From positions 405,857-469,856 of the forward strand of contig JACRJM010000015.1 of the NCBI GenBank assembly GCA_016219965.1: a stretch of 64,000 nucleotides of DNA, in the 5' to 3' direction. A program made the position numbers and the translations under genes. The notes under the pieces were generated by a model. The model had not been told where the DNA came from, made no database searches, and saw nothing but the letters and a program-made list of their open reading frames with translations. The DNA comes from Candidatus Schekmanbacteria bacterium. GTDB taxonomy: Bacteria; Schekmanbacteria; GWA2-38-11; J061. The number at the start of each line of letters is the position of its first letter. Within the stretch, counting starts at the first letter, position 1. This document shows positions 1 through 64,000 of this stretch, piece after piece.

Positions 1-7974: not shown

Positions 7975-8259
7975 ATGAAAATGATAAATGGGAAAATAGC
8001 ATTTTTCTTCATCATTCTTCCAATTATGTTTTCATCATGCATACCGGCCGGAGATATTGAACAAAGATTAAATGAGATTGAAGGCAGGGTTAAAAAGCTT
8101 GAAGATTATAAGAGTAAAGAGGGTAAACAGATTGAGGATAATGTGAAGAAGATGTCAGGAGAGCTTTCTGAAGCTAAGAGAAATATTGATGAACTGATGA
8201 GGAGAACTTCACTTGTTGGTGAATCAATTCAGGAAGAGAAACTGGAAGATAACCGCTAA
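7975..8259 (+). CDS. Small coiled-coil lipoprotein
   Basis: This 94-aa protein has a type-II signal peptide: a Lys-containing start, a hydrophobic stretch and a lipobox-like MFSSC (Cys about residue 22). The mature part is a continuous heptad-like coiled coil (EIEGRVKKLEDYKS...). It would be a lipid-anchored periplasmic protein. It begins 4 nt after the HExxH membrane protein, so the two probably work together or are co-regulated. No family is recognised. Confidence 0.7.
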   Translation: MKMINGKIAFFFIILPIMFSSCIPAGDIEQRLNEIEGRVKKLEDYKSKEGKQIEDNVKKMSGELSEAKRNIDELMRRTSLVGESIQEEKLEDNR

Positions 8260-8284
8260 CTTATAACTTATTCTATAAGCAAAT

Positions 8285-9775
8285 ATGTATTATCCGGATT
8301 TCAAAGAATTTAAAAAAATGACAAAGATGGGGAATCTAATACCCGTCTATACGGAGATCTATGCTGATATGGAAACTCCGGTTTCCGCATTTATCAAGAT
8401 AGATGACGGGAAATATTCATTCCTCTATGAGAGTATTGAAGGAGGGGAAAAGTGGGCGAGATATTCCTTCCTTGGCACTTCACCATCCCTGGTCTTTAAG
8501 TGTAAGGGGAATGATGTAGATATTACAATAAACGGAAAGACTGTAAGAACCGGATTTGTTAGCGATCCTCTGGAAATATTAAGAGGAATAATGGACAACT
8601 ATTCTCCTGTCAAAGTTAAGGGATTGCCAAGATTTACCGGCGGAGCAATAGGTTTTCTTGGATATGATTTTGTGCGGTTCTTTGAAAAACTTCCGGATAC
8701 GGCTCAGGACACACTGGATCTGCGTGACGCTGTTTTCATGCTCATGGATTCGATTGTTATCTTTGATAACCTTTCTCACAAGATGAAAATAGTGGCAAAC
8801 GCGCATATTCCAGAAGGGAAGACCCCGGAAAGTGCCTATAGGGATGCCAGGAAAAGGATAGAAGGAATAATAGATAAACTTAAAAAAAGTAAGAGCCGCA
8901 GAGAAACAAAAAAGAGATCTTTTAAAGCTGGAAAGCTGCAGCCAATTTCTAATTTTACAAGAGAGAAGTTTGTCAAAGCTGTTGAAAAGGCAAAAGCATA
9001 TATAAGAGCAGGCGATGTGATACAGGTGGTTCTTTCACAGCGTTTTTCGGCAGCTTTTGACGGCTCTCCCTTTGCAGTTTACAGAGCGCTTAGAATAATT
9101 AATCCCTCCCCATACATGTTTTTTCTGAAGCTTGGTGATATCTGCATGGCTGGCTCATCACCGGAAATACTTGTGAGGGTCGAAGATGGCATAATAGAAC
9201 TCCGTCCAATAGCAGGTACAAGACCGAGAGGAAAGAGTGAAGATGAGGATAAGAAATTAGAAAAAGACTTGCTTGCGGATCCAAAAGAAAGAGCAGAGCA
9301 TATAATGCTTGTTGACCTTGGACGAAACGATGTCGGTCGGGTTGCAAAGACAGCAACGGTTGAAGTTAATGAGCTCATGGCAGTTGAAAGGTATTCTCAT
9401 GTAATGCATATTGTTTCCAATGTGAGGGGCAGGCTTGCAGATAACAATAATGTATTTGATGTCATAAGGGCGTGTTTTCCGGCTGGAACGGTTTCAGGAG
9501 CTCCGAAGATAAGAGCTATGGAAATAATTGAGGAACTTGAACCTTCAAGACGCGGAGCTTATGCCGGTGCGGTTGGATATTTCAGTTTCTCAGGGAATAT
9601 GGATACCTGTATAAATATAAGGACACTGGTATTTCACAAAGGGAAAGTGTACATACAGGGAGGGGCAGGTATTGTTGCTGACTCAGTGCCTGAATCTGAA
9701 TATACTGAAACCATGAACAAGATGAAAGCTATGCTTGAGGCTTTAAAACTTTCTGATGAACTTGGATATGACTAA
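8285..9775 (+). CDS. trpE: Anthranilate synthase component I
   Basis: TrpE makes anthranilate from chorismate with ammonia supplied by TrpG, the first committed step of tryptophan synthesis. The 496-aa length is typical. The chorismate-binding C-terminal half has the usual motifs: [21 protein letters not shown], and [18 protein letters not shown]. The N-terminal region holds the tryptophan-feedback segment (LLES-like [19 protein letters not shown]). It overlaps trpG, giving an E-G-D order; trpC, F, B and A are not next to it. No leader peptide or attenuator is visible in the 25-bp gap before it. Confidence 0.97.
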
Positions 9776-10349
9776 AAAGAGCGACATATTAATAGATAAT
9801 TACGATTCATTTACTTACATCCTCTTTCAATATTTTGGTGAGATGGGAGTAAAGTTCGATGTTTACAGGAATGACGAAATAACAGTAGATGAGATTGAAC
9901 AGTTTTCACCGCGGAGAATCGTAATATCCCCAGGCCCATGCAGTCCTGAAAAAGCAGGAATATCAATTGAAACGGTAAAGCACTTTGCCGGCAAAGTGCC
10001 AATCCTCGGAGTATGTCTTGGCCATCAGTCAATTGGGGCTGCCTTCGGGGCAGATATAGTCCGGGCAAAAAAACTTATGCACGGCAAGACTTCGAAAATT
10101 TCTCACAACAACAAAAATGTTTTTAACAATATTCCCAATCCTTTTGAGGCTACAAGGTATCATTCTCTCGTCATAAACCGCAAATCCCTTCCATCGGAGC
10201 TTATTGTTACTGCGACAGCAGATGATGGTGAGATAATGGGCATTGTCCATAAGAAGTATAAAATATATGGGGTGCAGTTCCATCCCGAATCTATTCTTAC
10301 AGATTATGGTAAAAAGCTCTTAAAGAACTTTCTTGATTTATCAAAGTAG
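9768..10349 (+). CDS. trpG: Anthranilate synthase component II (glutamine amidotransferase)
   Basis: TrpG releases ammonia from glutamine for TrpE. Class-I amidotransferase motifs are present: IDNYDSFTY at the N-terminus, [11 protein letters not shown], the nucleophile Cys in ILGVCLGHQ, and the His-Glu pair in [10 protein letters not shown]. The ATG at 9768 is preferred over the in-frame ATG at 9756 because the protein then begins [15 protein letters not shown], as in relatives. It overlaps the end of trpE by 8 nt. It may also serve PabB, as in other bacteria with a single amphibolic subunit. Confidence 0.95.
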
Positions 10350-10356
10350 GACGCCT

Positions 10357-11370
10357 GTGATTAAGAAAAGCATATCAACCCTGACTGAAGGCAGTAACCT
10401 TTCAGAGCACGATGCCTATCTTGCAATAAAAGAGATTTTGGAAGGGAAGGGAACACACGCCCAGATTGCATCATTTCTCACCGCTCTCAGGATGAAGGGA
10501 GAAACTCCTGATGAGATAACAGGGAGCGTGAAGGCTATGAGGGAGATGGCAATAACTTTAAAGCTCAATTCACAAGATGCCATAGACACTTGCGGGACAG
10601 GAGGCGACCGAGCAGGGACATTCAATGTATCAACAGCAGCAGCAATCGTTGCGGCAGGTGCAGGGGTTGTTGTCGCAAAACATGGAAACCGTGCAGTCTC
10701 GGGAAACTGTGGAAGTGCAGATGTTTTTGAAAAGCTCGGAGTTAAAATAACCCTTCACCCCGATGAGGTTGCAAACTGCATTAATACGGTCGGCATAGGT
10801 TTTATGTTTGCTCCAGAATTTCATTCAGCAATGAGACATGCCGCAGAGGTGAGAAGAGAGATAGGGATAAGGACTGTTTTCAATATTCTCGGTCCACTTT
10901 CAAATCCAGCTGAAGTGACAAGACAGGTGGTGGGAGTTTACTCATCCGATCTTGCCGGCCTTTTTGCATCGACACTGTTAAAGCTTGGAGTCAAAAAGGC
11001 TTACATAGTATACGGCGAGGATGGACTTGATGAGATAACCGTATGCGGAAAAACAGAAATTAAAGAGATTGACGGTGGGAAGGTACTCTCGTACACAATC
11101 AGCCCTGAAGATTTTGGAATGGTACGCCATAACAGAGATGAGATTTCAGGAGGAGATGCCGCTTTCAACAGGGACATAATCATAAGAATTCTTAAAGGCT
11201 CTGAGGGAGCAAGACGCGATATCGTTCTTCTCAATGCTGCTGCTGCAATAGCGGTTTCCGGCAAAGCTCCAAATATTAAAGAAGGATTGGTTCTCGCAAG
11301 GGAATCAATCGACAGCAACTCCGCTTACAAAAAACTTCAGGAACTGATAGAGTTTACGCAGAAGCAGTAA
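10357..11370 (+). CDS. trpD: Anthranilate phosphoribosyltransferase
   Basis: TrpD attaches phosphoribosyl from PRPP to anthranilate. It shows the PRPP-binding DTCGTGGDRAGTFNVST loop, KHGNRAVSGNCGSADV, and RREIGIRTVFNILGPLSNP. The GTG at 10357 is preferred because AGTAGGA lies just upstream and the protein then starts at the first conserved helix; an in-frame TTG at 10333, inside the end of trpG, is the alternative. It is the last gene of the E-G-D block and converges on spoVR. Confidence 0.96.
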   Translation: MIKKSISTLTEGSNLSEHDAYLAIKEILEGKGTHAQIASFLTALRMKGETPDEITGSVKAMREMAITLKLNSQDAIDTCGTGGDRAGTFNVSTAAAIVAAGAGVVVAKHGNRAVSGNCGSADVFEKLGVKITLHPDEVANCINTVGIGFMFAPEFHSAMRHAAEVRREIGIRTVFNILGPLSNPAEVTRQVVGVYSSDLAGLFASTLLKLGVKKAYIVYGEDGLDEITVCGKTEIKEIDGGKVLSYTISPEDFGMVRHNRDEISGGDAAFNRDIIIRILKGSEGARRDIVLLNAAAAIAVSGKAPNIKEGLVLARESIDSNSAYKKLQELIEFTQKQ

Positions 11371-11414
11371 GTATTTCAAAAACCATATATTTTTGTTTAC
11401 CTGATAAGGACTTA

Positions 11415-12890
11415 CTATTGCACTGTTGATGTCTCGTGTTTTTCACCATCAAAGGTCATGATGACTTTGATATCGTTTATCCGCGTATGAATATTCACGG
11501 GCTTCTGCCAGATCTTATAAATATTTTCCAGTGTTGACTTTGCATATAGTGCATTTAGTTCAGCCCCGCTGAAATTGTGGGTAAGAAGAAGTTCTCCGCG
11601 GTTCTTGTAGTTGCTGCTATCAACGAGTATTACAGGTTTTCCGAAGTTTGTAAGAGACAAAAGAAGCTGACTCTTAATATTGCGGAACTCCCTGTCGGAG
11701 ATTTCGTATACATTTTTTTCATTGTTGTAACTGTAAACGAAAAGCTTGTGTTCCAGGCAGAATTCCGGGGTGAGGAAGTCATCTATAAAGGTTATATCAT
11801 TATGGGTTTTCCGCACTTCAAATATCTTTTCCATCCCGAGCCCGGTTTTCTTGTCCCATTTCCTCTTCTCCTCATAATCTTCGCATTCCATATATTCCGT
11901 TCCAAACTTTCCCTTATTCCATCTCTCCTCAATAGCCCTGAATAGTTCAAGCCCCAGTTTATATGGATTTATTGAACCGGGTCTTACCCCCAGAGTCCCC
12001 GAGTGATGGTCTGCATAGTCTATTATCTCTGCGTCATTTAAAGCCTTGCTGGTCATTATCTTTGAATGCCAGTAGCTTGCCCATCCTTCATTCATTATCT
12101 TGGTCTGTCCCTGGGGAGCAAAGTAATAGCTTTCTTCCCTTATGACCGAAAGAATGTCCTGCTCCCATTTCTGAAGTCTGGCGTTTTCAATAAGGAACTG
12201 AAGAATATCCTTCTGCGGTGTGAAGCGCATTTCTTTTTTCTTTGCAAGTTCATCTTCCTTTTTCTTCCTCATTCCTGCAATAAACTCAGGCGGGTTTATA
12301 AAACTTTCCATGTAGTCTTTGCTGCGAAGCCGGTCAACTTTTATCCTTGCATCAGCATCAGATTCAGATACCTGAGTTCTGCCGCTGAAATGTACAGAAT
12401 GAACATCTATGAGATTCTCTATCGAAAGGCATATATCTATAAACTTCTCCACCTTTTCATAGCCGTATTTTTCAATGAATTTCCAGATACGTGAGGCGTG
12501 GTTTGCCATTTCATCCATCATTTTGCGGTTTGTTTTCTGGAACCAGAAATTGTTTTTAAAAAAGTCACAGTGTGCGTAAACATGTGCTATCACTATCTTC
12601 TGGTCAACAATGTTGTTTCCTTCAAGAAGATAAGCATAGCAAGGGTCATTGTTGATTACCATCTCATAGATTTTATGAAGTCCGTAGGCGTAGCTTTTGG
12701 AAAGCCTTTCGTATTCCATTCCGAACCTCCAGTGAGGATAACGGGTCGGAAAACCACCTCGGCTTGCAATCGCATTCATTTCGTCAAATTCAACGACTTC
12801 AAATACCACCGGGAAAAAATCAAGTCCCATTTTTTCTGCATGTTTCTCAAGCTCATATTTGATCTTTTTGAGCTCAGTAGGGAATCTCAT
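11415..12890 (-). CDS. SpoVR family protein
   Basis: This 491-aa protein is SpoVR/YcgB-like, with the family block MNEGWASYWHSKIM, the downstream HHSGTLGVRPGSINPYKLG and the N-terminal FPVVFEVVEFDEMNAIASRGGFPTRYPHW region. The family is widespread in Gram-negatives; it is linked to spore cortex formation in Bacillus and to stress in other bacteria, but its biochemistry is unclear. It is the last gene of a prkA-yhbH-spoVR operon on the minus strand, a classic conserved trio. A strong AAGGAGG sequence precedes the ATG. Confidence 0.95.
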   Translation of the reverse strand: MRFPTELKKIKYELEKHAEKMGLDFFPVVFEVVEFDEMNAIASRGGFPTRYPHWRFGMEYERLSKSYAYGLHKIYEMVINNDPCYAYLLEGNNIVDQKIVIAHVYAHCDFFKNNFWFQKTNRKMMDEMANHASRIWKFIEKYGYEKVEKFIDICLSIENLIDVHSVHFSGRTQVSESDADARIKVDRLRSKDYMESFINPPEFIAGMRKKKEDELAKKKEMRFTPQKDILQFLIENARLQKWEQDILSVIREESYYFAPQGQTKIMNEGWASYWHSKIMTSKALNDAEIIDYADHHSGTLGVRPGSINPYKLGLELFRAIEERWNKGKFGTEYMECEDYEEKRKWDKKTGLGMEKIFEVRKTHNDITFIDDFLTPEFCLEHKLFVYSYNNEKNVYEISDREFRNIKSQLLLSLTNFGKPVILVDSSNYKNRGELLLTHNFSGAELNALYAKSTLENIYKIWQKPVNIHTRINDIKVIMTFDGEKHETSTVQ

Positions 12891-12913
12891 AGTAAATCAT
12901 ACCTCCTTAAGAT

Positions 12914-14023
12914 TTATTTTCCCTTCCCAAAGAATTCCTTAAGCGAGTCAAGCACTGCTTCTTTGCTGTTTATGCGGGAGAGGAGAAGATTGTCACGGCT
13001 AATGATTTCCTCCTTGAGTTCATCAATGAACCTTCCTCCGCTCTGGCTGGATTCTACCTGCCCGTATCCTACGAGGTTTGATATAGGAAGCAGATTATCA
13101 GAAAGAATCCTTATACACTTTGATGTGTCCTCTCTTGACCAGTTGTCGCCGTCAGAGAAATGAAAGACATATATGTTCCAGTCAGCGGGATAGTGTTCAC
13201 GCATTATAATATCGTAGCAAAGCTCATAAGCGGTCGAAATGAGAGTGCCGCCGCTTGTACTTAGGCTGAAAAATGTTTCCCTGCTTACTTCTTTTGCTAT
13301 CGCTTCATGGACTATGTAGCGTGTCTTTATTCCCTTGTAGTTCGCTCTTAGCCATGTGTCTATCCAGAAGGTTTCAAGCCTTACTATCTCTTTTTCGTTT
13401 TCTCCAATGGAGCCTGATATATCCATCATGAGAAATATCACTGCCTGACTGAAAGGGTTGAGCTTAAGCTTGAATGTACGGTATCTCTTGTCTTCCGGGA
13501 TTGGCACAATTAATGGATTGTCAGGATCATAGCTGCCTGTAAGGATGTGGCGTCTTAGCGCCTGTTTGTAAGTCCTTTTGAAGTGCTTTAAAGATTCAGG
13601 ACCAGTTTTGTTTATTCCGGTGTACTTTGCTCTTTCAGCGGTAAGGCCTTTTTCTGATTTTGGGACGATCCGCGGAAGTTCAAGCTCTTCAGAGAGGATT
13701 GAGGCAAGCTCTTCAAGTGTTATTTCAACCTCAAGGATATGCTCCCCCGGACGGTCTCCTGCCTTGCCATTTCCGCCCTCCTCAGGTTCTCCCACTCCGA
13801 TAGGTTCTCCGATATCTCCTTCTCCCTGACCAACACCTTTCTGTTTGTTCCTGTCATACCTGAAGTCAGGTATATCTATCTCATTTACCGGAATTCTTAC
13901 GAGCTGTTTCCCTTTCTTCCCGATAAGCTCGCTGTGGCTTATATACCGGTTGAGGTCTTTTCGTATTTTGTTCTTTACGATTTTTTTAAATCTGCTTAAA
14001 TCCTGCTCTATACTTAAAACCAT
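12914..14023 (-). CDS. YeaH/YhbH family protein (DUF444)
   Basis: The 369-aa DUF444 protein has a von Willebrand A-like fold with a metal-binding MIDAS-type motif MDISGSIGE. A glycine-rich acidic linker (about 75-105) precedes it. It is the middle gene between prkA and spoVR, the same order as yeaG-yeaH-ycgB in enterics and the sporulation-era homologues of Bacillus, where these act during starvation. It probably partners the PrkA kinase. GCCAGGAGG lies upstream of the start. Confidence 0.95.
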   Translation of the reverse strand: MVLSIEQDLSRFKKIVKNKIRKDLNRYISHSELIGKKGKQLVRIPVNEIDIPDFRYDRNKQKGVGQGEGDIGEPIGVGEPEEGGNGKAGDRPGEHILEVEITLEELASILSEELELPRIVPKSEKGLTAERAKYTGINKTGPESLKHFKRTYKQALRRHILTGSYDPDNPLIVPIPEDKRYRTFKLKLNPFSQAVIFLMMDISGSIGENEKEIVRLETFWIDTWLRANYKGIKTRYIVHEAIAKEVSRETFFSLSTSGGTLISTAYELCYDIIMREHYPADWNIYVFHFSDGDNWSREDTSKCIRILSDNLLPISNLVGYGQVESSQSGGRFIDELKEEIISRDNLLLSRINSKEAVLDSLKEFFGKGK

Positions 14024-14110
14024 TTTACATCCTCCTGGCCATCAAATCTCAGGCATTAACTGTTAATGTTCAGAAACAGTAGCTCAGGCAGAGGATCAAA
14101 TGCGTTTTGT

Positions 14111-16165
14111 TTACTTGATATCACCTCTTGCAAAGATGCTTGATACATAATTCAACGTATCTGTGGCGCATGTATCGCAATAACCATACTTTGATATCAG
14201 CCTCTCTTTCACGACGTCTATCTTCTTCTGCGTTTCCTTGTCCACAACCTGCGATACAAGAGATGAAAGCTTTATAAAATCTTTCTGGTCCTCAAAAAGC
14301 TTAAGTTCCAATGCTCTGTGAAGCCTCTCGTTCTTTTTGTAATCAAAAGCCTTTCCTTCTATTGCAAGGGCTCCTATGTAGTTCATGATTTCACGCCTGA
14401 AATCATCCTTCCTGCTGTCCGGTATATCGATCTTCTCTTCAATAGAGCGCATGAGCCTTTCATTGGGTTCTTCATCCTGTCCCGTATATTTGTTTTTCAC
14501 CTTCTCCTTTTGCGTGTATGCTTTCACATTATCAATGTAATTGGCGCAAAGCCTTGAAATAGCCGCCTCGTCGGCAGAGATTGCGCGCTGGACTTCATTC
14601 TTGATTATGTTCTCATATTCTTCTTTAACTACTGAAAGAAGCTCTCTGTATCTTTTTTTCTGGTCTTCGCTTGTTATCAGCGAATGATGTGTCAATCCTT
14701 CTTCAAGTTCATTCATTATCATAAACGGGTTAACGCATCCTTCCCCCATATCAGATACAAGAGAGTTGGAAATCTTATCCTGAATATACCTTGGTGAAAT
14801 CCCTTCCATCCCCTCCCTTAAGGATTCCTTCATCAGTTCTTTTATGTTGTCTTCGGTGAAACCGGGAAGTGATTTGCCGTTGTAAAGTTTCAGTTTCTGG
14901 ATGAGTGTGAGGCTTGCCTTCTTCGGTTCCTCAAGCCTTGTAAGCACAGCCCACATGGATGCCACTTCTACCGTATGAGGAGCGATGTGCTTTCCCCTTA
15001 TTTTTTCTTTGTTATAGTCTTTCTCGTAGATTTTCTTTTCATCGTCGAGCTTGACTATATATGGCACGTCTATTTTTACCGTCCTGTCCCGCAATGCCTC
15101 CATGTATTCATTGTTCTGGAGTTTGCGGTATTCAGGCTCGTTGGTATGCCCTATTATGACTTCATCTATGTCGGTCTGGGCAAATTTCTTGGGTTTTATC
15201 TGGTGTTCCTGGCTTGCACCGAGAAGGTCGTATAGAAAAGCCACATCGAGCTTAAGCACTTCTATGAATTCAATGAGCCCGCGGTTTGCAATATTGAATT
15301 CCCCGTCAAAATTGAATGCACGCGGGTCTGAGTCAGAGCCGTATTCAGCTATTTTCCTGTAATTGATGTCTCCCGTAAGCTCTGTTGAATCCTGATTCTT
15401 CTCATCTTTAGGCTGGAATGTTCCTATTCCTATACGGTCTTTTTCAGAGAGTACCAGTCTTTTTACAATAATATGTTCGAGAACTTTAACCCAGTCTCCT
15501 TCCCATTTTTTTAAAAGTTCCCTGAACTGGAACCTGCATGCAGGGCATAAATCACCCTCTATATGTATCTGTTGGGAACTCTCTTTTCCCTTGTTGAATT
15601 CCTCAAGGAACTTTCCCCTGAGATTTACAGGGATGAGGCGAAGAGGCTCTTCATGCATGGGGCAGTCCATATAATCTGACGATCTTTTTAGCTGTTCTGA
15701 CTTTAGCCCCTTCCAGCTGAAGGTATAAAGTGCTCCCTCCCATCGCTTGGAATAGTCTTCAAATCCTTTTTTAAGAAGCCTTACGATAGTGCTTTTTGAG
15801 CCGCCTACCGGGCCATGCAGGAGAAGCACTCTCTTCTCAGTGCCGTACTTCATGGCGGCAGACTTCAAAAAATTAACAAGCTTCATTAATGACCTGTCTA
15901 TCCCGTAAACAGCGTCTCTTCCTCCAGAGAATGGATCGTCAAAGAAGTGATACCTTACGATTGGCTCTTTATGCTCCCTGTACTCGGTGAAGCCGTGGGA
16001 AAGTATCATGTCATATATTCGTTCAAAGGCATTTCTGGTAATTTTTGGGTTTGCTTTTACTAACTCAAGATATTCATCAAACGCTCCTTCCCAGTTCAGC
16101 TCTTTGAAGCGTTCAATGTCATCGGTATTTCTGATTGCTAAAAGGTAATCTTCAGATTTGTTCAT
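14111..16165 (-). CDS. prkA: Serine protein kinase PrkA
   Basis: PrkA (YeaG) is an AAA-like ATPase/protein kinase of the stationary-phase and nutrient stress response. The P-loop is [18 protein letters not shown] (near residue 100), followed by the conserved [12 protein letters not shown] and [12 protein letters not shown] cysteine pairs, [12 protein letters not shown] and [13 protein letters not shown]. The start is placed at the ATG at 16165, because GGGAGG lies 7 bases upstream; the longer frame from a GTG at 16180 would put that ribosome site inside the gene. It is first of the prkA-yhbH-spoVR operon and diverges from recO. Confidence 0.96.
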
Positions 16166-16245
16166 AATTATGCCTCCCACTTTAAATTGTTGGGATTAAT
16201 AATTACTTTATTCAGTATATTATTTTATGTCCCTTTCTTTAATAT

Positions 16246-16274
16246 AATATAGGAAAAAAAAACCCAATCTTCAA
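16246..16274 (-). promoter_or_regulatory. Probable sigma-70 promoter of the prkA operon
   Basis: On the minus strand TTGAAG (16274-16269) and TATATT (16251-16246) are separated by 17 bp, about 80 bp before the prkA start. A run of nine T lies in the spacer. No -24/-12 element is seen here, although enteric yeaGH is known to use several sigma factors. Confidence 0.5.
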
Positions 16275-16313
16275 GAAATCGAAGGATATTAAGCATGATA
16301 AATCCTCATTATT

Positions 16314-16342
16314 TTGACAAAGAGCGGACAACGTGATAAAAA
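16314..16342 (+). promoter_or_regulatory. Sigma-70 promoter of recO
   Basis: TTGACA (16314-16319) and TAAAAA (16337-16342) are 17 bp apart. The predicted RNA start (about 16349) is roughly 10 nt from the recO ATG at 16359, leaving a very short leader with no Shine-Dalgarno sequence. The promoter occupies the sequence that a longer recO reading frame would need, so it argues for the shorter protein. Confidence 0.6.
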
Positions 16343-16358
16343 AATCAAATATATAAAT

Positions 16359-17114
16359 ATGGGCCTGATTACGACAGATGGAGTTGTTTTAAAGGCGCTC
16401 AATTCCGGTGAAAGCGATAAGATATTGTGTTTAATAACGCCGAGAATGGGAAAACTATCTGTTATGGCAAAAGGATCGAGGAAAATAAGAAACCGCTTTT
16501 CAGGGGCTCTTGAAGAAGGAAACAGGGTAAGGGCAACAATATACAGAAAAAAAGATGAATCACTTGGTTTCCTTAGCCAGTGCGACATCCTTGATACATG
16601 GAAAGAAATCAGGGAGGATTTAGATCACACGGCGGGGTTGTTTTATATTCTTTCTCTTGTAAATGAGCTTGTCCCTGAGGGCGAACCCGGAAGAGAGTGT
16701 TACGACCTTCTGGTTGATGTTTTGAAAGTGAGTATTAAAAGCAAAGATATATTTAAGATAATCACTTTTTTTGAGATGAATTTGCTGAGGCTCATGGGAA
16801 TAGGGCCTGTTGTTACAAAATGTGTAATTTGCGGTTTGAAGACTGAGGAGAACAGGGTCGCTTTTTCGAACATAAAGGGAGGAATAATGTGCCCCAAATG
16901 TTCGGATGTAAATTTAAAGACAGGTTCAATATCGCTTGGAGCCTTGAAGACTCTCAATCTTATTGGTAAGCAGGGTTTAAGGATGGAGAATAATATAAGG
17001 ATTTCCAAAGATTGCAGAAATGATATATCGAATTTTATTTATCCTTATATGGTCTATCATACGGGGAAGGAAATTAAAGCAAGAAAAGTATTAAAGCAGA
17101 TGGATCTAATATAA
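16359..17114 (+). CDS. recO: DNA repair protein RecO
   Basis: RecO helps load RecA on single-stranded DNA in the RecFOR pathway. The N-terminal OB fold is visible in TTDGVVLKALNSGESDKILCLITPRMGKLSVMAKGSRK (paraphrased from residues 4-41), and the central helical part carries a zinc-finger-like set CVICG...CPKCSD (about 148-185). The start at 16359 gives the usual N-terminus; a TTG at 16314 would add 15 residues but falls in the -35 box. It diverges from prkA and is followed 13 nt later by DUF507 genes. Confidence 0.93.
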   Translation: MGLITTDGVVLKALNSGESDKILCLITPRMGKLSVMAKGSRKIRNRFSGALEEGNRVRATIYRKKDESLGFLSQCDILDTWKEIREDLDHTAGLFYILSLVNELVPEGEPGRECYDLLVDVLKVSIKSKDIFKIITFFEMNLLRLMGIGPVVTKCVICGLKTEENRVAFSNIKGGIMCPKCSDVNLKTGSISLGALKTLNLIGKQGLRMENNIRISKDCRNDISNFIYPYMVYHTGKEIKARKVLKQMDLI

Positions 17115-17127
17115 GGGGGTAATGTAG

Positions 17128-17412
17128 ATGGACAAAACCCAGAAAAATATGGCAGAATTCCTTGCCAGAGTGGTTGTTACGGAGCTCGTTAAAAAGAAGA
17201 AGATAAATCTCGCAACAGATGACCAGGCAGTTATAAAAATTGTTGCTGATATTATTTATGAGGATTTTCATGTTGAGGAAGAATTAAATGAGAAGGTGAG
17301 ACAGCTATTAAAGGAACATAACAAGGAACTCCAAAGTTCCAATGCTGATTATAACAAGCTTTTTAACATGATAAAGAAGAAGCTCATAGAGGAAGAGGAA
17401 TTGGACATATAA
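17128..17412 (+). CDS. DUF507 family protein (first copy)
   Basis: This 94-aa, helical, charged protein matches the DUF507 pattern: an N-terminal RVVVTELVKKKKI helix, a middle DIIYEDFHVEEELNEKVRQLL and a C-terminal YNKLFNMIKKKLIEEE. The function is unknown. It sits immediately before a second, diverged DUF507 gene, the usual tandem arrangement in the deltaproteobacterial and Nitrospira-like groups that carry it. GGGGGTAATGT precedes the start. Confidence 0.85.
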   Translation: MDKTQKNMAEFLARVVVTELVKKKKINLATDDQAVIKIVADIIYEDFHVEEELNEKVRQLLKEHNKELQSSNADYNKLFNMIKKKLIEEEELDI

Positions 17413-17433
17413 ACTCTGGGCTTAGGGGGTACT

Positions 17434-17715
17434 ATGCGATACAGCCAGGCACGTATTAATAAAGTTTCAAAGAAAATTACAGACACGCTGTTTGAGAAGA
17501 AACTAATATCAAACGGCCCGGAAGAGGCTGAAGATATTCGTTACAACATATCAAAAGTGCTGAGCGATGAGTTCAGGATAGAGGAAATTGTGGATGAAGA
17601 GGTAAGGCGGATCATAAGAAGTTATTCGCGTCCCATAGACGAGGGAAGCCGCGAATGGGATATCCTCTACAAAAAGCATTACGAAGAGCAGATGGGGAAG
17701 AGAAGAAGGTTTTAA
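17434..17715 (+). CDS. DUF507 family protein (second copy)
   Basis: This 93-aa partner of the preceding gene has an N-terminal MRYSQARINKVSKKI that resembles the family start, then a VLSDEFRIEEIVDEEVRRII helix, and ends in a basic GKRRRF tail. The two copies align in outline but differ strongly, suggesting a heterodimer or specialised roles. It is 21 nt downstream of the first copy and its end overlaps the convergent lpxH stop by 4 nt. Confidence 0.85.
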   Translation: MRYSQARINKVSKKITDTLFEKKLISNGPEEAEDIRYNISKVLSDEFRIEEIVDEEVRRIIRSYSRPIDEGSREWDILYKKHYEEQMGKRRRF

Positions 17716-18440
17716 GGCTCGAATTTTAAAAGCTCGAAGTTTTTTCCGTCAAACTTCAGATATGAAAAACTCGTGATCCAGTCCCCAAGGAATATCAGAT
17801 GAACTTCCCTTCCGTTTAAATTTATTTTTTCAAGTCCCTGTTCATGGGTATGTCCGATTACCACTACATCAGTGCCGCTCATAAATTTCTCATTTGCAAA
17901 TTCCCTGCATGCTTTTTTCAGGCGGGCTGTATTGTCCCTGATATTGTCCCTGCTCAACGCTGACATATAGGTTGCCGCGCGCCACCAGAATCCCGGATGT
18001 GTCATGTTCACAGCCCAATAGGAAAGTCTGTTCTTGAGGAAAAAATTCAATATTTTGTGTCCGCTGTCCTTGGAGTTTATATTATCTCCGTGGATGAGGT
18101 GAAATTTTACTCCCTCAATTTCCCTATCCATGTAGATGTCCTTTACATCTGCCCCAACAATATCTTTGAAAAAAAGGTCGAACCTGAATTCATGGTTCCC
18201 CTCAATAAGAGATAGTGCAGTTCCTGAGTCATGGAGTTCCATAAGTTTTGCAAGCACAGGCACGAACTGCGTGTAAACTACCGATTTATATCCGTACCAG
18301 AAGTCAAAGAGATCTCCCAGTACGTAAAGCCCAGTTGCCTTTCCTTTTATGCTGTCCAGGAATTTGATAAGACACTTCTGGTTCTTGTCATTTATATTTC
18401 TAAGATGCGCATCTGAAAGAAAATAATACTCTTTTGCCAA
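17712..18440 (-). CDS. lpxH: UDP-2,3-diacylglucosamine diphosphatase (LpxH-like metallophosphoesterase)
   Basis: LpxH splits UDP-2,3-diacylglucosamine to lipid X in lipid A synthesis at the inner membrane. The 242-aa protein has all calcineurin-type metal motifs: SDAHL, LGDLFDFWYG, EGNHEFRFD, HGDNI, and VVIGHTHEQG, with the GDLFDFW form typical of LpxH. The TTG start is supported by AAGGAGG about 7 bases upstream. With kdsA in the window it supports an LPS-bearing outer membrane. Confidence 0.88.
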   Translation of the reverse strand: MAKEYYFLSDAHLRNINDKNQKCLIKFLDSIKGKATGLYVLGDLFDFWYGYKSVVYTQFVPVLAKLMELHDSGTALSLIEGNHEFRFDLFFKDIVGADVKDIYMDREIEGVKFHLIHGDNINSKDSGHKILNFFLKNRLSYWAVNMTHPGFWWRAATYMSALSRDNIRDNTARLKKACREFANEKFMSGTDVVVIGHTHEQGLEKINLNGREVHLIFLGDWITSFSYLKFDGKNFELLKFEP

Positions 18441-18468
18441 AACTGCCTCCTTAATTATCGTGTATTTC

Positions 18469-18498
18469 TTTTTATCATTATGCGGCGTTTACGGTCAA
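18469..18498 (-). promoter_or_regulatory. Possible sigma-70 promoter of lpxH
   Basis: On the minus strand TTGACC (18498-18493) and TAAAAA (18474-18469) are 18 bp apart, about 30 bp before the lpxH start. The IS element lies about 45 bp beyond the -35, so it has not disrupted this promoter. Confidence 0.4.
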
Positions 18499-18534
18499 GT
18501 GGAGTGAAAGATGGATCAAGAACTAAAAGACCGT

Positions 18535-18544
18535 CCTCCGTCCC
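18535..18544. repeat. Left copy of flanking direct repeat CCTCCGTCCC (target duplication)
   Basis: The same ten bases occur at 19813-19822, on the other side of the transposase gene. IS256-family elements usually duplicate 8-9 bp on insertion, so eight or nine of these bases are probably the target-site duplication. Confidence 0.7.
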
Positions 18545-19812
18545 GGTGATGTCTTAAATCTTGTGTCAGAGTTAAGAGGGGTGCATCCTTAAGATGTTTT
18601 TCGGAAACAATTTAATTAAGGAGGTCACCCCATGCAGCAAAGAGCAGTTAAGTTTACGGTACAGGAAGCAATGAGAGAGGTCAAGAGTTTTGATGTTGAA
18701 GGGGATTATCGAGCAGCAGCGAGACAAGCGATAAAAGAGGTTTTAGAGAGCCGGATGGCAAATCGGGTAGATGAGTATTTATCAGAGCTTGATAGATTAG
18801 ACATATCTGATCGTCGGAACGGCAGTTATGACAGGCATTTATTAACAGCTTGCGGCGATGTTTCCATATCAGTTAAACGGACTCGGCAGTTTAGCGGATT
18901 GGGTGTGATAAAGGCATTTGAGCGGAGAGATTCTTCAATAGATCAGTTGATTATGAATTGTTTTACACTTGGGTTGGCGACCCGTAAGGTTGGAGTGGCT
19001 TTGCTTCCGGTGCTGGGAGAGAAGATATCTCGATCGACTGTCAGCGAAGTATCCAAGCAGCTTGACGCTTTTGTTGATGCTTATCATAAGAGGTCATTGA
19101 ATAATAAGTATCGTTTTTTGATGTTTGATGGAGTTGTTTTAAAGAATCGAACCGGTGCCGGATCAGTAAAGAAGGTCGTATTGGTGGCCTTGGGAGTTAC
19201 TCATGATAATAAGAAGGAGGTAATTGATTTTAAGCTTGCCTGCGGAGAATCGCAATCTTCCTGGGAGTCATTTTTAAATGATTTATACCGTCGTGGAATA
19301 ACAGGAGAAGGAGTAGATCTGATAGTGGTAGATGGAGGCACGGGTTTACTTGCTGCACTTGATATGGTTTATTCCGGAATCCCTGTCCAGAGGTGCTGGG
19401 CGCATAAGACCCACAATGTTATTAACTGTGTTAAAGAAAAAGATCAGAAAGCTGTAAAATATGATTTGCACAAGATAAGTCATGCATCCGGAGAAAGGGA
19501 AGCCCAGTCGATGTTTAAAGAATTTGCTTTAAAGTGGGGAAAGATATATCCAAAAGCTGTTCTCTGTCTGAGAAAAGATATAGACACATTGTTGAGCTTT
19601 TTTAAGATCAAAGACTTAAACCTGTGGAACACAATCAGAACAACCAATGCTATAGAAAGACGCTTCGTAGAGGTAAGACGAAGAACCAGACCTATGGGCG
19701 TATTTTCCAACAGAACAAGTATGGAAAGAATACTATTTGCAGTGTTTAGATATGAAAACATTAAAGAAGGTACTGCAACCCCTCTACTAATGACACAAAA
19801 CTAAGGACGCAA
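18545..19812 (+). mobile_element. IS256-family insertion sequence, apparently intact
   Basis: A full-length Mutator/IS256 transposase is bracketed by imperfect terminal inverted repeats. The left end shares TTGTGTCA (18561-18568) and AGAGGGGT (18575-18582) with the reverse complement of the right end (19798-19791 and 19785-19778), with matching spacing to within one base. Ten-base direct repeats flank the element. The exact outer ends are uncertain by about 2 bp. It lies between lpxH and valS and interrupts no recognisable gene. Confidence 0.85.
18632..19804 (+). CDS. IS256-family (Mutator) transposase
   Basis: The 390-aa transposase has the DDE residues in order: Asp in FLMFDGVVLK, Asp in LIVVDGGTG, Glu in TTNAIERRFVEVRRR, and the family C/H motif QRCWAHKTHN between the last two. 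The length is normal, with no frameshift or premature stop, so it is probably active. A perfect AAGGAGGT sequence lies 6 bases before the ATG. The last codons run through the right inverted repeat. Confidence 0.96.
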   Translation: MQQRAVKFTVQEAMREVKSFDVEGDYRAAARQAIKEVLESRMANRVDEYLSELDRLDISDRRNGSYDRHLLTACGDVSISVKRTRQFSGLGVIKAFERRDSSIDQLIMNCFTLGLATRKVGVALLPVLGEKISRSTVSEVSKQLDAFVDAYHKRSLNNKYRFLMFDGVVLKNRTGAGSVKKVVLVALGVTHDNKKEVIDFKLACGESQSSWESFLNDLYRRGITGEGVDLIVVDGGTGLLAALDMVYSGIPVQRCWAHKTHNVINCVKEKDQKAVKYDLHKISHASGEREAQSMFKEFALKWGKIYPKAVLCLRKDIDTLLSFFKIKDLNLWNTIRTTNAIERRFVEVRRRTRPMGVFSNRTSMERILFAVFRYENIKEGTATPLLMTQN

Positions 19813-19822
19813 CCTCCGTCCC
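19813..19822. repeat. Right copy of flanking direct repeat CCTCCGTCCC
   Basis: This matches 18535-18544 exactly and marks the right junction of the IS256-family element. About 8 bp further right, TTGACA (19830-19835) may be the -35 of the valS promoter, though its -10 (TAGCTT) is poor. Confidence 0.7.
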
Positions 19823-19914
19823 TTCCACCTTGACAGCTACAGGCTTATTTGTTAGCTTCCTGCCGGCTTTTAATGTAAAATCAAAGCGTTGAACAATAAC
19901 AATCGAGGGTTGTA

Positions 19915-22608
19915 ATGGCAGAAAAAGAGATTATGGAAAAGGCTTATTCTCCGGAGAGCATAGAAGAAAAATGGTATAAGTTCTGGCTGGAAAAGAATTA
20001 CTTTCATGCGGAAGATTCTTCCGGGAAACCGCCATACGCAATCGTGATTCCCCCTCCAAATGTCACAGGTAGTCTCCACATGGGACATGCTTTAAACAAC
20101 ACAATGCAGGATGTGCTCATCCGCTATAAAAGGATGGATGGCTTCAATGTGCTCTGGATGCCGGGCACAGACCATGCAGGTATCGCAACACAGCATGTAG
20201 TGGAAAAGCAGTTGAAGGCAGAGGGGACGAGCCGTCACACGATGGGGAGGGAGAAGTTCGTTGAAAATGTCTGGGAATGGAAAAAGAAGTACGGCGGATT
20301 TATCATAAACCAGCTTAAGCGTCTTGGCTCTTCATGCGACTGGGAGCGTGAGCGCTTCACCATGGACGAAGGGCTTTCAAAAGCTGTGCGAGAGGTTTTT
20401 GTGCGGCTTTATAACGAGAATCTTATCTATAGGGGTAACTATATAATCAACTGGTGCCCTGTTTGCAGGACTGCCATTTCAGACCTTGAAGTGGAATTCG
20501 CGGAGAAAGACGGGAAGCTCTATTACATAACATATCCATACGCAAAAGGTTCAAAGGATGGCTTGATTGTGGCCACAACAAGACCTGAGACAATGCTCGG
20601 CGACACGGCGGTGGCTGTAAACCCTGATGATGAAAGATATACTGCACTTAAAGGAAAAAGCGTGATTCTTCCTTTGGTCGAGCGGGAACTGCCGGTTATC
20701 ATGGATTCCTATGTTGACCCTGCCTTTGGTACGGGAGCGCTTAAGATAACGCCAGCACATGACCCAAATGACTTTGCCATAGGGCTGCGCTACAAGCTTG
20801 AGATGATAAACATCCTTGAAACAGATGGCACGTTGAATTCAAATGCCGGCGTCTATAAAGGAATCGACCGCTTTGATGCACGTGAAAAAGTTGTTGATGA
20901 TTTACGAGCACAGGGGCTTCTTGTAAAAATTGAAGATTACAAACACTCTGTTGGGCATTGTTACAGATGCCGCTCTATAGTAGAACCCTACCTTTCGAAG
21001 CAGTGGTTTGTAAAGACTAAGCCATTAGCAGAAGAAGCCTTGAAAGTCGTAAGAGACGGAAGGGTAAAGATAATTCCTTCCATGTGGGAAAACTCCTATT
21101 TTGACTGGATGGAGAACATCAGGGACTGGTGTATTTCAAGGCAGATATGGTGGGGGCATAGGATACCGGTATGGTATTGCCTTGACTGTGATGGTGTGAC
21201 AGTAGCGACCGAGACACCGTCAAAATGCTCAAAGTGCGGCTCATCAAAAATCGAGCAGGAAACCGATGTCCTTGATACATGGTTTAGCTCTGCCCTCTGG
21301 CCATTCTCAACGCTTGGCTGGCCTGAAAATACAGAGGCGCTTAAAACATTTTATCCTACATCATGTCTTATCACGGGCTTTGACATACTCTTCTTCTGGG
21401 TTGCCCGCATGATAATGATGGGGCTTAAATTCATGGGAGATGTGCCATTCCACGAGGTTTATATTCACGCTCTTGTACGTGATGAAGAAGGAAAGAAGAT
21501 GAGCAAGTCCAAGGGGAATGTCATTGACCCTCTTCTTATGATAGATAAGTTCGGGACAGACTCTTTCAGGTTCACCCTGGTAGCCCTCGCTGCGCAGGGG
21601 CGCGACATCAAGATATCCGAGGCTCGCATAGAAGGCTACAGGCATTTTGTCAACAAACTCTGGAATGCGGCGCGCTTCGTGCTTATGAGTGTAGACGGAG
21701 ACAGCGCCGGCTTTGATATGGAGAAGGCACGCAAAAATCTAGAATTGAAGGAAATAGACCACTGGATATATTCAAATCTTGACCAGCTTGTAAGCGATGT
21801 AAGGAGCGGACTTGACAGCTATAGGTTTAACGATGCGGCAGGAGCCATTTATCAGTTCCTCTGGCACCAGTATTGCGACTGGTTTATCGAGCTTGCAAAA
21901 ACCGATCTATATTATGAAAATGATGATGAAAATGTAAGTGTAGCAAGGAAAGAAAGCATAAAGTTTGTGCTTGTCGATGTGCTTGAAAAAACTTTAAGGA
22001 TGCTCCATCCATTCATGCCTTTTGTGACTGAGGAAATATGGCACAAACTCCCGTTGAACAGAGAAGGCCATGGAGAAAGCATAACGGTTGCCCCATTTCC
22101 TGTATGTGATGATGTCTCCTGTAATGAGTCACAGGCAGGGAAAATAGAACAGCTAAAAACAATTATTAATTCAATAAGGAACCTAAGAGGCGAGATGAAC
22201 ATCCAGCCGGCGAGCAGGATTGATGTCATAATTAATTTCAGTAATGGTGAAGATCCTGAGCAAATAAAAAAGCTTGAAAGATACATAGCGAGTATTTGCC
22301 GGACAAAATCAATCCAGATTGGAACCAATGTCGAAAAGCCTCCGCAATCTGCTGTTGCTGTGAGCCATTTCTTCGAAGCTTATGTGCCGTTGCGCGGTCT
22401 TATTGACATTGATGAAGAAAAGAAAAGACTTTCCAAGCAGATTATGAAACTCAGAAAAGATATGGAGCAGACTACACGAAAGCTTTCAAACAATGATTTT
22501 CTTGCTAATGCCCCGGAAGAGGTTATAAATAAGGAAAAACGGAAACTTGAAGAGGCGGAGACTGAGATCAAAAGCATAAGCCATCATCTGGCTATTCTTG
22601 GAGATTAG
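19915..22608 (+). CDS. valS: Valyl-tRNA synthetase
   Basis: ValS charges tRNA-Val. The 897-aa class-I synthetase has the HIGH-type motif in PPNVTGSLHMGHAL (near 42-55), the KMSKS loop in EGKKMSKSKGNVID, the editing-domain TTRPETMLGDTAVAVNP, and a C-terminal coiled-coil arm (from about 815) typical of ValS. It starts a colinear run with nadC, kdsA, acpS and tsaD. The IS element sits about 100 bp upstream but its promoter region seems spared. A GAGGGT sequence precedes the ATG. Confidence 0.98.
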   Translation: MAEKEIMEKAYSPESIEEKWYKFWLEKNYFHAEDSSGKPPYAIVIPPPNVTGSLHMGHALNNTMQDVLIRYKRMDGFNVLWMPGTDHAGIATQHVVEKQLKAEGTSRHTMGREKFVENVWEWKKKYGGFIINQLKRLGSSCDWERERFTMDEGLSKAVREVFVRLYNENLIYRGNYIINWCPVCRTAISDLEVEFAEKDGKLYYITYPYAKGSKDGLIVATTRPETMLGDTAVAVNPDDERYTALKGKSVILPLVERELPVIMDSYVDPAFGTGALKITPAHDPNDFAIGLRYKLEMINILETDGTLNSNAGVYKGIDRFDAREKVVDDLRAQGLLVKIEDYKHSVGHCYRCRSIVEPYLSKQWFVKTKPLAEEALKVVRDGRVKIIPSMWENSYFDWMENIRDWCISRQIWWGHRIPVWYCLDCDGVTVATETPSKCSKCGSSKIEQETDVLDTWFSSALWPFSTLGWPENTEALKTFYPTSCLITGFDILFFWVARMIMMGLKFMGDVPFHEVYIHALVRDEEGKKMSKSKGNVIDPLLMIDKFGTDSFRFTLVALAAQGRDIKISEARIEGYRHFVNKLWNAARFVLMSVDGDSAGFDMEKARKNLELKEIDHWIYSNLDQLVSDVRSGLDSYRFNDAAGAIYQFLWHQYCDWFIELAKTDLYYENDDENVSVARKESIKFVLVDVLEKTLRMLHPFMPFVTEEIWHKLPLNREGHGESITVAPFPVCDDVSCNESQAGKIEQLKTIINSIRNLRGEMNIQPASRIDVIINFSNGEDPEQIKKLERYIASICRTKSIQIGTNVEKPPQSAVAVSHFFEAYVPLRGLIDIDEEKKRLSKQIMKLRKDMEQTTRKLSNNDFLANAPEEVINKEKRKLEEAETEIKSISHHLAILGD

Positions 22609-22613
22609 ATGCC

Positions 22614-23459
22614 ATGAAAATTGACTGGAAGAAAGTTGATCCTTTAATAGAGTGGTCAATTGAAGAGGACATTGGTACGGGTGACATAACTACAGAGGCA
22701 GTCCTTGTTGAACACATTCAGGCGAGAGGTGAGGTGCTTGCAAAGGATAATCTCGTCCTTGCAGGAATTGACATCATCCCCCACATACTGTCCAAAGTCA
22801 CACATGATTTCGAGTTTGAGCCTTATTTCCATGACGGCGACCATGTGCCTGCCGGAAACGTGATTGCAGCAATAACAACAGAAGCGAGGGTGCTGCTTAC
22901 GCATGAGAGAGTTATTCTTAATTATCTTCAGCGGCTCTCGGGAATAGCAACTAATGCTTCAAAGTTCGCGTCCCTTGTAGAGGGTACAAAGGCAAAGATT
23001 GCTGATACGAGAAAAACCACTCCGGGATGGAGGGTGCTTGAAAAATATGCGGTAAAAGTAGGCGGAGGAGAGAACCACAGATTCGGCTTGTTCGACGCTG
23101 TTCTTATAAAGGATAATCATATTAAATTGGTTGGCGGAATCGGAGAGGCGGTAAGGAGAATGAGAGGTTTTATACCCCATTACCTTAAACTCGAGGTTGA
23201 GGCTTCTACACCGGAGCAGGTAAGGGAGGCTCTTGAAGCAGGAGTCGAGATAATCATGCTCGATAACATGGATGACACTATCCTTGAGGAGATGGTAAAG
23301 CTGATAAACGGAAGAGCTGTAATTGAAGTTTCCGGAGGGGTTAACCTTGGCAATGTTAAGAGGATCGCTGAACTTGGAGTAGATCTGATTTCAATCGGAG
23401 CTATAACACATTCAGCTCCGGCAATGGACATCAGTATGAATATAAATGCATTGGGATAA
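22614..23459 (+). CDS. nadC: Nicotinate-nucleotide pyrophosphorylase (quinolinate phosphoribosyltransferase)
   Basis: NadC makes nicotinate mononucleotide from quinolinate and PRPP in de novo NAD synthesis. Family motifs are seen in order: EDIGTGDITTEA near the start, ILNYLQRLSGIAT, DTRKTTPGWRVLEKYAV, GGGENHRFGLFDAVLIKDNH, VEVEASTPEQ-like LEVEASTPEQ, and EVSGGVNLGNV near the end. The 281-aa length is normal. It begins 5 nt after valS. Confidence 0.97.
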   Translation: MKIDWKKVDPLIEWSIEEDIGTGDITTEAVLVEHIQARGEVLAKDNLVLAGIDIIPHILSKVTHDFEFEPYFHDGDHVPAGNVIAAITTEARVLLTHERVILNYLQRLSGIATNASKFASLVEGTKAKIADTRKTTPGWRVLEKYAVKVGGGENHRFGLFDAVLIKDNHIKLVGGIGEAVRRMRGFIPHYLKLEVEASTPEQVREALEAGVEIIMLDNMDDTILEEMVKLINGRAVIEVSGGVNLGNVKRIAELGVDLISIGAITHSAPAMDISMNINALG

Positions 23460-23474
23460 TTATCCGGAGATTAC

Positions 23475-24290
23475 ATGCAGATAAATATTTCAGGAAAGAA
23501 AATAAAAAAAGGTGACAGTTTTTTCCTGGTGGCAGGACCATGTGTAATTGAAAATGAGAAACTTTGTCTTGATATTGCAAAACAGGTAAATGCACTCTGC
23601 TCAAAGCTTGGCATCTTCTATGTTTTTAAATCTTCTTTTGATAAAGCTAACCGTTCATCTGTAACGTCATTCAGAGGGCCAGGGTTTGAAAAGGGGCTGG
23701 ATATACTGAATAATGTAAAGGAAAAAGTAAGTGTCCCTGTCCTCTCAGATATCCATGAATCTTGGCAGGCAGAGCCGGCGGCTCATGTCCTCGATATTCT
23801 TCAGGTGCCTGCATTTTTATGCCGCCAGACTGACATTATCATTGAAGCAGGAAAAACAGGCAAGGCGATAAACGTCAAGAAGGGGCAGTTCATGGCTCCG
23901 GGAGATATCGGGAATATAGTGGAGAAAATACAAAGCACAGGAAACAGGAATGTAATGATAACAGACCGGGGCACGAGCTTCGGCTATCATAATCTGGTCG
24001 TTGATTTCAGAGGTCTTGAAATAATGAAGCGCGAGCCTGCCCTTGTGGGATTCGATGCAACTCACAGCGTACAGCTTCCGGGAGATAAGGGGAAAACTTC
24101 AGGGGGTGAAAAGGAATTTATAGAACCTCTCATAATGGCTGCATCTGCCGTAGGAATAAATTTCCTTTATGCGGAAGTACATCCAAATCCGCGCAAGGCT
24201 CTATGCGATGCCCCGAATACGATGAGTATTGATGAGCTTGAGAATGTGCTGAAAAGAGCAAAGCGCATAGAACGCGAAGCACGGGGATAG
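23475..24290 (+). CDS. kdsA: 3-deoxy-8-phosphooctulonate synthase (KDO8P synthase)
   Basis: KdsA condenses phosphoenolpyruvate with arabinose-5-phosphate to form KDO8P, the precursor of the KDO core sugar of lipopolysaccharide. Motifs include LVAGPCVIENE at the N-terminus, KSSFDKANRSS, FRGPGFEKGL, VLSDIHE, IQVPAFLCRQTD-like DILQVPAFLCRQTD, and DRGTSFGYHNLVVDFR. It is 271 aa and lies 15 nt downstream of nadC. Confidence 0.97.
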   Translation: MQINISGKKIKKGDSFFLVAGPCVIENEKLCLDIAKQVNALCSKLGIFYVFKSSFDKANRSSVTSFRGPGFEKGLDILNNVKEKVSVPVLSDIHESWQAEPAAHVLDILQVPAFLCRQTDIIIEAGKTGKAINVKKGQFMAPGDIGNIVEKIQSTGNRNVMITDRGTSFGYHNLVVDFRGLEIMKREPALVGFDATHSVQLPGDKGKTSGGEKEFIEPLIMAASAVGINFLYAEVHPNPRKALCDAPNTMSIDELENVLKRAKRIEREARG

Positions 24291-24293
24291 CTG

Positions 24294-24677
24294 ATGGCTG
24301 TTGCCGGAATCGGGATCGACCATGTTGATATTGAAAAGTTTAAATCTGTCCTTGAGAAAAGAAAAGACAGGTTTCTTAACAGGGTATTTACCGAACGGGA
24401 ACAGGAAGCGGCGAAAGAAAAAAATTTACTGTTAACTTTAGCCGGAAAATATGCGGCGAAAGAGGCTTTTTTCAAAGCTGTCGGTCCTTCCAAATTATCT
24501 GGTATCACATGGAAGGATATAGAGATTTTGAATGAAGAATCGGGGAAGCCAAAGATATTCCTTCATGGCAGAGCGTTAAAAATTGCCAACGCAAATAAGA
24601 TAAAGAACATCTTCATTTCCATTTCCCACACAGACATTATTGCCATGTCACAGGTCCTACTTGAAACCGATGAGTGA
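24294..24677 (+). CDS. acpS: Holo-[acyl-carrier-protein] synthase
   Basis: AcpS transfers 4'-phosphopantetheine from CoA to the acyl carrier protein. The 127-aa protein has the metal-binding GIGIDHVDIEKF at the N-terminus and the catalytic LAGKYAAKEAFFKAVG with the Lys-Glu pair, plus ISISHTDIIAMSQVLLE at the C-terminus. It starts 4 nt after kdsA and overlaps the next gene by 8 nt (ATG at 24670). Confidence 0.95.
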   Translation: MAVAGIGIDHVDIEKFKSVLEKRKDRFLNRVFTEREQEAAKEKNLLLTLAGKYAAKEAFFKAVGPSKLSGITWKDIEILNEESGKPKIFLHGRALKIANANKIKNIFISISHTDIIAMSQVLLETDE

Positions 24678-25764
24678 CGTTAAAGTTATAAAAGTATCTG
24701 CACCCGGAAGGATCTGTCTTTTCGGAGAACATCAGGATTACCTCGGGCTTTGCGTGATCTCGGCAGCAATTGACAGGAGGATTTCTGTTTCCGGTGTCAG
24801 GATTGATGAAAAAATCCTTGAAATAGAACTCCCTGATATTGGAGGAAAAGAAATAATCCATCTTGGGAAAGAGAACAGTCCAAAGAATAAACGCGATTAT
24901 TTAAGAAGCAGTTTCAATGTCCTTCATAGAAGCGGGATTGAAATTTCTTCCGGATACAGGTGCAGGATAGAAAGCACCATACCAATCGGAAAAGGTGTTT
25001 CAAGCTCATCAGCGCTCACAGTGGCATGGATAAAGTTCCTGCATATTATCTCCGGCATAGAAAAACCATTATTAGGCTTTGAGCTAGCTGAATATGCCTT
25101 TAAGGCTGAGGTCCAAGAATTCAATGAGCCCGGAGGAATGCAGGACCATCTTTGTGCTGCTATGGGCGGGATGCTTTTTATGGATTTTTCAGAAGAGGTA
25201 AAAGTTTCAAAAATGTCGCATCTGCTTTCCGGTTTTGTTCTTTGCGACAGCGGCATAACAAAGGATACGATAGGAGTACTTGCGAGAATAAAATCTGAAG
25301 TAGCTGACGGTGTAAAGATAATAAAGAAACACATTGATGATTTCAGTTTAATATTTGCGCCGCTTGAAAATATACGGAGTTTAAAAATATATATGCCGGA
25401 CAATATTTACAGGACAATATGCGCTGTCATAAATATACGGGACCTCACGATTGAAGCCAGGAGTGAGATTGAAAAGGATATACATGACAGTAAAATCATA
25501 GGTGAGCTTTTTACCCGACATCACGCACTTTTAAGAGATGGACTTTTGATTTCAACTCCTCAGATAGAAAGACTTATTGATGCTGCTATGAATGGGGGAG
25601 CTTTGGGATGCAAGATAAACGGCTCAGGCGGAGGCGGATGTTTTATCGCCTATTGTCCGGGACATGAAGAAGATGTGATAGAGCAGATAAAAAAGGCAGG
25701 AGGAGATGCTCATAAAGTAACAATCGATGAAGGAGTCAAAGCTGATGTTTCTTCTTGCCATTGA
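24670..25764 (+). CDS. GHMP family kinase, galactokinase-like
   Basis: This 364-aa protein has the GHMP motifs: APGRICLFGEHQDYLG at the N-terminus (the galactokinase signature, with EHQDY instead of EHTDY), the ATP loop PIGKGVSSSSALTVAW, and KINGSGGGGCFIAYC near the C-terminus. The closest class by eye is galactokinase, but the sugar is not certain; other EHQDYLG members act on different sugars. I chose the ATG at 24670 because the protein then begins at the fold; the longer frame begins inside acpS. It sits between acpS and tsaD, which suggests envelope sugar recycling only weakly. Confidence 0.8.
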   Translation: MSDVKVIKVSAPGRICLFGEHQDYLGLCVISAAIDRRISVSGVRIDEKILEIELPDIGGKEIIHLGKENSPKNKRDYLRSSFNVLHRSGIEISSGYRCRIESTIPIGKGVSSSSALTVAWIKFLHIISGIEKPLLGFELAEYAFKAEVQEFNEPGGMQDHLCAAMGGMLFMDFSEEVKVSKMSHLLSGFVLCDSGITKDTIGVLARIKSEVADGVKIIKKHIDDFSLIFAPLENIRSLKIYMPDNIYRTICAVINIRDLTIEARSEIEKDIHDSKIIGELFTRHHALLRDGLLISTPQIERLIDAAMNGGALGCKINGSGGGGCFIAYCPGHEEDVIEQIKKAGGDAHKVTIDEGVKADVSSCH

Positions 25765-26779
25765 AAGCTCATGTGATGAAACAGCCGCAGCCGTAATTGA
25801 AGACGGCACACGTATTTTGTCCAGTATTGTCGCTTCCCAGACTGATGTTCATTCAAAGTACGGCGGCGTTGTTCCTGAACTTGCCTCTCGCGCTCATCTT
25901 GAATCAATTGTCCCTGTTGTTGACGAAGCACTCGAGCAGGCGAATATAGAGCTTGCTGATATTGAAGCTGTAGCTGTGACATATGGGCCCGGACTTGTAG
26001 GCTCGCTTCTTGTTGGAGTCTCGTTTGCCAAGGCAATCACATTTGTTAATAAAAAGCCGCTTGTTGCAGTAAATCACCTTGAAGGGCACCTGCTTTCAAG
26101 TATTATTGAATATGGAATACCTGAGTTTCCATATATTACTCTTGTTGTGTCAGGCGGTCACAGCAATATCTATCTTGTAAAAAACATAGGGGATTACCAG
26201 CTTCTTGGGTTTACAGTAGATGATGCCGCAGGAGAGGCTTTCGATAAAGTTGCCAAGATGCTTGGCCTTGGTTACCCGGGAGGACCATTGATTGACAAAG
26301 CCGCCACAAATGGCAGGGAAGGTGCGGTTCAATTCCCAAGACCTTATCTGCGCGAGAAAAAATATTGTTTCAGTTTCAGCGGGCTAAAGACTGCTGTGCT
26401 TACGTATCTGAAAAAAGAAGGACTTTACGATTCAAAAACCAAACTTCCTGTTGATGGAAAAATCACTGAGCAAATAAAATCTGATATCGCAAGAAATTTC
26501 CAGGACGCTGTTGTTGATGTCCTAGTTGACAAGACTATTTCTGCGGCCATTGAATATGGATGCGGTACTATTACAATTGCCGGAGGTGTTGCCTGCAACA
26601 GCAGATTAAGAGAAGAGATGAAACGCTTGTCCAGCGAGAAGAATATAAAAGTGCTTTACCCATCTCTCTCCTATTGTATAGACAATGCCGCAATGATTGG
26701 TATTGCCGGCTACTACCGCTATATAAAAGGCGAGCGCGCCGACATGACCTTAAATGCTGTTGCGCGGGTAAAGTTGTAA
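25745..26779 (+). CDS. tsaD: tRNA N6-adenosine threonylcarbamoyltransferase TsaD
   Basis: TsaD attaches the threonylcarbamoyl group to A37 of tRNAs reading ANN codons. It is an ASKHA-fold protein with IESSCDETAAAV at the N-terminus, the metal-binding VNHLEGHLLS, VVSGGHSNIYLV, GYPGGPLID and IAGGVACNSRLR. The ATG at 25745 starts directly at the fold and has GAAGGAG upstream; the frame also opens at 25727. It overlaps the GHMP kinase gene by 20 nt. Confidence 0.97.
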   Translation: MFLLAIESSCDETAAAVIEDGTRILSSIVASQTDVHSKYGGVVPELASRAHLESIVPVVDEALEQANIELADIEAVAVTYGPGLVGSLLVGVSFAKAITFVNKKPLVAVNHLEGHLLSSIIEYGIPEFPYITLVVSGGHSNIYLVKNIGDYQLLGFTVDDAAGEAFDKVAKMLGLGYPGGPLIDKAATNGREGAVQFPRPYLREKKYCFSFSGLKTAVLTYLKKEGLYDSKTKLPVDGKITEQIKSDIARNFQDAVVDVLVDKTISAAIEYGCGTITIAGGVACNSRLREEMKRLSSEKNIKVLYPSLSYCIDNAAMIGIAGYYRYIKGERADMTLNAVARVKL

Positions 26780-26831
26780 AGAACTTCTTACTGCTTACAA
26801 CTCACAAATTATATAATAAGAAGAAAAACGA

Positions 26832-28136
26832 TTGAGTAAAAAAATATTAGGAATTGATATTCCATCAGGGCTTTCAAAAAGAAATTTTTCTGCTCTTTTC
26901 ATTTCAACGGGTTTAGTAATGATGGTCTATATGATTCCAACCATAATCCTCCCGAGGTTGCTAAAGGAATCTATAGGCATTCCTGAAGCAGATTTTGGGA
27001 GAATAAATTCCATCACTCAGAATATCGACACTGTAACTTCCATTCTCTTTCTCTCACTTGTGGGCTCCCTATCAGATAAACATGGGAGAAAGATCCTAAT
27101 GCTCATAGGGCTTTTGGGCGTATCAGTCGCATTTACTCTCTATTCCTGTTCTCTTCCAGTAGGAGTTTTTTTTAAAGTTAATCCATTATGGTTTGTTTTC
27201 TTATTCCAGTTTGTCCTTTCCTTCTCTATGATTTTTGTTTTTTCTCAGCTTATGACGTTAGTTGCTGACTATACTGAAAGAAGAAGCAGAGGGAAAGCCA
27301 TGGCAATTAGCAGCACTATGATAGGAATAGGGATTACCATCTCGTTTGTATTCTTCTCCCAGCTTCAGAAACAGATAGGTGTAACCAATCTCCTTCTGGT
27401 AGGAGCTTTACTCACATCATTAACTTTTCTGATCGTTAAGTTTTTTATTGTGGACAGGATGCCTCATAAAGAAAGAGAGATATCAGCCAAAAGAAATTCA
27501 ACAATCAAAAACTGGAAAGAAGTATCTTCGGTGGTTGAAAAAAGTCCAGGACTTAAGGTCTGCTTTTTTACAAGCTTTGTAACCTCTTCAGCTAACATCA
27601 TATTGGGAGCTTTCCTGACCATCTGGGCTGTAAAGGTAGCGGGAAATTTTAATCTAACCCCTGCCGAAGCCACAGCTTTTGGAGGGATGGTAATTGGATT
27701 ATCAAGTCTGGTGGCTTTAGTTTCAACCTTCTTTTGGGGAATGCTCGTTGACAGGTTAGGCAGGATGCAGGTCATAGCGACAGGATTACTTTTAAATGGG
27801 ATAGGCTTTTTCCTTATAGGCATGACATCAAACCCGTTCTCTTCGGAAGTAAAACTGTACGGAGTGCTGACAGGGCTTGGTTCAGCAGGAGTTTCTGTCG
27901 GGTTTACATCTCTGCTCGCAGATCTTGCTCCCAAAAAGATTCTCGGATCTATATTTGGTATTTCAACTGCTATAGGTTCTTTAGGGACTCTGTTCTTTTT
28001 CCAATTAGGAGGATTCCTCTTTGATTATGTCGGCTTCTCAAGCCCATTTTCTATTGTAGGTATAGCTGACCTGATTGCATTTACCTATGCCATCTCTAAG
28101 TGGAAGCAGGTATCGAGGATTTCAGAAACCGGCTAA
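26832..28136 (+). CDS. Major facilitator superfamily transporter
   Basis: The 434-aa protein has about 12 hydrophobic segments and the MFS loop motif GSLSDKHGRKILM between helices 2 and 3, repeated in weaker form as WGMLVDRLGRMQV in the second half. The substrate cannot be told from sequence alone. The start is a TTG at 26832 with a purine-rich AAGAAG upstream. It follows tsaD by 52 nt and is probably the end of the valS run. Confidence 0.9.
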   Translation: MSKKILGIDIPSGLSKRNFSALFISTGLVMMVYMIPTIILPRLLKESIGIPEADFGRINSITQNIDTVTSILFLSLVGSLSDKHGRKILMLIGLLGVSVAFTLYSCSLPVGVFFKVNPLWFVFLFQFVLSFSMIFVFSQLMTLVADYTERRSRGKAMAISSTMIGIGITISFVFFSQLQKQIGVTNLLLVGALLTSLTFLIVKFFIVDRMPHKEREISAKRNSTIKNWKEVSSVVEKSPGLKVCFFTSFVTSSANIILGAFLTIWAVKVAGNFNLTPAEATAFGGMVIGLSSLVALVSTFFWGMLVDRLGRMQVIATGLLLNGIGFFLIGMTSNPFSSEVKLYGVLTGLGSAGVSVGFTSLLADLAPKKILGSIFGISTAIGSLGTLFFFQLGGFLFDYVGFSSPFSIVGIADLIAFTYAISKWKQVSRISETG

Positions 28137-28187
28137 AGATTGAATTACCAATCATAAATATGTGTTTTGAATCAATTGATAAAAATG

Positions 28188-28211
28188 AAAACTGTCGGGA
28201 AACTGAACATT
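28188..28211 (+). promoter_or_regulatory. Candidate sigma-54 activator site 1 (upstream repeat)
   Basis: AAAACTGTCGG-N4-CTGAACATT. The same sequence recurs at 28250, identical at 21 of 24 positions, with all differences in the central four bases. It contains a TGT-N11-ACA dyad. The centre is about 176 bp upstream of the predicted start of the sigma-54-type promoter at 28350, the usual distance for an enhancer-binding activator. Confidence 0.65.
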
Positions 28212-28249
28212 TATTTGCATTTAAAAACAGTAAGTTAGCAAATCTAAAA

Positions 28250-28273
28250 AAAACTGTCGGATATCTGAACATT
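28250..28273 (+). promoter_or_regulatory. Candidate sigma-54 activator site 2 (upstream repeat)
   Basis: This is the second copy of the element at 28188. Start-to-start spacing is 62 bp, close to six helical turns, so both sites face the same side of DNA. The centre is about 114 bp upstream of the predicted start. Confidence 0.65.
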
Positions 28274-28349
28274 CCTGTTTTTGTTGACCAAATAACTCCT
28301 GAATAAATAAAGATAGAGATTTCAAAATGTTATGGTTTCTAATACGTTT

Positions 28350-28364
28350 TGGAACAATTATTGC
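28350..28364 (+). promoter_or_regulatory. Sigma-54 (-24/-12) promoter of the PEP-CTERM gene
   Basis: TGGAACAATTATTGC keeps the invariant GG (28351-28352) and GC (28363-28364) exactly 10 bp apart and the TTGC -12 box. Compared with TGGCAyr it has A for C at one -24 position. The predicted start is near 28376, 37 nt before the ATG. Confidence 0.72.
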
Positions 28365-28412
28365 AAATAAAAAATGCACATAGAAGGATAAAGCTTTTTT
28401 TGGGGGGGTGGG

Positions 28413-29171
28413 ATGAAAAGAATATTTCTATTATTAGCGCTTGTCGCATTTTTGTTCACCGGAGTTTCTGCTAACGCAATAGTCATTGAACTTTATGCTG
28501 ATTCAGCTCCAAATGCATATGGTTCACCGGATTGGCTTCCTTGGAAGACTGATACTTTTGCTGCTGTTGCAGGTGGGACTTTCACAAATATGAGCAATGG
28601 CACTTATGCCGGCACCAATACATGGGCGCCGACAGATGGTATAGTTTACAGCACAGGTGATTTGGGTCAAAGGCTCCAATGGATTTACTGGCTTCCCGGT
28701 GAAACTGTTGCTGGGCTTGATGGAAGATTCCAGGTTAAAGATGTGGCTGACTGGGATGGGGTTGCATATGCAGGAGGTGCAGTTGTCGATGGTCCGGAAG
28801 TTGGATGGTCACAGCCTTTAAGCTGGATGAATTATGACCCGGATGGAATTGCAGGGAGTGGAGATGAAGGTGTAATAGGAACATTTGGAAATGCATGGTG
28901 GGCATGGGACAATGTTGCTTTACCATATAGCACGGATGCCAATCCATACAACGAAACTAATATTGCTGATATAACAGGTTTAGCTGGACAGATGTCTGTT
29001 TACCAGACTTACTGGACAGGAATGTTCAGGTACAGAGATGAACCAGGCGGTGCGTGGACTCAGACTGGTGAACTTGCGCTATATTTAACTCCGGTGCCGG
29101 AACCTTCAACATTGCTTCTCATTGGCGGTGGTCTTGCAGGGCTTTTCTACATAAGAAGGAAAAAAGCCTAA
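28413..29171 (+). CDS. PEP-CTERM sorting domain protein
   Basis: The 252-aa secreted protein has an N-terminal signal peptide (about residues 1-22, ending in SANA) and a C-terminal PEP-CTERM domain: VPEPSTLLLIGGGLAGLFYI followed by basic RRKKA. Exosortases recognise the PEP motif, remove the tail and release or anchor the protein, usually into an exopolysaccharide matrix. The mature part is rich in Trp, Gly and Asp, beta-strand-like, with no family I can name. It is a single-gene unit with a strong terminator after it and sigma-54-type control before it. GGGGGGGTGGG lies just before the ATG. Confidence 0.93.
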   Translation: MKRIFLLLALVAFLFTGVSANAIVIELYADSAPNAYGSPDWLPWKTDTFAAVAGGTFTNMSNGTYAGTNTWAPTDGIVYSTGDLGQRLQWIYWLPGETVAGLDGRFQVKDVADWDGVAYAGGAVVDGPEVGWSQPLSWMNYDPDGIAGSGDEGVIGTFGNAWWAWDNVALPYSTDANPYNETNIADITGLAGQMSVYQTYWTGMFRYRDEPGGAWTQTGELALYLTPVPEPSTLLLIGGGLAGLFYIRRKKA

Positions 29172-29191
29172 TAGACAAAAATCGTAACCTT

Positions 29192-29233
29192 AAAATCCCC
29201 TGTACTTTTATCAGTGCAGGGGATTTTCTTTTC
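29192..29233 (+). terminator. Strong intrinsic terminator after the PEP-CTERM gene
   Basis: Two 15-base arms (29192-29206 and 29213-29227), with one G-T pair, form AAAATCCCCTG.../...CAGGGGATTTT around a 6-base loop, followed by CTTTTC. The A-rich 5' arm makes it potentially bidirectional. Confidence 0.9.
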
Positions 29234-29248
29234 AAATCCTACCTTTTC

Positions 29249-29277
29249 TTGACACAAGCTGCTTTGTAAAGAATAAT
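29249..29277 (+). promoter_or_regulatory. Strong sigma-70 promoter of the amidase gene
   Basis: TTGACA (29249-29254) and AATAAT (29272-29277) are 17 bp apart. The expected RNA start (about 29284) is only about 4 nt from the ATG at 29288, and there is no Shine-Dalgarno sequence, so the transcript may be leaderless. Confidence 0.6.
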
Positions 29278-29287
29278 ACACAACATT

Positions 29288-30553
29288 ATGAATATCCGGT
29301 TTGAGAAAAAAAAGCTTATTACCTTATCTGTTGCAAGTATCCTTCCTCTTATAATATGGACGACGGGGTGTAGTTTCTTTGGAGAAAAGAAAGTTGATAT
29401 TTCCAAGCTTGCCAAAGTTACTATGATAAGAAACTTTTCAGGGAGCGGATATAGCAGGGTTGCAATTGATATGGACAAGGAAGCCCGGTATGAGATCCAC
29501 AGGATAAACAATCCCAAAAGGATATTTATTGATGTATTTGATTCATATCTCACTTCTGACCTTAATAAGAAAAGCGTCAATGTATCGGATGGAGTTATAA
29601 AAACTGTCCGGGCTTCGTATTATAAACCAACTACTGTCCGCATAGTTATGGATGTTGAAAACTTCGACAACTACACAAGCTTCGTGCTCAAAGAGCCATA
29701 CAGGGTGGTAATCGACCTGTTCGGACAAATCATGGCAAAGCCGGATGACAATGCGCCTCCGATAACTGCTGATAACCAGCCTGTAACTCCTCCCCCTTCC
29801 GAGCCTAAAACTTTGAGTCTCTCTAGACAGCTTGGTCTTGGTGTGCACACTGTCGCAATAGATGCAGGTCATGGAGGCAAGGACCCGGGTGCAATAGGAG
29901 TTAATGGTCTGCGTGAAAAGGATGTTGTCCTTGATATCGCCTTACGGCTGAAAAAGTATTTAACAGAGCAGTATGGAATGAAAGTTTTAATGACAAGGGC
30001 AGATGATGTCTTTATACCTCTTGAAGAAAGAACAGCAATGGCTAATGCGAACAATGCCGACCTCTTCATCTCAATCCATGCGAATGCAAGCAGGAATCTC
30101 AATGCTTCCGGTATAGAGACATACTATCTTAATCTTACATCTGATCCGGCAGCTATGGAAACAGCAGCAAGAGAGAACAGTGCATCCATGAAAAACATAA
30201 GTGACCTGCAGAAGATATTAAGCCAGCTTCTTGTGAGCACAAAAATTAAGGAGTCCACTTCTCTGGCATCCAGTATCCAGAAGGCTCTTCCTAAAAGTCT
30301 TGCAGTTAAATATAGCGATGTGAAGGACCTTGGTGTTAAAAAGGCTCCATTTTATGTCCTTATAGGAGCGAGAATGCCAAGCATACTTGTTGAAACATCT
30401 TTCATAACAAATCCGTCTGAAGGGATAAAACTTGCAAAGCCGGAGTACCGCGAAGCCCTTGCAAAGGGTATCCTTGAAGGGATAAGCAAATATATCGGAG
30501 ACTTCCCTCAGCAGAAAAAAGCAGAGACAGTTAAGGAATCAAGTTCGCGTTAA
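29288..30553 (+). CDS. N-acetylmuramoyl-L-alanine amidase (AMIN + Amidase_3)
   Basis: This 421-aa periplasmic amidase cuts the amide bond between muramic acid and the stem peptide, splitting daughter cells. The N-terminus is a probable lipoprotein signal (hydrophobic run ending WTTGC, Cys28). An AMIN localisation domain (about 38-135) is followed by a Pro-rich linker and the Amidase_3 catalytic domain (about 190-405). The zinc ligands are His in DAGHGGKDPGA, Glu in GLREKDVVLD and His in ISIHANAS, and the catalytic Glu is in VETSFITNP. A 3' extension rich in Lys, Glu and Ser ends the protein. Confidence 0.94.
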   Translation: MNIRFEKKKLITLSVASILPLIIWTTGCSFFGEKKVDISKLAKVTMIRNFSGSGYSRVAIDMDKEARYEIHRINNPKRIFIDVFDSYLTSDLNKKSVNVSDGVIKTVRASYYKPTTVRIVMDVENFDNYTSFVLKEPYRVVIDLFGQIMAKPDDNAPPITADNQPVTPPPSEPKTLSLSRQLGLGVHTVAIDAGHGGKDPGAIGVNGLREKDVVLDIALRLKKYLTEQYGMKVLMTRADDVFIPLEERTAMANANNADLFISIHANASRNLNASGIETYYLNLTSDPAAMETAARENSASMKNISDLQKILSQLLVSTKIKESTSLASSIQKALPKSLAVKYSDVKDLGVKKAPFYVLIGARMPSILVETSFITNPSEGIKLAKPEYREALAKGILEGISKYIGDFPQQKKAETVKESSSR

Positions 30554-30568
30554 AAGGAAAAGCACATA

Positions 30569-33247
30569 ATGGAAACTCAACAAATTCTATCCCATTACAA
30601 GTCTGTGCTTAAGGCAGGGGAGGAGAAAGTGCGCGGGATGCACCGTGATGGGGCTTCAAGCGAAATAATAAGCGGATTGTTGACATCCCTTTGGGACAAC
30701 ATGCTGGTAAATATATACAGGGATGTATGCAGGATTTACAACCTGGGGAATCTGGATGACCTTATTTCTATTGTAGCTGTCGGAGGATACGGTAGAGAAA
30801 CTTTGAGTCCTCACTCTGATATGGATATCATGTTGCTTTCATTCGACGGAGTGGACGGAGATGTGGCAGTCCTGAATGAGAAGATACTGCACCTGCTTTG
30901 GGACATCAAGGTTGATCTGGGATACAGCGTGCGTACCATAAAGGACTGTGAAGAGCTGTCAAAAACTGATTTTACATGTTTAACATCTATTCTTGAGTCA
31001 CGCTATCTTCTTGGCAACCGCAGAAGTTTCGAAAATTTTCTTTCTGATTTCCGCAAGAGAGTGATCCACAAACGGATTGATGCGTTTTTAAGGGAAAAAA
31101 TTCTCGAGCGTAATGAAAGATATGATGAAGTCGGCAGGATAATCCAGGTGCTGGAACCGAATGTAAAAGACGGCGCAGGAGGACTGCGGGATGTCCATAC
31201 AATATACTGGATTGCAAAAGCTACTGACCAGATTGAAAGAATCACTGAAATAAACAGGATTTCATTCCTTTCAGATGATGAAAGAGGGAGACTCCTCAAT
31301 GCCTTCAGTTTTATCTGGAAAGTCAGGAACGACCTTCATTATGTGTCGGGAAGGAAAAACGATGTCCTGAGTCTCCAGTTCCAAGCTCAGGTTGCCCATA
31401 ATCTCGGTTACAGCGATTCAGGAAATAAACCCGCAGTAGAGCATTTTTTAAAGGATTACTATTCCTGTGCGAAGTCAATTGCCCAGGTCTGCACACTTTT
31501 CATAAGGAGGATGGTCAGCAGCAGGATGCCTCACGAAAATATGGAGATCGTTTTAAGACAACGACGGATGGAAAACGGTCTCATAGTGATTGGGAACACG
31601 CTATATCTGCCGCGTGCGGGTAAAATGCCTGATATCTCATCCCTCCCTGAACTTTTCAGGATTTTCAAATTTGTCCATGATCACGACATAATAATAAGCG
31701 AAAAACTTATGTTCTATATTGCAGAGCGCATAAGAAGTATGAAAATAAAAAAGAAGGATATAAGGGAATCTGTCCAGCTTTTCATGGAAATACTGGGATC
31801 AAAAAAGAACATTTCCGGTCTTATAAGACTTATGAACGAGATAGGGTTGATAGGTGCGGTTATCCCTGAATTTAAAGATTTGGAGAGTCTGGTACAGTTT
31901 GACATCTATCATCATTACACGGTAGATGAGCACGTATTGCTAGCCCTCGAAAAATTGGACGAGCTAATATCCAAAAGCACAAGGCATGATGATCTCCTGA
32001 TAGGAATTGCAGCAGAACTGGAAAGACGTGACATCATGCGTCTTTCAATTTTACTTCATGACATAGGGAAATCAGGGGGAAAAGGACATGTGGAGCGGGG
32101 GACCGCAATGTCAAAGAAAATATTGAAACGGATGGGAATCCCCCGTGAAGAAGCTGACAAGGTCATCATGCTTGTATCTAATCATCTAAGCATGATGCAT
32201 ACGGCTGAGAAAAGAGACTTTTCTGAAAATCGGGTGCTTTACAATTTTGTAATCAGTGCCGGGACGATTGAAGGACTCAGGATGCTTTTTCTGCTTACCT
32301 ATTGTGATGTGAATGCAGTTTCCCCCCACGCATGGAGCGATTGGAGAAGTGAGCTTGTGAGAAAACTTTATTTCAAGGCATACAATTATTTGTCTATGAG
32401 GCTTCATGAAAAGATTGATGAAAAAGGTGAAATCGTGCGTAAGATTGAAACAGTCATCAGAAAGGTAATCGAAAAATCAGACAATATCCTGACCGTTGAA
32501 GATGTCAGCAATTTTTTCGACAAACTCCCGCAGCAATATATTATCTCAACTCTCGCAAGCAGGATATTTACTCATCATCGTCTGCTTAAAACAATCCGTC
32601 AGGAGAAAAAATTTGTAACATGGGATGTAATACAGAACAAGAGGGCAGGGGTGACAGATTTCCTTGTCTGTTTTGAGGGAAAGATGGGGTCTTTTTCGAA
32701 AATATGCGGGGTGCTCACAGCAAAGGGGATATTTATATTAGGTGCTCAGATATACACGACTAATGACGGGTTTGCAGTTGATACACTTCAGTGCAGGCTC
32801 TATGACGGAAACCTTGTTTCTGATCCTGAGATATGGCTTGATGTGGAAAAGGAACTTGAAGGGGTACTTTCATCAAGAGTGAGCATGGAAACGGTAATGA
32901 GCAGAAAAAAAAGATTCATGTTTGAGGGGAAATTTGATATAGTAAAAATCAATACAGAGATAAGTATAAACAATACAGATTCAGAGTCCTATACTATTAT
33001 TGAAATCCAGGCTAATGACAAGCTTGGCCTCCTGTATGAAGTAACAAACGCTATCGCTGCCATGAGCCTTGATATAAGCAGGGCAACGACGGTAACGGAA
33101 GGGAACAGGGCTGTGCTTGTTTTTTATGTGACCGATGACAGGGGAGAGAAGATAACTGCCAGGAGCAAAGTTGGAGAAATAACAAGTAATCTTAAAGCAT
33201 TATTAGGAAGCAGAGAGGAGGAGAATAAAAATGTCAGGCCACTCTAA
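30569..33247 (+). CDS. glnD: [Protein-PII] uridylyltransferase / uridylyl-removing enzyme
   Basis: GlnD senses glutamine and adds or removes UMP on PII proteins, setting nitrogen status and, in many bacteria, NtrC output. The 892-aa protein has the nucleotidyltransferase motif [18 protein letters not shown] (about 70-87), a helical middle, the HD phosphohydrolase site [15 protein letters not shown] (about 493-507) and two C-terminal ACT domains. It starts 15 nt after the amidase and overlaps yebC by 17 nt. No PII (glnB) gene is in this window. Confidence 0.96.
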
Positions 33248-33977
33248 ATGGTCTACCATTAAGCACAAGAAGGGTAAGGAAGACGCCAAGAGAGGAAAGC
33301 TTTTTACGAAGATTCAGAAGGAAATATCGGTTGCTGCAAGGCTTGGCGGCGGCGATGTTGAAGCTAATCCACGGCTTCGTTCTGCAGTTTTAGCGGCAAG
33401 AGGTGCCAATATGCCGGGTGAGAATATCCAGCGTGCGATTCAAAGAGGAACAGGAGAACTTCCGGGAGTTCATTATGAGCAGGCGGAATATGAAGGTTAC
33501 GGACCGGGAGGTATTGCAGTTCTTGTTGAATGTCTTTCTGACAACAAAAACCGCACAGTTGCTGAGATAAGAAGCATATTTTCGAAGCACGGCGGGAATA
33601 TGGGGGAAGCAGGGTGCGTTAACTGGATGTTTGAGAAAAAGGGCTTGATACATATTGATAAGAAGGTCGTACCTGAAGATGTGCTCATGGAAAAAGCAAT
33701 AGAAGCCGGTGCTGATGACATGACTGTCGAAGAGGACGTATATGAGATAGTCACTCCTGTAGAGAATTTTGAGGAAGTTAAAGCCACCATTGAGAAAGCA
33801 AAAATACCGATTCAGAATGCCGAGGTTAACATGGTTCCAAAGACCACTGTGCGCGTTGAAGCGGATAAAGCTGAAAAAGTGCTTAGACTAATGGATTCGC
33901 TTGAAGACCATGAAGATGTGCAGAAGGTCTATTCAAATTTCGATATTCCGGATGAGATATTGCAGAACATGCAATAA
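33231..33977 (+). CDS. yebC: YebC/PmpR family protein
   Basis: The 248-aa protein starts [20 protein letters not shown], the family hallmark, and has [23 protein letters not shown] and [19 protein letters not shown]. Members act as transcriptional regulators or translation factors that relieve ribosome stalling at proline runs; the exact role of this copy is not shown by sequence. An AGGAGGAG sequence inside the end of glnD precedes the ATG. It is followed by ruvCAB, a common order. Confidence 0.97.
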
Positions 33978-33988
33978 CATGGGAGATC

Positions 33989-34483
33989 ATGAGAGTACTC
34001 GGCATAGATCCCGGAACAATAGTAACAGGCCTCGGCGTCATAGAAGAGGTTGACTCGACTCTCCGTTGTGTCTATGCAGGGAAAATAAGGACATCTCCGG
34101 ATGCTAAGCTTTCTCTGCGTCTGAACAGGATTTATGACGGGATACAGGAAGTTCTTACTGCCTATCGCCCTGATGAAGTTGCGATAGAGGATCTTTTCTT
34201 TGCGAAGGATGCAAAAGCAGCTTTAAAGCTTGGACATGCTCGCGGTGTTGCCCTGCTTGCAACAGAAAGGAATTCTATCCCTATTGCTGAATATACCCCG
34301 ACACAGGTGAAAAAGGCTGTTCTGGGTTATGGGCTAGGTACCAAGGACCAAGTGCAGCACATGGTTAAACTTTTGCTCGGGATGCATAACGAGAAGTTCA
34401 CTGTAGATATAAGTGATGCACTTGCCGTCGCAATATGCCATATTCACAGCCGAAGTCTGCTTTCGAAATTATGCGAGGTCTGA
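33989..34483 (+). CDS. ruvC: Crossover junction endodeoxyribonuclease RuvC
   Basis: RuvC cuts Holliday junctions. The 164-aa protein has the acidic active-site residues: Asp7 in LGIDPGTIVTGLGVI, Glu in VAIEDLFFAKDAKAALKLG and the Asp pair in VDISDALAVAICH. It starts 11 nt after yebC and lies upstream of ruvA. Confidence 0.96.
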   Translation: MRVLGIDPGTIVTGLGVIEEVDSTLRCVYAGKIRTSPDAKLSLRLNRIYDGIQEVLTAYRPDEVAIEDLFFAKDAKAALKLGHARGVALLATERNSIPIAEYTPTQVKKAVLGYGLGTKDQVQHMVKLLLGMHNEKFTVDISDALAVAICHIHSRSLLSKLCEV

Positions 34484-34489
34484 ATATAA

Positions 34490-35107
34490 GTGATAGGCAG
34501 GATAAAAGGGATACTCGAAAGAAGGAAACCGCAGGAAATACTCGTTGATGTCCATGGCATTGGGTATAGCATTCACATCCCGCTTTCCACTTTTTACAAG
34601 CTTCCGGTCGAAGGCACTGAGGTAGGGCTTGAGATATATACCCATGTCAGAGAGGATACGCTTGACCTCTTCGGTTTTTTATCGCTGTCTGAAAAACATC
34701 TGTTCCAATCTCTTATAAGCGTTTCAAAGATAGGGCCTAAACTTGCAATAAATATAATGTCCGGCGCAGAACCCGGCAGGATTGCAAATGCGATAAAGCA
34801 TGAAGACGTGATTTTTCTTACCAGTATTCCGGGTATCGGTAAAAAAACCGCAGAAAGGCTTGTCTATGAGCTTCGAGGCAAGGAGATTACAGAAGCACTG
34901 GAAAAGGGGGATGAAGGAGCACCAATTTCCGGTACCGGAAAAGGAGGAGTGATTGCTGATGTGATATCCGCACTGGTTAACCTTGGCTACCCGGGTGCAG
35001 TTGCAGAAGGCGCTGTCTTAAAAGCAAAGAAACATGTGAGAGAAGAAAACTCCGTTGAGGAGATTCTAAAGGAATCACTGAAGTATCTTATAAAACACAG
35101 AGACTGA
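34490..35107 (+). CDS. ruvA: Holliday junction DNA helicase subunit RuvA
   Basis: RuvA binds the four-way junction and guides RuvB. The 205-aa protein shows the N-terminal OB fold (IGRIKGILERRKPQEILVDVHGIGY), helix-hairpin-helix motifs in LISVSKIGPKLAINIMSG and LTSIPGIGKKTAERLVYEL, and the C-terminal RuvB-binding domain (about 158-203). The start is a GTG at 34490. Confidence 0.96.
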   Translation: MIGRIKGILERRKPQEILVDVHGIGYSIHIPLSTFYKLPVEGTEVGLEIYTHVREDTLDLFGFLSLSEKHLFQSLISVSKIGPKLAINIMSGAEPGRIANAIKHEDVIFLTSIPGIGKKTAERLVYELRGKEITEALEKGDEGAPISGTGKGGVIADVISALVNLGYPGAVAEGAVLKAKKHVREENSVEEILKESLKYLIKHRD

Positions 35108-35120
35108 CTGATTTTAAATT

Positions 35121-36140
35121 ATGGAAAATATAGTTAAAGACAAAGAACTCCAGCCTGAGGAAAAAGAACTCGAACTTACCCTGAGGCCTTCTGCCTTTGA
35201 TGAATACATTGGGCAGGACAGTGTAAAAGAAAACCTGAAAATATTCATTGAAGCTGCAAAAATGCGCGGAGAGGCGCTTGACCACTGTATCTTCTGGGGA
35301 CCGCCTGGGCTTGGCAAAACAACACTTGCATACATAATAGGCCGCGAAATGGGAGTAAATATAAGAGCTACTTCAGGGCCGGTCATTGAAAGGCAGGGGG
35401 ATCTTGTTGCAATACTTACAAATCTTAAAGAGAAAGATGTGCTTTTCATTGATGAGATACACAGACTCAACAGGACAGTTGAGGAGGTTCTTTATCCGGC
35501 AATGGAAGATTTTGAAGTCGATATAGTCATAGGCCAGGGTCCGGCAGCAAGGTCAATGAAACTCAAGCTTCCGCGGTTTACACTTATAGGAGCCACTACT
35601 AGAGCAGGGCTTTTAACTGCTCCGTTAAGAGGTAGATTCGGCATAAAACACAGGCTTGACTATTACAGCGATAAAGAGCTTTCAGAAATAATAAAAAGGT
35701 CGGCAAGGATAATGAACATCTCTGTTACAGATGAAGGGGCTGTATTGATTGCATCACGCTCAAGAGGTACGCCGCGGACAGGCAACAGGCTGCTGCGCAG
35801 GATAAGAGATTATGCACAAATCATGGGTGAGGGATTTATTAATGGCGAAATCGCTGAAAAATCCCTTAAGATGCTTGAGATTGATGAGCATGGACTTGAC
35901 AGCCTTGACAGGAAGCTCCTTGTTACAATAATTGAAAAATTCAACGGCGGCCCCGTAGGTGTGGGAACGATATCAGCCGTGATAAGCGAAGAGAAAGACA
36001 CGATTGAAGATGTTTACGAGCCTTTTTTGATACAGAAGGGTTTTCTTGAAAGAACACCAAGAGGACGTGTTGCCACAAGACTTGCCTATAAGCACCTTGG
36101 TTTTCCTACTCCTACACAGAATGAGAATCCATTGTTCTGA
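35121..36140 (+). CDS. ruvB: Holliday junction branch-migration ATPase RuvB
   Basis: RuvB is the AAA+ motor of the RuvAB complex. The 339-aa protein has the family start [19 protein letters not shown], Walker [15 protein letters not shown], Walker [12 protein letters not shown], sensor-1 [18 protein letters not shown] and a C-terminal winged helix ([21 protein letters not shown]). It begins 13 nt after ruvA and completes the yebC-ruvC-ruvA-ruvB block. Confidence 0.97.
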
Positions 36141-36167
36141 AAAGCTTAATAGAGTGTTCCCGCGATG

Positions 36168-36503
36168 CTATTTCTCTGCGTCTTTATCAAGGTCTTCTTC
36201 GACTACAACTTCTGACATTGTTTTGCCTTTATAAGCATCGTAAGCATCAATCATCTTTACTATCGGTGCAAAGGGGAAGATAAGGCAGAACTTCTCGCTC
36301 GTCCTTATTTTTCTTCCTTCATTGAACTCATAGGCGGCTCTCGGGCCGTAGATAAAAGAATAAAGGCAGGGTGTAAACCCTCCCGGTTTTTGAACATCTG
36401 GCCCCTGTTCATCACTATCCGGCATATTGTCGTCTGCAGCAAAGGCAGGAAGTGTCGGGACAAGAAGCAGAAACATCAGAATGACCAACATTACTTTTTT
36501 CAT
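36168..36503 (-). CDS. Small secreted protein of unknown function
   Basis: The 111-aa product has a clear signal peptide (MKKVMLVILMFLLLVPTLPAFA, cleavage before ADDN), an acidic stretch, then a compact conserved-looking core: GFTPCLYSFIYGPRAAYEFN, with KIRTSEKFCLIFPFAPIVKM after it, and two cysteines that could pair. I do not recognise a named family. The ATG at 36503 begins a normal signal peptide; the frame also opens at 36524. It converges with ruvB and is not obviously part of an operon. Confidence 0.75.
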   Translation of the reverse strand: MKKVMLVILMFLLLVPTLPAFAADDNMPDSDEQGPDVQKPGGFTPCLYSFIYGPRAAYEFNEGRKIRTSEKFCLIFPFAPIVKMIDAYDAYKGKTMSEVVVEEDLDKDAEK

Positions 36504-36679
36504 ATTAAAAGATTTCTCCTTCATTTTTTTTGCGGATTATAATCAAATTACAGGAACTATGTCAAAGAAGTATGTCTGTCTCCATAATCATTGCTTTCAC
36601 CCTTGCCGCAATCTGATTTATTTACTATTTAATTTAGTAACTGAAGTAAGGAGAGAATTGTGAATAAAAAAATTAAAAA

Positions 36680-36704
36680 AAACCCTTTTTATAGGGGAGG
36701 GTTT
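36680..36704 (+). promoter_or_regulatory. Hairpin that encloses the ribosome binding site of the thioredoxin/TPR gene
   Basis: AAACCC (36680-36685) and GGGTTT (36699-36704) are perfect complements. The Shine-Dalgarno sequence GGGGAGGG (36694-36701) lies in the loop and right arm, 7 bases before the ATG at 36709. Such a structure could mask the ribosome site; with only six pairs it is a weak case. Confidence 0.35.
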
Positions 36705-36708
36705 ACTT

Positions 36709-37278
36709 ATGGAAACAAAAATTAACTGGCGGACAGATTTTAAAAGAGCAAAGGAGGAGGCTAAACAAAGCGGGAAATTCCTTTTCCTTTTTTTCCATCA
36801 CCCGGAATGCAATGGATGCAACAAGACCATAAAAGAGACTTTTAAGGATGAGAGTGTAATAAGGATGATGGATGAGAGATATATTCCAATGCAGTTTACT
36901 ATTACAGAGGAAGAAGATCTTGCCTGTAAGTACTGCGTGGAATGGACCCCGACATTTCTGATTTCTGATTCTAGTGGAAATGAACTGGACAGATGGGAAG
37001 GTTTCCTCCCTTCAGAGGAATTTATCCCGCAGGTTATCCTGGCTGAAGGGCTATCCTATTTCAGAAAACAGGAATACGACAAAGCTGTATCATGCCTGAA
37101 TAAAGTAGTTCACGACTACAGCAATTCAGGATTTGCACCGCAGGCAACCTATTATCTCGGCATTTGCCAGTATAAAGGAAGCCACGACACCTCCTATCTC
37201 AACAAGACCTGGGAGGAGCTGCATAAGAAATTTCCTGAAAGCTACTGGACCAAAAAAGCCTCTCCATTCCATGGGTAA
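36709..37278 (+). CDS. Thioredoxin-fold protein with C-terminal TPR region
   Basis: The 189-aa protein has a thioredoxin-like domain (residues 1-108) with a CxxC pair in HPECNGCNKT, and a second pair CKYC at about 75-78, then WTPTFLISDSSGNEL with the cis-Pro region. The rest (about 112-185) is TPR-like helices (AEGLSYFRKQEYDKAVSCLNK). There is no signal peptide, so it is probably cytoplasmic. It fits the group of DsbE/YbbN-like redox chaperone proteins, but the partner is unknown. A terminator follows. Confidence 0.85.
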   Translation: METKINWRTDFKRAKEEAKQSGKFLFLFFHHPECNGCNKTIKETFKDESVIRMMDERYIPMQFTITEEEDLACKYCVEWTPTFLISDSSGNELDRWEGFLPSEEFIPQVILAEGLSYFRKQEYDKAVSCLNKVVHDYSNSGFAPQATYYLGICQYKGSHDTSYLNKTWEELHKKFPESYWTKKASPFHG

Positions 37279-37313
37279 AATTATAGAGTAAACTTATAGA
37301 ATGGAGGAGCTTT

Positions 37314-37350
37314 AAGCCCTTCTCCCTGAAAAGAGAGAGGGGTTTTTCTT
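37314..37350 (+). terminator. Probable intrinsic terminator after the thioredoxin/TPR gene
   Basis: GCCCTTCTC pairs with GAGAGAGGGG across a short loop (one bulge), followed by a T-rich tail TTTTTCTTTTGTTTT. It lies between convergent genes and may serve both strands. Confidence 0.75.
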
Positions 37351-37355
37351 TTGTT

Positions 37356-38135
37356 TTATTTTATTATCCCTTCAAGCTTTCCGTATCCTTCAAACTTCAG
37401 ATAGAGGGCTGAGGCTAAAAGGAGGGCGGCTATAATGTTTGCAATAAGGTCTCCCGTTCCTGCCTTAAGGCTGCGGTATTGTGTTCTCTTTTCTGTCCTT
37501 GCAAATCCGCGGGATTCAAGCGCCCTTGAAAGGGTATCAGCATTTCTCAGAGTTGAAAGAAATACTGGTCCCAGAAGGGGGACAAACTTTTTTATTCTCT
37601 CAATTATACTTCCTGAAAAAGGGTCAAAACCCCTTGAACGCTGTGCCTGAATAACAGTTACTGTGGTGCCTACAAATGTCGGGACTAGACGAAGCGCTGT
37701 TGTAAAGGCAAAACCAAGCCGGTATGGAACCCCAAGCTCTATAAGCCCTAGACCTATGTCTTCGTTGCGGGTAGTTGAAAGAAAAATAACTCCTGCGATT
37801 ATAATGGAATTTATTTGCAGCGCTGCTGATAACCCGTAAAGCACTGACTCGACACTTGTGAATCCGAAAAGCGGGGTTATGCCTTTTATGGAAAAAGTCC
37901 AGATAGTTATGGAAAACAAAGTTATGATTATCATCAGCTTCCAGACTACTGATAATCTGTCAAGACATTTGCCAAGCGCTGCATGAGATAAGGTAATCAG
38001 AATAATGGCAGCATTAAAAGCAGGGTTCTCAAAAAGAAGGGACAGAACAAAGAATACGAGAAGTATGAAAAGCTTTGTCCTCGGGTCAAGCCTTGTGACT
38101 ATGCAGTCTCTGTCTGTGTATAGAAAGTAATTCAT
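37356..38135 (-). CDS. ecfT: Energy-coupling factor transporter transmembrane protein EcfT
   Basis: EcfT links the ATPases of an ECF vitamin/metal transporter to its substrate-binding S protein. The 259-aa protein has several membrane helices and the two coupling motifs with Ala-Arg-Gly cores: QAQRSRGFDPF and RALESRGFARTEKR. It begins 4 nt inside the end of the preceding ATPase gene. It is the last gene of the S-A-T operon on the minus strand. Confidence 0.93.
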   Translation of the reverse strand: MNYFLYTDRDCIVTRLDPRTKLFILLVFFVLSLLFENPAFNAAIILITLSHAALGKCLDRLSVVWKLMIIITLFSITIWTFSIKGITPLFGFTSVESVLYGLSAALQINSIIIAGVIFLSTTRNEDIGLGLIELGVPYRLGFAFTTALRLVPTFVGTTVTVIQAQRSRGFDPFSGSIIERIKKFVPLLGPVFLSTLRNADTLSRALESRGFARTEKRTQYRSLKAGTGDLIANIIAALLLASALYLKFEGYGKLEGIIK

Positions 38136-39838
38136 CTTTTTATGATTGCAGATTTAAATTCTTCAATGTTAAGCAAAGTATGTCCAAGCATGGAAGATAA
38201 TTTCACAACTTCAGGAAGTTTAATATGGCATTCTTTCAGAAGCTTTTCGTTTTTCATCCCATCTCTGGTCCTGCCGTCAAAGGCGATTTTTCCGTCCTGC
38301 ATTATTATGAGTCGTCTTGCATATTTTGTGATCACATGCATTGAGTGAGTTACCATGATTATTGTGTGTCCTTCGCTGTTAAGCTTAAGGAGGAGATTCA
38401 TCATTCCCGTAAGCTCAATGTAGTCAAGCCCTGTTGTAGGTTCATCGAGTATTATGATATCGCTCTTCGCCGCTAAAACCGATGCAACTGCAATCCTCTG
38501 CCTTTGCCCTTTTGTCAGTACAAAGGGATCATCATTGCGGTTTTCTTCAAGCCCTACTGCTTGAAGTGAATCGCTGACCCTTTTTCTTATCTCATCTTCA
38601 GAAAGGGAGAGAAGCTTGGGTGTAAAAGCGACCTCATCTTCAACTGTCTCTGAGAAAATCTGATAGTCAGGGTTCTGGAAAACAAATCCGGCTTTCTGTA
38701 CAAGATCCAGATGGGTGTAAGTATTTATGTTTTTTCCGTCTATGGTTATTTTGCCTGAAGTGCCTTTAAGAAGACCATTGATCTGTTTAACCAGAGTTGT
38801 CTTGCCGCTGCCATTTTTCCCTGCTATGGCAATAATCTCTCCTCTCTTTATAGAAAGGTCTATATTGTCAAGGACAGGGCTTTTTTCATTCTCGTAGAAA
38901 AATGTGACTCCTTCCATATTGAGAATCTGCTCTCCATTTGAACTTTCAAATCGTTTATCTTCATTAATGATTTGCTGGACTTTTAAACTGTCAAGATGGA
39001 AGCCATTTGAAGTAAAATAGACGTATGCGTCATCAGCATTTTTAAAAGGTTTCCCTGCTCCCAATGTTTGAGCCAATACTGCAAGCTGAGGGGGCATGAT
39101 TCCCAAAGTCTCAATCTTTGATATGTCCCGGAAAATCTCTTCCGGCGGGCCGTCAATGACAATTTTCCCGCTGTCTATGACTATGCAGCGGTCAGCTTCC
39201 ATTAGCTCGTCAGTCTCGTGTTCAACGGCAATGATAGCTCGGGTCCTGTCTTTCCTGATGGTGTCAAGGAGTTTAAAGACACTGCTTTTCCCTTCAGGGT
39301 CAAGGTCAGTGGTCGGCTCGTCAAGACAAACAAGAAGAGGCTCCATTGCAAGCACTGCGGCGATTGCAAGCCTTTGTTTCTGTCCCCCTGAAAGAAGAGC
39401 AGGTTCTTTTAAATTGAAACCGGAAAGTCCAGCAAGGTTTAGGTATTTGTCTATTCTTGTCTTGATCTCTTCATATTCAACGCCGGTATTTTCAAGTCCG
39501 AATGCTATTTCAAGCTCAACGCTTGTTGAAAAAAGCTGTGATTCAAAATCCTGGAAAATAATACCTACCTCACCGGATATCTCTGCCACTGACCTGCCGG
39601 AGGTTGAAGTTCCATCGATTAAAACTGAGCCTTCAAAGTCTCCTTTTATAAAATGAGGTATCAGACCGTTTAGCGTTAAAATAAAAGTGGATTTGCCGGC
39701 TCCGCTTCTGCCGAGTATTGCGATAAATTCACCTTTCTCAATATTCAGTGTTATTGAATTTAGCGCGTGTTTGTGAGTGCGTCTGTATGAGAATGATAAA
39801 TTCTTTATATCAAGCAGAGCATTTTTTTCAGAGGTCAT
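38132..39838 (-). CDS. Double ATP-binding protein of an ECF transporter (EcfA-EcfA' fusion)
   Basis: This single 568-aa protein contains two ABC ATPase domains. The first (about 10-230) has Walker A GRSGAGKST, signature LSGGQKQRLAIA and Walker B CLDEPTTDLDPEG. The second (about 300-525) has Walker A GKNGSGKTT, Walker B ILDEPTTGLD and the altered signature LTKGQRQRIAVA. Fused pairs like this power ECF transporters of the CbiO type. The ATG at 39838 is chosen because the preceding 51 codons do not look like ABC protein. It overlaps ecfT by 4 nt and starts 4 nt after the S-component gene ends. Confidence 0.92.
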   Translation of the reverse strand: MTSEKNALLDIKNLSFSYRRTHKHALNSITLNIEKGEFIAILGRSGAGKSTFILTLNGLIPHFIKGDFEGSVLIDGTSTSGRSVAEISGEVGIIFQDFESQLFSTSVELEIAFGLENTGVEYEEIKTRIDKYLNLAGLSGFNLKEPALLSGGQKQRLAIAAVLAMEPLLVCLDEPTTDLDPEGKSSVFKLLDTIRKDRTRAIIAVEHETDELMEADRCIVIDSGKIVIDGPPEEIFRDISKIETLGIMPPQLAVLAQTLGAGKPFKNADDAYVYFTSNGFHLDSLKVQQIINEDKRFESSNGEQILNMEGVTFFYENEKSPVLDNIDLSIKRGEIIAIAGKNGSGKTTLVKQINGLLKGTSGKITIDGKNINTYTHLDLVQKAGFVFQNPDYQIFSETVEDEVAFTPKLLSLSEDEIRKRVSDSLQAVGLEENRNDDPFVLTKGQRQRIAVASVLAAKSDIIILDEPTTGLDYIELTGMMNLLLKLNSEGHTIIMVTHSMHVITKYARRLIIMQDGKIAFDGRTRDGMKNEKLLKECHIKLPEVVKLSSMLGHTLLNIEEFKSAIIKR

Positions 39839-39842
39839 GGCT

Positions 39843-40631
39843 CTATGATATAAGACAGCCAATAAGTAAAACCAGCAGAGAGGCAGCAACTGCCCCCGTG
39901 GTTCCAAATTTGGCCATCCATTGGTTTGAGGATAGAAATGGGATAGAAGCTGAAATACCTGAGGAAAGAATAAGACCTGCCCCAATGGCACAAAGGCTTC
40001 CGGCTATAATCAGGATTTTTCCTGCAAAAGGAGCTGTAGGCGCTTTAAAGTCTGTATCGCTCATAATCTCTGTCCAGAGCAAATCCCACTTTTCAATGCG
40101 GGGATAGAGGACTATAAAAACAACAGGACCTAAGATTACGGAAACTACGATGTTGTTGATAAATATTATAGAGCCCAATAATGCAAACGGCACAAGTCCG
40201 AGGGAGTCAAGACCTCCTGCTATTATGGATGCACATGCAGCGCTTGAAACGACTCCGATATAGAAAAAAGTCAATATGAATAATATCTTCTTCTTGCTCT
40301 TATTATAGATAGAATTGATTTTCCTTGCATCGAAGAGTTTGTAAGCTGTAAGACTATAAAAAAAATTACCAAAGAACCCAAATAATGTTCCTATTCCGAG
40401 AGTCCCGAAGAAGTCGCCTATCACGTTCCCGATGGCTGAACCCCATGCACCTGCAGGACCGAAGAGAATACCGAACACCACTGGTATTACTGAGGCAGGT
40501 CTTATTTCCGTTGAACCGGGTATTATTGGTATGCTTTTCATGGGAATAACAATAGCGGCGAATATGCCTGCTGTAATGGAGCAGAGCACCACCATCTTTG
40601 TATATTTCCACATTGAAAAGATTTCGCGCAT
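39843..40631 (-). CDS. Putative substrate-binding (S) component of an ECF transporter
   Basis: The 262-aa membrane protein has six or more hydrophobic segments and the Gly-Ala-rich loop VVFGILFGPAGAWGSAIGNV with the following IGDFFGTLGIG, in the style of ECF S proteins. It directly precedes the ATPase and EcfT genes, which fits a dedicated transporter. The substrate is unknown: I see no riboswitch in the 81-bp upstream gap (40632-40712). The ATG at 40631 or 40613 (MWKYTK) is plausible; the frame opens at 40793 but that part overlaps the divergent gene. Confidence 0.75.
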   Translation of the reverse strand: MREIFSMWKYTKMVVLCSITAGIFAAIVIPMKSIPIIPGSTEIRPASVIPVVFGILFGPAGAWGSAIGNVIGDFFGTLGIGTLFGFFGNFFYSLTAYKLFDARKINSIYNKSKKKILFILTFFYIGVVSSAACASIIAGGLDSLGLVPFALLGSIIFINNIVVSVILGPVVFIVLYPRIEKWDLLWTEIMSDTDFKAPTAPFAGKILIIAGSLCAIGAGLILSSGISASIPFLSSNQWMAKFGTTGAVAASLLVLLIGCLIS

Positions 40632-40712
40632 ATTTTTTTTAAAAATATTATAATCTACTTTGAAGGTAAAAAAAACAGAGAAATGCAATGGTCTTATTAA
40701 AGGCGAAAGAAT

Positions 40713-43382
40713 ATGGAAGGAACTCTTAAACTGACAAACGGCTCGAGAATTGCTGTCATCGGCGGCGGACCGGCCGGCAGTTTCTTTTCCCATTTTGCGC
40801 TGAAGTTTATCAGGAACCAGGGGATTTCCGCGACCGTTACCATCTTCGATGCCAAGTCATTTCTTACTCATCTTCCAAAAGACTGCAATATGTGTGCGGG
40901 AGTATTGGGGTTTAATCTGATTAAGAAACTCAAGGCAGAAGGAATTTCTATTGAAGGAAAATCAATACGGCAGGAGATAGCGGGTTACGCATTCCATCTA
41001 AAGAACAAATTCATAACTCTTTATAAGGCTCCTCATTCTCCTATTTATACTGTTTTCAGGGGTATGGGACCAGTATCAGACAGTGATGAACACATGAGTT
41101 TTGACAGGTTCCTTCTTGATAAGGTAGTTGCCGAAGGTGCACAGTGGAAGAAAGAACATGTTCGTGAGATCATTTCTTCAGGAAAAGAAAAGCCGCGCAT
41201 TTTAACTGATGAAAATCCTGATGGGGAGGAATATGATTTTGTTGCAGGTGCATTTGGAGTAAATACAAGGCTTTCAAGGGAAATGAGTTTTGGTTATGTT
41301 CCTCCTAAGACATGGCACGCCTGTCAGGCAGAGATTCTTGTCGATGAAGAGTTTGTGAATGAGCGAATTGGGAACATGATTCACGTCTTCAATTTTGGTG
41401 AGAAAACGATAAAGCTCATAGCTATTACTCCCAAGAAGAATATTCTTACAATTACTGCAATCGGCGAGCATGTGAAGATCAAGGATCTGAAAGAAGCTTT
41501 ATCATACGGAGAGCTTAAGAACTACATCCCGGCAGGCAGAGAAATAGTCTGCCACTGCCATCCGAAGCTTCCTGTTACGGCTGCGAAGAACCCATTCTCC
41601 GACAGAATGGCAATAATAGGTGATGCCTGCGATTCAAGGTATCTCAAAAATGGAATAGAGTCTTCTTTCTTTACCGCTTATTTCGCTGCGGATACTGTTG
41701 TTAATCACGGGATTGATAAGGAGAACCTCAAGCTGCATTATTTTAAAAGATGCCGCAAACTATTCGGCATAGATAATCTATGCGGGAAAATGATGTTTGC
41801 CGTGAACAACTATATGGCAAAAAACAGATTTTTCATTGCTGCACAAATTGCCATTGCGGATGCTGAGCAGCAAAGTGCTCCTTCAAAGCGGTATCTCAGC
41901 AAAAGCATGTGGCATTTCTTCAGCGGAGAAGCTCCATATCTCTGGATCCTCAGAAAGAGCCTGAAGCCGAGGCTTGTTATTAGCTTCATAAAGCAGGCAG
42001 GCAGGGCTTTCTTTTTAAACCTCTTTCAAAACAGGAATGTGACAGATAAAGCCAGAAATCTGAGGAAAAAGATTTCCAGGAAAATTGTTGCTGTCCCGAC
42101 GTACACATGTGAGGAAGGTACACGTGTTGTGATAATAGGCGGCGGCCCGGCAGGTTCAAGCTGTGCCATAAGGCTTTTGAAATTAGCTAAAGAGTCCGGG
42201 AAAGATATAAAAGTGACAATATTCGAGGGGAAGGATTATTCTGTAGATTATAACCAGTGCATGGGGATTCTCTCACCTGATGCCATCCGTGTTTTTTTCT
42301 CACTTGTGGGGCAGAGGGCATCGGCGCCGCTTTTCAGGAACAGGATTGAACGTTACACGCTTTGTACTGAATCAGAAAAAGTGGATCTTATAAGACGTGA
42401 GGACAACAAGCCTTTTTATACAGTAAGAAGGTCGGAGATGGACAGCTTCCTCCTTGATTATGCAAAGTCTCTTGGTGCGGAAGTGATCAGGAGCAGGGTT
42501 AACGGCATTGAATTTCCGCAGACCTCGTTTACAGATGAAGTAAGGGTTTACAGCGAAAGCTGTTTCGTAAAGGCGGATGTGGTTGTCGGGGCATTCGGAC
42601 TTGACGATTCCATGATGGAATGTTTTGAAAAAGCTACGGGCAAGGGGAAGGCTTACAGAAGACCAAAAAAATTCATGAAGACTTTCATAACCAAGATTCA
42701 AGCTGACACTAAATTTATAGAAGAAAAATTTGAAAATGGGATATTTGCTTTCCTTCTTTCCACCCTTCCAAGGATAGAATTTGCGGCAATGGCACCCAAG
42801 GATGACCAGATAATAGTAAATATTGCAGGAAGGAACATAACTTCACTTGATATGGATGCTTTCCTAAACCACCATGTTTTGCGAAAAATACTTCCTCCCG
42901 TAGATATCAGCAATCTTAAGTATTATGCCGGGAGATTCCCGATATCACATTCTACAGGCTCCTTCGGGAACCGTTATGTCATAGTGGGTGATGCAACAGG
43001 ATGGGTAAAACCCTTTAAATCCCACGGAATTGATATGGCTTTGATTACCGGGGTGAGAGCTGCAGAGGTTCTTTTTAAGTACGGATTTTCCGAGGAGTCG
43101 TTCAGCTATTATGCAGACCTGTGCAGGGATTTGACTTCTGACTTCTACTATGGGGCAATGATAAGGTACCTTTCAGGGCTTGGTACTGACTTTAATGCCA
43201 TGGATTTATTTGTAAGACATTCCCGTGACAATCATTATTTTTATGATGTACTCTACAACTGTATTTCCGGAGATAAATCATACCGTGAGATTGCATCAAG
43301 TCTGCTAAGGCTTCGTCTTCTGAAACCACTTCTTAGCGCTATTATGAAAAGTATGCCCGGCGGAAGATCAGGCAGGAATTGA
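40713..43382 (+). CDS. Fused protein of two FAD-dependent oxidoreductases (geranylgeranyl-reductase-like)
   Basis: The 889-aa protein contains two complete FAD domains in tandem. The first starts with IAVIGGGPAGSFFS (about 13-26) and has a DCNMCAGVLG cysteine motif; the second starts with VVIIGGGPAGSSCA (about 473-486) and has DYNQCMGILS at the matching place. Each half ends with a dinucleotide motif: MAIIGDACDSRY and YVIVGDATGWVKPF. The pattern is that of the geranylgeranyl reductase/halogenase flavoproteins. A double-length fusion is uncommon. The substrate is unknown; lipid or quinone is possible. The start follows a GGCGAAAGA sequence. It diverges from the ECF operon. Confidence 0.8.
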   Translation: MEGTLKLTNGSRIAVIGGGPAGSFFSHFALKFIRNQGISATVTIFDAKSFLTHLPKDCNMCAGVLGFNLIKKLKAEGISIEGKSIRQEIAGYAFHLKNKFITLYKAPHSPIYTVFRGMGPVSDSDEHMSFDRFLLDKVVAEGAQWKKEHVREIISSGKEKPRILTDENPDGEEYDFVAGAFGVNTRLSREMSFGYVPPKTWHACQAEILVDEEFVNERIGNMIHVFNFGEKTIKLIAITPKKNILTITAIGEHVKIKDLKEALSYGELKNYIPAGREIVCHCHPKLPVTAAKNPFSDRMAIIGDACDSRYLKNGIESSFFTAYFAADTVVNHGIDKENLKLHYFKRCRKLFGIDNLCGKMMFAVNNYMAKNRFFIAAQIAIADAEQQSAPSKRYLSKSMWHFFSGEAPYLWILRKSLKPRLVISFIKQAGRAFFLNLFQNRNVTDKARNLRKKISRKIVAVPTYTCEEGTRVVIIGGGPAGSSCAIRLLKLAKESGKDIKVTIFEGKDYSVDYNQCMGILSPDAIRVFFSLVGQRASAPLFRNRIERYTLCTESEKVDLIRREDNKPFYTVRRSEMDSFLLDYAKSLGAEVIRSRVNGIEFPQTSFTDEVRVYSESCFVKADVVVGAFGLDDSMMECFEKATGKGKAYRRPKKFMKTFITKIQADTKFIEEKFENGIFAFLLSTLPRIEFAAMAPKDDQIIVNIAGRNITSLDMDAFLNHHVLRKILPPVDISNLKYYAGRFPISHSTGSFGNRYVIVGDATGWVKPFKSHGIDMALITGVRAAEVLFKYGFSEESFSYYADLCRDLTSDFYYGAMIRYLSGLGTDFNAMDLFVRHSRDNHYFYDVLYNCISGDKSYREIASSLLRLRLLKPLLSAIMKSMPGGRSGRN

Positions 43383-44729
43383 TACTGATGGAAATTCTTT
43401 GAGCTTTGAGAATGCTATATTCTTTACTTTCTCAAGCTGTTCAGGTGACGGGGCTTCAAAGCGCAAGACAAGTACAGGCTGAGTATTGGATGCCCTGATG
43501 AGTCCCCATCCGTCACTTGTCATGAATCTCACTCCATCCACATCGATGACTTTATATATTCCTCTGAAATACTCCGTGAGCTTTTTTACTATTTCAAATT
43601 TCTCTTCATCAGTGCAATCTACACGGATTTCCGGTGTATTGTAGAGCACTGGTATATCAGACAGAAGTTCAGAGCAACTTGCGCTGGTTTTAGACAGAAG
43701 CTCGGCCATCCTGCACGATGCATAAATGGCATCATCATAACCAAAATATCTGTCTGCGAAGAACATATGTCCGCTCATTTCTCCGCCAAGGGGGGCATTA
43801 AGTTCCTTCATCTTGCTTTTTATAAGGGAATGACCTGCCATCCACATCACCGGTGTACCGCCATGTTTTACAATGTCGTCGTAAAGCGCCTGGGAACATT
43901 TAACTTCGAATACGATTGGAGCGTTACCTTTTTTAAGAATTTCCCTTGAAAATAGTATGAGAAGCTGGTCCCCCCATATTATGTTTCCCTTGTTGTCTAT
44001 GACGCCTATCCTGTCTGCATCTCCGTCATATCCGATACCCATGTCGAGTTTATTGTTGCATACTTCAGAAACAAGCGTTGTGAGGTTCTTCTTTATCGTC
44101 GGGTCAGGGTGATGGTTAGGGAATCTGCCGTCCGGTGTGCAAAAAAGCTCTGTCACAGTGCATCCTATTTTTCTTAAAAGCACGGGAGCAATGATTGATG
44201 CTGCGCCATTCCCGGAATCAATTGCGATATTGAGCGGTTTTTCGAGCTTTATACCTTTTGCAACTGTTTCAATATATTCTTCTGTAACGGAACAACTTTC
44301 TAAGCTTCCGCTTCCAGATGCGAATTTGCCGGAGTCGATTATTCTTCTTACATCCTGTATTTCCTCTCCATGAAGCGTTGTTTTATTATAACAGAGTTTG
44401 AGTCCGTTAAACTCTGGGGGATTATGACTTCCGGTTATCATTATGCCGCCGTCAACATCAAGATTAAAAAGCGAGAAATAAAGGACAGGTGTAGGAACCA
44501 TTCCTACATCTATGCAATCTATTCCTGCTGCGCGTGCACCACGAATTGCCGCATCATTGAAACTTTCAGAGCTGAGACGAATATCGTAGCCTATGGATAT
44601 TTTTTTCCCGCCGCGCTCTCTGATATATGTTCCGAATGCCCTGCCTATAGTTTCAACTATCTCCGGAGTTAAATCCTCTCCTACGAGTCCGCGTATGTCG
44701 TATTGTCTGAAGATCTGTGGATTTATCAT
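43368..44729 (-). CDS. Phosphomannomutase/phosphoglucomutase
   Basis: The 453-aa alpha-D-phosphohexomutase moves phosphate between C6 and C1 of mannose or glucose phosphates. The phosphoserine loop is ITGSHNPPEFNG, the metal site GIGYDGDADRIGV, the sugar loop GGEMSGHMFF and the phosphate site RASNTQPVLVLRFEA, all as in AlgC/ManB. The ATG at 44729 overlaps the stop of the upstream epimerase gene (ATGA), so I use it rather than the longer frame from 44753. It ends 15 nt inside the end of the convergent FAD gene. With the two genes upstream it supplies sugar nucleotides for a polysaccharide. Confidence 0.94.
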   Translation of the reverse strand: MINPQIFRQYDIRGLVGEDLTPEIVETIGRAFGTYIRERGGKKISIGYDIRLSSESFNDAAIRGARAAGIDCIDVGMVPTPVLYFSLFNLDVDGGIMITGSHNPPEFNGLKLCYNKTTLHGEEIQDVRRIIDSGKFASGSGSLESCSVTEEYIETVAKGIKLEKPLNIAIDSGNGAASIIAPVLLRKIGCTVTELFCTPDGRFPNHHPDPTIKKNLTTLVSEVCNNKLDMGIGYDGDADRIGVIDNKGNIIWGDQLLILFSREILKKGNAPIVFEVKCSQALYDDIVKHGGTPVMWMAGHSLIKSKMKELNAPLGGEMSGHMFFADRYFGYDDAIYASCRMAELLSKTSASCSELLSDIPVLYNTPEIRVDCTDEEKFEIVKKLTEYFRGIYKVIDVDGVRFMTSDGWGLIRASNTQPVLVLRFEAPSPEQLEKVKNIAFSKLKEFPSVSIPA

Positions 44730-45667
44730 TTGCAATACTCCCTTCTGTACCATTCAACAGTTTTATTTAAGCCATCTGAAAAAGAGACTTCAGGTGAATA
44801 ATCAAGAAACTTATTTGCTCTCGTGATATCAGCCAGTGAATGCTTTATATCACCGGCTCTTGGTTCAAAGTAAAGCGGCTGCAAGTTTGTTCCAAGAATA
44901 ATATTGAGTTCATCTATAAGTTCATTGAGTGTGATACGCTTTCCGCAGGCTACGTTTATCAGGCTTCCCGATATTCCCTGCCTTTCAGATGCTGCAATAT
45001 TCGCATTCACAACATTTTTTACGAATGTGAAATCCCTTGACTGTTCTCCATCGCCGTAAACTGTTGGCTTTTCTCCTGAAATCATCTGTCGGATAAAAAT
45101 TGATATGACACCGGAATAAGGTGATGATGGATCCTGTCTGGGGCCGAAGACGTTAAAATACCTTAGCACTACAGTTTCTATTCCATAGAGTTTTGAAAAA
45201 ACACTACAGTAATATTCGCCAGTAAGCTTTGACACAGCATACGGGGAGAGCGGTTCAGGTGACAATTCTTCTGATTTCAAAAGCTCAATCTTGTCTCCAT
45301 AGGCTGATGATGAACCTGAGTAAACAAGCCTTCTCACACCCGCCTCCTTTGAAGCTACTAGAAGATTAAGTGTTCCGTCAACATTGGCTTCATTGCTTGT
45401 AATAGGGTCTTTCACAGATCTTGTAACTGAAGGGATTGCTCCGATATGGAATACAGTATCAACTCCTTTGACGGCTTTCCTTAAGTCATCGATATTTCTG
45501 AGATCGCCCTGTATGAATTCGATCTCCTTGATAACCCTGCTGAGGTTTTCCATCTTCCCGGTTGAAAGATTATCTATTACCCGGACTTTTTTGCCTCTCT
45601 TTAACAATTCATCACAAAGATTTGAACCAATAAACCCTGCACCGCCTGTAATCAGGAAAACGGACAT
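44726..45667 (-). CDS. NAD-dependent UDP-sugar 4-epimerase (UDP-GlcNAc/GlcNAcA type)
   Basis: The 313-aa extended SDR protein has the NAD motif GGAGFIG, the catalytic Ser and Tyr-Lys in YSGSSSAYGDK and YAVSKLTGEYY, and RYFNVFGPRQDPSSPYSG. The last motif and the length resemble WbpP/TviC epimerases, which act on UDP-N-acetylhexosamines or their uronic acids. It lies between a UDP-HexNAc dehydrogenase and a phosphohexomutase, fitting conversion to a UDP-GalNAc(A)-type precursor. GalE activity cannot be excluded. Confidence 0.88.
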   Translation of the reverse strand: MSVFLITGGAGFIGSNLCDELLKRGKKVRVIDNLSTGKMENLSRVIKEIEFIQGDLRNIDDLRKAVKGVDTVFHIGAIPSVTRSVKDPITSNEANVDGTLNLLVASKEAGVRRLVYSGSSSAYGDKIELLKSEELSPEPLSPYAVSKLTGEYYCSVFSKLYGIETVVLRYFNVFGPRQDPSSPYSGVISIFIRQMISGEKPTVYGDGEQSRDFTFVKNVVNANIAASERQGISGSLINVACGKRITLNELIDELNIILGTNLQPLYFEPRAGDIKHSLADITRANKFLDYSPEVSFSDGLNKTVEWYRREYCK

Positions 45668-45728
45668 ATCAACCCTCTTTCTGTATTTTAAATATCCATT
45701 CTCGTTAAACGGTAAAGAGTGAGAATCG

Positions 45729-47030
45729 CTAAAGTTTTATTATCTTTCCCCGGTGAGAATTTATTTTTTTCAGAGCATTGCGCGTGTCAATTATAACCTT
45801 GGAATGCGCTGCTATCATTTCATAGTCGAAAGATGAATGGTCTGTTACAAGTACAACACAATCCACTTTTTTAAGAGTATCAGGAGTAAGCTTAGATGAA
45901 TTAAGCTTTATATCTTTCAGCTTAATTGCAGGCACAAATGGATCGGTGTAGCTCACAATTGCTTCTTTCCCCATCAGCAGGCCTATTATGTCGAGTGCCG
46001 GCGATTCCCTCATGTCATCTATATCTTTCTTGTATGAGATACCAAGAACAAAGACTTTTGCACCTTTAAGGCTTTTTTTCTTTTTGTTGAGGACATCAAC
46101 AATTTTATCCAGAACAAACTCCGGCATATGCGTGTTGACTTCTCCTGCAAGTTCTATAAACCGCGCATTGTAATTTAACTCTTTGAGTTTCCATGAGAGA
46201 TAATGCGGGTCTATGGGGATGCAGTGTCCGCCAAGACCAGGTCCGGGGTAGAATGGCATAAAACCAAATGGCTTTGTGGCAGCGGCATCTATTACTTCCC
46301 ATACATCTATATTAAGCTTGTTGCATATTATTGCCATTTCATTCACGAGTCCGATGTTTACACTCCTGAAAGTGTTTTCAAGAAGCTTTACCATTTCAGC
46401 AGCATCTGCGGTTTTCACAGGAACAACATTTTCTATAAATTGTGAATAGAAAAGGGCTGCGATTTTAGTGCAGGCATCAGAAATTCCTCCTACGACTTTA
46501 GGCGTATTTTTTGTCATGAAACGCTTGTTGCCCGGGTCTATCCTTTCAGGGGAGAAAGCGAGATAGAAATCCCTCCCTGCTTTTAACCCTCCAAGCTCAA
46601 GGGTGGGCATGATAAGCTCCCTTGTTGTTCCCGGGTAAGTCGTGCTTTCAAGGACTATAAGCTGTTGCTGCCTTATGAAATTCTTTATCTTTTCAACTGC
46701 GGCAACAATATAGGAAATATCAGGGTCTCTGGTTTTCCTGAGAGGTGTGGGGACACAGATGCTTACTGCGTCTGCTTTGGCAAGAACTGAAAAATCAGTA
46801 GTCGCCTCGAACAGCCCTTTTTCCATTGCTGTCCTAAGCTCTTTGTCCGGAACATCGAGTACAGGGGAAATCCCTTTTTTTATTCCCGCTACTTTTTTCT
46901 CATCAATGTCTATGCCTGAGACATGGAATCCTGCCCGCGCTATCTCCATCGCTAAGGGAAGACCTACATAACCTAATCCTATGACCGCGACACGTGCTTT
47001 TCTTGTTTTTATAAGTTTTTCTATTTTCAT
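45729..47030 (-). CDS. Nucleotide-sugar dehydrogenase (UDP-N-acetylglucosamine 6-dehydrogenase type)
   Basis: The 433-aa NAD-dependent dehydrogenase oxidises the C6 alcohol of a UDP-hexose to a uronic acid. It has VAVIGLGYVGLPLAMEIA, the VCVPTPL loop, LENTFRSVNIGLVNEMA and the catalytic Cys in GPGLGGHCIPIDPHYLSWK. The IPIDP form is typical of the UDP-HexNAc (WbpA/WecC/TviB) branch rather than of UDP-glucose dehydrogenase. The ATG at 47030 begins at the fold; an upstream frame starts at 47060. It is first in a three-gene minus-strand operon and lies next to, but divergent from, the DUF1566 gene. Confidence 0.93.
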   Translation of the reverse strand: MKIEKLIKTRKARVAVIGLGYVGLPLAMEIARAGFHVSGIDIDEKKVAGIKKGISPVLDVPDKELRTAMEKGLFEATTDFSVLAKADAVSICVPTPLRKTRDPDISYIVAAVEKIKNFIRQQQLIVLESTTYPGTTRELIMPTLELGGLKAGRDFYLAFSPERIDPGNKRFMTKNTPKVVGGISDACTKIAALFYSQFIENVVPVKTADAAEMVKLLENTFRSVNIGLVNEMAIICNKLNIDVWEVIDAAATKPFGFMPFYPGPGLGGHCIPIDPHYLSWKLKELNYNARFIELAGEVNTHMPEFVLDKIVDVLNKKKKSLKGAKVFVLGISYKKDIDDMRESPALDIIGLLMGKEAIVSYTDPFVPAIKLKDIKLNSSKLTPDTLKKVDCVVLVTDHSSFDYEMIAAHSKVIIDTRNALKKINSHRGKIIKL

Positions 47031-47286
47031 AATATCAAGCATATAACATGCACATTTCATTTCTTACAAGAAAAAAGAATGTCCTTTAGCTTTATGTCAT
47101 TGCACTGAAGAGTGCTGAACAATATATAATTAATACTTGCTCTTTTGAAAAAAAACTAATTTGAGATTGGCAGTGTTATTTGCTTTGATAGTGCGAAGGA
47201 ATAAAAATTATTATTTAATAATTGAAAATAGTTTATATTTGATGTCAATATTACAATCATTGTTTCATAAAAAATTGGAGTTTTTA

Positions 47287-49005
47287 ATGTGTAAATTAAA
47301 ATCTGACTTGTTTTTCTTTGCTGCCGTAGTGTTCTTGTTAGTGCCATTTATCTTGCAAGCTGCAGGAAAAATAGAACTTCCGCGGACAGGGCAGACCATC
47401 AGTTATGCAACAGGAGACGATGGGAATATTCAGGCAGGAGTTGCATGGCCCAATCCACGGTTTACTGATAATGATGATGAAACTGTAACTGACAATCTCA
47501 CAGGGCTGATGTGGACAAAAGATGGGAATCTCCCAAATGGGTATAAAACATGGCAGGAGGCGCTTGATTACATAGCATCTCTTAACAATAGCAATTATCT
47601 TGGGTTTAATGATTGGCGACTGCCAAACGTTAATGAACTTAAAAGTCTTCTTAATGCTGATGAGCCAGATTCATCGATATGGCTTAATACGCTGGGCTTC
47701 AACAATGTACAGGCGAGTAACTATTGGTCCTCTTCGACTTATACCAGCTATACTAGTTATGCGTGGTGCGTTGATATGGACTTAGGCGTGTACGTCAATG
47801 GTAAGACTTACGATTACTATGTTTGGCCTGTGCGGTCTGGACAGTCTGGATTGTTTGGTTCTTCGGTTATTTCTCTTCCGCAAACAGGGCAATCAAAGTG
47901 CTACGAAACATTTGGCGCAGAGATTGCCTGCACGGGTACAGGGCAGGATGGTGATATTCAGGCAGGTGTTGCATGGCCAAATCCACGGTTTACTGATAAT
48001 GTCGATGAAACTGTAACTGACAATCTCACAGGGCTGATGTGGACAAAGGATGGGAATCTTCCAAACGGGTATAAAAAGTGGCAGGAAGCGCTTGACTATA
48101 TAGCATCTCTTAACAGCAGCAATTATCTTGGATTTAATGATTGGCGACTGCCGAATGCCAACGAGCTTAAAAGTATTGCAAATGCTGATGAGCCAGATTC
48201 AACGACATGGCTTAATACGCAGGGTTTCAACAATGTGCAAGCCAGTAGTTATTGGTCTTCTTCTACGTGGGCCAGTTATACATACTTTGCGTGGCGCGTT
48301 GATTTGAGAGGCGGTGTTGTGTGGGACGGAAATAAGGGTGGCTATAACTATGTTTGGCCTGTGCGGTCTGTACAGTCTGGGTTATTTGTTCCTTCAGTTA
48401 TTTCCTGCAGTCCAAAATCTGGAATGCAGGGGAAGAAGTTAAAAGTTACGATAAGCGGAGAACACTTTGATGGAGCCGGGGCTGTAAGTTTTGGCTCAGG
48501 GATAACAGTAATTACATTCACAGTAGTAAGCAATACACAGATAATTGCAAATATAAAAATAAACTCTTCAGCAACTGCAGGCGAGAAAAATGTGAGTGTT
48601 ACAACGCCGAATGGCAAAGAGGGAATGAGCAGAGCTTTTAGTGTTGGAAATCTTCCCGACCTCAAAGTAAATTCAGTTACATTTCCAAATAAGATAAGTA
48701 ATAATGAGCTTGCCATAGCTGCCATGATTGAAAATGTTGGAAAGAGAAAAACACATGGTTCTTCTGCAAAATTCTATCTCTCAACAAATAATGATAGCAC
48801 CAAAACAGATGCTGATATCCCGCTGTGGACCGAACATGTAAGGAGATTAAAGAAGAATCAAAAGCGATTTGTTGTATACGTATGGGATGTTGATGCTGTT
48901 TCAGGCACCTATTACATAAAAGTAGTGTGTGACAGCGGTAATACTATAATTGAATCTAATGAGAACAATAATATAAAGGCATCAAAGAAGATTATCATAA
49001 AATAA
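47287..49005 (+). CDS. Secreted protein with two DUF1566 (Lcl-type) domains, an IPT/TIG-like and a CARDB-like domain
   Basis: This 572-aa protein has a signal peptide (about 1-25, ending LQAAG) and then two near-copies of a DUF1566 domain (from LPRTGQ and LPQTGQ), each with the core GLMWTKDGNLPNGYK, NYLGFNDWRLPN and YWSSST...YVWPVRS. A beta-sandwich of IPT/TIG type (ISCSPKSGMQGKKLKVTISG) and a CARDB-like domain (LPDLKVNSVTFPNKISNNEL to NNIKASKKI) follow. These are surface-adhesion architectures. The ATG at 47287 has GGAG 6 bases upstream and starts a normal signal peptide; the frame opens earlier at 47161. The two copies differ mainly in a 27-28-residue segment. The function is unknown; ligand binding is likely. 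Confidence 0.85.
   Translation: MCKLKSDLFFFAAVVFLLVPFILQAAGKIELPRTGQTISYATGDDGNIQAGVAWPNPRFTDNDDETVTDNLTGLMWTKDGNLPNGYKTWQEALDYIASLNNSNYLGFNDWRLPNVNELKSLLNADEPDSSIWLNTLGFNNVQASNYWSSSTYTSYTSYAWCVDMDLGVYVNGKTYDYYVWPVRSGQSGLFGSSVISLPQTGQSKCYETFGAEIACTGTGQDGDIQAGVAWPNPRFTDNVDETVTDNLTGLMWTKDGNLPNGYKKWQEALDYIASLNSSNYLGFNDWRLPNANELKSIANADEPDSTTWLNTQGFNNVQASSYWSSSTWASYTYFAWRVDLRGGVVWDGNKGGYNYVWPVRSVQSGLFVPSVISCSPKSGMQGKKLKVTISGEHFDGAGAVSFGSGITVITFTVVSNTQIIANIKINSSATAGEKNVSVTTPNGKEGMSRAFSVGNLPDLKVNSVTFPNKISNNELAIAAMIENVGKRKTHGSSAKFYLSTNNDSTKTDADIPLWTEHVRRLKKNQKRFVVYVWDVDAVSGTYYIKVVCDSGNTIIESNENNNIKASKKIIIK
47377..48393 (+). repeat. Tandem duplication of a DUF1566-coding unit
   Basis: Unit 1 (47377-47874) and unit 2 (47875-48393) share long near-identical DNA stretches. 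Their main difference is the segment 47740-47820 versus 48268-48351 (27 versus 28 codons), just before the shared VWPVRS. The rest differs at only a few codons. The pattern is a recent duplication followed by diversification in one patch. Confidence 0.85.
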
Positions 49006-49151
49006 AATTTTATATGCCGAAGTTTGAAATACCAGCGGCTAAACGTGTTTTTGTGGTGTTTGTCCAAAGAATTGCACCTTGTCAGACATCTGCCGGTCTC
49101 TCGGTCGGAACTACGTGATTATTTTAATAAACGTCTTTCAAATATCAATCC

Positions 49152-49181
49152 TTGACCCTGCTTTCGTTATTATCTTATAAT
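49152..49181 (+). promoter_or_regulatory. Sigma-70 promoter of the acylphosphatase operon
   Basis: TTGACC (49152-49157) and a perfect TATAAT (49176-49181) are 18 bp apart. The predicted start is about 16 nt before the ATG at 49204, with AAAGAAAGG as a ribosome site. The rest of the 198-bp gap (49006-49151) has no clear element. Confidence 0.6.
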
Positions 49182-49203
49182 TTTTTAAAGAAAGGTTTTT
49201 TTA

Positions 49204-49482
49204 ATGAAAAAAGAGTCTGTCAATATAAGAGTCAGGGGAATAGTCCAGGGGGTCGGGTTCAGATATTTTACGGTGCGTGAAGCAAAAAAACTTGGCCTCA
49301 GCGGTTTTGTAAGGAATGAACCAGATGGGTCGGTCTATGCATATGCAGAAGGCGGAAAACTTGAGCTTGAGGATTTTATAGATGTGATAAGAAAAGGACC
49401 AAGATTTGGCTCTGTCATGGAAGTGGATGTTGAATGGGGGGAGTATAGCGGTGCATACAAGGACTTTGATATAACATACTGA
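49204..49482 (+). CDS. Acylphosphatase
   Basis: Acylphosphatase hydrolyses carboxyl-phosphate bonds. The 92-aa protein has both catalytic residues: Arg in GIVQGVGFRYFT and Asn in LSGFVRNEPDGSVY, in the standard alpha/beta sandwich. It is the first gene of the metabolic operon that also carries the LUD protein, acyl-CoA mutase and 2-oxoacid oxidoreductase genes. Confidence 0.95.
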   Translation: MKKESVNIRVRGIVQGVGFRYFTVREAKKLGLSGFVRNEPDGSVYAYAEGGKLELEDFIDVIRKGPRFGSVMEVDVEWGEYSGAYKDFDITY

Positions 49483-49494
49483 AGGACAATAGGA

Positions 49495-50142
49495 ATGGTT
49501 AAACCAAAAGATGTAGTAATGGAGAAGATGGCTCTAAGGGTCTGCGATGAACTTTCAAAAAGAAACATTGAAGGTATTTTTGTAAAGACAAGCGCAGAGG
49601 CAAGAAAGATAATCAGAAAAATGATTCCTAAAGGGGCAAAGGTCGGCCTTGGAGGTTCAACAACTCTTAGTGACAGCGGAATAATAGATGAACTGCGTAC
49701 TATGGAAATCAACCTCCTTGACAGGTACAAAGACGGAGTAACTCCGGAAGAGGTAAATCGTATGAGATATGAAGGTCTTACTTCTGATGTATTCATCGCA
49801 AGCACCAATGCCATTACATTAAAAGGAGAATTGATTAATGCAGATGGCATGGGGAACAGGGTCGCTTCAATTATATTTGGTCCGTCCAAGGTAATACTTG
49901 TGACAGGGGTGAATAAAATTGTAAAAAATCTTCAAGACGGATTTGAGCGCATATACCTTACAGCCGCTCCTATGAACAGCATAAGGTTTAACGCTAAAAC
50001 TCCCTGTGCTGAAACAGGTTTATGCGAAGAGGAAACCTGTTATCCTCCAAAAAGGATTTGCAATATTTTTACCATAATAGAGGGGCAGCCTGTACCAGGA
50101 AGGCTGTATGTTATAATAATAAATGAAATCCTCGGATTCTGA
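49495..50142 (+). CDS. LUD-domain protein (lactate utilization-like, DUF162)
   Basis: The 215-aa protein has a LUD/DUF162 fold of the YkgG/LutC type: GAKVGLGGSTTLSDSGI near residue 50, and GELINADGMGNRVASIIFGP in the middle, with a C-terminal pair of cysteines (ETGLCEEETCYPPKRICN). LUD proteins support oxidation of lactate or related acids and may bind cofactors. The start is 12 nt after acylphosphatase, and it overlaps the next gene by 20 nt. Confidence 0.88.
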   Translation: MVKPKDVVMEKMALRVCDELSKRNIEGIFVKTSAEARKIIRKMIPKGAKVGLGGSTTLSDSGIIDELRTMEINLLDRYKDGVTPEEVNRMRYEGLTSDVFIASTNAITLKGELINADGMGNRVASIIFGPSKVILVTGVNKIVKNLQDGFERIYLTAAPMNSIRFNAKTPCAETGLCEEETCYPPKRICNIFTIIEGQPVPGRLYVIIINEILGF

Positions 50143-51736
50143 TTCAAAAGATAATATTTCCAGTCTCTCCGGGATAAAAGTAAAGAGATTGTATTCTCCT
50201 GAAGACGTCAGGGGACTTGATTATTGTGAATCTCTTGGCTTCCCGGGGGAATATGTATTTACACGCGGTGTCCACCATACCATGTACAGGGGTAGGCTTT
50301 GGACAATGCGCCAGTTTGCAGGATTTGGATCTGCAAAGGATACGAACTTCCGTTTCCGCTATCTCCTTGAGCATGGTCAGACAGGTCTTTCTGTTGCCTT
50401 TCATCTGCCGACCCTCTTAGGAAGGGATTCAGACCATACTCTGGCGCGCGGCGAGGTTGGTATTTGTGGTGTTGCTATAGACAGCCTTGCTGACATGGAG
50501 TCTCTATTTGATAAAATTCCTCTTGATAAGGTCACTACGTCCATGACAATAAACGGCCCTGCCATTGTACTCTTTGCAATGTACTGCGCCCTGGGAGAAA
50601 AACAGGGAGTACCTTTAAACCAGATCCGCGGTACAATACAGAATGACATTTTGAAGGAATATATTGCCCAGAAGACTTATATTTACCCTCCGCTACCTTC
50701 TATCAAGATAATTACTGATATCTTCAAATTTGGGACAGCGACAGTGCCGAAGTTCAATACAATTAGTATCAGCGGTTATCATATCAGGGAAGCAGGCTCA
50801 ACTGCGCTTCAGGAGCTTGCTTTTACCATTGCCGACGGAATTGAATATGTGAATGCAGGAATAAGGGCAGGAATAGATATTGATAATTTTGCGCCCCGTC
50901 TTTCATTTTTTTTCAATTCACACAATGATATATTTGAAGAAGCGGCCAAATACAGGGCTGCAAGACGAATCTGGGCCAGGATAATGAAAGAAAGGTTCAA
51001 GGCAAAAAATCCTGATTCATGGAAGATGAGATTCCATACTCAGACAGCCGGATGCTCTCTTACAGCGCAGCAGCCAAATAATAATATTGTCAGGGTCACT
51101 TTGCAGGCACTGGCAGGAATTCTCGGAGGAACGCAGTCTCTCCATACCAATTCACGTGACGAGACTCTTTCGCTTCCAACTGATGAATCTGTCATGATAG
51201 CATTAAGGACTCAGCAGGTTCTCGCTTATGAAAGCGGGATTACTGAAATTGCCGATCCTCTGGGAGGTTCCTACTTCCTTGAATCTCTCACTTCAAATAT
51301 GGAGGATGAAGCTGTTGCTTATATAGAGAAAATTGATGATCTTGGAGGAATGGTTGCCGCAATTGAAGCAGGATTTCCCCAGTCAGAGATAGTCGAAAGC
51401 TCTTATAGGTTCCAGCAGGATGTTGATAGTGCAAAAAGAACAATAGTCGGAGTTAACAGGTTCAAGACTCATGATGCCCATTATAAAGGAATAGATGTCC
51501 TTAAAATTGCGGAAGAAGTGGAAGGAGAACAGGTTAAGAAGCTTCATGAATTGAAAAAGACGAGAGATAATGGTAATGTAATAAAATCGCTTGATAAAAT
51601 ACATGAAGCTGCTTTACAAAATAAAGATCTCATGTTGCCGGTTCTTGAAGCTGTTAAATGTTATGCAACTGTCGGAGAGATATGCGACAGCCTCAGGGAT
51701 GTGTATGGCGAGTATGTAGATGCGAAGACTTTTTAG
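50123..51736 (+). CDS. B12-dependent acyl-CoA mutase large subunit (isobutyryl-CoA-mutase-type residues)
   Basis: The 537-aa TIM-barrel subunit belongs to the methylmalonyl-CoA mutase family. It holds the CoA and active-site motifs (TMYRGRLWTMRQFAGFGSAK, GTIQNDILKEYIAQKTYIYP, SISGYHIREAGS, ADPLGGSYFLESLT) and lacks a B12 domain, so a small subunit must be elsewhere. Two substrate-specificity positions differ from methylmalonyl-CoA mutase: Phe65 for the Tyr89 equivalent and Gln183 for the Arg207 equivalent (P. shermanii numbering). These are the isobutyryl-CoA mutase choices. His94 also replaces the usual Asp in the SVAFDLPT motif. It probably interconverts unsubstituted branched acyl-CoAs. 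It overlaps the LUD gene and precedes the oxidoreductase genes. Confidence 0.9.
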   Translation: MKSSDSDSKDNISSLSGIKVKRLYSPEDVRGLDYCESLGFPGEYVFTRGVHHTMYRGRLWTMRQFAGFGSAKDTNFRFRYLLEHGQTGLSVAFHLPTLLGRDSDHTLARGEVGICGVAIDSLADMESLFDKIPLDKVTTSMTINGPAIVLFAMYCALGEKQGVPLNQIRGTIQNDILKEYIAQKTYIYPPLPSIKIITDIFKFGTATVPKFNTISISGYHIREAGSTALQELAFTIADGIEYVNAGIRAGIDIDNFAPRLSFFFNSHNDIFEEAAKYRAARRIWARIMKERFKAKNPDSWKMRFHTQTAGCSLTAQQPNNNIVRVTLQALAGILGGTQSLHTNSRDETLSLPTDESVMIALRTQQVLAYESGITEIADPLGGSYFLESLTSNMEDEAVAYIEKIDDLGGMVAAIEAGFPQSEIVESSYRFQQDVDSAKRTIVGVNRFKTHDAHYKGIDVLKIAEEVEGEQVKKLHELKKTRDNGNVIKSLDKIHEAALQNKDLMLPVLEAVKCYATVGEICDSLRDVYGEYVDAKTF

Positions 51737-51786
51737 TAGAAAAAAATCTGCGATGCGGTTACAGAGGGGCAAAATAGTGAGAAAAA

Positions 51787-52374
51787 ATGTTTGAAATAAG
51801 ATTTCATGGACGTGGCGGACAGGGGGCTGTTGTTGCTTCAAAGATACTGGCCCTCGCTTTTTTTTATGATGGTTACTATGTGCAGTCTTTTCCGGTATTT
51901 GGACTTGAGCGCAGGGGTGCGCCGGTTGCAGCTTTTTTAAGGGTGGACAAGCAGCCAATCCGTTTACGCACAAATGTTTATCACCCTGACTCGGTTATAG
52001 TTCTGGATGAAACGCTTATCAGGTTTGAGAATGTCGCTGACGGATTAAAGGAGAATGGAGATATACTGATCAACACGCGTAAGAATCCCTCTGAGATTGA
52101 TAGCTTCAACGGGTACAGGGTTTTTACAGTAAATGCCACAGATATCGCGCTAAAATACTGTCTCGGCAATATATCATCACCCATTGTGAACACTGCTATA
52201 CTTGGCGCATATCTCAGAATAAACAGAAAGACAAAATTCACTTCCCTTGAGAGAGCATTGAGGGAAGAGGTAAAGATAAATACCAAAGATAACCTTCTTG
52301 CTGCGCGGGAAGCTTACAGAAAATGTAATATGCTTATGAGTGAGAACAATAGTGAAAAGAAAACGGCAAAATAA
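51787..52374 (+). CDS. 2-oxoacid:acceptor oxidoreductase, gamma subunit
   Basis: The 195-aa gamma subunit has the family start EIRFHGRGGQGAVVASKILALA and PVFGLERRGAPVAAFLRV, then NTAILGAYLRI. In pyruvate or 2-oxoisovalerate ferredoxin oxidoreductases it carries the CoA-binding part. It is first in a gamma, delta-like, alpha, beta order and starts 50 nt after the mutase. Confidence 0.93.
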   Translation: MFEIRFHGRGGQGAVVASKILALAFFYDGYYVQSFPVFGLERRGAPVAAFLRVDKQPIRLRTNVYHPDSVIVLDETLIRFENVADGLKENGDILINTRKNPSEIDSFNGYRVFTVNATDIALKYCLGNISSPIVNTAILGAYLRINRKTKFTSLERALREEVKINTKDNLLAAREAYRKCNMLMSENNSEKKTAK

Positions 52375-54109
52375 TATTCCTATCCTTGCGATCTGCAATT
52401 CTCCGGTAAATACCAACATAACGGGAGCTTGGAGAAACGTGCGTCCCGTTTATTCGGAGAAAACGCCGCCATGCAGGGAAAGTTGTCCTGCCGGTGAAGA
52501 CATCGAAGGAGTAATGACTCTTGTTGCTGCAAAGAAATATACTGATGCATGGCAGTTGATCCGTGAAGAAAACCCTTTCCCGGCGGTTTGCGGAAGGGTT
52601 TGCTACCATCCGTGCGAAGGGGGATGCAACCGCGGGTATTTTGATGAACCGCTTTCCATCAATGCTATCGAGAGGTTTGTTGCAGACACTGCATACAGGA
52701 ATAAAATATCGAAGAGCCGGAAGGGTGCTCCTTCAAGGAAGGATAAAGTTGCAGTCATCGGTGCGGGACCAGCAGGCCTTACAGGAGCATACCATCTTGC
52801 AAAAAGAGGGTTCAGAGTTACCCTTTACGAAGCTTTTAAGGATCCGGGTGGAATATTAACATATGGGATTCCTTCCTACAGGCTTCCAAAGGATGTTCTT
52901 AAGTGGGAGATTGGAAAGATCGCAGATACCGGCGTGGAAATAAACTGCGGGAAAGTGCTTGGGAAAGATATAAAGATTAATGCCCTTCTTAATAGTTTTG
53001 ACGCTATTCTCCTGGCAACTGGTGCTGCAATATCAAGGAAAATGAGGATTCCCGGAGAGGACTCAGCTAACGTAATTGACGGAAGCAAGTTCCTGCGAGA
53101 TGTCAGTGCCGGAAGGGTGTCACCTCCAGGCAAAAGAGTTGCTGTCATAGGGGGAGGTAATACAGCTGTAGATGTTGCCCGCAGTGCAGCAAGGCTTGGC
53201 AGCAATGTATCTGTTATGTACAGGCGAACAAGGATGGAGATGGGGGCATTCCCTGAAGAGATATCGGATGCGCTGGAAGAGGGGATTCAGTTAAAGTTTC
53301 TTGTCGCGCCTGTAAAATTTATAAGCGGTTCAGAAGGAAAGCTTAAATCCATAAGGTTTATAAAGATGAAGCTTGGTTCTCCTGACAGCAGCGGAAGGAG
53401 AAAACCTGTTGTTCTTGAAAATTCTGAGTTTGAGGAGAATTTCGACGCAGCTATTATTGCCATAGGAGAAGACATCGACTATTCACTCATTAGTACCTCT
53501 AAGGATACTTCAGGATTTAATCCTGATATCAAAAGGGGTGGGATAATTACCAATATGGAGAGGGTTTTTGCGGCAGGTGATTATACAGGCGGAGCGCGGA
53601 CAGTTGTAGATGCCATAGCAGGCGGAAAAGAGTCGGCTCTTGCCATAGAGAGTATGTTGGATGGTAAAAACTTTTTTATTGAATCTGAAAAAATAAAAAT
53701 TGGTGATGGAGGCATTTCACTCTGCAGCCGCATTAACAATGTTAATTCTCACATTAAAAAACTTAATACAGTAGTTGAGTACCAGAACATAAATATAGAT
53801 TATTTCCAACAGGGAGAACCTCCTGGCAGACTGAAGCTTACGGTTGATAAAAGGAAGAATGAGTTTTCAGAGGTGCATTTCCCTGTTAGCAGGGCTGATG
53901 CTGTGGCTGAAGCAATGAGATGCTTTAATTGCGGAAGATGCACGGAATGCGATAACTGTTACAAATACTGTCCTGACATATCAGTTTTAAGAAAAGTAAA
54001 GGATGGAATCAACTATGAAATAGATTATGACCATTGCAAGGGATGCGGGATTTGTACAGCCGAATGCCCCCGTAATGTTATAGACATGATAGAGGAGTTC
54101 AAATCTTGA
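52340..54109 (+). CDS. Fused GltD-like flavoprotein and delta-type 4Fe-4S ferredoxin subunit
   Basis: The 589-aa protein joins three parts. The N-terminus (about 40-110) has the cysteine set of NADPH-glutamate synthase small subunits (PPCRESCPAGEDI, CGRVCYHPCEGGCNRG). The middle (about 130-445) is an FAD/NAD(P) two-dinucleotide oxidoreductase (AVIGAGPAGLTGAYHLAKRG, VAVIGGGNTAVDVARSAARL, VFAAGDYTGGARTVVDAIAGG). The C-terminus (about 520-585) has two 4Fe-4S motifs, CFNCGRCTECDNCYKYCP and CKGCGICTAECP, as in the delta subunit of 2-oxoacid oxidoreductases. This would let the complex pass electrons between ferredoxin-type clusters and NAD(P). The GTG at 52340 is the assumed start, with a second GTG at 52352. 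Confidence 0.9.
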   Translation: MRTIVKRKRQNNIPILAICNSPVNTNITGAWRNVRPVYSEKTPPCRESCPAGEDIEGVMTLVAAKKYTDAWQLIREENPFPAVCGRVCYHPCEGGCNRGYFDEPLSINAIERFVADTAYRNKISKSRKGAPSRKDKVAVIGAGPAGLTGAYHLAKRGFRVTLYEAFKDPGGILTYGIPSYRLPKDVLKWEIGKIADTGVEINCGKVLGKDIKINALLNSFDAILLATGAAISRKMRIPGEDSANVIDGSKFLRDVSAGRVSPPGKRVAVIGGGNTAVDVARSAARLGSNVSVMYRRTRMEMGAFPEEISDALEEGIQLKFLVAPVKFISGSEGKLKSIRFIKMKLGSPDSSGRRKPVVLENSEFEENFDAAIIAIGEDIDYSLISTSKDTSGFNPDIKRGGIITNMERVFAAGDYTGGARTVVDAIAGGKESALAIESMLDGKNFFIESEKIKIGDGGISLCSRINNVNSHIKKLNTVVEYQNINIDYFQQGEPPGRLKLTVDKRKNEFSEVHFPVSRADAVAEAMRCFNCGRCTECDNCYKYCPDISVLRKVKDGINYEIDYDHCKGCGICTAECPRNVIDMIEEFKS

Positions 54110-55260
54110 AAAAAGTACTTATGGGGAACCATGCGGTTTCACTGGGTGTGAAGCTTGCAAGGGTTAATGTCATAGCAGCTTATCCAATAACACCGCAATC
54201 ACAGATCGTTGAACTTTTATCTGAAATGTGTGCAGACGGCGAGATTGACGCCGAGTTTCTGAAAGTAGAATCGGAACATTCTTCGATGGCATGCTGTATC
54301 GGTGCATCGCTGGCGGGAGCACGTGCTTTTACAGCTACTTCATCACAGGGTCTTCTGTTGATGCATGAGATGCTTCACTGGGCAGCAGGTTCACGCACGC
54401 CTGTTGTAATGACAAATGTAAACAGGGGGGTAAGTCCTCCATGGACTATATGGACAGATCAAACCGATTCAGTTTCTCAAAGAGATACGGGATGGATTCA
54501 GGTTTATTGTGAAAACAATCAGGAGGTCATTGATACGATTCTACAGGCTTACTGGGTGGCAGAGAAGGTGAGCCTCCCATTTATGGTTGTTTATGATGGG
54601 TTTTACCTTTCACATACGAGCGAGCCGGTTGATGTACCTGAGCAGAATATAGTTGATAGTTTTTTAAAACCGTATGAACCTTTCTACAAGATAGATGTAG
54701 AGAAACCTCACTCCATAAACAGTATTGTTTATCCAAGTCATTATATGGAGTTCAGGCACAATATCAAAAAATCAATGGATTCGGTGCCGTCAATATTGAA
54801 GCAGTGTCTGGCAGAATTTAAAAAACATTTTAACCGTGAATACAGTACCATTGAAGAATATAGAAATGATGATGCTGAAATTACACTCATTACTTCAAGC
54901 ACAGTTACAAGTACTGCAAGAATACTTATTGATGAGTTCAGAAAAAAAGGGATAAAGATCGGGCTTGTAAAACTGCGCCTTTTTAATCCCTTCCCGCACG
55001 ATGATATACTTCGTGCCCTTAAAGGAAAAAGCAAAGTAGGAGTAATTGACAGAAATTATTCACCCGGCAATGGAGGCGTATTCGCACAGACCCTTAAATT
55101 CAGTATTTCACAGGTTGCCGGTATGCCTGAAGTATATCCTTTCATTGTGGGATTGGGAGGAAGAGATGTCACGGAAGAAGTACTTGGAGAAGCTGTTGAG
55201 ATAATGTTTAATGGAAAGCATAGAGGGGAAAAGGAGATATGGATAGGACTGAAAGACTGA
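54106..55260 (+). CDS. 2-oxoacid:acceptor oxidoreductase, alpha subunit
   Basis: The 384-aa alpha subunit has the TPP-oxidoreductase motifs: YPITPQSQIVELLSEM, KVESEHSSMACCIGASLAGA, TATSSQGLLLMHEM, WTDQTDSVSQRDTGWIQ and the C-terminal PFIVGLGGRDVTEEVL. The TTG start at 54106 overlaps the stop of the previous gene by 4 nt. The keto acid is not fixed by the residues I can see. Confidence 0.93.
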   Translation: MKKVLMGNHAVSLGVKLARVNVIAAYPITPQSQIVELLSEMCADGEIDAEFLKVESEHSSMACCIGASLAGARAFTATSSQGLLLMHEMLHWAAGSRTPVVMTNVNRGVSPPWTIWTDQTDSVSQRDTGWIQVYCENNQEVIDTILQAYWVAEKVSLPFMVVYDGFYLSHTSEPVDVPEQNIVDSFLKPYEPFYKIDVEKPHSINSIVYPSHYMEFRHNIKKSMDSVPSILKQCLAEFKKHFNREYSTIEEYRNDDAEITLITSSTVTSTARILIDEFRKKGIKIGLVKLRLFNPFPHDDILRALKGKSKVGVIDRNYSPGNGGVFAQTLKFSISQVAGMPEVYPFIVGLGGRDVTEEVLGEAVEIMFNGKHRGEKEIWIGLKD

Positions 55261-56138
55261 ATATCCCTGAAACCGAATTATTTCATCCCGGGCATTATGC
55301 GTGCCAGGGGTGCGGTGCGCCGATAGTAACAAGATACATGATGAAAGCTCTCGGGAAGAAAACAATAATTGTTATACCTGCATGCTGCTGGTCTGTTATA
55401 CAGGGTCCTTATCCATATTCGACTCTTAAGGTATCTGTTGTGCATACTGCTTTTGAAACCGCAGCTTCAACGGCATCAGGGATACGCTCTGCTCTTAAGA
55501 CACAGGGGAGAAACGACATCCATGTTGTTGCCCTTGCAGGTGACGGAGGAACATTTGATATAGGCCTTCAGGCACTTTCAGGAGCAGCAGAACGGAACGA
55601 CAATATAATCTATGTCTGTTATGACAACGAAGCTTATATGAACACAGGAATTCAGAGAAGCTCATCAACTCCATTCGGAGCATGGACTACTACAACCCCG
55701 GGAAGTCATTACAAAGACAGACCCAAAAAAGATATAATACAAATAATGGCTGCACACCGGATTCCTTATGCAGCGACAGGAAGTGTCGCATATCCTGAAG
55801 ATCTTTATAAAAAATTCAAGAAGGCTTCTACTATGACAGGTCTTCGTTTTTTCCATATTTTTTCACCATGTCCTCCTGGTTGGAAGTCCGCAACAGATGA
55901 CTCAATAAAAATCGCCCGATATGCAACATGGTCGAAAATATATCCATTATACGAGGTTTTTGATGGGGAAAGATTCATTGTTACCAAACCTGAGAAGGAA
56001 ATTCCGGTCAGTGATTATTTCAGCATCCAGAAGAGATTTTCAAATCTTTCAGAACATGACACTGCCTTCATCCAGCAGATGGTAGATGAGCGCTGGATGT
56101 CATTGCTAAAATTATCCGGTTCTTCTCCGGAAAAATAA
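55239..56138 (+). CDS. 2-oxoacid:acceptor oxidoreductase, beta subunit (TPP-binding)
   Basis: The 299-aa beta subunit binds thiamine diphosphate and an iron-sulphur cluster: HYACQGCGAPIVTRYMMKAL, GDGGTFDIGLQALSG and YDNEAYMNTGIQRSSSTPFG, with ATTTPG-like TTTTPGS nearby. It completes the gamma, delta-like, alpha, beta set and overlaps the alpha gene by 22 nt. Together with the acyl-CoA mutase in the same run, a 2-oxoisovalerate role is plausible. Confidence 0.93.
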   Translation: MDRTERLNIPETELFHPGHYACQGCGAPIVTRYMMKALGKKTIIVIPACCWSVIQGPYPYSTLKVSVVHTAFETAASTASGIRSALKTQGRNDIHVVALAGDGGTFDIGLQALSGAAERNDNIIYVCYDNEAYMNTGIQRSSSTPFGAWTTTTPGSHYKDRPKKDIIQIMAAHRIPYAATGSVAYPEDLYKKFKKASTMTGLRFFHIFSPCPPGWKSATDDSIKIARYATWSKIYPLYEVFDGERFIVTKPEKEIPVSDYFSIQKRFSNLSEHDTAFIQQMVDERWMSLLKLSGSSPEK

Positions 56139-56186
56139 ACATAATATATGCGATGATTTTGAATAATATTGTATGACGAAACCAAT

Positions 56187-57554
56187 ATGAAAAAAAGAGT
56201 CCTGCTCTTTATATTTTTCTTTATGTTCACGGAGTCTTTATCGTGGTTGCTTTTAGAGAAAGCCCATGCAGAGATTAATATTGCAGGGATAAAACTGTCG
56301 CCAGCCGTATCAGTGAACTATGGTTATGATGACAATTACACATTTTCCGAAAAAAAGTCAGGAGCATATACTGTTTCTGTATTGCCATCTCTCAACGTGA
56401 AGTATATCGAAGGAATTACAGATTTTGAATTTAATGCAAATAGTCCTTACCGTTATTTTTCTGAATCGACAGACAAGAAATCGAAATTCTATGAAACGTT
56501 TTATGATTCTCATCTGAATTTCAAACTGCCAATGGATGTCAAAATTGAATTTGACGATAATTTTGTCAGCACTAAGTTAAGCCCTTTTTTAACAGAAGAA
56601 AGATTTAATAGGACTGATAGATCTGAAAACCATTTTCACGGGAATTTCACATTACCTTTAGGGACATTGTTAGGTTTCAATATTGATTACAGGAATGACA
56701 ATTACAGGTATGTTGATAGCGGGGATGCTTTTTTTCCTTTTTCTCTTAATAACAGGAAATATGATAATGTTAGTTTTAGGACCTATTATAAGGTTTTAAG
56801 CGACACAAGAGTTTTTTACAGATATAGCTATCAGCGTCTTATCTATAAGAATGATAAAATAAAAAATTTTAGTCAGACGAATAATAACTCTCAGGCACAT
56901 CAGTCAGATTATGGAATTGATCAATCTATAGGGAACATATTCAGAATTTCTGGGTCAATTGGAACCGGCCAATCAAAGCACGCGTCAGCTGATGGTCGTG
57001 GGAGAAATAAGTCTCAGGATGACCGGTTTGTATGGAATACAACGCTCTTTGTAAATGCAGGCGAAAAACTTGATATTTTTTTTAATGTTGGTAGGTCAGT
57101 GACAAATACTGATAATTTTACTTCAAAAAACAGAAGCAATGAAAATCTTTCAATATACTTATCACTTAATTCCCAGCTCACGACAAATACTAAGCTAAGC
57201 ATTATAGGCGGAAGAAGTGAAAGCGTCTCAAGCCTTGAAGCTGATACTGATACAGTTTTTAAAAACTTTACTATAGAACTAGAACAGAAATTCTTTGAAA
57301 GGATAAATTCTGACTTGGAGTTCCAGTATGGGATTAATGAATATAGTGGGGGATTTACTTCAATAAAAAATGATAAGCGATGGAGCATTGATGAACGTAT
57401 AGATTTTAATTTCAACAAACATCTAACATTGGGAGTTGACTACCTTCATCAAAACCGCAGTCTAAACCGCAAAAGCAGTAATGAAAACAGTAACAGCAGC
57501 TTTGGGAATTATAATCGCAATGTAGTAACTTTTAATGTAAGATTAAGCTATTAA
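56187..57554 (+). CDS. Outer-membrane beta-barrel protein of the exopolysaccharide locus
   Basis: The 455-aa protein has a signal peptide (cleavage after AHA) and alternating hydrophobic/polar strands rich in Tyr, Asn and Ser, ending with an aromatic-type strand (NVVTFNVRLSY), the signature of an outer-membrane barrel. It resembles the barrel proteins found in front of exopolysaccharide/exosortase clusters. The ATG at 56187 starts a normal signal peptide; the frame opens at 56169. No Shine-Dalgarno sequence is clear. It is 48 nt after the oxidoreductase operon and may be transcribed from within it. Confidence 0.75.
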   Translation: MKKRVLLFIFFFMFTESLSWLLLEKAHAEINIAGIKLSPAVSVNYGYDDNYTFSEKKSGAYTVSVLPSLNVKYIEGITDFEFNANSPYRYFSESTDKKSKFYETFYDSHLNFKLPMDVKIEFDDNFVSTKLSPFLTEERFNRTDRSENHFHGNFTLPLGTLLGFNIDYRNDNYRYVDSGDAFFPFSLNNRKYDNVSFRTYYKVLSDTRVFYRYSYQRLIYKNDKIKNFSQTNNNSQAHQSDYGIDQSIGNIFRISGSIGTGQSKHASADGRGRNKSQDDRFVWNTTLFVNAGEKLDIFFNVGRSVTNTDNFTSKNRSNENLSIYLSLNSQLTTNTKLSIIGGRSESVSSLEADTDTVFKNFTIELEQKFFERINSDLEFQYGINEYSGGFTSIKNDKRWSIDERIDFNFNKHLTLGVDYLHQNRSLNRKSSNENSNSSFGNYNRNVVTFNVRLSY

Positions 57555-57619
57555 GCCAATATATAAAAGTGCTAGAATCGAAAACATATAAAAAACAATG
57601 GACTTAAGAGTAAAGAGGC

Positions 57620-57654
57620 TTGACAATGTTTCCTGATATGAATAAATGTTTCCT
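57620..57654 (+). promoter_or_regulatory. Possible promoter with direct repeat AATGTTTCCT
   Basis: TTGACA (57620-57625) lies 17 bp before a weak -10 (TAAATG). Overlapping it are two exact copies of AATGTTTCCT at 57625-57634 and 57645-57654, spaced 20 bp start to start (about two helical turns). The spacing suggests a protein bound to one face of DNA. The -10 is poor, so a regulator-dependent promoter is possible. Confidence 0.4.
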
Positions 57655-57680
57655 TACTCTGTTGTGGAGGAAGCCCGCTA

Positions 57681-58694
57681 ATGATTTCAATTAATACATT
57701 GGTACGCAATAAAGTGTATTTTGGCAGAAAGATTCTTTTTTTGATTACCGTCTCACTTTTGATTCAGGGATGCAGTTTTATTTGGCCTACTCATATTATA
57801 GTAAACCGATACCCCAAAGAGCAGGAGATTCGCGAAGTGGGTAATGACAATACATCACAGCTTTCTGATGTTGAACTGCCTGTAGAAAAAATCGTCAACT
57901 CTGAAACTGACTGGTATACTGTTGGACCTGAAGATGTTTTAGAAATAAAAGTTTGGCAGAATAATGACCTTTCAATGGAAGCAAGAGTTAATGATGATGG
58001 ATCAATTAATTTTCCATTTTTGAAAAAAGTGAAAGTCCTAGGGAAAACTGCCACAGAGATTAGTGCAATGCTTACTTCAATGCTTGCGGAAGGATATGTT
58101 TATGAGCCGCAGGTATTTGTTAATGTAAAGGATTATAAGAGCAAAAAGATTTATGTTATTGGAGAGGCAGAAAAAAATGGGACTTATAATCTAAAGAAAC
58201 CGACAACACTCTTTGAATTCATCGCACAGATGGGAGGTCTTAAAAAGACTGCTGGAAACAGAATAATAATAAAAAGAGTTGAAAAAGAGTTATCAAATGA
58301 AAAGATGAGAGAAATTGAAATTCCGGTAGTTGACGGTGAGATACAAAAAAATATTCTTCTTATGGAAAATGATGTTATCGATGTGCCGGAAGCGAAATAT
58401 TTTATTGCTGGAGAAGTTTCTAAACCCGGTTATTATAAAATAGAGGAAGACTATAATATTTACCAGGCAATAGTTGTTGCTGGAGATTTTACAAAAGCAG
58501 CTGATGAAACGAGAGTAAAGCTTTCTAGGGATAGCGGCAGAAATGTTCTGGTGATTAATGTGGAAAAGCTTAAGAAGGGTCTTGAAAGAGGGATATCTGC
58601 TACATCTGAAAAGTTCAGGAATCAGATTGAAGAGCTGAAAATTCATGACGGAGACATGATAATTGTCCCTAAAAGTATTTTTTATTCTGAATAA
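57681..58694 (+). CDS. Polysaccharide export outer-membrane lipoprotein (Wza-like)
   Basis: The 337-aa lipoprotein has a lipobox LIQGC at about residue 31 and a Poly_export domain (about 77-165: VGPEDVLEIKVWQNNDLS, NDDGSINFPFLKKVKVLG, YVYEPQVFVNV), followed by two SLBB-type domains. It forms the outer-membrane exit pore for the polysaccharide. It starts 126 nt after the barrel gene, with TGGAGGAAG before the ATG, and works with the Wzc-like gene 26 nt downstream. Confidence 0.94.
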   Translation: MISINTLVRNKVYFGRKILFLITVSLLIQGCSFIWPTHIIVNRYPKEQEIREVGNDNTSQLSDVELPVEKIVNSETDWYTVGPEDVLEIKVWQNNDLSMEARVNDDGSINFPFLKKVKVLGKTATEISAMLTSMLAEGYVYEPQVFVNVKDYKSKKIYVIGEAEKNGTYNLKKPTTLFEFIAQMGGLKKTAGNRIIIKRVEKELSNEKMREIEIPVVDGEIQKNILLMENDVIDVPEAKYFIAGEVSKPGYYKIEEDYNIYQAIVVAGDFTKAADETRVKLSRDSGRNVLVINVEKLKKGLERGISATSEKFRNQIEELKIHDGDMIIVPKSIFYSE

Positions 58695-58720
58695 AAAAAT
58701 AAGTCCGATAGAGACGACCT

Positions 58721-60817
58721 ATGGAAAATGCTAAAAAAATCGACATCACTCCGCATCTGCGAGATTACTTTTATATACTAAAGAAAAGGATAAGGACAAT
58801 AGTACTTGTTGCTCTCTTTATTATTGTAATGGTGACAATCGCTACTTTTAAACAACAGAAAATATATCAGGCAAGATCTAGGATTATGATTGAATTTGCT
58901 GTAAACAGCATAGTTTCATTTACAGATATAGATAAGACATCAGGGTATAATGAATATTTTGAAACTGAGTATGAAATCATTAGAAGTCGTATGGTAGCTC
59001 TTGAAGTTGTTAACAGGTTATATCCGAATGATAATTTATCTGAAGATGAACAGATAGCAAGAGCAGAATCCATAAGGAACAAAATAATTGTTGAACCTGT
59101 TAAAGGAACGAATCTGGTTGATATTATAATTATGGGACCAGATCCAAAAGAAGCAACCAACCTTGCTAACTTAGTAAGTGATGTTTTTATAGAGAAAAGC
59201 CTTGAGGATAAAGTTAACGCATACAAAGCTGCGTCAAGCTGGCTTGATGATCAAATAACATCTGTCATATTGAAAATGAAAAAGGCAGAATTCGATCTTC
59301 AGAAATACCGCGAAGAAAAACAGATAATCTCTCCAAAGATAGAGGAGAGCCAGAGTTCTGTTATCTCGGAATTAAATCAAGTAACTGGGGAATTAAAACA
59401 ACTCCAATTAAAAAAAATAGAGCTCGAAGTTACTTTGAAGCAAATATATGACTTGAAAAATAAAGGGATAGACATAGATGAAACATCACTGCCAAGTGTA
59501 TTACAAGGTACGGCAGTTCAGGGAATGAGAAGTCAGATCTATGCGTTCAAACAAAAGATTTCGGAATTAAAAACTCTTTATGGTGACAAACATCCTGAAC
59601 TAGAGAAAATACAAGCCCAATTGAGCGCAATAGATGATAATATAAAGACAGAAATTGAAAAGGTCATAAACCGCATTAACAATGAATATGAGATGATAAG
59701 GGCTAAAGAATCGATGCTTAATAAAAGGTCCGATGAGCTCAATCGCAGTGCTATTGGCCTTTTAGAGCGGTCTATCCAATATAACATTCTAGACCGTGAG
59801 GTTGACATAAACCGTAACCTCTACGATTATCTTTTAAAAAGGGCTGGAGAGATTAATGTTACAGGAAGTATGCGGTTCAATAATATAAGCCCGGTTGATA
59901 AAGCCACAGTTCCAAAAGAGCCAGTAAGCCCAAATGTTCCCAGAAATATCATGTTCGGAAGCATTGTTGGTTTAATCTTTGGTGTCGGTCTTTCATTCTT
60001 TTTAGAATATCTTGATAACACTATTAGGACAATAGAGGATGTCGAACATTTTATAAGTGTGCCATTACTAGGTTTTGTTCCTAATATCAATGCGTATATA
60101 AGAAGAAGAGGGCAGAACGTATCGGCAGAACTAGTATCTTTTACACATCCTAAATCAACTATATCTGAATGCTACAGAGCTATCAGGACCAATCTTATTT
60201 TTTCCAATGAATCACCTCCAAAACTTATAATGATTACAAGTTCAACACCGAGCGAGGGGAAAACAGTTACTTCTGTAAACCTAGCAATAACTATGGCTCA
60301 AAGTGAAAAAAAAGTATTACTTATTGACGGTGACATGAGAAGATCCCGTATACATGAAGTTTTTTCTATGGAAAATAAATATGGATTGAGCACGATACTT
60401 TCAGAGGAGATTGACCCATTCTCTGTAGTAATTAAAAGTAAAATTCCTAGCCTCTATGTCCTTCCTAGCGGTCCGCTTCCGAAGAATCCGGCAGAACTGC
60501 TTATGATGGATCGTATGAAAAAAGTAATGGGTCTTTTGAATGACAATTATGACTATATCATAATTGATGCTCCGCCAGTCATTCCCGTAACTGATCCATC
60601 CATTATTTCAAAATATGCTGATGCAGTCTGTCTGGTAGTGAGAAGCGGTGTAACACCGAAGAATATAGCTGAAAAAAATGCAAAGAAGTTTACGGAGTTA
60701 GATGTAAAAAGACTTGGTGTAATACTTAATGACGTTGGAAAACAGGATTCAGACTATTATTACAGTGAATATTACTACAGTTACTATAAGCGAGAAGAAG
60801 ACCACCAGCAGGTTTGA
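58721..60817 (+). CDS. Chain-length/tyrosine-kinase protein (Wzc-like)
   Basis: The 698-aa protein has a Wzz domain with an N-terminal membrane helix (TIVLVALFIIVMVTIATF), a long coiled-coil GNVR-like middle (about 170-400), a second membrane helix near 415-435, and a cytoplasmic BY-kinase: Walker A SSTPSEGKTVTSVN, A' LLIDGDMRRSR, Walker B YIIIDAPP. It ends with a tyrosine cluster SDYYYSEYYYSYYKRE (eight tyrosines), the autophosphorylation tail. It sets polymer length with Wza. It begins 26 nt after the export gene. Confidence 0.95.
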   Translation: MENAKKIDITPHLRDYFYILKKRIRTIVLVALFIIVMVTIATFKQQKIYQARSRIMIEFAVNSIVSFTDIDKTSGYNEYFETEYEIIRSRMVALEVVNRLYPNDNLSEDEQIARAESIRNKIIVEPVKGTNLVDIIIMGPDPKEATNLANLVSDVFIEKSLEDKVNAYKAASSWLDDQITSVILKMKKAEFDLQKYREEKQIISPKIEESQSSVISELNQVTGELKQLQLKKIELEVTLKQIYDLKNKGIDIDETSLPSVLQGTAVQGMRSQIYAFKQKISELKTLYGDKHPELEKIQAQLSAIDDNIKTEIEKVINRINNEYEMIRAKESMLNKRSDELNRSAIGLLERSIQYNILDREVDINRNLYDYLLKRAGEINVTGSMRFNNISPVDKATVPKEPVSPNVPRNIMFGSIVGLIFGVGLSFFLEYLDNTIRTIEDVEHFISVPLLGFVPNINAYIRRRGQNVSAELVSFTHPKSTISECYRAIRTNLIFSNESPPKLIMITSSTPSEGKTVTSVNLAITMAQSEKKVLLIDGDMRRSRIHEVFSMENKYGLSTILSEEIDPFSVVIKSKIPSLYVLPSGPLPKNPAELLMMDRMKKVMGLLNDNYDYIIIDAPPVIPVTDPSIISKYADAVCLVVRSGVTPKNIAEKNAKKFTELDVKRLGVILNDVGKQDSDYYYSEYYYSYYKREEDHQQV

Positions 60818-61029
60818 TGCATAGATTGTTTGTGTCCAGTTTGCCCTGTATCCAATTGAATATCATATCTTTAGAACGTTAAAAGGCCGGAATTCCAAGT
60901 ATCAGGAGAACGTGTGATAGAGCACATATTTAAAAGAACACACAATATACTCGTACCATGGGGACTGGTAAAGTTATTTTACAAATGTTTTTTAGCGGAT
61001 TAAATTAATGCATTTATTTAGGGCGCATA

Positions 61030-62499
61030 TTGTCGCATGCTATGTTAAGAAATAGTCAGAATCAGAGTGATAACTCCAGCCTTCTCGACAGACTGATAGA
61101 GTGGGGAATACTTTTATTGATTTTTTTTACACCCCTAGCATTTAGCACAGTCGAACTATGGTCCGAAGCGACTATGGAAGGAATTGTTTTGTTGATTTTC
61201 ATACTCTGGATAATCAAAATGATGTCAGAAAAAAAAATAAAATATATTTGGACATCATTTGATTTATTTGTCATTTCTTTCATTGCTCTTATAATTTTTC
61301 AAATGCTCCCACTTCCAGTTTCTTTGGTAAAACTCTTTTCCCCTCATACAGTTGAGTTAGTGCGGCATCTTATTTCAGATACATCTGCAAATCCAAGATT
61401 TTTAAAGATATCCATTGTTCCATGGGAAACTCAGGGTGAACTTATTAAGGTTCTGACATATGCAATGATTTACCTATTAATTATTAATAATTTTAATTCA
61501 CTTCATAAAATGAAGAAAATATTAGTCTCTATTTCCATAATTGGCGGAATCGAGGCAGTTTACGGTCTTATACAATATATAAGTGGTGATGAAATGCTTT
61601 TCAGATTTACAAGACTTGATCATGCAAAGGGAAGACTAATAGGAACATTTCCAAGCGCAGACCATTTTTCTGCATATTTACAGATGTGCATATTCTGTAC
61701 TCTCGGATATTTAATGTATATAGGTGACTTTGGAGGATTTGCCAGTGGAAGAAAACAGAAACTGAGTTTTATTGATAAAGTACGAAGGTTTTTCCTTGAA
61801 GATGATAAGTGGGAAGGTAAGGTAGCACTTTTCATATCTATAATTTCAATGTGTACAGCGATTGTATTTACGAAGTCCCGTGCTGGTATGCTTAGTCTTA
61901 TCATTTCCATTATCTGTTTTACATTTATTACCAGAATTAAATTTTCATCAAAATGGTCGGTTGCTATAGTGGGAATTATACTGGTTATAACGGTACTTAT
62001 AGGTGCATGGATTGGTATGACTCCAGTTTTTGACAGGTATTTTCAAATTAACCCTAATGAAGAATTTGAAGAAGGGCGTCCTTCTATCTGGGTAAGTACT
62101 TTTAATATATTCCGAGATTTCCCAATATTTGGTTCAGGATTGGGGACTTTTGTTCATATGTACCCGTCATATACTACGAGAAATAATCAGGGATGGGTTA
62201 ACCATGCACACAATGACTGGCTTGAAATTCTTTCAGATACAGGAATTGCAGGATTCGGTATAGTCATAGCCGGATTTTTTTATCTTACGTTCAAGGGATT
62301 TTTTAAAATATTTATTACAAAAGAAAAACAGCTGATATGGGTTTTTATCGGAAACTATATGGCTATTTTTTCAATTGCTATCCATTGCATTACAGACTTT
62401 AATCTTAAGACAACTGCAGATAGCTTCCTTTTGGTTGTTATTATTGCCATTTTCATACTGTTAAGCAGAAGTTCGGTTTTTTTGATGGACAGAAAATAA
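61030..62499 (+). CDS. O-antigen ligase/polymerase-like membrane protein
   Basis: The 489-aa protein has about 12 membrane segments and the Wzy_C/WaaL-type region: RFTRLDHAKGRLIGTFPSADHFSAYL, VFTKSRAGMLSL, GSGLGTFVHMYPSYTT and HAHNDWLEILSDTG, with the conserved His. It joins or ligates polysaccharide units at the periplasmic face. The start is a TTG at 61030 or the ATG at 61042; no strong ribosome site helps decide. It is 212 bp after the Wzc-like gene; that gap is AT-rich and holds only weak promoter-like pairs. Confidence 0.85.
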   Translation: MSHAMLRNSQNQSDNSSLLDRLIEWGILLLIFFTPLAFSTVELWSEATMEGIVLLIFILWIIKMMSEKKIKYIWTSFDLFVISFIALIIFQMLPLPVSLVKLFSPHTVELVRHLISDTSANPRFLKISIVPWETQGELIKVLTYAMIYLLIINNFNSLHKMKKILVSISIIGGIEAVYGLIQYISGDEMLFRFTRLDHAKGRLIGTFPSADHFSAYLQMCIFCTLGYLMYIGDFGGFASGRKQKLSFIDKVRRFFLEDDKWEGKVALFISIISMCTAIVFTKSRAGMLSLIISIICFTFITRIKFSSKWSVAIVGIILVITVLIGAWIGMTPVFDRYFQINPNEEFEEGRPSIWVSTFNIFRDFPIFGSGLGTFVHMYPSYTTRNNQGWVNHAHNDWLEILSDTGIAGFGIVIAGFFYLTFKGFFKIFITKEKQLIWVFIGNYMAIFSIAIHCITDFNLKTTADSFLLVVIIAIFILLSRSSVFLMDRK

Positions 62500-63872
62500 T
62501 GAAAATAGGGATTGAAGAAAGTAAAATTGAAAATTTTTTTATTGTCTCAGTATTTGTTGTTTTTGTTATCTGCTATTGCATGCTCTATTTCCAGTTTATA
62601 CTATCTAATAATCTGAGGGAAAGGATATCAGATGTCTTGACTGAAGATTTAAGTAACTATGATATAGAAAGTTATATAAGTGCTACGAGAATGGCATCTT
62701 TCAGAAATTACCAACTAGCACTTATTATAGCAGACACTTATGTTGAGAAGATTAATGCCAGGGAAATGTCAAATTCAGAAAATAGTGAAAAAAATGTAGA
62801 TATAGGCAGGAATACTACTGATAAAAATAAAGCAATAAACTTTTACGAGATGGCTATCAATGGAAATCCAGTGTCTGCAGAATCGCATATTAAACTCGGA
62901 GAACTTTATTTCAGAGAAAATAATTATCAGAAAGCGATAAGTTCATTTAAAATAGCTGCAGAGCTTGATGGGAAAAATGCTTATACACTTTTTACAATAG
63001 CAGATTACTTTTTCAAGATGGGACTTATAAATGATGGGAAATCTATATTGAGGATTGCATGCAATATAGTTGACGGACTTCTCCCTGAAGGGTTAAGGAT
63101 TATGTATGAAGTTACAGGTAAAGTGGAAGATCTATATGTAATAACACCAAGAAACAAGGTTTCACTCATGAGTATGGGTTCATTCCTGCGTATGAACAAG
63201 ATGTACGATGAAGCAATAAAAGTATATAAGGATGTTCTTAATATTGATTCCCATGATCAGTTTGTCTATGCAGCTCTTGTAAATGTATATACAGATATGG
63301 GAGACATTGATAAAACTTTAAGTGTATGGGAAGAATCGGTAAAAGCTAATCCGGAAAACCCCGATGCTCTATATGGTCTTGGATTAGCATACCAGAAGAT
63401 TGGCAATGTCAGCCTTGCAGTTGAAAATATTAATAAAGCTGTTAAATTAGCTGATAAAAATACTCCCAAAATAAATATTGTAAATTATCACCTTGTTTTA
63501 ATGAATATCTATTTTAGAATGGGGGAGTATGAAAAATGTATTAAAGAAACTGAGGAAATTATCAGCATTGATTATAAATCTGCGAAAGCCTACTATTTTA
63601 AGGGTCTTTGCGAACAAAAGATTAAAAATGATTTGCGTGCAGTTGTACTTTCCTTCAAAAAGGCTGAGGAACTGGAACCCGAAGAAATTCAGTACAAAAT
63701 AACGCTTGCAAATTGCTATAAGGATTACGGTCTTTATAAAAGTGCGGTTTTGGAATGGAAGAAAATAGCTTTAGTCAAGGGCTATGAGAGAAAGGCGGCA
63801 ACAGAGATAAGCGAACTGATGCAGTCATTGCAAAATTCAAACGTAACAGCAGAAGATAAAGGACTATTTTAA
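62499..63872 (+). CDS. TPR-repeat membrane-anchored protein of the polysaccharide locus
   Basis: The 457-aa protein has one N-terminal membrane helix (about 12-35: FIVSVFVVFVICYCMLYFQF) and a row of TPR helices from about 125 to 445, for example SAESHIKLGELYFRENNYQK, DALYGLGLAYQKIGNVSLA and AKAYYFKGLCEQKIKNDLRA. It would lie in the periplasm or cytoplasm beside the export machine as an assembly scaffold. The start overlaps the ligase stop (TAATG). TPR proteins with this layout accompany exosortase-linked loci. Confidence 0.88.
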   Translation: MKIGIEESKIENFFIVSVFVVFVICYCMLYFQFILSNNLRERISDVLTEDLSNYDIESYISATRMASFRNYQLALIIADTYVEKINAREMSNSENSEKNVDIGRNTTDKNKAINFYEMAINGNPVSAESHIKLGELYFRENNYQKAISSFKIAAELDGKNAYTLFTIADYFFKMGLINDGKSILRIACNIVDGLLPEGLRIMYEVTGKVEDLYVITPRNKVSLMSMGSFLRMNKMYDEAIKVYKDVLNIDSHDQFVYAALVNVYTDMGDIDKTLSVWEESVKANPENPDALYGLGLAYQKIGNVSLAVENINKAVKLADKNTPKINIVNYHLVLMNIYFRMGEYEKCIKETEEIISIDYKSAKAYYFKGLCEQKIKNDLRAVVLSFKKAEELEPEEIQYKITLANCYKDYGLYKSAVLEWKKIALVKGYERKAATEISELMQSLQNSNVTAEDKGLF

Positions 63873-63884
63873 AAAGGTATCTAA

Positions 63885-64000
63885 ATGGACAAAGTTATTT
63901 GTAGAAAAATTCTCTATGGCGATGAGGGAATAAAAAGGTTTCTTGATGAAATATTTGCTAATGGCTGGTTCACTCCTGGTAGTAAGCAGATTGTTATTAA
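63885..64000 (+). CDS. Partial gene at the right edge (3' end outside window)
   Basis: A frame opens with ATG at 63885, 12 nt after the TPR gene, and stays open to the window end (MDKVICRKILYGDEGIKRF, then LDEIFANGWFTPGSKQIVI). A weak AAAAGGT sequence precedes it. The start vaguely resembles WecB/TagA/CpsF glycosyltransferases found in such loci, but 38 residues are too few to name it. Confidence 0.45.
   Translation, partial: MDKVICRKILYGDEGIKRFLDEIFANGWFTPGSKQIVI

Follow-up and report, generated by a model that had tools for sequence, protein, structure and literature searches.

The window analysed here, a stretch of 64,000 nucleotides from the 3.58-Mb genome of a Candidatus Schekmanbacteria bacterium, contains a control region with two repeats, two IHF-like sites and a sigma-54 promoter element, followed by a gene for a PEP-CTERM protein (Table 1). 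The protein terminates in ...TPVPEPSTLLLIGGGLAGLFYIRRKKA and carries a PEP motif, a hydrophobic helix and a basic tail at its C-terminus; it scores 27.7 bits against TIGR02595 (cut-off 16) and 33.6 bits against PF07589 (cut-off 20.7). On the upstream side, the control region is adjoined by a gene for an MFS transporter like magnetosome MamH (26832-28136; 242.7 bits, under the cut-off of 300), and a transposase of the Mutator family is encoded at 18632-19804.

An earlier note on this DNA had described a sigma-54 control region with paired activator sites, consisting of two 24-bp repeats, 62 bp apart and identical at 21 of 24 positions, and a -24/-12 element whose GG and GC are 10 bp apart. This description proved exact: both repeats have the form AAAACTGTCGG-N4-CTGAACATT, their three differences all fall within the central four bases, and their centres lie about 175 and 113 bp ahead of the predicted start codon. 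Transcription would begin about 12 bp past the GC, near position 28376. Stronger examples of its kind exist: the -24 part in the window (TGGAAC) is weaker than the TGGCAT or TGGCAC usual in this genome, and the distal IHF-like site has two mismatches, although it keeps the conserved +34 distance counted from position 28191, where the box 20-mer begins.

Table 1. Features of the control region and its gene, and two further proteins encoded in the window
Feature	Position	Strand	Basis or remark
Distal repeat, predicted distal PrsR box, AAAACTGTCGGGAAACTGAACATT	28188-28211	+	genome-wide box pattern
17-bp core of distal PrsR box, TGTCGGGAAACTGAACA	28193-28209	+	
Distal IHF-like site, AAACAGTAAGTTA	28225-28237	+	2 mismatches to WATCAANNNNTTR
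Proximal repeat, predicted proximal PrsR box, AAAACTGTCGGATATCTGAACATT	28250-28273	+	genome-wide box pattern
17-bp core of proximal PrsR box, TGTCGGATATCTGAACA	28255-28271	+	
Proximal IHF-like site, TTTCAAAATGTTA	28320-28332	+	1 mismatch; exactly 30 bp before the -24/-12 element
Sigma-54 -24/-12 element, TGGAACAATTATTGC	28350-28364	+	GG-N10-GC
PEP-CTERM protein, 252 aa, N-terminal signal-like stretch	28413-29171	+	TIGR02595, PF07589
IHF alpha-type protein, candidate partner	6129-6398 (C15:411985-412254)	+	PRK00285, 112.7 bits (cut-off 111)
NtrC/AtoC-type response regulator	769-2124	+	not PrsR, not a likely binder

A one-way box ahead of sigma-54 promoters

When the whole genome was scanned for the repeat pattern ACTGTCGG-N4-CTGAACAT with up to 3 mismatches, it was found in 32 places, compared with 16 for the reversed control, and among the matches inspected, more than half are followed by a -24/-12 element 95-235 bp downstream and then by a gene. 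The promoter consensus TGGCAY-N5-TTGC occurs 68 times (3 times for the control); together with the window promoter and one more (TGGAATATATTTTGC), this yields 70 sigma-54 promoters, 30 of which have a box 94-235 bp upstream. These counts are somewhat inflated by similar promoters of paralogous genes; duplication may lie behind the likeness of several promoters of propeller, oxidase and lipoprotein genes. The box has a 17-bp core, TGTCGG-N5-TRRACA (e.g. TGTCGGATTTTTGAACA; position weight matrix, PWM, from 39 sites), with invariant G, T, C and G in the left half and A and C in the right half.

Two short repeats are a common sight, and chance copies in an A/T-rich intergenic region could be suspected here. 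A matrix built from 18 seed sites, however, finds a site above 8 bits in 30 of 69 sigma-54 promoters, while column-shuffled matrices find 1.9 on average and 8 at most. As the matrix was trained partly on the sites being scored, the spacing test is the cleaner one: upstream of sigma-54 promoters, TGTCG-N9-ACA occurs 32 times in forward and twice in reversed orientation (p=7e-8 for orientation), and the same half-sites in forward orientation at spacings N4-N8 and N10-N13 do not occur there at all. With dozens of copies in one spacing and orientation, kept in relatives, and with control patterns near zero, the probability of a chance repeat is negligible, and we discarded this explanation on the shuffled-matrix and spacing/orientation controls.

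The remaining sigma-54 promoters, which precede pilin, flagellar, ammonium transporter, glutamine-synthetase-like and similar genes (identities assigned by eye), lack the box and serve as an internal control. Where boxes are present, they are confined to enhancer distances upstream of the -24/-12 element and never overlap it; in many promoters of this genome, the sole box lies more than 130 nt from the -24 part. The phasing of the boxes alone relative to the -24 part is weak (R=0.44 at about 10.95 bp, jitter p=0.011), so we do not lean on it. At one locus (C3:375574), three boxes are located 393, 190 and 128 bp before the -24 part, with two similar PEP-CTERM genes in tandem downstream.

The genome encodes 19 PEP-CTERM proteins, 18 of which are testable since one gene is cut by a contig end. 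The expectation of the earlier note that the repeat should also precede -24/-12 elements of other PEP-CTERM genes held for 12 of these 18, which have both box and promoter, while a clear box with promoter is missing at the other 6, one of which shows weak signals. Conversely, just 9 of the 30 box promoters drive PEP-CTERM genes. The 21 targets without PEP-CTERM mostly have signal-like N-termini (by eye) and include multicopper-oxidase-like proteins, a small cytochrome, SBBP/DUF7948 propellers, proteins with thrombospondin type 3 repeats, FG-GAP or RCC1, subtilases, SdrD-B-like proteins and lipoprotein-like proteins without Pfam match. Two targets are regulators, a PocR-GAF-GGDEF protein (C15:41138) and one of AraC type (C4:378909), which suggests a cascade, perhaps including cyclic-di-GMP. 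Four more promoters with a weaker -24 part (C9:82670, C7:320852, C3:310724 and C3:391585) bring the total to about 34. The box is a switch that recurs before about 34 genes, mostly for secreted or surface proteins; this wider regulon had escaped the earlier note, as had the fixed orientation of the box and the phased IHF sites described below.

Four box targets (L114:560-1759, L089:111-1241, L133:687-1994 and L131:565-2124) have a common C-terminal region, LSSFxAxxxxKKVxLxWxTxTEIDNLGFNIxRSES..., in which no Pfam match was found. It is possibly a surface-sorting or Ig-like domain.

The probable activator and the box in other genomes

A single protein of the genome exceeds the TIGR02915 cut-off for PrsR (544.9 bits, cut-off 502.6; C15:70054-71415). 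It is preceded by PrsK (417.7 bits, cut-off 300) in an operon of the order exosortase-EpsI-PrsK-PrsR, about 335 kb from the window. This order is kept in two of the three other genomes of the phylum (G002 and G003), and the third (G001), where the contig is cut, retains PrsK-PrsR.

The earlier note had named the regulator at 769-2124 as the candidate binder. This was not borne out: the protein reaches 412.3 bits against TIGR02915, well short of the cut-off, is most like NtrC/AtoC and has a different recognition helix. The adjoining gene (2409-3506) encodes a NosR-like response regulator with an HD domain and is preceded by a box-less sigma-54 element at 2338-2352 (TGGCATATGTCTTGC), which is possibly a target of the regulator at 769-2124.

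Since the genome encodes about 18 full sigma-54 activators, the attribution of the box to PrsR is a comparative one. The host belongs to a phylum represented here by four species, and so not to the Proteobacteria; all four genomes encode PrsR above the cut-off and contain boxes. In G001, G002 and G003, these lie ahead of -24/-12 elements and PEP-CTERM genes, with pairs 62-66 bp apart. Most boxes of the draft genome G001 (L188, L190, L192, L335, L338, L343 and L345) are no more than about 170 bp away from the end of a contig; it looks as though a shared A/T-rich promoter sequence broke the assembly. In G002, a box and a GGGCAT-type -24/-12 element precede a 51-aa open reading frame, MFCEKKPYRKPVLNKVNLVAEEAVLGVCKNNTQAGPNQSGCIIPQCFNEGS, on the minus strand (L203, contig C26), which looks like a modified-peptide precursor.

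Among 290 genomes, PrsR was identified at E < 1e-150 in 16. Where genomes of other phyla encode PrsR, TGTCG-N9-ACA is found 11 times ahead of their PEP-CTERM genes, compared with 0-2 times at other spacings, which indicates that the window box is a diverged PrsR box. The genome with the highest-scoring PrsR (G285; 748.9 bits) has the boxes TGTCAATTTCTTTTACA, TGTCGGTTATTTTAACA and TGTCGCTTATTTTTACA, located 61-64 nt before the -24 part and ending in TTTACA in two of three cases; they match motif 1 of the proteobacterial PrsR element (discussed below) and thereby support the same kind of operator in the window. A short-range combination of box and promoter is present in 4 of the 16 PrsR-positive and 2 of the 274 other genomes (p=9e-5), counts that are lower bounds, as the search used one gap range and catches proximal boxes only. 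In three PrsR-positive genomes (G094, G100 and G175), no box was found before PEP-CTERM genes. A search of genome contigs with PrsR as query returned one real relative, in an Omnitrophota metagenome-assembled genome.

Both box and protein differ between the phylum and other genomes. A T before the final ACA is found in 3 of 39 boxes in this genome and in 10 of 14 elsewhere (p=1e-5). The recognition-helix region of PrsR follows the pattern SR[PG]T[LFM][YH]xLxxK, with SRPT or SRPS in most proteins from outside the phylum and SRGT in all four from within. The PrsR-type helix SRGTFYDLLKKHGI occurs in none of the other activators of this genome that were aligned (14 of about 17 recovered). One protein from another genome (G030) scores above the TIGR02915 cut-off, yet it has the canonical helix HRNTLRRKIKKYNL and its genome yields no PEP-CTERM match, so the family model has probably made a false call here.

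These observations also bear on the idea that the box serves as operator for another activator of the NtrC family, such as the one at 769-2124, that took over the PEP-CTERM genes while PrsR controls something else. There is no shortage of candidates, given the number of full activators in this genome and the many related ones matched in each of the phylum's four genomes. We nevertheless consider such a takeover unlikely: boxes of this format also stand before PEP-CTERM genes where genomes of other phyla encode PrsR, combinations of box and promoter track PrsR, the PrsR-type helix is absent from the other aligned regulators of this genome, and the classic sigma-54 promoters have no box. The comparative evidence thus favours a PrsR-type operator outside the Proteobacteria; in this, as in the control region itself, the reading given in the earlier note stands, while its choice of regulator does not.

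IHF-like sites at fixed offsets

The consensus of IHF binding sites is WATCAANNNNTTR. Copies with no more than one mismatch begin 28-33 bp before the -24 part in 12 of 30 box promoters, compared with 1 of 40 box-less promoters; in several more box promoters, such a copy is located about 41-42 bp before the -24 part, and the box-less promoters have a cluster of their own at 40-41 bp. A second position is tied to the box. Counted from the first base of the box 20-mer, the consensus starts at exactly 34 bp in 14 of 41 boxes of this genome and at 33 and 35 bp in one box each; G001-G003 have it at 34 bp in 7 of their 27 boxes. In this genome, the boxes with a +34 site are all distal, at least 155 bp before the -24 part. 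Three promoters with boxes at 204-206 have a two-mismatch copy at +44, i.e. one turn further (by eye).

As a composite pattern, box and IHF site together yield 21 matches, 11 in this genome (the distal box of the window among them), 6 in G001 and 4 in G002, and none for the control. In the composites that were checked and are not cut by a contig end, a -24/-12 element follows 169-191 bp on. No composite was found in G003, which is 70% complete, nor in any of 11 PrsR-positive genomes from other phyla. In G285, reverse IHF-like sites are located 31-33 bp before the -24 part in all three box promoters, which suggests that the near bend may be general and the distal composite particular to this phylum.

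Besides the IHF alpha-type protein of the window, the genome encodes an IHF-beta-like protein (112.9 bits, just under the cut-off of 115) and HU. This genome has both IHF consensus sites between enhancer and -24/-12 element and genes for IHF-type subunits. Alternatively, the box could be bound by a repressor, or HU or intrinsic A/T curvature could take the place of IHF. HU is available, and the stretch ahead of box promoters is indeed richer in A/T than in box-less ones (78% versus 69%). We regard this as quite improbable, as the consensus is not scattered over the A/T-rich stretch but keeps precise distances, +34 to the box and 30-32 or 41-42 bp to the -24 part, and as the boxes keep solely to enhancer distances, clear of the promoter element. 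The boxes are probably read by PrsR together with the DNA-bending protein IHF.

In the literature searched, we found neither the fixed IHF offset nor a majority of targets without PEP-CTERM; as far as titles and abstracts tell, publications on PEP-CTERM together with integration host factor are not about such promoters.

The proposed switch and known systems

Taken together, these features make it quite probable that region 28188-28364 is a sigma-54 enhancer-promoter of a PrsR regulon. In the mechanism we infer, with activation as the direction of control, the kinase PrsK would phosphorylate PrsR, and PrsR dimers would occupy the oriented 17-bp boxes, two of them in the window, where their distance of 62 bp corresponds to about six helical turns. 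IHF would bend the DNA twice, once at a site 34 bp into the unit of the distal box and once at a site 30 bp ahead of the -24 element, and these bends would carry the AAA+ hexamer of PrsR onto the sigma-54 RNA polymerase at the -24/-12 element, a contact that would open the promoter of the PEP-CTERM gene. With about 34 promoters controlled in this manner, envelope cargo would be co-expressed with the exosortase, whose gene neighbours those of PrsK and PrsR. Signalling, box binding, IHF bending and promoter opening through an AAA+ domain are steps familiar from activators of the NtrC type.

Given their one-way orientation and fixed offset, box and IHF site may form a stereospecific module. A bolder version, to which we give slightly less than an even chance, is that PrsR and IHF constitute a single enhancer module, rigid and one-way (box, 34 bp, IHF), which is repeated or shifted by entire helical turns and whose stereospecific complex fixes the side of the activator that faces the polymerase over dozens of promoters, and that PrsR is a general regulator of surface proteins. 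If so, this would define an orientation-dependent class of sigma-54 enhancers, with a PrsR that is not PEP-CTERM-specific. The arrangement makes it testable whether a bacterial enhancer can be orientation-dependent, and the changed half-site, together with the change from SRPT to SRGT in the recognition helix, offers a direct test of protein-DNA covariation. Through the regulon, the exosortase switch is also connected with multicopper-oxidase-like proteins, small cytochromes, subtilases and propeller proteins. In 2006, the PrsR box had been predicted for Proteobacteria alone, and the switching-on of PEP-CTERM genes has been little tested; by comparative evidence, the switch described here appears to be related to the proteobacterial one and rebuilt with a rigid 34-base IHF link in a separate, little-studied phylum.

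The classic NtrC-type enhancer, TGCACC-N5-GGTGCA, is a 17-bp dyad. The present boxes share this length and the 6-5-6 layout, but they have a different half-site, a strongly one-way orientation and pairs six turns apart. In the IHF-assisted sigma-54 promoters of PspF, NifA and CbrB, an IHF bend is located between enhancer and -24/-12 element (PMC7175178, PMC6296734); the binding of PspF and IHF is cooperative according to work cited in PMC7175178, and the targets of CbrB are IHF-dependent (PMC6296734). The predicted arrangement in the window is alike, with activator sites upstream and IHF sites in between, but the rigid, oriented composite of activator box and IHF site, with one fixed offset at many promoters in related genera, sets it apart, for instance from the variably spaced subsites of CbrB. 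Another relative is pepA of Aquincola tertiaricarbonis, likewise an RpoN-dependent PEP-CTERM gene, with a mapped start and a predicted upstream enhancer; its host, however, is a proteobacterium, and excerpts of the account mention neither paired boxes nor IHF (PMC9850573).

The closest counterpart is the cis-element of PEP-CTERM genes described by Haft et al. (2006; PMC1569441), in Proteobacteria only, which consists of motif 1 and motif 2 and is associated with PrsK/PrsR/PrsT. Motif 1 is 17 nt long, ends in TTTACA at its 3' end, is sometimes repeated and precedes the -24/-12 element; the element was found before 99 of 167 PEP-CTERM genes, the spacer from the most 3' motif to the -24 motif is 32-92 nt (mean 62.8), and the PrsK-PrsR genes adjoin the exosortase (PMC1569441). 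The window and its genome share the 17-nt upstream motif followed by -24/-12 ahead of most testable PEP-CTERM genes and the position of PrsK-PrsR beside the exosortase, and the boxes of G285 reproduce the TTTACA end and the spacer of about 63 nt. As to the spacer in this genome, the 78 nt between proximal box and -24 part in the window fall inside the published range, but many other promoters have their sole box beyond 130 nt. In contrast, the right half of the boxes in this genome is TGAACA, TAGACA or TGGACA, the boxes lie 94-235 bp before the -24 part and often come in pairs at a distance of 62-66 bp, the majority of targets lack PEP-CTERM, the host belongs to a separate phylum, and the fixed IHF offset was not described by Haft et al. 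As the TTTACA end is not shared, we file the boxes of this genome as a variant, rather than a member, of the PrsR cis-element. To judge from the comparison, the window element appears to be the same kind of operator as motif 1, with a diverged right half.
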